IMG/VR virus record: IMGVR_UViG_3300028388_004315
Location: 1-29,363 of that record
Length of the DNA: 29,363 nucleotides
Source of the DNA: a virus
Strand: one strand, 5' to 3'
Part shown: positions 1 through 29,363 of the stretch, piece after piece
Layout of the letters: every line of letters starts with the position of its first letter
Position numbering within the stretch: the first letter of the stretch is position 1
The notes under the pieces: model-generated
Told to the model about the DNA's origin: nothing
Database searches by the model: none
The model's input: the letters and a program-made list of their open reading frames with translations, nothing else
Program-made: the position numbers and the translations under genes

Positions 1-681
1 TAGCGTGCGGTCAGATTGAATTGACGGAGCAATATCATTCACGAAATCATACAGGTTTTGTTCTGATTTCGATGGTCCAGACAAGGAACATTTCGGGCAG
101 CCAATTCCGCGCATATGGTCAGACGGGATTTGATTAAAAATTCCGTGTTTCGGGCAATTTATTTCTACTTTTGTTTTATTTCCTACGTAAGATACGTTTT
201 CATAGCTATATTTACTGTCGTGGGTTTCGCCCATTCTCTTTTTTACTTCGTCTTCGTCTAAGGTAAGGACAGTTTTTACTTTGTCTAATCTACATTTTGG
301 GCAGCCGTGACCCGCATAATGATTTGCCTTTGTTTGTAGAAATGATCCGTGCTTAGGGCAAATTATCTTTACTTTCGTGTGTGCTGAACACTCTATCATG
401 GAAGAATAAACGTATTTGCCTCCGTGAATGAGGGAGAAATCTGAAATCCATTCTGTATTTGGTTTTATCCTTTTCTCCGCAGACTTTATCGCACCACATC
501 TTGGGCATCCGCTGCCGAGATAGTGGTCTTTGGCGTTCTGAACGAATATACCATGTTCTTCGCACACAATATTTACTGAATACCGGGCACCGTTAAAACT
601 ATTTTCTATGTATTCGTAAGCACCCCCGTGAACTTCACGGGAGCGCTTTACAAAATCTATGAATGATAGTTTTTTAGGCAC
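1..681 (-). CDS. Zinc-repeat homing endonuclease, EDxHD/Vsr-like (partial, C-terminus outside window)
   Basis: The frame is open from a GTG at 681 to the left edge (227 codons), so the C-terminus is missing. The visible part has three copies of a treble-clef-like repeat of about 55 residues: an HGxxYxY start, then CxxHGxFxQ, then H(Y/M)xGxGCPxC. The best copies read CPKHGSFLQ and CPKHGIFNQ. After the third repeat comes SKSEQNLYDFV and a dR residue pair, which matches the first helix of the Vsr-like EDxHD nuclease domain of phage homing endonucleases (family of I-Bth0305I); the remaining catalytic residues lie beyond the edge. The GTG overlaps the nrdJ stop by one base (TAGTG), so translation is probably coupled; no clear Shine-Dalgarno is seen. 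The DNA is visibly more AT-rich than nrdJ exteins, as expected of a mobile gene. The repeat family is confident; the nuclease class is inferred from the short visible start of the domain. Confidence 0.75.
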   Translation of the reverse strand, partial: MPKKLSFIDFVKRSREVHGGAYEYIENSFNGARYSVNIVCEEHGIFVQNAKDHYLGSGCPRCGAIKSAEKRIKPNTEWISDFSLIHGGKYVYSSMIECSAHTKVKIICPKHGSFLQTKANHYAGHGCPKCRLDKVKTVLTLDEDEVKKRMGETHDSKYSYENVSYVGNKTKVEINCPKHGIFNQIPSDHMRGIGCPKCSLSGPSKSEQNLYDFVNDIAPSIQSDRTL

Positions 682-3638
682 TAGCGGATGGGGCAGGCTC
701 CACCTGCACATTGGTCGTCTTCGATTGTTGCATCCATCATGTCCGTACCAGTAAAGTTGACGGGGCGTAGAGTCCTTGCGTAGGATTCGTGCTGCTCTTT
801 CGTCACAGGAGTTTGAGGCAAATACGGGTAGTTTAGCTGTTTTGCCACAGCCTTTGGGTCGCGCACCATCGCAACAGGGTCCGGACGGTAAAGGAACGAC
901 ACGCCCACGTAGCTATCCCAGTTCTCCGCCAGCCAATCAACGATGTCCTGCACCTCGTCTGGGCTGTAGTAGATCGTGATCGAGCAGTTGTGATCGACGT
1001 AGTTCTCTTGCAGGAGCTTGTAGCGCTCAAGCTGAGACACCGCGCTTTCTTGGTTCACCTCGACCATTGTTCCATCAACGTCAACCGTGTCGAACTCGAT
1101 GCCGTTGTACTCGACCGGAATCACAACGATCTTCGCCATCTTATCGAATGGGTGTGGTTCGGTTCGGTAGCCAGCGTCCACAACAGCTTTCAAAAGAGGA
1201 TCATCCGCCGCAACAATGACCCGCACTTCAAGGTAACGTCCAAGCGGAAGGTGTGCGCCGGACGCAACTTCGTCGCCCACGAGACCAAAGACTTTCGACT
1301 GTGTGCCGGATGGCTTGACAGTGGTGGTCAGGTGGGGGCGAGGCGTGCCCAGTTCGTCTGCCATGCCGTTGGCACCATCATGCGCAATGCGGCGAAGGTC
1401 TGACAATGCATCCTTGTCTTTGTGGAACTCCCAGCCGACAATGCCGGTCAGTCCGACGCCACACAGGCGCAGGAACTCGTTCAACTCGTGCCACGTGCGT
1501 TGTAGAATGCCGTCATCCAAATTGACACAAGTCTGGCGGTAATTGGCGCGCGCCACCAACCAAATGGCACGGTGTAGTCCTTCTTCGTCGCCGTTGAATC
1601 GACTCACCGCAACCTCGACAAGGTTACAGAACGACTTGTCTCCCAAGAGAATTTCTGCGCAGGGGTTTACACCCTTGAAGTAAGGCGCGCGCTTCATTGC
1701 GGCCAGCGCGTTGATGAACCCCGGCTCTGACCCACCGCCCGCTTCGATCATGCGGAAGATTTTCTTCAACTCGCGCTTCGTCGGCTTGTGGTAGAACAAC
1801 AGGGAATTGTTCGACATACCCCGGTGCCACTTGCCATTCTCGTTTGCCCCCTTCTTTGCGAGCGCGAATTCTTCCCATTCCGGCTCACCGTATGGGTAAA
1901 GCGCGATCTCAGCAGAGCGTCGGGAGGACAAGATCGTTCCAAGCCAGTTCTCGATGTCGAGAATGTCTATGGCGGAAAGAAGCTGCCCAGCCGAACGGTT
2001 CATGACCTCGACAATGCCTTCGATTGCCTGTGCAAGCTGGTGGTCACCAGACGAAATCCAGCCGTATCCAGACAGGCGATAGCCTGCGGGACGAATTTCA
2101 GAAAGGTCGATAACGAGCTTCTTTGCGGTGCCTTTGAATGCAAGCAGCTTCCCGAAGAACTTTGCCCAAGCTTCCGCACTGTCTCCGACGCGGATGTACC
2201 AGACACCGGTCTCCCTGTCGAATTCTTCAAGGTTATCCGGCGCGCCTTTCACGGAAGGGTCTGAGATTGGGTTCCCGTTCGCGTCTTTTGGCAGCGTCTT
2301 CTCTGACCGTATGACTTCGACTTCGGAAATGTGGGCGGTAAAGCCATTCAACACGCCTACGTTGGATTTGAATCCGACGCCACAGCCTTGCAACAGCAGC
2401 CAAATCGTGTCAACGACATCGTGAACCGTTTGTACTTCACCAAACGCGCAGTTTCCGCTAACAATACTGTTAGGTAGGACGAAAGAGTGATCATCCTCTA
2501 CTGTGAGACACCAACAATCTTGATTTTCTGCTGAAACAACTTCTTCTACGCGCCACAACAGTTGTTTTGTAGACGTTGTAAATCTTATGTCGTATCCTTT
2601 GCGAACTCCGAAATTTGTTTCTTTTTCTGTGTAAGCGTCAGATGTAACGTAAAGACCAAACACGGGGGCGAAGGTAGTCACGAAATTAGCGGCTGCTTCG
2701 TCTGAGCAGAAGATTCCGCTAAATCTTGTTTCTCCACGCTGGATTTTCTTACTTCCGTCCGCGTCCAGATAGCCCCTCAGAAACGCCTTGATTAGGCGAA
2801 TTTCTTCACCTTCATCAGGTAGTGTTTTCAGATAGTGGCCTGTGTATACAAAAGGATCATCGCCACAGCTAGGTGGATATGAATGCCCAAATCCTAGAGA
2901 CACAAAACGATCCAGATATTCTTCTTTTTTACCGCACAAACGAACGCGGCTGGTTTCAGATTCTCCTGATTTTGCCACCGAACCGTCTCCGTATACAAAA
3001 CCATAGGCCCAGTAATACTGTTCATCCGTAGGCGCTGAATCGTAATCCCAAGAAAAAAAGTCGCCCTCCGGCGCTGCGTGGAGTTTCATTCCGGGGGTTA
3101 GATCAGACGCAATTACCCTAGTACCGTCATTTAGAATCCAAGTATGATCCACACAAGAATTCACCTCTCCGCGCATCTTATGGCGAGACAGTTTTATATT
3201 GACCATTTCCCGCTCACCAGCGTACTTTGCTACGGCGGGCTTCCAATTATCTTCGTGAGTCAGAACCGTGAATGACTCTCCATCTGAAACATCCTCGAAT
3301 GATGTGACTCCTGTTTTAGCAATAAATTTTGTATTGGCGGGTAGCGGATTAAACTGTGACGCTTCCCGTTCTTTTGCGATGTCTGTTCCGCCAAGCCAGC
3401 GTGTGCGCCCAGAAACGGTTACCTTTCGAGCCATGAAAAGCTCGTATAGTTCTTCAAGTTCGGCTTTTTGGGCGAGGTCAAGCGGTCGCCCTTGCGCGCG
3501 TTCCCACAGCCATGTTTGGTGGTCGATAACCCGACGCCAAGCCTGTTCCGGGGTTTCAAAAACGGTCCCATGCTCGTCTAGGGGCCGCAAGTATGTGCGG
3601 CGTTCAACGATCTGGGCGAGAACGCTTTGCTGCGTCAT
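681..3638 (-). CDS. nrdJ: Class II (adenosylcobalamin-dependent) ribonucleotide reductase with intein
   Basis: Reduces ribonucleotides to deoxyribonucleotides using adenosylcobalamin to generate a thiyl radical; oxygen-independent and a single polypeptide. The precursor is 985 residues from the ATG at 3638; removing the 299-residue intein leaves 686, normal for phage NrdJ. The motif NPCAEILLG (660 = thiyl Cys, 662 = Glu) is intact, as are the redox Cys at 397 (the residue just after the intein), Cys671 in FCNLVEV, and the C-terminal CxxxxC pair (977 and 982). An in-frame TTG lies five codons upstream, but the ATG has GGAGAG seven bases before it, so I chose the ATG; GGAGAG overlaps the TTG itself. 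A 170-base upstream gap carries promoter-like sequence. No nrdA/nrdB or thioredoxin gene is in the window. Family assignment is very secure. Confidence 0.95.
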   Translation of the reverse strand: MTQQSVLAQIVERRTYLRPLDEHGTVFETPEQAWRRVIDHQTWLWERAQGRPLDLAQKAELEELYELFMARKVTVSGRTRWLGGTDIAKEREASQFNPLPANTKFIAKTGVTSFEDVSDGESFTVLTHEDNWKPAVAKYAGEREMVNIKLSRHKMRGEVNSCVDHTWILNDGTRVIASDLTPGMKLHAAPEGDFFSWDYDSAPTDEQYYWAYGFVYGDGSVAKSGESETSRVRLCGKKEEYLDRFVSLGFGHSYPPSCGDDPFVYTGHYLKTLPDEGEEIRLIKAFLRGYLDADGSKKIQRGETRFSGIFCSDEAAANFVTTFAPVFGLYVTSDAYTEKETNFGVRKGYDIRFTTSTKQLLWRVEEVVSAENQDCWCLTVEDDHSFVLPNSIVSGNCAFGEVQTVHDVVDTIWLLLQGCGVGFKSNVGVLNGFTAHISEVEVIRSEKTLPKDANGNPISDPSVKGAPDNLEEFDRETGVWYIRVGDSAEAWAKFFGKLLAFKGTAKKLVIDLSEIRPAGYRLSGYGWISSGDHQLAQAIEGIVEVMNRSAGQLLSAIDILDIENWLGTILSSRRSAEIALYPYGEPEWEEFALAKKGANENGKWHRGMSNNSLLFYHKPTKRELKKIFRMIEAGGGSEPGFINALAAMKRAPYFKGVNPCAEILLGDKSFCNLVEVAVSRFNGDEEGLHRAIWLVARANYRQTCVNLDDGILQRTWHELNEFLRLCGVGLTGIVGWEFHKDKDALSDLRRIAHDGANGMADELGTPRPHLTTTVKPSGTQSKVFGLVGDEVASGAHLPLGRYLEVRVIVAADDPLLKAVVDAGYRTEPHPFDKMAKIVVIPVEYNGIEFDTVDVDGTMVEVNQESAVSQLERYKLLQENYVDHNCSITIYYSPDEVQDIVDWLAENWDSYVGVSFLYRPDPVAMVRDPKAVAKQLNYPYLPQTPVTKEQHESYARTLRPVNFTGTDMMDATIEDDQCAGGACPIR
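2451..3347 (-). mobile_element. Intein in NrdJ, class 3-like with Pro1, LAGLIDADG endonuclease
   Basis: Protein-splicing element of 299 residues, NrdJ precursor residues 98-396, between SQFN and CAFGEV. It sits directly before the redox-active Cys, which doubles as the +1 nucleophile. The first residue is Pro (codon CCG, 3345-3347), which cannot start splicing by the usual N-S shift. Block B reads CVDHTW, with Trp two after the His; block F reads CWCLTVEDDHSF, with Cys at the class 3 nucleophile position; the end reads SIVSGN, so the usual Thr is Ser and the penultimate His is Gly. The centre has both LAGLIDADG motifs (GFVYGDG and LRGYLDADG) with both catalytic Asp present. The segment is more AT-rich than the flanking gene. 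Boundaries are secure because the joined extein restores a standard NrdJ sequence; the splicing class is inferred. Confidence 0.92.
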
Positions 3639-3730
3639 GTATTTTCTCTCCAAGACAAAAGGAATGCATACCGCAGTGTTGGTGCGGCTGCATGTGATGT
3701 AGATTGTGGATAGCCTTCAGGCGTTTTTGT

Positions 3731-3776
3731 ACTCTAACTCATGTGACTTTTTGAGTCAATCAAAAATGCCTGTCAA
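3731..3776 (-). promoter_or_regulatory. Promoter and dyad upstream of nrdJ
   Basis: The gap between the HTH gene and nrdJ has an exact TTGACA (3776-3771) and, 17 bases on, CAAAAA rather than a normal -10. A second reading gives TTGACT (3759-3754), 17 bases, then TAGAGT (3736-3731), which is a better sigma70-like pair and would give a leader of roughly 85 bases. Overlapping both is a perfect dyad, TGACTTTTTGAGTCA (3744-3758), a plausible operator. No cobalamin riboswitch B12 box was found in the leader. The start site is not determined. Confidence 0.5.
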
Positions 3777-3811
3777 GGTCATGCGGCCACAAAATTGAGT
3801 GTTGCAGCATT

Positions 3812-4162
3812 TTACTCGTCCTTCATTTTGAGTCCGGCGGCATGCACCAAAACCTGCGTCGAAGCGGGGCGTCCGTCCAGCATGTACCCGTAACCGCGCT
3901 TCTCGGTCATCCGGTCTCCCAAGACCCTCTGTGCCTTTTCCATGATTGTTTCACCGTCATCTGGTTCAGAAATGATGGCACCTTCTCGGGAAAGATGTGT
4001 AGGCTGTTTATACTGAACTTGCTTGGAAGGTCTGGGTATTTTCAGATCGCGTATCCAGCGGCGGACAGTTGCCAAGCTCACATCGTAATGCTCGGCAATC
4101 TGCTCTCTGGTCAGTCCCTGTTTTTCACGCAGTTCGATTATTTCGTCACGAGTTGGGGTCAT
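3812..4162 (-). CDS. Small helix-turn-helix DNA-binding protein
   Basis: 116 residues. Residues 5-40 form a homeodomain-like helix-turn-helix: EIIELREKQGLTREQIAEHY then VSLATVRRWIRDL, with the turn around HYDVS and a typical recognition helix. The rest (about 45-116) is a polar region I do not recognise, containing a GYGYML stretch and ending in MKDE. The start overlaps the end of the upstream 86-residue gene by 17 bases, so the two are cotranscribed. It is followed by the only sizeable gap on this side of the window, which holds the nrdJ promoter dyad, so it may regulate nrdJ; that is inference. Similar HTH domains also occur in small terminase-like and anti-repressor proteins, so a regulatory role is not proven. 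Confidence 0.75.
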   Translation of the reverse strand: MTPTRDEIIELREKQGLTREQIAEHYDVSLATVRRWIRDLKIPRPSKQVQYKQPTHLSREGAIISEPDDGETIMEKAQRVLGDRMTEKRGYGYMLDGRPASTQVLVHAAGLKMKDE

Positions 4163-4406
4163 TCTTTTTCTCTGTGAATGCCGCCAAGATGCACTCTGCT
4201 GGGGCCTTCCCTTCGGACATTCCCTCTAGTGCAACCTGCCCGGCTCTGGCAAGCATACCGTTCTCGTACATCGCACGTGTGGCGAGTCCGAGCACTGCGG
4301 CTGGCGTTGGTTTATCATCTTGTTCCTCTTTCTTTGACACGATGATCTCGGAAGCCATTGCAACCGTTTGAGCACCGATGTCTTCAAACTCTATTTTCAC
4401 TTTCAT
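4146..4406 (-). CDS. Hypothetical protein, 86 aa
   Basis: Not recognised. It starts MKVKIEFED with a predicted beta strand, followed by an alanine-rich helical part and a polar EKKNDPNS end. There is no signal peptide, membrane segment or metal-binding cluster. It lies 15 bases after the end of thyX and overlaps the start of the HTH gene by 17 bases, so it is probably translated as part of the same operon. The ribosome site is weak (AGAAAG). Confidence 0.7.
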   Translation of the reverse strand: MKVKIEFEDIGAQTVAMASEIIVSKKEEQDDKPTPAAVLGLATRAMYENGMLARAGQVALEGMSEGKAPAECILAAFTEKKNDPNS

Positions 4407-4421
4407 TTGATTGCTTTCTGT

Positions 4422-5381
4422 TTACGGGTAGTAATCCTTTATACACTCACCGTAGAGCGTCTTGCGGAATTGAACCCACCCGTCGAAGTTCCCATGCAGA
4501 TACGGCTTTTTCCAGATCGGAAGTTCGTTCTCGCTCCACACCTGCTCGTCAGGTGTTGCTTGGTGCTCTGCCGGAGACGCATGCAAAGGCTCCGATCCCA
4601 CCAAACGCTCGTAGAGAGCGATGTCGGCGTCGAATGATGGAGCCTTGCCGTCATGCGTCTTGTAAGACACACGGGCGCAGCGTGCCACACTCACCTTTAT
4701 CAAATCATCCACGGTTGTTGGAATCGGATCGTGGACCAAGTTTTCTGGAGACTGCACATAGTTCCGCTCAGATTCCAGAACGTATGGGAGGTGCCACTGA
4801 CCGGCTTGAAGCATCGTCGGAGTGCTGGCTTCCACAGCATCAAACATGGCGTCGGCCAGAGCTTTGATTTCCGGCTGCGCATCTGGGTGGCGGCGCAGGC
4901 CAAAGAAATTGTCCAGCGTTGTCGAGGTCATCACGACAGTGATGTGAGAAAAAGGTTCGAGCAAACGGTTCACGACTTGCTTGTGGTAGCCTGCCCGAAC
5001 GAATCCTTCCGCAATTTCGATGGCCCGGTCACGGGCTTTGTTCCACGCCTGTTCGGCGGTGAGACCGTCAAACGTGTTGTCGATCATGTCGAGTTCACAG
5101 AAGTCGCCGTAAATAAGCGCGTCGTTTTCCTCAAACGCCTGCATGCCCTTCTGGTTCTTGCCCCAATGGATCGGCATCGCCGTGTCTTCCTTGATCGCCC
5201 GGATTTGGCGCTCAACAGGAATAGCGCGCGAGGACGACGCATTGCGGCTGAATTGCCGGTGCGTCATGAATTCGGCGTGGATGAAACGCGGGTAGCGTAA
5301 TTCCAGCGTCGTGATGCGGGGGCTTTTTGGGCCGATGCTGTCTTCGATTACTTTTGCGGTGATCGTCACTTCACCCTCCAT
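4422..5381 (-). CDS. thyX: Flavin-dependent thymidylate synthase, segments in permuted order
   Basis: Makes dTMP from dUMP with methylenetetrahydrofolate, FAD and NADPH. 319 residues from the ATG at 5381. The ThyX signature, usually RHRxxSxNxxSxR, appears as THRQFSRNASSSR (residues 40-52), with the His, Arg, Ser, Asn, Ser and Arg positions kept. A second conserved block, LLEPF to RRHPDAQPEI (about 140-172), matches the helix after the active site. In Thermotoga maritima ThyX the (A)ARVSF and HxTPFEH segments come before the signature; here the equivalents, CARVSY (about 235-240) and HASPAEH (267-273), lie near the C-terminus. An upstream in-frame TTG at 5444 would add 21 residues but overlaps the previous gene by 79 bases and lacks a good ribosome site, while the ATG has AAGG about 7 bases before it. 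The start overlaps the upstream gene by 16 bases. Confidence 0.92.
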   Translation of the reverse strand: MEGEVTITAKVIEDSIGPKSPRITTLELRYPRFIHAEFMTHRQFSRNASSSRAIPVERQIRAIKEDTAMPIHWGKNQKGMQAFEENDALIYGDFCELDMIDNTFDGLTAEQAWNKARDRAIEIAEGFVRAGYHKQVVNRLLEPFSHITVVMTSTTLDNFFGLRRHPDAQPEIKALADAMFDAVEASTPTMLQAGQWHLPYVLESERNYVQSPENLVHDPIPTTVDDLIKVSVARCARVSYKTHDGKAPSFDADIALYERLVGSEPLHASPAEHQATPDEQVWSENELPIWKKPYLHGNFDGWVQFRKTLYGECIKDYYP

Positions 5382-5635
5382 CTTGCCTTGTGGGCGGGTT
5401 CGCCTAGAAAAGTCATCTTCCTGATTTGTGTGTGAATGCTCCAAAATCTTTTGATTCGGTCACACATGGTCATTTTAGGGAAAAACGCGTATCTGTCGCC
5501 TACCAAATAGTAATGACCAAAATCCGGCGGCCCATCACTATAATGGTAAAGCCAAATAGTTTCTCCACTTGTAGTTTTTACGGGTATTGATCCTCGACAA
5601 TCTTTATCCGGGGAACATTTAGATTTCCTTAGCAT
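5366..5635 (-). CDS. Hypothetical protein, 89 aa
   Basis: Not recognised. It starts at an ATG that shares one base with the stop of the previous gene (TGATG). The N-terminus is Lys/Cys-rich (two Cys within the first 15 residues), then comes a region with many Tyr, Phe and Asp residues (HYSDGPPDFGHYYLVGD), and the C-terminus is basic. No signal peptide or membrane helix. The DNA is a little more AT-rich than its neighbours. It overlaps the thyX start by 16 bases. Its context suggests an accessory gene of the nucleotide operon, nothing more. Confidence 0.65.
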   Translation of the reverse strand: MLRKSKCSPDKDCRGSIPVKTTSGETIWLYHYSDGPPDFGHYYLVGDRYAFFPKMTMCDRIKRFWSIHTQIRKMTFLGEPAHKARWRVK

Positions 5636-5982
5636 CACTTATCCCAATCTCTTGCTTCTTCGTCGGTTGGAAGACCTAACTTCCCGCCAACATACTGCCA
5701 TCTTTGTGTCGTGGACCAACGCCTTCCACAGAGTGCGCATTTGTGGTCTGTCCAAAAAGAATCGTCCCCATCCCAGTGTCCAGTGCTGCCGCGATTTTCT
5801 GTCTCGCGGGCGATCAACGGGTGGCGGCACTCATTTTGTAGTTCAACTTTCTGCTCATGGAATCGTTGTAGCATTTCTTCAACACGCTGCATTTCAGATA
5901 CGATTGCCAGATCATGGTCATCCAGCTTCGATAGGAGAAAAAGTCGCTCCGCTTCTTTTTTCTGCGCTTCTGTAAGGCTCAT
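5635..5982 (-). CDS. Small coiled-coil and zinc-ribbon-like protein
   Basis: 115 residues. The first 50 are helical and charged (EAQKKEAERLFLLSKLDDHD onward), probably a short coiled coil. The second half has a likely metal site: CRHP near residue 52 and HKCALCGRRW near residues 80-90, so one Cys-x-x-His-like pair and one CxxC. Aromatic residues follow. No function is recognised. It starts in an ATGA overlap with the exported-protein gene upstream and ends in a TGATG overlap with the next gene, so its expression is tied to both. Confidence 0.65.
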   Translation of the reverse strand: MSLTEAQKKEAERLFLLSKLDDHDLAIVSEMQRVEEMLQRFHEQKVELQNECRHPLIARETENRGSTGHWDGDDSFWTDHKCALCGRRWSTTQRWQYVGGKLGLPTDEEARDWDK

Positions 5983-6317
5983 ACCATTCCCAACGATAGA
6001 AAACCGGCGGAGTACCCGCCGGGGAATCCTGTACGCGCTACGCGCGCAACGTAGACGGTCCTACCGTCTCGTAGATGGATCGGCTCGATAACATCCTCAA
6101 TGCTGGCGAGCTTGCGTTCCATAGGCTCTGAGTGAAGCCAGCGGCAATCTCCCGGAAGACCTGTAGTTCCCGGTATTGCGTCTCCCAGATTGCGCGCAAC
6201 CTCGGTAGCCGAAGACGCGGTGGTGCAGATAAAATGGATCGTCACGGTTGATCCGAGAGTTTGCGCTTGCACCGAAAAAGGCAAGACAAACGCCAGCGCC
6301 AGAAAAATGTTACGCAC
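5979..6317 (-). CDS. Small exported (periplasmic) protein, 112 aa
   Basis: The protein has a clear Sec signal peptide: VRNIFLALAFVLPFSVQAQT, a short basic start, a hydrophobic core and an AxA-type cleavage site (VQA-Q). The mature part is about 93 residues, with two Cys (in FICTTA and GDCRW) that could form a disulfide and a Gly-rich end. Start choice: a GTG at 6317, preceded by AGAGG six bases upstream, which places the signal peptide exactly at the N-terminus; a longer frame to 6359 would bury it behind 14 polar residues. It overlaps the stop of the upstream nuclease gene by eight bases. Function unknown; an envelope role such as superinfection exclusion is speculation. Confidence 0.7.
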   Translation of the reverse strand: MRNIFLALAFVLPFSVQAQTLGSTVTIHFICTTASSATEVARNLGDAIPGTTGLPGDCRWLHSEPMERKLASIEDVIEPIHLRDGRTVYVARVARTGFPGGYSAGFLSLGMV

Positions 6318-6789
6318 TTTCGCCTCTCTTTGTGGCGTTCCGGAGCATTGAAACGACAAGCCCCCATGATGGTGAATCTTTATCTCGTTTCGGGGGCGGA
6401 ATGACCCTCTTGAATTTCAGGAAGGGTTTCGCCCCCTTGTACTTGTAGCAGTGCCACGCGACTTCAATTAGTCCTGCCCAATCCGGAACTTCCTCGTGCG
6501 GAATTACGCCGACCGGCGCAATGTACGAGAACTTGTCTGAAAACAAGCGAGCGCCGCGTTGTTTCTTGTGGTTGTCGCGGCGAAAGTCGGCCCGAGATAC
6601 TTTGATCTCGTAGGCTTCCATGCGATTGCCGGTTGATGGAGCAACGTTAAGGGCAAGGAAATCAATGCGGCCTTCCCACTCGAACCCCGAAGACAAACGG
6701 AGGTCGATGAAGCAGAAATCTTTCTTGTGCTTCTTCGAAAGCTCCGCCTCAATATCCTTGGCGGTTATGGTGTCAGTGCGGAAGCTCAA
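6310..6789 (-). CDS. MmcB-like PD-(D/E)XK nuclease family protein
   Basis: 159 residues. The central sequence has RIDFLALNV (Asp43) then AYEIKVSRADFRRD (Glu61, Lys63), the D...ExK pattern of restriction-like nucleases. The wording around ExK, EIKVSRADF, matches the MmcB family of alphaproteobacterial DNA repair proteins. Those act in the response to DNA damage with ImuB and DnaE2, though no partners are visible here. The start is a TTG that forms a TTGA overlap with the stop of the dNMP kinase gene; there is no better in-frame start near it and the N-terminal helix fits the family. The end overlaps the exported-protein start. Nuclease fold is likely; activity is inferred. Confidence 0.75.
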   Translation of the reverse strand: MSFRTDTITAKDIEAELSKKHKKDFCFIDLRLSSGFEWEGRIDFLALNVAPSTGNRMEAYEIKVSRADFRRDNHKKQRGARLFSDKFSYIAPVGVIPHEEVPDWAGLIEVAWHCYKYKGAKPFLKFKRVIPPPKRDKDSPSWGLVVSMLRNATKRGESA

Positions 6790-7373
6790 TCGAAGGCCCC
6801 CTGCAACTCCATGCCATCTGCCACGAGGTTGACGACTTCGCCCTCAAGATCGCCAAGTGTGCCATCATTCACAATTGTCGCATCTGTTGGCATCTTGTCG
6901 ATCATGGTTTCGGACGAATGTTTGGATGCTTTGTCGGAGGCTGCGTCAGCAGCCGGACGAAAGATTCGGTACTTCACGCCACCCAAATCATCAATAGCTG
7001 CACCCTCGTGCGGGAACCGGCAATCACTGCACACGATGCGGTCCCCGAAAACACCAGAACGCACACGCACCTTAAACATCTCGGACCACATGTCGGTCGA
7101 AATCATCTCACGCCACTCGGTTCCGAGTGTCTGCATCGCGTAGCGCGGTGTCTTCCCTTGAAGCCAAGTACAAGGTGCTTCCTTGAGGTCACCTTCGATC
7201 TTTCGTTCGATTTCTGCATCCTCAAGCCCGCACGTCTTGTACATTGCGCGAAGCATGTTCTTGAGCGGGTCTGCAAACTTGAGTTCTACGAAATCCATTT
7301 GCTCAACCAAGACATTCGACGCGACCGACTTTCCGGAACCACGCTTTCCTGTGAATGCTACAACAGTTTTCAT
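6786..7373 (-). CDS. Deoxynucleoside monophosphate kinase
   Basis: Phosphorylates dNMPs to dNDPs from ATP, feeding dNTP synthesis during infection. 195 residues. A P-loop GKRGSGKS lies at residues 9-16, directly after the first strand. FADPLKNML (about 34-42) and the TPRYAMQTLGTEWRE block (about 75-89) are typical of phage dNMP kinases (T4 gene 1-like), as is the VCSDCRFPHEG block around residues 114-125. It sits one base before the upstream gene and overlaps the next by four bases, in an operon with thyX and nrdJ, which fits the role. Confidence 0.88.
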   Translation of the reverse strand: MKTVVAFTGKRGSGKSVASNVLVEQMDFVELKFADPLKNMLRAMYKTCGLEDAEIERKIEGDLKEAPCTWLQGKTPRYAMQTLGTEWREMISTDMWSEMFKVRVRSGVFGDRIVCSDCRFPHEGAAIDDLGGVKYRIFRPAADAASDKASKHSSETMIDKMPTDATIVNDGTLGDLEGEVVNLVADGMELQGAFD

Positions 7374-7374
7374 A

Positions 7375-7581
7375 TCAGTCCGCCATCAGTTCGAATTGAA
7401 GTGTGTCGCCCGCTTCTATGATGCGTATTTCGCCATCAGCATGTGCTTCCACGGCTTCGGTCGGGTCAAAGGTTTCGTTGCCGTTACGGTCAAACAAATG
7501 CTCAACCGTTTCAACGCTACCGTCTGATAAAATCAGATATATCTCCCATTCCCTCTGCGTGTCTCCGTTACTTACAATCAT
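7375..7581 (-). CDS. Hypothetical acidic protein, 68 aa
   Basis: Not recognised. A small, strongly acidic protein with alternating hydrophobic residues that suggests beta strands (EIYLILSDGSVETVEHLF, then GEIRIIEAG). There is no Cys and no membrane segment. It lies 10 bases after the helicase gene and one base before the dNMP kinase ATG. An acidic surface can mimic DNA, but nothing here shows that it does. Confidence 0.6.
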   Translation of the reverse strand: MIVSNGDTQREWEIYLILSDGSVETVEHLFDRNGNETFDPTEAVEAHADGEIRIIEAGDTLQFELMAD

Positions 7582-7591
7582 TGTGTTTCCT

Positions 7592-10003
7592 TTACGTTAC
7601 CACGACCGTGAGGTCTTTTGCGGCACGGGTAATTCCGGTGTACAGCCACCGCGAACCCTGATCCCTAAATACACCACTTTCGTCGTGTACAACAACATCA
7701 TCCCATTCAGAACCCTGAGATTTATGAACGGTCAGCACGTGACCAAAGTCCAAGTGCTCGCATTGCGCCTTCGCCGCATACGCGGCTTTTGTTGGCGCGG
7801 AGTACGAATTTTGTTGACGGAACACGTGTTCCTCAAAGATCGGCTGCGCACACGTCAACTGATATTGTAGCCCGTCTGCGTCGTCGTCAATAACGTCGAG
7901 CGTTATTCGTGCATTTCCGTTCTGCAAATCTCCGTGATCACCGATATTGCGGAGGATCGACCCATTGACAAGCCCCGGGTGCTTCTTGGAATTCCGACAA
8001 ACCAAAAGTGGTTCATCAGCCATGGGTCCGGTTTCTGTGATGCCCAACGCCTGCCTGATTTTCTTTGTCAGCTTCCAGCGAGTTTTGTGGGTGCCGCACA
8101 ATACCATCGCATCGCGGTCAAGGTCGAGCGTGACGTTATCATCGCGGCGTCGAATGACGCGAACGCCTTCGCCGTAGTCACCGACCTTCAAGTCTTTTCC
8201 TTGGCGAGCCATGGTGGCAAGCTGGATGATCGGATTGTCGGTGGCTTGCCGGTGAATCTCAGTCAAAAAGACGTTGGGGTCATCAAGGTTAAACCCCCAC
8301 GGCTCGCCCACAGGTGGAAGCTGCCCCGGATCGCCCAGAGCAAGTATCGGACGACCGAACAGGGCAAGGTCTTCGGCAAGCCTCGTGCCCACCATCGAAG
8401 CCTCGTCAACGACAAAGAGTTCAACGTCAGGCGATATTTCATCTTCTTGCTTCAAGACGAAAGATGGACCTTCGCTGTCCATTGCTTCGCGCAGAGCGTT
8501 TTCTAGCTTTGCCAAGTGTCGGTCAACTTGGTCGAGCTTCATCGCTCGTATCTGTTCGTCGTGATGCTCTTTCCCGATTTGGCCCTTACTTGCAATCCAA
8601 TCGCGGTGCAGGTCTACCTGATCAATCTCACGCTTGATACGGTCGGCCTGCATGGCTTTTGGCGTATAGATCGCCTTGTGTATTGTAGTCGCAGGGTTGC
8701 CCCATCCGTCTGCGCGAAGTTTGCTGGTCAAGACTTTTGCGGCTTTGCCGGTCGGTGCCATGAACTGAACCTTATCGGGGTTTAGTCCGATGTGGTCAAT
8801 CATTGCTCCTACACAGGTCGAATTGTGCGTAACAATGTAATCGTCTGTGAAATAAAGCCCGTCTTCGGCGTCCACAGTGATGCATTGCTGAAACACGTCT
8901 CCAACATATTCAACGGATTTGATGTAACGACTTGGAGGATTCTTTTTGGCAGGACTCCACTTTTCATGCTTACGTTTAGTGTAAAACGGGTTATATGGCA
9001 CCTTTACGCTGACGGAATATTCTTCCTTTCCTGTTCTCGTGCGTATGGATGTACGCACAACGGATGTGCCGCCCAGTGATCTAACAAGCCTTTGAAAGTC
9101 CAAAGCAAGCTGGTAGTTGTTTGAACAAAAAGCTACTCGGTTACGTGCCCCAATTGTTCCATCCGAGTCCATCAAACCACGCAATAGATTCCACCGATCC
9201 TCAAGATCAGACGTTATGTATATTTCAGGAATAAGTTTAGACTTTCCCGGAACACGGAGTCCGAGGCTTTCCAATGCCTCGGTAACAGGGTTTCGGGCGG
9301 TTGTGCCTTTACCGGCACTAAGCCGGTATTGTATGCAACCTCTCCCTTTGGTAGATGATGAAAATGACACGCCCGCTGGAAGGTGTGCTAGTACCCTGTC
9401 TGCAATGTCCATCTCTGTATCTGCCACGGTTATGGCAGGCGTATTGCCGTGCAGATAACCGTCTCCGAGAAGAACGCCAAGAACATACGGGTCTAAAGGA
9501 AGCGTGTTCTTTGAATGGGTCGCCGCGTTAAGTGGAATCCGGAATCGCATATCGCCAGAGGACTTCAAAACTCCCAATTCTAAAATTTTTTCGAGCGACA
9601 TTACGCGCCACCCCGCACGCTGTGTGTAGACCTTCCACAAATGATTCAAACAACACCGTGTTTCAGAACCATCTCGAAACGTTATTTTATACGCTGGCTT
9701 TACGCCTTGCGGATGTATCGCAACAACCTTCGTCGTACCATGCGTCGGATGTAAGACCACGGTACCTACCGAAACGTCGCCCATAGCCACACTGCCGTCC
9801 GGCGTCATTATACGGCAGTCTAAAGGCTGTGCCTTTCCTGAACCAGCGTAGCCGCAGAACGTAAATGTCTGTCCGTTGCTTGCGTGGTCGTATCCGTGCG
9901 TGTATCTTGCTTGCATGAATTCCCCGCGCAAGGAGTCTGCATCGTTATACCACGATGCAGCCTCCTTCACGGCGGCGAACTGGTGGTCGGTGAGTGTGAC
10001 CAT
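7592..10003 (-). CDS. RecD/Dda-like SF1 DNA helicase with intein
   Basis: ATP-dependent DNA helicase of superfamily 1B, expected to move 5'-3'. The precursor is 803 residues; the spliced form is 466. The Walker A motif GYAGSGK (51-57) is split from its Ser-Thr (395-396) by the intein. Later motifs are intact: Walker B LFVVDEAS with Asp533-Glu534, ALGDPGQLPP (motif III, Gln561), LTVHKSQGSEWDDV (motif V, about 757-770) and LYTGITRA (motif VI). The helical insert at 450-510 is charged. The closest types are T4 Dda and RecD2, with a UvrD-like C-terminal domain. Its ATG has GGAG eight bases upstream. A hairpin and promoter-like element lie in the 73-base gap before it. It probably acts in replication start or recombination. 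Confidence 0.92.
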   Translation of the reverse strand: MVTLTDHQFAAVKEAASWYNDADSLRGEFMQARYTHGYDHASNGQTFTFCGYAGSGKAQPLDCRIMTPDGSVAMGDVSVGTVVLHPTHGTTKVVAIHPQGVKPAYKITFRDGSETRCCLNHLWKVYTQRAGWRVMSLEKILELGVLKSSGDMRFRIPLNAATHSKNTLPLDPYVLGVLLGDGYLHGNTPAITVADTEMDIADRVLAHLPAGVSFSSSTKGRGCIQYRLSAGKGTTARNPVTEALESLGLRVPGKSKLIPEIYITSDLEDRWNLLRGLMDSDGTIGARNRVAFCSNNYQLALDFQRLVRSLGGTSVVRTSIRTRTGKEEYSVSVKVPYNPFYTKRKHEKWSPAKKNPPSRYIKSVEYVGDVFQQCITVDAEDGLYFTDDYIVTHNSTCVGAMIDHIGLNPDKVQFMAPTGKAAKVLTSKLRADGWGNPATTIHKAIYTPKAMQADRIKREIDQVDLHRDWIASKGQIGKEHHDEQIRAMKLDQVDRHLAKLENALREAMDSEGPSFVLKQEDEISPDVELFVVDEASMVGTRLAEDLALFGRPILALGDPGQLPPVGEPWGFNLDDPNVFLTEIHRQATDNPIIQLATMARQGKDLKVGDYGEGVRVIRRRDDNVTLDLDRDAMVLCGTHKTRWKLTKKIRQALGITETGPMADEPLLVCRNSKKHPGLVNGSILRNIGDHGDLQNGNARITLDVIDDDADGLQYQLTCAQPIFEEHVFRQQNSYSAPTKAAYAAKAQCEHLDFGHVLTVHKSQGSEWDDVVVHDESGVFRDQGSRWLYTGITRAAKDLTVVVT
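8822..9832 (-). mobile_element. Class 3 intein in the RecD-like helicase, LAGLIDADG endonuclease
   Basis: Protein-splicing element of 337 residues (helicase precursor 58-394), inserted in Walker A between GSGK and ST. Residue 1 is Ala. It shows all three class 3 marks: Trp123 two after the block B His (NHLW), Cys374 in block F (FQQCITV), and Thr392 before the final His-Asn (VTHN). The +1 residue is Ser. Two endonuclease motifs are intact: LGVLLGDG and LRGLMDSDG. It is clearly homologous to the SNF2 helicase intein across its whole length. The mechanism would be attack by the block F Cys on the N-terminal junction, as defined for the mycobacteriophage Bethlehem DnaB intein. Boundaries are certain because splicing rebuilds GSGKST. 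Confidence 0.95.
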
Positions 10004-10027
10004 AGTTTGCTCCGGTTGGCAAGGTAT

Positions 10028-10058
10028 GTGGATAGGCCCACGAGTGGGGCCTATCTAC
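10028..10058. other. Stem-loop between the ssDNA-binding-like gene and helicase gene
   Basis: An inverted repeat pairs 10028-10039 with 10047-10058: nine perfect pairs (GATAGGCCC with GGGCCTATC), then one G-U and two more pairs, around a 7-base loop. No run of T follows on either strand, so it is not a standard intrinsic terminator. On the minus-strand transcript it lies just before the helicase ribosome site, so it could be a processing site, a stabiliser or a translational control element. Confidence 0.55.
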
Positions 10059-10080
10059 CTGTTAAAAGGTTGGTTGTCAA
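10052..10080 (-). promoter_or_regulatory. Possible sigma70-like promoter before the helicase gene
   Basis: TTGACA at 10080-10075 (overlapping the stop of the upstream gene), 17 bases, then TAGATA (10057-10052). The -35 is perfect; the -10 is weak. The -10 overlaps the stem-loop arm, so either the promoter or the hairpin may be the relevant element. Confidence 0.35.
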
Positions 10081-10886
10081 CCCAGATTTGAGCCACGCGC
10101 GCCGCGACGACCGCGACGTGCTTGGGCAGGTGCCGGAGCAGGCTTTTCTTCCTTGGTTTCAGCCGGAGCATCCTTGGTCTCGGTTGGCGTTTCCGGCTCA
10201 TCGTAATCAGCCGGATCGTCTCCTGCCACACCCATCAGGTCTTCTTCGGACATCCATTCCACAATCTTCAACGCAGGTGCCCACCGCTTCTTACCGGCGG
10301 ACTTCGCCTTCGGCTCGTAGCTGTTTGCACTCAGTTCGATGATCGGGATCAAGCCCTGCTTGAGCTTGTACTGGCGTCCGAAAGACTTGCGCAGCGTGTG
10401 GAACGAGTTCATCGCCACACCTTTGTTCAGCTTGAGGGTGTATTCCTCATCGCTGCCATCAAGCGGACGCATGTTGAACGACGCTTGAACGCTCCACCCA
10501 TCGCGGAAGTTTGCAGGATCGTCTTTCTGAGCCTGCATGATTTCCTCAATGGACATGTCGATGTTCCCATCCGGGTCTTCTGGCAGTTCCATTGGTGGGT
10601 TGTCGTAGGACGTGGGATTTTCGACAAGAGCGTCGGAGAATTGCTCCACGACCTTGCCATCCCACCAGAACGACCAGACCCACTGGGCGTTGATCAAGTC
10701 CGCCGCAAACCGTGTGCCGTGCTCGATTTCGTCGTCGTCCTGACCTGCGGTGAATTGTCCCGTAGCACCAGTGAACTTGACGTAGGTTGTCGCGCCTCCG
10801 GTTCCTTCCGAGCCTTGGGCTGCGAACGGGTTGTCCGAGGGATTTGCGACTGAGCGCGAGGATGCGTTGACGAGTTGGTTAGACAT
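10077..10886 (-). CDS. Unknown protein, candidate phage ssDNA-binding protein
   Basis: 269 residues, not confidently recognised. The N-terminal 50 residues are polar and Gly/Ser-rich. The middle (about 55-215) is ordered, with many aromatic residues (NAQWVWSFWWDGKVV) and mixed beta-like segments. The C-terminal 50 residues are disordered: Asp/Glu/Pro-rich, then Ala-Pro repeats, then a basic RRGRRGARG tail. Between a Cas4/RecB-like nuclease and a helicase, phages often keep an ssDNA-binding protein, so I infer that role from context; the sequence alone does not show an OB fold. The basic tail is unlike the acidic tip of bacterial SSB. An 89-base gap precedes it with no clear promoter; AAGGA lies just before the ATG. 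Confidence 0.6.
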   Translation of the reverse strand: MSNQLVNASSRSVANPSDNPFAAQGSEGTGGATTYVKFTGATGQFTAGQDDDEIEHGTRFAADLINAQWVWSFWWDGKVVEQFSDALVENPTSYDNPPMELPEDPDGNIDMSIEEIMQAQKDDPANFRDGWSVQASFNMRPLDGSDEEYTLKLNKGVAMNSFHTLRKSFGRQYKLKQGLIPIIELSANSYEPKAKSAGKKRWAPALKIVEWMSEEDLMGVAGDDPADYDEPETPTETKDAPAETKEEKPAPAPAQARRGRRGARGSNLG

Positions 10887-10975
10887 TCCTTGTTTCCTTT
10901 TGCCTTACTTCCCGTGTTAGAATACTGCCATCCGGGCACGGGCACCCTTTTGGCACATGGTCAGTGCGACCGATG

Positions 10976-12130
10976 TTACTTTGCCGTAGTGACGGTCAGC
11001 TTTTCGAAGCCAGCCCCTTCCGACATGAAATCTTCGGGATCAAGGCCAGCTTCAATCAACTTGTTCTTGTCGATGGTCTTGCGCCCCTTTTGCGCGGTGT
11101 AGGAGACTTTCCAGTCTTCACCAACTGCGCGAGATTCTCCGTGGGTAATCAACGCCTGCCGGATTTGTTCGTTTGCAATCTCTAATTCACGCTCAATTTC
11201 GTCCAGCGTTTCTTTTAGTTGCGTGCGGTGTGTAACGATTGGATCGAGAGAACCAATCAACTGCGTATCTTGGGCGGCAACTTCTTTCTTTGTCAGAGCT
11301 TTTCGAGCGGAAGGTACACGCCCCGTAGAGACAGACTTACATGTTTGCTCATATGGGCAGTATTGGCACATCCCGTCGAGTTTGCCTTCAGCGTGTAGTT
11401 CCGCAGCACTATCTACCGTAAAGACCTTTTCATTACGTGAACGACCGATTTGATACGTTTCTTCTTCGTAAGTAATGACAAAGATACGGATGTCATCCAA
11501 CCATGATGCGTTGACGTAGATCAAAACCGCAAAGTTTGGCCTGTATTCTGTTGTATCCCGGATCAAGCCCATTTGCATTTGGGTCTGGCCCCGGTGAACC
11601 GCTTTCTCGTGATCCAGCGTGAGGCGTGGGTCAAACGATTTCATTTCGAGGACAAGGCTGTCTTCGTTTTCAAATTCTTCAAGACCGTAGTACGCAAGAA
11701 AATCTGCCGGAAGAAACCCACCGTTTTCAGGTATAATCAAACCGTCCAGCGTTGCCGAATGGATGTCGTCAATGATCGTGTCCTGACCATCGCCCGCCAT
11801 GATGAGCTTCAAGCCACGCCGAGCGAGGCCCGCTTCCACCGCCGGAACGATGTAATGGTTCTCGATGATGTTGCCGCGCTCCATAGCGCCCCAAGACTGC
11901 TCGAAGCTTGGGTCCGGTTCGATGCCGAATTCGTGACCGCGCTTTGTGAACCAGTTTTTCCGGATGCATCCAAAGCACTCAGACGCACCCACGGTCAGGC
12001 GACGATCTTGCTTCCACGTTTTCTGGTTGTTGGCGATGTGTTCATCAAAAAGGTCTTCAAACGTGAAACCTTCTGCCGGAATTGTTTCCGGTACTCCTGT
12101 CTCAAGAAGTTCGTCGTAGTAGGATTTCAT
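10976..12130 (-). CDS. Cas4/RecB-like PD-(D/E)XK nuclease with likely Fe-S cluster
   Basis: 384 residues from the ATG at 12130 (TGATG overlap with the exonuclease stop; a GTG one codon earlier is less likely). Nuclease residues: Asp129 in ATLDGLI, Glu162 and Lys164 in VLEMKSFD, and a later QTQMQMG block. Four cysteines fit the Fe-S staple seen in Cas4, AddB and related nucleases: one near the N-terminus (Cys52 or Cys55, SECFGC) and three near the C-terminus (255, 258 and 264, CQYCPYEQTC). The C-terminal 90 residues form a helical, charged region. It probably resects DNA ends in phage recombination or replication. No cas1, cas2 or CRISPR repeat is present, so it is not an adaptation gene. Confidence 0.85.
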   Translation of the reverse strand: MKSYYDELLETGVPETIPAEGFTFEDLFDEHIANNQKTWKQDRRLTVGASECFGCIRKNWFTKRGHEFGIEPDPSFEQSWGAMERGNIIENHYIVPAVEAGLARRGLKLIMAGDGQDTIIDDIHSATLDGLIIPENGGFLPADFLAYYGLEEFENEDSLVLEMKSFDPRLTLDHEKAVHRGQTQMQMGLIRDTTEYRPNFAVLIYVNASWLDDIRIFVITYEEETYQIGRSRNEKVFTVDSAAELHAEGKLDGMCQYCPYEQTCKSVSTGRVPSARKALTKKEVAAQDTQLIGSLDPIVTHRTQLKETLDEIERELEIANEQIRQALITHGESRAVGEDWKVSYTAQKGRKTIDKNKLIEAGLDPEDFMSEGAGFEKLTVTTAK

Positions 12131-12762
12131 CACTGACTCCGCGTAAATTCTTCTTGGAACGCACCGACGTGGTGCAGGTGGTAATATACGCGGGCTGTTG
12201 CCCGTACATCAACAAGGGCGTCGTGTGCCCCCTCAAGGTTTTCCCCGAAGAAGTGCTTGACGCATTCTTCAAGCTTGGGCCATTTCCATTCACCGTTGCG
12301 TTTCGGTGGGGCTTTCACAATATCTTGCGCAGCGAGCATCGTACAGACCAGCTTTTTGCCTTCGAACGGGTCCCAATATTCCTGCCCCGTCGCGCCACAA
12401 TAAATCACCATCGCGCGCCGGATAACAACGATGTCGTAGTTGATGTTGTGGCATACTACGGTGTCTGCATGCGCCAGCATATCCAGAAAAAGTTCAATCC
12501 CAGTCACGAGATGGATACCGAATGTATCCGCCCGTTCGTTGTCAATCCCCGTTGCTTTGTACGCACCTTCTGAGACAATCCAAGGCTCAACCCCGTCAAC
12601 CGTGTTCGTCTGAATTAGCACATTCGCTGCGCCCATTTCCATGGTGTTGTCGGCGTCCAGCTTGACACCGATCTGGACCGGCATCGGCTGATCCGGATGC
12701 GTGTGTGGTTTGTTTTTCTTGGTCAAGCCCGTGGTTTCTGTATCGAAAAAGAGGGTGTTCAT
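12130..12762 (-). CDS. DnaQ-like DEDDh 3'-5' exonuclease
   Basis: 210 residues. ExoI motif FFDTETTGL (Asp7, Glu9), ExoII HNINYD (Asp110), and ExoIII EGAHDALVDVRAT with His180 and Asp185, the DEDDh set. It would proofread or trim DNA or RNA ends. It stands next to a polymerase that has its own exonuclease domain, so it is probably not simple proofreading; RNA primer or nucleic-acid turnover is possible. AAGGA lies six bases before the ATG. The stop shares a base with the start of the Cas4-like gene (TGATG). Confidence 0.88.
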   Translation of the reverse strand: MNTLFFDTETTGLTKKNKPHTHPDQPMPVQIGVKLDADNTMEMGAANVLIQTNTVDGVEPWIVSEGAYKATGIDNERADTFGIHLVTGIELFLDMLAHADTVVCHNINYDIVVIRRAMVIYCGATGQEYWDPFEGKKLVCTMLAAQDIVKAPPKRNGEWKWPKLEECVKHFFGENLEGAHDALVDVRATARVYYHLHHVGAFQEEFTRSQ

Positions 12763-12778
12763 ACCGTGTCCTTAGATG

Positions 12779-12811
12779 TGCCTTTTTGGCATAACAATGC
12801 GCCTATGTCAA
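12779..12811 (-). promoter_or_regulatory. TTGACA element and dyad before the exonuclease gene
   Basis: The 66-base gap after the polymerase gene has TTGACA (12811-12806), exactly 17 bases, then CAAAAA, the same pattern as in the nrdJ gap. The CAAAAA lies inside a perfect dyad TGCCTTTTTGGCA (12779-12791). There is no normal -10, so a phage-specified factor or a non-promoter role is possible. Confidence 0.4.
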
Positions 12812-12828
12812 GGAAAAAATGCACCGAT

Positions 12829-15003
12829 TTAGTGAGTTTCTGCCCACGTCATACCAATATTGGCTTCCGCTGCAATTGGGCACTTAAAGCCAAAATATTC
12901 CCCAGCTTTTGGGGCCATTTCTACAGCAATTCTTGCGGCTGTGTCTGCCAAATCTTCGCGGACGGCAATCTGAATTTCATCATGAGACCACGAGCAAAAT
13001 GCATATTCTGCCTCTGGATGGTGCTCCCAACCTAAGTCATAAAAGGCATCGTCAACCAACAGGCACCACTTCTTGGCAAGAAGCGCCCCATCTGATTGGA
13101 GCCTAAGATTTAGAGCAGAATGCTTGGATCGCGTAAACAGTCTACGTCCGTCAAGACCAGCAATCGTGCCAGAATTCAGCCGCATTTCTTTGTGGATTGC
13201 CTTGATTGCTTCTTTTAGGGACGGCATAGCCGCCATAAGCTTCGCACGAAGTGTCTTGCCCAGTGCCCTTTGACGTGTCTCGGATGCAAGAGGCTCGACA
13301 ATTGATCCAAGCTTGGCGTCCCCTCCGCCATACATTAACGCGTACAGTGCCCTTTTTGCAACACCACGGCTAACGCCAGCTAGGTCTGCATTCTTCTGGT
13401 GGATGTCTCCGCTCAGAACAACGTCTACGAGTTCCCCCGCATCGAAGGGATAAGTAAGATTGGCAAGGCATCTAAATTCTACACCCGACTGGTCTGCGCC
13501 AACTAACTTGTAACCCTTGGGAACCGTGAAAAGCTCTCGGCAATCCCATCCGTGATCGCCTTCGCGGCCACGAACAATGATCTTCCACTCACCTTTTTTG
13601 TCGTTCCACTTCGATTCTACATGAGTGCCTTCTTTCTTGTGGCGCTCCACAATTGCCAAGCCCTTGTCGTAGTCCTTCGGTTCCAGTGGGTTGACGCCGG
13701 GGACCTGAGACACGTTCGGCGCAGCGTGTGTGGCACGTCCCGAAACGGTTCCGCCAACATTCACACGTCCGTGGATTCTCTGATCCTTGCGGACCAGTTT
13801 CAACCACCCGTTCTTGCCATCGACGACCATGCCGATGCGCTTTTTGTAGTAGAAAATTTCCGCCAACGTTTCCGCCAACGGGATGTGGTCTACAAGGTTA
13901 CGCAGAATTTCGTCATCAACGCGGGCGTTGCCCTTCTCAGTGAAGTCCTGTGGCGTCCATCCATACATGTGAGACAGCCGGTCCACAATTTGCTGGCGGC
14001 TGTTTGGATTGAATTCGCGCAGTTCGACTTTGACGAAGGGGCACCCTTCTTCAACGGAACCATTGACTTTCTTGTATTCGCCAGCTTCCGCATACTTTCG
14101 TATGCTTTTAACGCGGTTCATTGACTTTTTTGGAACCGTTACATTGCCCCAAGTGCGTCGTTCCGTACTTTCGCCGTGATCTGGCTCGATTACGTCTTCG
14201 CCATGCCACCGCGCCGGTCGGAACCACGTTCCAATCGCGTCTACCGCTTTCTCGTAGAATCTGGCGTACTCTGTTTCCAATTGTTCCGCCAGTTTTTCGG
14301 CCTTCGGCAGGTCGAAGTAGAACCCATTGCGCTCCTGCTGAATCATCAGGGCGTGAATATTATGCTCGATGCTGATCGCTTCTTGCGACCAGTTCATCTG
14401 CTCAATCAAATCCCACAGTTCTTTGTTGACTTCAACGTCGTTGACGCAGTAATCATGCATGTCTTCATTCCACTCGCCCCAAACGTAGCGGTGGAGTTCT
14501 TCGGCGGTCGGTGGTTCGAGGCCAGCTTCCTTGTGTTGTGCCTTTAGGGCAGCCTCGCGTTCTTTCTTATAGTCGCCTTTGTGTTTACCAAGGCGCTGAC
14601 CCCAAGCTTCCAAGCCCTGCAAACCGATCAGGCGACCTTCTAGGTCTCCCTTCGCAGCCATCCGGAAGTCTTTTTCCTTGACACCTGCAAAGCACATCCG
14701 AGACATTACGAGTGTGTCGATGATGCGAGCGCTTGGTTCGAACCAAGGATAGATCAACTGGATTGCAGGAATATCGAAGTCGAGAATATTGTGTCCCGCC
14801 AACAATTCAGCTTCCATGAGAAGCTTGACGCCATCCTCAAGGTCATTTTCGTCGGGTGTGTTGACGTAATCTACAATCTCGCCTGTGTCGATATCCATGA
14901 TTACGATGCAATGGATTTTGTCCATCGCAAAGATGCCTTCGGCCCCTTGTTCTTCCAAGAGGCCGTTGGTTTCAATGTCGAAAATCAGGCGTTTGAATGA
15001 CAT
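12829..15003 (-). CDS. polA: Family A DNA polymerase with 3'-5' exonuclease
   Basis: The replicative polymerase of the phage, 724 residues. The exonuclease domain carries IFDIETNG (Asp9, Glu11), GHNILDFD (Asp75) and YCVNDVEV (Tyr185, Asp189). Polymerase motif A is ADQSGVEFR (Asp504), motif B is RGVAKRALYALMYGG (Arg546, Lys550, Tyr554, Tyr558) and motif C is SHDEIQ (His674, Asp675, Glu676). There is no 5'-3' exonuclease domain, as in T7-like enzymes. The residue equal to E. coli Phe762 is Tyr554, as in T7 polymerase. No intein or intron is present, although this gene type is often invaded. The start overlaps the metallophosphoesterase stop (TAATG). Confidence 0.95.
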   Translation of the reverse strand: MSFKRLIFDIETNGLLEEQGAEGIFAMDKIHCIVIMDIDTGEIVDYVNTPDENDLEDGVKLLMEAELLAGHNILDFDIPAIQLIYPWFEPSARIIDTLVMSRMCFAGVKEKDFRMAAKGDLEGRLIGLQGLEAWGQRLGKHKGDYKKEREAALKAQHKEAGLEPPTAEELHRYVWGEWNEDMHDYCVNDVEVNKELWDLIEQMNWSQEAISIEHNIHALMIQQERNGFYFDLPKAEKLAEQLETEYARFYEKAVDAIGTWFRPARWHGEDVIEPDHGESTERRTWGNVTVPKKSMNRVKSIRKYAEAGEYKKVNGSVEEGCPFVKVELREFNPNSRQQIVDRLSHMYGWTPQDFTEKGNARVDDEILRNLVDHIPLAETLAEIFYYKKRIGMVVDGKNGWLKLVRKDQRIHGRVNVGGTVSGRATHAAPNVSQVPGVNPLEPKDYDKGLAIVERHKKEGTHVESKWNDKKGEWKIIVRGREGDHGWDCRELFTVPKGYKLVGADQSGVEFRCLANLTYPFDAGELVDVVLSGDIHQKNADLAGVSRGVAKRALYALMYGGGDAKLGSIVEPLASETRQRALGKTLRAKLMAAMPSLKEAIKAIHKEMRLNSGTIAGLDGRRLFTRSKHSALNLRLQSDGALLAKKWCLLVDDAFYDLGWEHHPEAEYAFCSWSHDEIQIAVREDLADTAARIAVEMAPKAGEYFGFKCPIAAEANIGMTWAETH

Positions 15004-16124
15004 TACAGATTCACACGTGCGGAGGCGACTTCGCCCTGTTCCTTATCGTAGGTGAAAGACATCAAGCAACGGTTAGAGCCGTAGGCGTTGCTGAACGCAT
15101 GAACGTCTCTCGGGATGATCGTGCCCACTGACCGGAACAACATTCCGGCAAGTTCTTTCGCCCACTCGTGGTGAACGTGTCCGCTGAACGTCACACGGTG
15201 TCTCGTGTTGCCCCACATCTTTGGCCACTCGTTTGCCACAAATGGAAGAAGGCGTTCGGGTTTTGCGCGGTCTCCGTGGTGGAACACGAACATGTTCTGC
15301 CCGTACTGGTGGCAGTAGAATTCCGAGGCGCTGTCCACGATTTCAACGTCTTCGCAGTCTCGGTAATGCTCAGCCAGCGCAATCGTGACTGCGATGTGCG
15401 TCGTCATGTCGTGATTGCCCCGGCATCCGCGATAAACCACTTTTGGGTACTTCTGGCGTAAAGCGTCAATTGCCCATTTCATTGCGGCGACGGCGCGACG
15501 AACTATTATGAAATAGCGGCTGTCCACGTCAAGCTGATGCCCGGACTGTGGCGTCACGTTCTTTTGGTCGTCGTTGTGGGTGAGGTCGCCCAACTGTGCC
15601 AAAATGGCGACAGATGCATTCGGCGTTCGCGCGACAAGTGTTCCAAACGTATCCTCGAAGACCTTGACGGCCTTCTTCGTGTCCCAATCGTGCCCGACTT
15701 CTTCTCGATCTGTAAGCAGGCCCATGTGCAAATCCGCAACAGGAAAAACGCAACACGTGTTGCTGGCAAAGGAGTCTTTTTCAACGATGCGCGGCGGAGG
15801 GGGAACGTCTTTCATCGCTTCTTTGATCGCGTCAGCGATGCTCTGGGTCTCGATTTCGGGGCCGTCCTGTTTCCAGAACACCGAATCTCGGGACCCATCT
15901 GGGTGCTGGATTATCCGCCAGCCGTGCTTTGCGCTTGAAATGTCTAGGCCCGTGGCCTCGATTGCTGCGGCGTGGCCCACTTCGGCGTCTTCCCACAGGA
16001 GTGCTCGGTTGATCAACCGGCGAGCGGTTGACTCATTCACTCCCATCTCGCGTGCCACAGCGCTTTTTGTCCCAAGTTTCTTGTACAATTCAAGCGCGTG
16101 TGCCTGACGATCCGACATTGACAT
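15003..16124 (-). CDS. HTH-metallophosphoesterase fusion (nuclease or phosphatase)
   Basis: 373 residues. Residues 5-42 form a helix-turn-helix (SAVAREMGVNESTARRLINR). Residues 120-330 form a calcineurin-like phosphoesterase with all motifs: DLHMG (Asp131, His133), GDLTHND (Asp180), GNHD (237-239), HHGD (282-285) and GHVHH (315-319), enough for a two-metal site. Related phage proteins are often annotated SbcD-like, but no SbcC partner is here. The N-terminal HTH suggests DNA targeting. Start: ATG at 16124 with GGAG about ten bases upstream, inside the end of the HD gene. It lies directly before the polymerase. Confidence 0.88.
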   Translation of the reverse strand: MSMSDRQAHALELYKKLGTKSAVAREMGVNESTARRLINRALLWEDAEVGHAAAIEATGLDISSAKHGWRIIQHPDGSRDSVFWKQDGPEIETQSIADAIKEAMKDVPPPPRIVEKDSFASNTCCVFPVADLHMGLLTDREEVGHDWDTKKAVKVFEDTFGTLVARTPNASVAILAQLGDLTHNDDQKNVTPQSGHQLDVDSRYFIIVRRAVAAMKWAIDALRQKYPKVVYRGCRGNHDMTTHIAVTIALAEHYRDCEDVEIVDSASEFYCHQYGQNMFVFHHGDRAKPERLLPFVANEWPKMWGNTRHRVTFSGHVHHEWAKELAGMLFRSVGTIIPRDVHAFSNAYGSNRCLMSFTYDKEQGEVASARVNL

Positions 16125-16127
16125 GCA

Positions 16128-16724
16128 TTATTCTCCTAGCATGGGTTTGATTTCTGCGAAGGCTTGAAGGTATTCCTCACGCGCCTTTTTCGGACGCCAG
16201 TAGTAAAATTCTGGGTCGATCTCTCTCATGCTTTTTTCTGGCATGGACGATACGTCCCACAAATCAGAGGGGATTGCACACATCTCCTGTGACTCGGCAA
16301 AGAGAAGCTGCATGTCCGCATACTTAACCCACCTATACACTTCTGGATCGAACGGAATTCCGAAGCCTTGGATAAAGGCCAGTTCCGCGAGCGCTTCGTG
16401 CTTTTTGTACTCGGGGCTGACGGCTTTCAACGGACTAGGCATGTCCGTGTAGTAGCCCTCTACTGCATCATGCAGTAGTGCCCAAGGCAGCGCACGCTCC
16501 GGGCATTCTGGATGAAAATTCTTTAGGAACCTATAAACATAGACGCTGTGCTGCGCGATGACGTAGATTTCGTCCTCAAGTTCCGGACGATCTGCCAACT
16601 GTCCATTGTAACGGCAGCATCGAGAAATCCCTGCGGTCATGTCGTTGATGTCGAACGCATCGGGTGTCACGTCATCGTAGTAGAAACGCTTTGCTGATGC
16701 GGTTTGGATCCAGTAGTTACCCAT
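16128..16724 (-). CDS. HD-domain phosphohydrolase, YfbR-like 5'-nucleotidase
   Basis: Probably removes phosphate from deoxynucleoside monophosphates, adjusting the nucleotide pool. 198 residues from the ATG at 16724, which has GGAG six bases upstream; a GTG at 16766 lies just in front of the TTGACA element and is less likely. HD motifs: AQHSVYV (His59), LLHDAVEGYYTDMPSPLK (His85, Asp86, with the E..TDxPxPxK pattern of YfbR) and a later KYADMQ. It is the first gene after the SNF2 helicase, separated by a promoter-like site, and its stop lies between the ribosome site and start of the next gene. Confidence 0.85.
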   Translation of the reverse strand: MGNYWIQTASAKRFYYDDVTPDAFDINDMTAGISRCCRYNGQLADRPELEDEIYVIAQHSVYVYRFLKNFHPECPERALPWALLHDAVEGYYTDMPSPLKAVSPEYKKHEALAELAFIQGFGIPFDPEVYRWVKYADMQLLFAESQEMCAIPSDLWDVSSMPEKSMREIDPEFYYWRPKKAREEYLQAFAEIKPMLGE

Positions 16725-16744
16725 TGGTTTCTCCTTCGGGAGAT

Positions 16745-16773
16745 GTGATACAGGGAGAAAAGGCACATGTCAA
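16745..16773 (-). promoter_or_regulatory. Sigma70-like promoter before the HD hydrolase
   Basis: TTGACA (16773-16768), 17 bases, then TATCAC (16750-16745), beginning four bases after the SNF2 helicase stop. The -35 is exact and the -10 matches four of six. It would drive the HD hydrolase, metallophosphoesterase and polymerase genes. Confidence 0.5.
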
Positions 16774-16776
16774 GAC

Positions 16777-19635
16777 TTAACTGTCGAGTGCCTGCACAAT
16801 TATGCTCATTTTCTCAAGGATGGCGACGGCCATGTAAGCTTCTATTGACCCGTCTACGAGCAGGTATTGGGCGATGACGGCATTCTTTTGTCCGTGACGC
16901 CACGCGCGGTCTTCCGCCTGTTCCATAAGTGCGGGTACCCAGTCAAGTTCCGCAAAGACGACAAAACGGGCGCGGGTCAGGGTCCAGCCGACACCCATTG
17001 CCAAAATGTTGCCGATGATGACATCGTATTCACCGGCTTGAAATCCGTCTACGCGGGCTTGTCGTTTCTTGGTGGACACGTCTCCCGTGATCACCGCCAC
17101 ACGAAGACCGGCTTTTTCCAAGCGCTTTTTTAGCTCTGAGATCACAGACTTGTGATATGCGAATGCGATGACCGGCTCGTCGCAGGCAATAAGTTTGGTG
17201 ATATGGTCCGCAACCATGCCGACCTTTGCCAGCGCGACTTCCTCCCGCGCAGCGCTCATTTCTGTGAACAACAACTGATCGGGAGCGGACAGAGTTTTTA
17301 CGGCTCTGTCCAAGTCCGGTTCTTCGCTGTCTTGTTTTTCGAGAGCTTCGGCAATACGTTCTGACAGGCCCTCCATCATCGTGATGTATCGGAATGGGCT
17401 GTCGTCTTCGATCCCCAGCATATTTTCGTACTGAGCGAGGGCGGACTCTACGCGGGTCTTCTCTTTCTTTACGGGCGCTTCAAGTTTGTCCTGCGGCAGG
17501 ATGATCGGCTCTCGGGTCTTGTCCGGAAGCTCCTTTAGAACCGCACGCTTATCGCGCCGTATCATGAAGCGTTCGCGCAGGATGCGGCTGAGTTCTTCGA
17601 GGTTTGAGGCCCCCGATGCGTCTATGCCAAAGTGCCCGTCTTCTGCATCGCAATATGTGTATGCATAGTTTTCCCAACTTGACCCAAGGCCCTTGGGGTC
17701 ACAAGCTCGAATCAAATTCCACAATTCAATTGGCCGAGACAAGATTGGTGTTCCAGTCAGAAACAGAATCCGGTTCGCGCAAATTTCTTCATACGTCTTT
17801 GCGTCACGTACTTTTATGCCGTTCTTTCTTTTTGCGGGGCGTTGTCCGCCGAATACGCATTGTGTTCGTAGTGCGCCAGAAGTTTTCAGCAAATGGCACT
17901 CATCGGCAATCATCAAGTCCCAAGTAATTGACTTAATCTTGTCATCGAACGGGTCCAGCATATCGTAGTTAATGATGACTACATCTGTGTCGGGCCAAAA
18001 ATGCTCGGTCCACGTTCTGTAGACAAGCTTATTGTTTTCGTCCCGTACGCGCTCGCCGTTGTCGTCCAGCACGTGCTTACGTTTGACAACGCTCTCAGCA
18101 ATTCCAACTGTCTTCCCGTGAACATCCCATTTGATCCACTCGCGCATCCAGTTGATCTTTAGAGATGCGGGGCATATGACCAGCACCTTGCTGGCGGCTA
18201 CGACATTATGTACGCCGATTGCCTGAATTGTGTTATGGGTGACGGTGTAGTCTCGCGTCACATATAAACGATCTTCTGCTTCCACGGAAATACACACATG
18301 CTCGTGTTCTCCGCAAAGTTCTACAGATTGAATAAAACGTTTGGGCCCATTTTTATGACTGGGCCACCATTGCTCAATCTTTCTGGGAAGTGAAAATGGA
18401 CACAAATCGTTTAATTTTACGTTGACTTGATATTCAACAGGCTTTCCTTCATGGGTTCTATCATATATCCGTACATTAGCACTGCCTCCGAGAGACCAGA
18501 CTATTCGTTGAACATCTTCGGCAAGCCTCTGGCAGGTGGAATGGAAAGTAATGCGATTCTTTGTGGCACTGCCATTGGTGTCCATAAGACCCTGCAAAAG
18601 GGAAAGACGCTGCTGTGTTGATCCTGTGAAATATTCCTCTGGAATATGTTTGTCGTAAGACCCACAACGGAGTCCCAGCCGAGAAAGCTCCGCTACGTAT
18701 TCAGAGTGAGGATTCTTGTAATTACGCGAAATGGCATATCGCGTACAATAGTTAGGATTAGCATACTTTTTTAAGCGAAAATCTAGCCGAAGTTCTGATT
18801 CTACCCGAGAAGCAGTGTGTTCACTTCCCTTGGGACACGAAAATACTGGTGAACATTCTTTCAGTGCTCCATCCCCTAAAAGCACACCCAGAGTGTAAGG
18901 ACCAATAAAAAAGTCTTTTTCAGTGAATTCGACAGGCGTAACAAGTGGAATATCCCACTTGTTCTTTCCATCAGACGTTTTTAATCCCCTATTCATTAAT
19001 TCTTTGAGAGATTTTACAGTAAAGCCTTGATGGCGTTTGCGGCGATTGCTGTCTCTTACTGCCCACAAATGTTCGTTATTACAGCGGGACCAAGACCCAT
19101 CTCGAAATGTGACTTTATAGGTTTTAAGAACGCCTTGCGGGAAAACTCCTGTAACTTTCGTTGGCTTTCCACTGGAACCAATAACTTGATCTCCAACAAC
19201 CAATTCCCCCACAGTTCGCCACCCTGTAGGGGTAAGAACTGGCTCATCTGTGGGAGAGCTTTTACCCAAACCGGGCGGGTCTGCCACTAGCGTTTTGTTG
19301 TGTTTGACAGCATATTCAATTCCGGCACGCTGAAACGGCAAATAGTTTAGACCGTCCGGAGCCGGGAATTCCGCATCCGTATCTTCTGCCCACGACGCCG
19401 CCACGATTTCGGCAGCAATTGCTTCGGCGTTATCAAGATATTCGAGTGCCGCCCCTATCGCGTATTCGTAGAGGTCTCGGGCTTTGTCTTCGTTCGCGGT
19501 TGTCCACGCCTTTGTTGTCTTGTCAAAAACCCATCCATTTCGCTTAAAAATCAAGCGCTCAGCATAGGAACAGCCCGACTTGCCATTGGGCAGTCGGGTT
19601 GTGAAAACTCCGTCTACTCTGTCGAACTGGGGCAT
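16777..19635 (-). CDS. SNF2-family helicase/ATPase with intein
   Basis: SF2 translocase on double-stranded DNA; phage members are thought to help replication or recombination (compare UvsW and SMARCAL1). The precursor is 952 residues; the spliced form is 609. Walker A DPPGLGK (119-125) continues with Thr469 after the intein. Later motifs: ADECH (Asp578-Glu579, with Cys in place of the usual Ala), TGTP (627-630), and motif VI QAEDRAWRHGQ (906-916). The first 90 residues hold a small domain before the helicase core. The start shares a base with the stop of the exported-protein gene (TAATG). Confidence 0.92.
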   Translation of the reverse strand: MPQFDRVDGVFTTRLPNGKSGCSYAERLIFKRNGWVFDKTTKAWTTANEDKARDLYEYAIGAALEYLDNAEAIAAEIVAASWAEDTDAEFPAPDGLNYLPFQRAGIEYAVKHNKTLVADPPGLGKSSPTDEPVLTPTGWRTVGELVVGDQVIGSSGKPTKVTGVFPQGVLKTYKVTFRDGSWSRCNNEHLWAVRDSNRRKRHQGFTVKSLKELMNRGLKTSDGKNKWDIPLVTPVEFTEKDFFIGPYTLGVLLGDGALKECSPVFSCPKGSEHTASRVESELRLDFRLKKYANPNYCTRYAISRNYKNPHSEYVAELSRLGLRCGSYDKHIPEEYFTGSTQQRLSLLQGLMDTNGSATKNRITFHSTCQRLAEDVQRIVWSLGGSANVRIYDRTHEGKPVEYQVNVKLNDLCPFSLPRKIEQWWPSHKNGPKRFIQSVELCGEHEHVCISVEAEDRLYVTRDYTVTHNTIQAIGVHNVVAASKVLVICPASLKINWMREWIKWDVHGKTVGIAESVVKRKHVLDDNGERVRDENNKLVYRTWTEHFWPDTDVVIINYDMLDPFDDKIKSITWDLMIADECHLLKTSGALRTQCVFGGQRPAKRKNGIKVRDAKTYEEICANRILFLTGTPILSRPIELWNLIRACDPKGLGSSWENYAYTYCDAEDGHFGIDASGASNLEELSRILRERFMIRRDKRAVLKELPDKTREPIILPQDKLEAPVKKEKTRVESALAQYENMLGIEDDSPFRYITMMEGLSERIAEALEKQDSEEPDLDRAVKTLSAPDQLLFTEMSAAREEVALAKVGMVADHITKLIACDEPVIAFAYHKSVISELKKRLEKAGLRVAVITGDVSTKKRQARVDGFQAGEYDVIIGNILAMGVGWTLTRARFVVFAELDWVPALMEQAEDRAWRHGQKNAVIAQYLLVDGSIEAYMAVAILEKMSIIVQALDS
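18232..19260 (-). mobile_element. Class 3 intein in the SNF2 helicase, degenerate LAGLIDADG motif
   Basis: 343 residues (precursor 126-468), inserted in Walker A between GLGK and T. Residue 1 is Ser, +1 is Thr. Class 3 marks: Trp191 (EHLW in block B), Cys448 (HVCISV in block F) and Thr466 (VTHN). The first endonuclease motif, LGVLLGDG, is intact, but the second reads LQGLMDTNG, with Asn at the catalytic Asp position, so DNA cleavage is probably lost on one strand. Highly similar to the RecD-like helicase intein and more AT-rich than the host gene. Removing it restores GLGKT, so its ends are certain. Confidence 0.95.
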
Positions 19636-20066
19636 TACATAAACAAGTTTTCGTGAATCTCGATCACGATACTTTCGTCTTCGTGCACAACAGCTTCTGC
19701 CGGAATAGCGTAATAACCATCCGGAGGAATTACTGTGATGATCTCAGGGGAATCCCCGTGCCCGGAATCAATAATGACCGAGATAACGAGGCCATCGAAA
19801 GCAAAGTCGTAAAGATTAGGTACATCTACGCTGTTGACAAGTCTGTTCTGGTAGAACACGTCCGCCCAATGCCCATCCCCGGGCGTTACTCGAAGAACGT
19901 AATCGCCGGTTGCGTTGTTGTTTATGGACGGGTGAATGTACTCACCACTTCCGACGAAACGCGGCACCTCTACTTCCGAAGGAGGGGCATACCGCCCTTC
20001 TTCATCAAACTGCTGGGCGCTGGCCGCAGCCGCTATGAACAAAAACAGCGTCGCGAGTCGGATCAT
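19635..20066 (-). CDS. Small exported protein, 143 aa
   Basis: Clear Sec signal peptide: MIRLATLFLFIAAAASAQQ, with cleavage expected after ASA. The mature protein (about 125 residues) is acidic and beta-rich (GDYVLRVTPGDG, FDGLVISVII, PEIITVIPPDG) and resembles a small beta-sandwich, without Cys. Function unknown. It starts in an ATGA overlap with the upstream gene and its stop shares a base with the SNF2 helicase ATG, so it is tightly coupled to the replication operon. This is the second exported protein in the window. Confidence 0.7.
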   Translation of the reverse strand: MIRLATLFLFIAAAASAQQFDEEGRYAPPSEVEVPRFVGSGEYIHPSINNNATGDYVLRVTPGDGHWADVFYQNRLVNSVDVPNLYDFAFDGLVISVIIDSGHGDSPEIITVIPPDGYYAIPAEAVVHEDESIVIEIHENLFM

Positions 20067-20356
20067 CGCTTCCGGTTCTTTCCGTTGACGTGTTCGTTCA
20101 TGTGCTTCCGAAGGTCTTTCTGTTGTCGGCGGGCTTCTGCGCGCCGGACTTGGCGAGACTTTTTCGTCACTGGCTCTGCGTTCGCAATCGTAGAAGATTG
20201 TACTTTGCTGGGTGAAAGAGGCTGTGCTTCCATGATGTCGTGTGATCCTTCAAGTTTCGATTGTTCTGATAGTAGCGCCAACGTAGCAGCATGCTCGCCT
20301 GCTGTCAAGACTTTCATTGTTCGACCAAATGACTGTGAATACAGCCTACCAAACAT
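20063..20356 (-). CDS. Hypothetical basic protein, 97 aa
   Basis: Not recognised. The C-terminal 35 residues are strongly basic (KKSRQVRRAEARRQQKDLRK then HVNGKNRKR), suggesting nucleic-acid or ribosome binding. The N-terminal half is helical with a polar middle. The start is an ATG sharing a base with the DUF1643 stop (TAATG), with GGAG nine bases upstream. Confidence 0.6.
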   Translation of the reverse strand: MFGRLYSQSFGRTMKVLTAGEHAATLALLSEQSKLEGSHDIMEAQPLSPSKVQSSTIANAEPVTKKSRQVRRAEARRQQKDLRKHMNEHVNGKNRKR

Positions 20357-20841
20357 TAGGTTATCTCCATGAATGGTAGATCGCCCTTGCGATACAAGGG
20401 GTGAGGCGGTTCACCTTTACCCTTGCCATTGCAGGGTCCAATCGAATAAGGGGTGTGTCCCTCATCTCGGATGAGTTGTAGGACGGCTTGTGAGCGCCCC
20501 TGATAGACGCCATGGTTTCCCCATGCGCACACCACCATCTCAGCGTCTTCAAGGGCCTGCCGGATCACTATGTCGTTCTCCGGTCCAATTGGGTCCGCCG
20601 CTGCTTTCATGTCTTTTGGATCGGTCGCCCGAAAAGCAAACAGGTTGACAACCTCGATACCACCCATATTTTCGCGTTCTGCGAACCCGATACACCGACG
20701 AATTGTCGGGTCATCGACAACGGCGTCAGCCGTGGATGGGTTCAACATCACAAACAGCATCATCGGAAATTCCTCGTTCCAGTCACGATTGAGGCTATAC
20801 CGGTAAATACCGTCTTCGGATATATAGGCGTCTTTGATCAC
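20356..20841 (-). CDS. DUF1643 family protein
   Basis: 161 residues matching the DUF1643 pattern: MLNPSTADA (about 32-40), DDPTIRRC (43-50), then VVNLFAFRATDP (about 64-75), a VVCAWGNHG block (103-111), and a C-terminal PxHPLY. The family is common in phages and bacteria; its biochemical role is not established as far as I know. The start is a GTG that overlaps the stop of the preceding gene (GTGA). Cotranscribed with the RNA ligase. Confidence 0.85.
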   Translation of the reverse strand: MIKDAYISEDGIYRYSLNRDWNEEFPMMLFVMLNPSTADAVVDDPTIRRCIGFAERENMGGIEVVNLFAFRATDPKDMKAAADPIGPENDIVIRQALEDAEMVVCAWGNHGVYQGRSQAVLQLIRDEGHTPYSIGPCNGKGKGEPPHPLYRKGDLPFMEIT

Positions 20842-21035
20842 AGCATTCTAGACAGGTTGATGCAGAGCATCTCGCGCTCGGGTGGGACGCCGATGGTATT
20901 GTAGTCGAGCGTCCGGATTGCCACACCGATGTCTCCCGGAAGGTCTTGAATTGCCGCGTTCAATTCCTGCTCGGCCTTACGAACACGGGACACGGCGGCA
21001 GTGTCTTCTTCGGACATGATCATAGTTTCGCCCAT
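20838..21035 (-). CDS. Hypothetical protein, 65 aa
   Basis: Not recognised. Helical, charged N-terminal half (SRVRKAEQELNAAIQDL) and a C-terminal part with Val/Ile and Leu. There is no signal sequence. The ATG at 21035 shares a base with the ligase stop (TGATG); internal ATGs at codons 5 and 7 are alternatives. It overlaps the GTG of the DUF1643 gene. Confidence 0.6.
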   Translation of the reverse strand: MGETMIMSEEDTAAVSRVRKAEQELNAAIQDLPGDIGVAIRTLDYNTIGVPPEREMLCINLSRML

Positions 21036-22018
21036 CAGATTTCCTCACACTTTGAGAGCCACCATTTTCGGGCGGTGGTTGTGACGTGCTTTGATACGTC
21101 TTTCCATTCAAGGCCCGATTCTTCAAGCTCCACCGCAGACTCTTTCTTGATGTCCTGCCCGATCCACTTGAGGAAGTCACCAGTGCGGCGCGGTTCTGCC
21201 ACGCCGTCGCAGCCCTCAGACACTGCTTGCTGGCACCGGGCCTCGGTGACGAACATTTCCACAAACGCATGCACGCTCTCAGGCACTTCGACTTGTGTCG
21301 GGGCGCTGGGGCCTTTCTTGACCGAGTGTGCTTCGGTTTTGACTTTGAACGTCAGCGTGGAATATAGATCACGGTCCATTCCAAGCGTGGCGTCGTCACC
21401 ATCGAGATCAGTGATGGGAGACACAACCAAGCCTTTGCCGGGGCCGTCCACATCAAAGATTCCGTAAATGAATGGATCGCGCTCACCGATTTTTTCGACC
21501 GCCTGTGAAAGTTCGCCACCTAATAACCGAAGCTCGTCGTCATCACCGAAGTGAATGGGATTCTCCCAGACCATATCCCACGGCAGGACCAACACGTCAT
21601 CCAGATCCGGGATCATCTGACCGATGAGATCGGGGCAAGTGAACATTTCATCATCAACTTGAACGGCGAAAATGAAGAAGTATTTCTGGTTCAAGCCGCA
21701 AACCGCATCGCCTTTCTGGATGCCCTTACCTGCCCATTCTCCGAAGAATGTGACGGTGCCTACCGGTAGATCAGCATTGGCCCAATCATCCTTGAACGGC
21801 TCAAGCCATGCGGCGAACCCTGAGTTGTCTTGTGTCGGTGTGATGTCGCGGGACCGGGACTGAGCGTGTACTGTGCCGTCTTCCTCGATGCGGACAGCAG
21901 CGTTCGTTCCATGGAGTTCGATCTTTGCGCCGAAACGAACTTCTGCCGGTTTTTCGAAACGATTCTGTCCGCGAATGACGTGGGCCAGTGATTCAATGCT
22001 GGGGAATTTTGTGAACAT
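21035..22018 (-). CDS. Rnl2-like RNA ligase family protein with swapped catalytic residues
   Basis: 327 residues from the ATG at 22018 with GGAGAGG upstream. It matches the Rnl2 type in order: FPSIESLAHV start, motif I LHGTNAAV (35-42), motif III FGEWAGKGIQ (92-101, close to T4 Rnl2 FGEFAGPGIQ), motif IIIa YFFIFAV, motif IV GLVV (196-199), and motif V FKVKTEAHSVKK. Such enzymes seal RNA nicks using ATP through a lysyl-AMP. But residue 34, two before the His-Gly, is Glu (codon GAA, 21917-21919) where T4 Rnl2 has the nucleophile Lys35, and residue 195 is Lys (AAA, 21434-21436) where motif IV has an essential Glu (204 in T4). It may be inactive, or use an altered mechanism. It is the first large gene after the rII terminator. 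Confidence 0.85.
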   Translation of the reverse strand: MFTKFPSIESLAHVIRGQNRFEKPAEVRFGAKIELHGTNAAVRIEEDGTVHAQSRSRDITPTQDNSGFAAWLEPFKDDWANADLPVGTVTFFGEWAGKGIQKGDAVCGLNQKYFFIFAVQVDDEMFTCPDLIGQMIPDLDDVLVLPWDMVWENPIHFGDDDELRLLGGELSQAVEKIGERDPFIYGIFDVDGPGKGLVVSPITDLDGDDATLGMDRDLYSTLTFKVKTEAHSVKKGPSAPTQVEVPESVHAFVEMFVTEARCQQAVSEGCDGVAEPRRTGDFLKWIGQDIKKESAVELEESGLEWKDVSKHVTTTARKWWLSKCEEI

Positions 22019-22019
22019 A

Positions 22020-22142
22020 CTACCTCTCCTTTTCCCAAGGACCACCATCCCTGTAGCAGGATATGATCTGGTCTTTGCTGCGCACGCTTTGTGCTCTTAG
22101 TTGTTGAAGGGTCATCCCCGTCCTCGCAGCGATGACCTTCAT
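22020..22142 (-). CDS. Possible 40-aa ORF before the RNA ligase
   Basis: ATG at 22142 to TAG at 22020. The product begins MKVIAARTGMTLQQLRAQSV and ends EKER. The region around residues 5-25 resembles a helix-turn-helix start, but it is too short to be sure. Its last codons contain the ribosome site of the ligase (GGAGAGG), and its ATG overlaps the stop of a smaller ORF (ATGA), a pattern shared by the real genes here. Confidence 0.4.
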   Translation of the reverse strand: MKVIAARTGMTLQQLRAQSVRSKDQIISCYRDGGPWEKER

Positions 22143-22213
22143 TTTTCGTCGTGACGCCTGTCAGCTTCGATTGTTCTGGCCCGCTGAGCGCGGTACTGCC
22201 GATCATACATCAT
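22139..22213 (-). CDS. Possible 24-aa ORF after the rII terminator
   Basis: ATG-ATG start at 22213/22210 and a TGA in an ATGA overlap with the 40-aa ORF. The product is highly charged (MMYDRQYRAQRARTIEAD...). It starts right after the terminator and has no visible ribosome site. Support is only the overlap pattern. Confidence 0.25.
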   Translation of the reverse strand: MMYDRQYRAQRARTIEADRRHDEK

Positions 22214-22214
22214 C

Positions 22215-22242
22215 AGAAGCGAAAGGCCCCGTTAGGGCCTCT
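22215..22242 (-). terminator. Intrinsic terminator after rIIB
   Basis: Read on the minus strand: AGGCCC, loop TAAC, GGGGCCT, then TTTCGCTTCT. A short GC-rich hairpin with a T-rich tail, starting a few bases after the rIIB stop (22247). It would separate the rII operon from the ligase and replication genes. Confidence 0.75.
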
Positions 22243-22246
22243 CTCA

Positions 22247-23569
22247 TCACAGGCAGGAAAGCCAGCCTTGCAGCGTTGAGCGGGGGACGCCGTGCATGCG
22301 ACTGAACCCGCGCTGCCCGAGGCGCTGTACCTGCTCCTGCAATTCATCGGCAGTGAACGTTGCTCCGGTCGCGGCGTGCTTGAAGGTCATTCCCACAGGC
22401 TGATCCGGCGTCACGACCGCAATACCGCCTTCGGTCTCGATGTCCACCACGTAGGTGTCGTCGCTGCGTTCCTCGACACAGGTCAGAGGCATGATGTCGA
22501 AATCTTCGACGTAGACTTCATCCCGCATGCCGTTCTGCCAGACAACCGTGTAGACCGTGTAATAGGTGGTCTCACCATCGTCAATCCAGTCGCCATCATC
22601 GTCGTAGTAGCCGTCTTCGGACGGTTCTTCGTCATCATGCATGTCGGTGATGACCCCGACAATACAAGAGTTGCCTTTGACGACGAGGCTGTCGATGTCC
22701 GGATCGTCATCGGTCTCGGTCCAGTGCTCCGAGAACTCCGCCCGCGTCGAGAAGGTCGGCAGGTCGCGCAGTTCTTCGGGAATCGCCGTTTCCGTTTTCG
22801 GCGTGTCCACAACCTTCTGCTTCTCGATGTTCGAGATTTCGTGATCGCTGGTGACTTCCGCCAGAACCTCGTAGCGGCACACGCGCATCTTCGAGTACCC
22901 GTAATCGGTCGGCACCGACACGACATCGCGCGGGTTGACCTTGCAGGCCACGACCTTTTCATGTTGGCTGTACCCGTTCAGGTAGATCGAAGCACAGACA
23001 TGAAGTCCACGGGAACACGTCTCGTTCGGATTGTCGTTGACCCGATCACGCGGCATTTCCACGATCTTGCCGGGGGAGTTGTCCATCCGGCTTCCATCGG
23101 GATTGGCGTGCACGCTGGTGAAATCGCCGCGAACGTACTTGAATGCTACGAAACAGCCATCCGGGGTGAGCGGTGCTTGGAACCGGTCGATGAAGTTGTA
23201 GAGGCATTCCCGCGAGCGGTCGGACGGGTTCTCCATCACGTTGTTCAGGAACCAGACCCACGGCGTGGCGTCCATACCTGCATCGACAAGCTGAATCAGC
23301 TTCTCGGTGAGGGTGGAGCGAACAGGCGCGCCTTTGTAGAAGACTTCATTGCCGACCACGTTGACCAGACCAGCCGTCAGGCGGCTGACAAGTTCGCGCT
23401 TGTCCAGAAGCTCAGCGACAAGAAGCTCGTCGTGATCTTCGATGGTGGGGTCAGTCAGATGCGCGACGAGACGTTCGTAGCCCGGATGCGCGGCGGGGAT
23501 GGTTTGCAGGGTATTGCGGACGAAGACCGAAAGGCTCTGTTCCGAGAACGTGTAGAAAAGCTTGGGCAT
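22247..23569 (-). CDS. rIIB: rIIB-like protein with acidic insert and C-terminal HTH-like end
   Basis: 440 residues, longer than T4 rIIB (312, from memory). Residues about 120-245 carry the family core: PLTPDGCFVAFKYV, NSPGKIVEMPRDRV, NPNETCSRGLHVCA, NPRDVVSVP and KMRVCRYEV. Residues about 270-345 are an acidic insert rich in Asp/Glu and Tyr. The last 40 residues (RGFSRMHGVPRSTLQGWL) look like a helix-turn-helix. It is the second gene of the rIIA-rIIB pair, 12 bases after rIIA, with GGAGG before its ATG, and ends at a terminator. rII proteins of T4 act at the membrane in lambda Rex-related exclusion; the exact role here is unknown. Confidence 0.85.
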   Translation of the reverse strand: MPKLFYTFSEQSLSVFVRNTLQTIPAAHPGYERLVAHLTDPTIEDHDELLVAELLDKRELVSRLTAGLVNVVGNEVFYKGAPVRSTLTEKLIQLVDAGMDATPWVWFLNNVMENPSDRSRECLYNFIDRFQAPLTPDGCFVAFKYVRGDFTSVHANPDGSRMDNSPGKIVEMPRDRVNDNPNETCSRGLHVCASIYLNGYSQHEKVVACKVNPRDVVSVPTDYGYSKMRVCRYEVLAEVTSDHEISNIEKQKVVDTPKTETAIPEELRDLPTFSTRAEFSEHWTETDDDPDIDSLVVKGNSCIVGVITDMHDDEEPSEDGYYDDDGDWIDDGETTYYTVYTVVWQNGMRDEVYVEDFDIMPLTCVEERSDDTYVVDIETEGGIAVVTPDQPVGMTFKHAATGATFTADELQEQVQRLGQRGFSRMHGVPRSTLQGWLSCL

Positions 23570-23581
23570 TGGGTTCCTCCT

Positions 23582-25735
23582 TTAGGCGGCTGCTGCGACT
23601 TTGTGACGAATCGTTTCCGCCGCCACATCACATGTGTAGATGTATTGAGCGAGTTTGTCAACTATTTTCGTCCGGTCGCTGTAGTAGAAGTGGGCGCAGA
23701 TGACCTCGACCAGTGGGTAGGATTCCTCGACCAGTTTGGTGTAGAACTCCATTTCTGCAACCTCGGGCACGTCGCCTTGCAGGGCGTCTTCGTCCCCCAT
23801 GGCGCGAACGAAATCAAGCAACGGGCTCGCCTGAGACGTGTCTTCGTTCTTGACGCCGTTGTAGAAGGCGACGGCTTCGGCGGCGCCCGACTTGGGGGCC
23901 ACTTTGGAAAGGTCGAGGTATTCCGCCAAGCTGCGGAGCAGCGAATTCTGCCGGATCGTGCTGATGGCGCGGGCGCGGATTGCCGCATCCACGCAGTCTG
24001 TTTCCTCGTAGGTCTCTTTGGCGAGATCATACAAGTCAACCCACTGCTCGCCTTCAAAGCTCTTCCAGAGCGTCTTGGGGACGCCATAGATACAGGCGTC
24101 GGCGTCAATGGCACCCATCTGGCGCAGAACGCGAACCATGTGATGCGGGCTTGCCAGCCTAGACGGATACTGCGGCTGGTTATGCACAAGGCGGATGTAG
24201 ATGCCCCCTTCATCCATTTCATCCGAAGACAGTTCAACCGTTTCTTGGAAGTCCCGATAGGGGCTCTCGCCCATGCGGCGAACCTTGGCACGCGGACCTG
24301 TGTAGTGAGTCCGCTCCGGTTCTTCAAGGTCATTTACATGCTCAATGCGAATACCTTCGAGAATGGTGTCAAGCGCGACCATGGCTTCGGCTTCTGCCTT
24401 TCCGGAGCCATGATACCTGACCCAGATGACCTGTTTCATGCCTTCTTTCTGAGCAAACTGGCGGATGCGCGCAGCAGGACGCTTTACGCGCTTTTTGGGG
24501 GGCAGTGACAGGTCTTCGATGATCATGACCGTCTTGTCAGACGGAGCCACGTCCACCTGATCCTGATAGCGGTCGAAACAGATGGTGCGCCGGTTCAGCA
24601 CCTTTTCCGCCAGAAGGCAGAAGTCCAGTGCCCGGTATGCGCTATTATTACGGCGCGAAAACGTGATGTATGGGCAAAGTGCCTGCCCGCGCCACTGGGC
24701 TTTCGACGTGACCAGCGAAAGAATGCAGTTGGGCAGGTTCATCCTGATGTGCTGCCGATACTTCGACACTGCATCCCACATCGTCTCGCACTTTTCGTAA
24801 TCGGCAAGAATGCCGTCAACGACCTCGGTGACGATCTTGCGGACGCGCTTGGTGATCGACTCCGCCGTGGGTTCGTTGCGCCCGTAGGACAGCGCCTCAC
24901 GCGACGGGGTGATTTCCAGATCACCGATGGGGAATTCGATGATGACGGTGGATTTCAAGAACGAGGATTCATCCTCAGACAGATGGTCCAGCGCCTCGGC
25001 GTTGATCGGATAGAGTACACACCCCATCTTGGCGTAGGCGGTGCCCCCATAGCCTTCGAGGGGGGCGCTAAGCAGCTTCCAGCCGTCGCCTTCGGTCACC
25101 ACGGGTGGGTCGATCCAGCCCTCGAACTCGTCATCGTTGATGACGTTGGGCTTCACATCGAAGCCATACGACACACGCTGCGCGGCGCGGCGGAAGGCGC
25201 GCACGTCGCCCGTGTCAACGGGGAATGATACCTCAATACCCGGCTCAGCATCGCTCGGCGTCTCTGCCATCATGTTCATGGAGGGAATGCCGCCGCTTTC
25301 GATGATGGCGGTGTAGTAGCGTGCGGTCGTCCCATCATAAGCCACAACCGAGAAAGTGTCGGTGTAGGAGAACGGTGATTTGGACCCAATGCCGAACTTG
25401 CCGACGCCATCATTGCTGTCTTCCTTGGTGGATTCGCCAAGCGTAGTATAGGTGTCCATGATCATCTCATGGCTCATGCCGGGACCATAGTCGCGCACGC
25501 GGAAGGTGGGGTCGAAGACAGAGGGGAAGGTTACGTCAAACGGACGCTCGGGGGTACCGGCGTCAACGTGGGCGTCACGAGCGTTCGACCAAATCTCACG
25601 AGTGATCGACTGGGGCTTGTTCTCATACAGGCCCGAGATCAGCATGTTGATGATCTTGGCGGCGCTACCGGTCTTGAACTCGGAGCGCTGACCAGCATTG
25701 ACGGTAACCTTGCGTTCAGCAATTTTGGTTTTCAT
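23582..25735 (-). CDS. rIIA: rIIA-like protein with GHKL ATPase domain
   Basis: 717 residues from the ATG at 25735, which has AGGAGG nine bases upstream; an upstream frame to 25846 is ignored because it lacks a ribosome site and would block the divergent gene's leader. The GHKL (Hsp90/gyrase-type) fold shows E-I-W-SNARDA (Glu47, Asn51, Asp54), RDYGPGMS (DxGxG, 82-86) and GVGKFGIGSKSPF (about 110-122). About 460 further residues follow with a basic KKRVKRP stretch. Paired with rIIB in one operon. T4 rIIA is a membrane-associated protein affecting lysis timing and exclusion; this one has no membrane helix that I can see. Confidence 0.9.
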   Translation of the reverse strand: MKTKIAERKVTVNAGQRSEFKTGSAAKIINMLISGLYENKPQSITREIWSNARDAHVDAGTPERPFDVTFPSVFDPTFRVRDYGPGMSHEMIMDTYTTLGESTKEDSNDGVGKFGIGSKSPFSYTDTFSVVAYDGTTARYYTAIIESGGIPSMNMMAETPSDAEPGIEVSFPVDTGDVRAFRRAAQRVSYGFDVKPNVINDDEFEGWIDPPVVTEGDGWKLLSAPLEGYGGTAYAKMGCVLYPINAEALDHLSEDESSFLKSTVIIEFPIGDLEITPSREALSYGRNEPTAESITKRVRKIVTEVVDGILADYEKCETMWDAVSKYRQHIRMNLPNCILSLVTSKAQWRGQALCPYITFSRRNNSAYRALDFCLLAEKVLNRRTICFDRYQDQVDVAPSDKTVMIIEDLSLPPKKRVKRPAARIRQFAQKEGMKQVIWVRYHGSGKAEAEAMVALDTILEGIRIEHVNDLEEPERTHYTGPRAKVRRMGESPYRDFQETVELSSDEMDEGGIYIRLVHNQPQYPSRLASPHHMVRVLRQMGAIDADACIYGVPKTLWKSFEGEQWVDLYDLAKETYEETDCVDAAIRARAISTIRQNSLLRSLAEYLDLSKVAPKSGAAEAVAFYNGVKNEDTSQASPLLDFVRAMGDEDALQGDVPEVAEMEFYTKLVEESYPLVEVICAHFYYSDRTKIVDKLAQYIYTCDVAAETIRHKVAAAA

Positions 25736-25864
25736 AGTGATGGGCCTCCTATGTGACATTGCGTTGTTGAGAGAACACATAGCCGTACATGAACTGATTC
25801 GAAAGGTTTTCCGGGTATAAATTGTGAACGAAAAAAGTGCTTGCATTTTAGGAGAGTAGCGGCT
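25736..25864. promoter_or_regulatory. Divergent control region between the rII operon and the plus-strand operon
   Basis: 129 bases separate rIIA (minus) from the first plus-strand gene. On the plus strand TATAAA (25816-25821) is a good -10, but the matching -35 position has only ACTGAT, so it may need an activator. For the minus strand only weak candidates are seen (TTTCGA, 17 bases, TATGTG). No TTGACA occurs here, unlike the four gaps on the left. The SD of the plus gene is AGGAG at about ten bases before its ATG. Confidence 0.45.
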
Positions 25865-26044
25865 ATGAGTGAGTGTGCCTGCCCAGATGACGGGAAACGT
25901 GTGCCATCGGATCGTCGGGTTACCCTGTATGAACCCGGTGCTGTCGTAATGGAAGGTAACACGGTTCGGCGGGACATATCAAAGGTTCATATTTTTGATA
26001 AAGAATGCCCGGTTCACGGGTGTACGGAGGTTATGGATGGGTGA
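25865..26044 (+). CDS. Small Cys-rich protein, 59 aa
   Basis: First gene of the plus-strand operon. The N-terminus has CACPDDGKR and the C-terminus CPVHGCTE, so four or five Cys and a His that could bind zinc in a ribbon-like fold; the middle is beta-like. Function unknown. Start: ATG at 25865 with AGGAG upstream; it overlaps the next gene by eight bases. Confidence 0.65.
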   Translation: MSECACPDDGKRVPSDRRVTLYEPGAVVMEGNTVRRDISKVHIFDKECPVHGCTEVMDG

Positions 26045-26438
26045 TTCCCCCATTGAGGCGTTTTTCGATCAGTATGAAGCCGTAGCAGTGGCGGTGATAA
26101 GCGATGAGAGGCCCAATATACAAGTAGGCACAGATTTGAGCAACGCTGACATGGCGGAAGCGGTGTGCCAGATAATGGACTGGGAGTTCTTTGATCTGTT
26201 TGACGAGTACGACTACAGTCTCGTCTATAAATCAGGCACCCAACCGATGGTTATGGCTTTCTGTTACATCGCCTTCCTTCGGTGGGGTTTATGGGGTGCA
26301 GCCATCGAGAACAATGTCGGTGACTCAGAGTTCAACAAAAAAGCTTGCGCCTATGATGAGTTGTGGTATCTACGTCTACGCGACCGCTGCGTTTCGATTG
26401 TTTCTGGACAGGAGACCCAACACAGATGGCTTCAATAG
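26037..26438 (+). CDS. Hypothetical acidic protein, 133 aa
   Basis: Not recognised. ATG at 26037 with GGAGG six bases upstream; a longer frame from 25995 has no ribosome site. The product is acidic in its first half (IEAFFDQYE, WEFFDLFDEYDY), then has a hydrophobic, aromatic stretch (MVMAFCYIAFLRWGLWGAA) that could be a buried helix or a single membrane segment. It overlaps the previous and next genes. Confidence 0.65.
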   Translation: MGDSPIEAFFDQYEAVAVAVISDERPNIQVGTDLSNADMAEAVCQIMDWEFFDLFDEYDYSLVYKSGTQPMVMAFCYIAFLRWGLWGAAIENNVGDSEFNKKACAYDELWYLRLRDRCVSIVSGQETQHRWLQ

Positions 26439-26665
26439 ACAAGAAAAAAGTTGAACAAAGCATGGAATCCGCCCGAGATGTGGCAAACGGTACCATGGAG
26501 ATGTGGGTCGTGTTCGACACGAAGGAAGAAGTCGATGTCGCGCTTGCTTGGATGAAGGGTAAGCGCAAGGCCAAGAATCTCACGCCCCTGACAAAAGAAG
26601 AATCTGCCAAAAGAAAATCCAGACGCCGCAAGGAGATAGCAAAATCCATGGGCATCAAGGAATAA
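26426..26665 (+). CDS. Hypothetical basic protein, 79 aa
   Basis: Not recognised. The start at 26426 (MASIDKKKVEQ) is chosen because GGAG lies upstream and the overlap with the previous stop is 13 bases. Residues 1-45 have a helix then VFDTKEEVDVALAWM; the C-terminal third is Lys/Arg-rich (KRKSRRRKEIAKSMG), consistent with nucleic-acid binding. No known domain. Confidence 0.6.
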   Translation: MASIDKKKVEQSMESARDVANGTMEMWVVFDTKEEVDVALAWMKGKRKAKNLTPLTKEESAKRKSRRRKEIAKSMGIKE

Positions 26666-26728
26666 AGCCCTTGCGAATTGTCCCATTGAGCGTTACTGTA
26701 TGTTTACCGAATCACGATGGAGGTAAAC

Positions 26729-27427
26729 ATGACGCAACGAGGCCCCGCCCGCACATTCACCGATGATCAGCTTGACCGCTTGCTGCGGGATGTGACCGAT
26801 CAACAGGCCAGCAAGCGTAGCGGCGCGCAGGCACCAGAGGTAATGCGAGCGGCGTTCATGCTCTCGTTCTATGCCGGTCTTCGTGTTCAGGAAATCGCTG
26901 GCCTCCAATGGCACCTCAACGTGTTTCAGGGAGACGAATTCCGGTCGGCACCTACCGTGGTCTACGACATGCACGGGCAGGCCGTCACCGACAAAAACGG
27001 CGAGGAAGTTATGCAGGACATGGAAGTCCTGTATATCAACGAAGATATCGGCAAGTACGGCAAATCTCGGAACATTCCCCTGCACCCAAAGCTCAAGCAG
27101 GCTCTTTTGGATTTGCGTGCGCTCAACCTCGAAGGTTCGTGGGTCATTCCTGCGGGCAATCAAGGTGCGCGCAACGATCTCAAGCACCGCGCGCACGCTC
27201 TGAAGATGCGCATGAACCGCCTGTATCAGGCGCTGGGCATCGTCCGAGGGACCTCGCACAGCGGTCGCCGCAGTTTCATCACACGTGCCGCGCGGCGCGC
27301 CAATGCCTACGATGCATCCCTTGTGGACGTTCGAGACCTCGCCGGTCACGCCAGCATCAACACCACCCAAGCCTACGTTGATCCAAGCAAGCAGCAGGGC
27401 AACCTTGTCAAGGGCGTGTGGAAATGA
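26729..27427 (+). CDS. Tyrosine recombinase, catalytic domain only
   Basis: Cuts and joins DNA at specific sites through a phosphotyrosine. 232 residues from the ATG at 26729, which has GGAGGT just upstream; the earlier ATG at 26717 has none. Catalytic residues: Arg52 (YAGLRVQEIAGLQW), a Lys near 109-112 (IGKYGKSR), His177-x-x-Arg180 (TSHSGRRS), His207 (GHASINTT) and nucleophile Tyr216 (AYVDPS). The usual N-terminal core-binding domain of about 100 residues is absent: the catalytic domain begins at TFTDDQLDRLL. No excisionase, repressor or att repeat is seen. It may resolve genome multimers or be a relic of integration. A weak TTGCGA-N17-TACTGT lies upstream. Confidence 0.88.
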   Translation: MTQRGPARTFTDDQLDRLLRDVTDQQASKRSGAQAPEVMRAAFMLSFYAGLRVQEIAGLQWHLNVFQGDEFRSAPTVVYDMHGQAVTDKNGEEVMQDMEVLYINEDIGKYGKSRNIPLHPKLKQALLDLRALNLEGSWVIPAGNQGARNDLKHRAHALKMRMNRLYQALGIVRGTSHSGRRSFITRAARRANAYDASLVDVRDLAGHASINTTQAYVDPSKQQGNLVKGVWK

Positions 27428-27660
27428 TGTGGCAACCGATTGAAACCGCACCAAAAGATGGAACGTGTATTCTCATTTTTGACGGAAAGGAAGTGCATGA
27501 GGCAAATTGGGGACGGTCTTGGCTAGAATCTGTTGATAACTGGGCGGCCCCATTTTCTGACCAAGACGAACAGGGGGGTCGTTATGAATTTACTCCAACG
27601 CATTGGATGCCGATGCCGGGCCCGCCTTCAATTTTAATCACGGGAGGCTGCAACGAATGA
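27424..27660 (+). CDS. DUF551-like protein
   Basis: 78 residues. It begins MMWQPIETAPKDGTCILIF and contains FTPTHWMPMPGPPS, the start and end of the DUF551 pattern (WxPIxxxPxdG...PTHWMPLP). Such proteins are common in phages; function not known. It starts in an ATGA overlap with the recombinase stop and ends in an ATGA overlap with the glycosylase-like gene. Confidence 0.75.
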   Translation: MMWQPIETAPKDGTCILIFDGKEVHEANWGRSWLESVDNWAAPFSDQDEQGGRYEFTPTHWMPMPGPPSILITGGCNE

Positions 27661-28276
27661 TTGACCCAAATCTGGTTACAAACTATGCCAGAGATGACGA
27701 CGAACTTCTGGAATTCTGGTTGTTTTGTCTTTTCGTTCGCGGAAAGAATGCAAACGTGCAGGCGTTGAAGCTTGCTCAGTTCGTTGACCTTTGTCGCCAA
27801 ACTCCAAACAAATGGATCAGCTTGACGGCAGGGCTGTATCAAAAACGAGACCACGTTGACGGTATGCTCCGCTCTGTTAAGGCGGGACAGTATGACACGC
27901 TAACTGCCGCCATTGTGCAGACAGTTGAACGTGTGCAGAAAAATCCAGATTTTCTGCGCAGCGCATCTGCACGTAATCTGGAAGATATTCATGGTGTTGG
28001 CCCGAAGACGGCGCGTTATTTCATCCTGCACACTCGTCCAAAAGCGCGCGTAGCGGCTCTAGACACGCACATTCTGGATATCTGGGTGACCGTACCGACA
28101 TGCCCGTGCCAAGCTCCACACCCACCGGAAAGCGCTACGCCGAACTTGAAGAAGCTTTTCTTCTCATGGCAGACTTTGAGGGGGTGGATCCGGCTGCCAT
28201 GGATTTGGCAATATGGCAGGCAAGTAGAGAAACGAATCACGCCGACTGGCGTAGATATTTGGAGGAACCCGCATGA
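27657..28276 (+). pseudogene. HhH-GPD DNA glycosylase-like gene, broken by a -1 frameshift at the GGG run 28084-28086
   Basis: The start in frame 0 gives MIDPNLVTNYARDDDE... with a helix-hairpin-helix LEDIHGVGPKTARYF (about residues 107-121) and LDTHILDIW (135-143) of the HhH-GPD type (endonuclease III-like). After Trp143 frame 0 turns into an unlikely Pro/Cys/Trp-rich tail ending at 28292. The -1 frame from 28085 gives GDRTDMPVPSSTPTGKRY and then ELEEAFLLMADFEGVDPAAM with DLAIW, matching the expected family C-terminus, and stops at 28276 in a perfect ATGA overlap with the next gene. A missing G in the GGG run (28084-28086) explains it. I see no slippery heptamer, so it is a mutation or a sequencing error. 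Intact length would be about 205 residues. A true enzyme would need an Asp and Lys in the GPD part; substrate unknown. Confidence 0.82.
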
Positions 28277-28905
28277 TCGATCACGCTTATGACGGCTTTC
28301 TGAGACCCAAGACTGGGCTGCTGCCCAAGTTCCTGCCGGAAGAACATCTTCTGACCATAGAAGACGTGCATCGTGGTCCGTTCCATATCTGGGTTGGGAT
28401 GCAGGGAACTGTCTTTGTGGACATCGACGGCACCGTTGCCGATTTGGAACACCGCCGGAAGTACGTGGCAAGCAAGCCCAAGAATTACCCGGCGTTCGAG
28501 CGCGGCATCAGGGATGACCGTCCGATCATGCAGGTGATAAACACTGTCATCCGCCTCTATGAGGCCGGATGGACGGTTGTCATGTGCTCTGGGCGGCGGG
28601 AGGTTCAGCGCGAGGCGACGGTTGCGTGGCTCTCCAAGCACAATGTCCCATACCATGCGCTATACATGCGCCACGAATTCGAATACGAGGTCCCCGGTGA
28701 CCCGAGCAGCGGCGTCAAGAAAAGCCGCAAGGGCGGGCTTATGCCGGACTACCGCGCCGATTACATTGTGAAGAAAGAACTTCTCGATCAGGCGCGCTCG
28801 GATGGGTACGATCCTGACGTGGTGTTCGATGACCGGGATCAGGTCGTCCAGATGTGGCGAGACAACGGCATCCCGGTCGTCCAAGTCGCAGAAGGAGACT
28901 TTTGA
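28273..28905 (+). CDS. HAD-type polynucleotide 3'-phosphatase (PNK phosphatase domain)
   Basis: 210 residues. Matches the phosphatase half of T4 polynucleotide kinase: motif I VFVDIDGTVAD (Asp50 nucleophile, Asp52), motif II CSGRRE (105-110, Ser106), motif III Lys167 (ADYIVKKELL) and motif IV VFDDRDQVV (186-187), with GIPVVQVAEGDF at the end. Removes 3' phosphate or 2',3'-cyclic phosphate ends on RNA or DNA. The kinase domain (P-loop) is missing; the first 45 residues are a short extra region. Starts in an ATGA overlap with the restored glycosylase frame. It may work with the RNA ligase in tRNA or nick repair. Confidence 0.88.
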   Translation: MIDHAYDGFLRPKTGLLPKFLPEEHLLTIEDVHRGPFHIWVGMQGTVFVDIDGTVADLEHRRKYVASKPKNYPAFERGIRDDRPIMQVINTVIRLYEAGWTVVMCSGRREVQREATVAWLSKHNVPYHALYMRHEFEYEVPGDPSSGVKKSRKGGLMPDYRADYIVKKELLDQARSDGYDPDVVFDDRDQVVQMWRDNGIPVVQVAEGDF

Positions 28906-29060
28906 TGCGATGGATTTTCGCTCTCTTTACGAAAAAAATACCGCCAACGCAGGCTGAATTATCCCGGAGGGCGCTTGAAAACCGTCCGCCTTCCGGGTTC
29001 AGTCACAACATTAAGTACAAAATGCGCAAGGGTCGCATTTCATCCGGGAGGTCAGGATAA
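28905..29060 (+). CDS. Hypothetical small basic protein, 51 aa
   Basis: The ATG at 28905 shares a base with the phosphatase stop (TGATG) and GGAG lies seven bases upstream. The product begins MRWIFALFTKKIPP, a short hydrophobic start too short to be a sure membrane helix, and ends Lys/Arg/Ser-rich. Function unknown. Confidence 0.5.
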   Translation: MRWIFALFTKKIPPTQAELSRRALENRPPSGFSHNIKYKMRKGRISSGRSG

Positions 29061-29106
29061 TGTGGAGTTTCAAGAAGTTTGGCTCGGAACACATGAAGTG
29101 TGGCTA

Positions 29107-29252
29107 GGGGCGGGTTGCGCCGCCTCGATAGCGAAGGGGTTTACCATCCTGAAACAAACGCACCGAATCCCGGATGGGGATACGCTTTCGGCGGGAGGTA
29201 AGCGGGAAACGGCGGGGCTAGGCTTAGAACCCGGCTTGGATGTCCGCCCCGC
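29107..29252. other. GC-rich region with several inverted repeats, non-coding
   Basis: About 150 bases between the plus operon and a convergent minus gene. Helices: GGGGCGG (29107-29113) with CCGCCCC (29244-29250) closes the whole region; inside are GGCGG/CCGCC (29109-29124, competing with the closing helix), CCATCC/GGATGG (29139-29177) and CGCTT/AAGCG (29183-29204). An alternative pairing is GCGGGGC (29212-29218) with GCCCCGC (29246-29252). It may be a terminator region for both genes or a structured RNA. No known RNA class was recognised, and no convincing gene lies in it. Confidence 0.35.
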
Positions 29253-29255
29253 AGC

Positions 29256-29363
29256 CTACTTTTCCCAAACCCATCTATCCTTTCCGCAATCCCAAATTCT
29301 TCCGAAGCCTGCTTCTTCCATCATTTCCCGTTCCGTCTTATCTGGATCATACAGTTCAGGAAA
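29256..29363 (-). CDS. C-terminus of a protein running off the right edge
   Basis: Open to the edge on the minus strand; the visible end is FPELYDPDKT then EREMMEEAGFGRIWDCGKDR and WVWEK, with the stop TAG at 29258-29256. The GFxRIWDCGKxRWVW style looks like the conserved tail of phage proteins, but I cannot name the family. It converges with the plus-strand operon across the GC-rich gap. Confidence 0.6.
   Translation of the reverse strand, partial: FPELYDPDKTEREMMEEAGFGRIWDCGKDRWVWEK

Follow-up and report, generated by a model that had tools for sequence, protein, structure and literature searches.

An Rnl2-type RNA ligase encoded on a phage genome fragment has its two key catalytic residues exchanged for one another. 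At the position of the AMP-accepting Lys of motif I it has Glu34, and at the position of the conserved motif IV Glu it has Lys195. The gene lies at 21035-22018 on the minus strand of a 29,363-base IMG/VR virus fragment (the window, by which we mean the whole stretch of DNA analysed), which belongs to a large phage of the RcXuper/DSS3P8/RpAliso type, whose members infect Rhodobacterales. The exchange is well established in the sequence as given, and confirmation from raw reads is still needed; the window is identical to its source record, an identity that provides no independent check of the bases. The reading we prefer, at roughly even chances, is a charge-compensated ligase that is unable to form the canonical Lys-AMP and has been tolerated or repurposed. 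Normal ligase chemistry has probably been lost, or possibly rebuilt.

The open reading frame (22018-21035, minus strand) is intact and encodes 327 amino acids from an ATG start. It is preceded by a good ribosome-binding site (AGGAGAGG, 22023-22030, minus strand), and its TGA overlaps the ATG of the downstream gene, coupling the two. PHROG 548, annotated as "RNA ligase", matches the protein over its full length (E 1.2e-46), and profile alignment to T4 Rnl2 (2hvq) gives an E value of 1.4e-25. The Pfam model PF09414 (RNA_ligase) gave no match for the window protein but matched 10 of the 11 aligned proteins. The AlphaFold model has a mean pLDDT of 92.8, its best PDB matches are the T4 Rnl2 entries 2hvr, 2hvq and 1s68, and its predicted fold contains both the nucleotidyltransferase fold and the Rnl2 C-terminal domain. 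By homology and predicted fold, the protein is an Rnl2-type ligase.

The neighboring genes (rIIA, rIIB, Rnl2, small genes, SNF2-type helicase, HD hydrolase, PolA) are arranged as in RcXuper/DSS3P8/RpAliso-type phages. No close DNA match to the window was found among deposited phages. The RcXuper/DSS3P8-type ligases (UVD36526.1, AMO44148.1) and that of contig L012 are likewise encoded downstream of rIIA/rIIB. They are 50-75% identical to the window protein and share its domain layout and its other motifs, but they have Lys34 and Glu195.

Elsewhere in the window, a metallophosphoesterase-like gene at 15003-16124, with an N-terminal helix-turn-helix-like stretch, had no match in any related phage stretch searched and on that basis appears to have been inserted recently between the HD and PolA genes. 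An NrdJ-type ribonucleotide reductase is encoded at 681-3653, as it is in the nearest relatives G001 and G004, whereas the annotations of DSS3P8 and RpAliso list class I alpha and beta subunits instead. In-frame inteins are apparent in this reductase, in a RecD-like helicase gene (7592-10003) and in the SNF2-like helicase gene (16777-19635). Most homologues match the exteins alone, while contig G004, the record of L015, matches the SNF2-like gene from end to end.

Profile alignment places the nucleophile of T4 Rnl2, Lys35, on Glu34 (GAA, 21917-21919) within motif I (KIELHGTN, residues 32-39, 21902-21925), and the Glu of T4 motif IV (EGYVLK) on Lys195 (AAA, 21434-21436) within motif IV (GKGLV, residues 194-198, 21425-21439), all on the minus strand. 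This upholds the assignment proposed in a sequence-only reading of the same DNA. Relatives have KIKLHGTN and GEG(L/W/V)V at these sites, and the window protein lacks both the nucleophilic Lys of the KxHG motif and the motif IV Glu. The homologue alignment also bears out the earlier claim that the remaining motifs are intact on the same strand: motif III (GEWAG, residues 93-97, 21728-21742), the motif IIIa region (KYFFIFAV, residues 112-119, 21662-21685) and motif V (FKVK, matching FKxK, with Lys225 and Lys227, 21338-21349). T4 RNA ligase 2 (gp24.1; 1s68, 2hvq) shares its fold, motifs III, IIIa and V and its C-terminal domain with the window ligase, and differs in the two residues that are exchanged. 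Compared with L012, codon 34 has changed from AAA to GAA and codon 195 from GAA to AAA; as had been suggested, each change is a single base, and both are transitions, one from A to G and the other from G to A. Members of the nearer clade conserve Lys32 alongside the normal Lys34, and Lys32 was therefore not acquired as a replacement.

How unusual is this arrangement? Homologues were gathered from phage records, from IMG/VR and from contigs of bacteria and archaea, and duplicates were removed. Lys34 and Glu195 are found in every one of the 147 non-redundant homologues that cover both columns, including the nearest, L012, at 74% identity. Neither the exchanged pair nor either single change occurs in this set, and so the co-variation that the sequence-only reading had envisaged was not seen. 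A subfamily with a different catalytic Lys or a new nucleophile can also be dismissed, because the relatives all keep Lys34 and Glu195. The survey rows outside the 147, which at first resembled exceptions, are gene fragments or ligases broken by inteins or other insertions and not substitutions. Two degenerate-pattern scans of IMG/VR viral contigs recovered no ligase with the E-form of motif I; the two matches of the second scan are tail-fibre-like proteins.

The departures are also confined to these positions. An alignment of 52 homologues contains 22 near-invariant columns, and the window protein differs at exactly two of them, positions 34 and 195. A rough model, set up post hoc, in which two random missense changes fall among these 22 sites gives p ~3.5e-4 for the exact exchange and p ~0.01 for any reciprocal swap. 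Because all 147 homologues carry Lys and Glu and the departures fall in only 2 of 22 columns, the pair is, as judged from these alignments, a derived exchange in a single lineage and not a subfamily trait. It is known from one contig, and records very near the window may be missing from the homologue set, so that a close sister carrying this pair may exist.

Several relatives have Rnl2 genes that are interrupted close to the same motifs. In L029:1652-3858 and L070:2351-3900 (also L071 and L072) the gene is broken inside motif I. The first open reading frame runs through KLHG into the N-terminal part of an intein (CFSKN...), and the second joins the C-terminal part (...VHN) to SNAGV and the remainder of the ligase; in L029 an endonuclease-like frame (2169-2969) lies between the halves. 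From its sequence, the arrangement in L029 and L070 looks like a split intein, or "fractured gene", in the active-site motif. In L064:2974-5288, and similarly in L063 and L206, a GIY-YIG-like frame interrupts Rnl2 just before motif IV, and this L064 interruption matched no Rfam intron family.

One objection is that the contig or record carries an error at one base or at both and that the phage really has Lys34 and Glu195. The sequence-only reading had named close homologues with Lys and Glu, together with read errors, as the outcome that would undo it; the first part holds, since close homologues do have both residues. The ligase is known from a single metagenomic contig, the normal residues are otherwise universal among homologues, and each change involves one base. 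Even so, we consider an artefact unlikely. Two independent errors would have to fall on exactly the two catalytic codons and yield a reciprocal exchange, which is very improbable, and no single damage process produces changes in both directions. Furthermore, the gene has no frameshift or stop, and conserved sites are seldom altered in the other window genes for which enough orthologues exist, which speaks against wholesale poor sequence. Slightly more departures were seen in rIIA, RecD and PolA than in the other genes, and some of those in RecD stem from the way the sequences align at the edge of the intein.

The gene does not appear to be decaying. It contains no stop or frameshift, and between the window and L012 the ligases differ by 0.16 nonsynonymous and 0.77 synonymous differences per site. 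Relative-rate tests against L012 with eight outgroups gave p values of 0.26-1.0 and thus no acceleration (with L013 as outgroup, 24 versus 26 unique changes). With neither a disrupted frame nor relaxed constraint, pseudogene decay is ruled out. Because silent-site bias is strong and the rate has not accelerated, these comparisons suggest that either the exchange is recent or the protein is still constrained. Purifying selection does not date the exchange, and it could also fit an active enzyme.

Work on related enzymes indicates what the exchange may have done. TbREL1 is closely related to T4 Rnl2; its motif IV Glu is the sole acid reasonably close to the catalytic Lys87 and joins an electrostatic network with it, and the K87R substitution abolishes ligation (PMC2100368). 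The corresponding motif IV Glu of Pmar-Lig binds a water molecule that sits on the catalytic metal (PMC6698739). The two side chains are adjacent in published structures and simulations, and by analogy with these homologues the exchange would leave the ion pair in place but take both the nucleophile and the metal-side acid out of their usual positions. That the residues are neighbours in solved Rnl2-family enzymes supports the earlier idea of a compensated pair. The accompanying argument, that a dead enzyme would lose one residue only, is weak: stability lost through one charge change can be restored by another.

A more radical interpretation is that the nucleophile has been relocated, with Lys195 (or motif V Lys225, or Lys32) accepting AMP and Glu34 taking over the metal-side role in a working ligase. 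The protein is under normal constraint, the exchange is exactly reciprocal and the motif V lysines are intact, all of which would suit such an enzyme. There are also precedents. For the "deviant" Rnl2 of Diplonema, DpRNL, a similarly rewired site with a non-canonical AMP-accepting Lys has been proposed from modelling, in which the motif V-region Lys175 is the nucleophile and the motif I Lys is paired to Glu158 (PMC4599027). In the WNK1 and POMK kinases the catalytic Lys has migrated, the essential residue being missing from its motif and supplied from elsewhere (PMC10211241). Both parallels are indirect, however: DpRNL, a model only, retains the motif I Lys and the motif IV Glu, the residues that the window ligase has exchanged, and the kinases, whose activity has been demonstrated, have an unrelated fold. 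No relative shares the proposed arrangement, and metal geometry suggests that a motif IV Lys would sit near the metal site and not in line with the leaving pyrophosphate. We regard a relocated nucleophile as improbable. Its strictest form seems a shade less probable still: two point mutations would have created a mirror-image site that carries AMP on Lys195, the Lys of covalent catalysis having shifted to motif IV and a matching Glu having taken its place in motif I.

It is also conceivable, if doubtful, that the protein no longer charges itself with AMP and instead seals ends adenylylated by another ligase. The second ligase found in relatives could supply such ends, but abortive 5'-App ends are usually rare. 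MthRnl behaves in this way: without its motif I Lys (K97A), steps 1 and 2 (self-adenylylation and AMP transfer) are abolished while full step 3 activity on pre-adenylylated donors is kept (PMC3514331). However, the motif IV Glu helps to hold the step 3 metal (PMC6698739), and this contribution is lost in the window ligase unless Glu34 substitutes for it.

We return to the charge-compensated ligase as the preferred explanation. According to this model, the nucleophile of motif I (Lys, now Glu) and the metal-site acid of motif IV (Glu, now Lys) have traded places, and a retained Glu34-Lys195 ion pair would allow the fold, the RNA-binding surface and the C-terminal domain to survive. Canonical Lys-AMP formation would be lost and Lys195 would be placed where the catalytic metal is held, such that ATP-dependent ligation is expected to be absent or very weak. 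The protein might then be a young pseudo-ligase, either tolerated through a probable second ligase of the Rnl1 type or kept for binding RNA ends. The L012 record and two others encode an Rnl1-type ligase that adjoins kinase genes and whose KxDG motif is intact. The window ends before the location of Rnl1 in these relatives, and by analogy with them its phage probably has such a backup. Because neither of the two defining catalytic residues is in place, annotation of the window protein as an active RNA ligase should await experiment.

Covalent ligase chemistry centres on the Lys of motif I and the Glu of motif IV, and no relative examined lacks either residue. Their natural double exchange, which took a single base at each codon, offers a ready-made way to ask if this active site can be inverted. 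A dead but compensated enzyme is the best reading, although we hold it with no more than balanced confidence; a relocated nucleophile, a step-3-only ligase and a consensus error are the other live options. If step 3 survives, the protein could serve as an adenylylation-defective ligase. More broadly, the exchange bears on how pseudo-enzymes keep their fold after losing a nucleophile, and on whether RNA ligases that are catalytically dead can be retained by phages in some other role.
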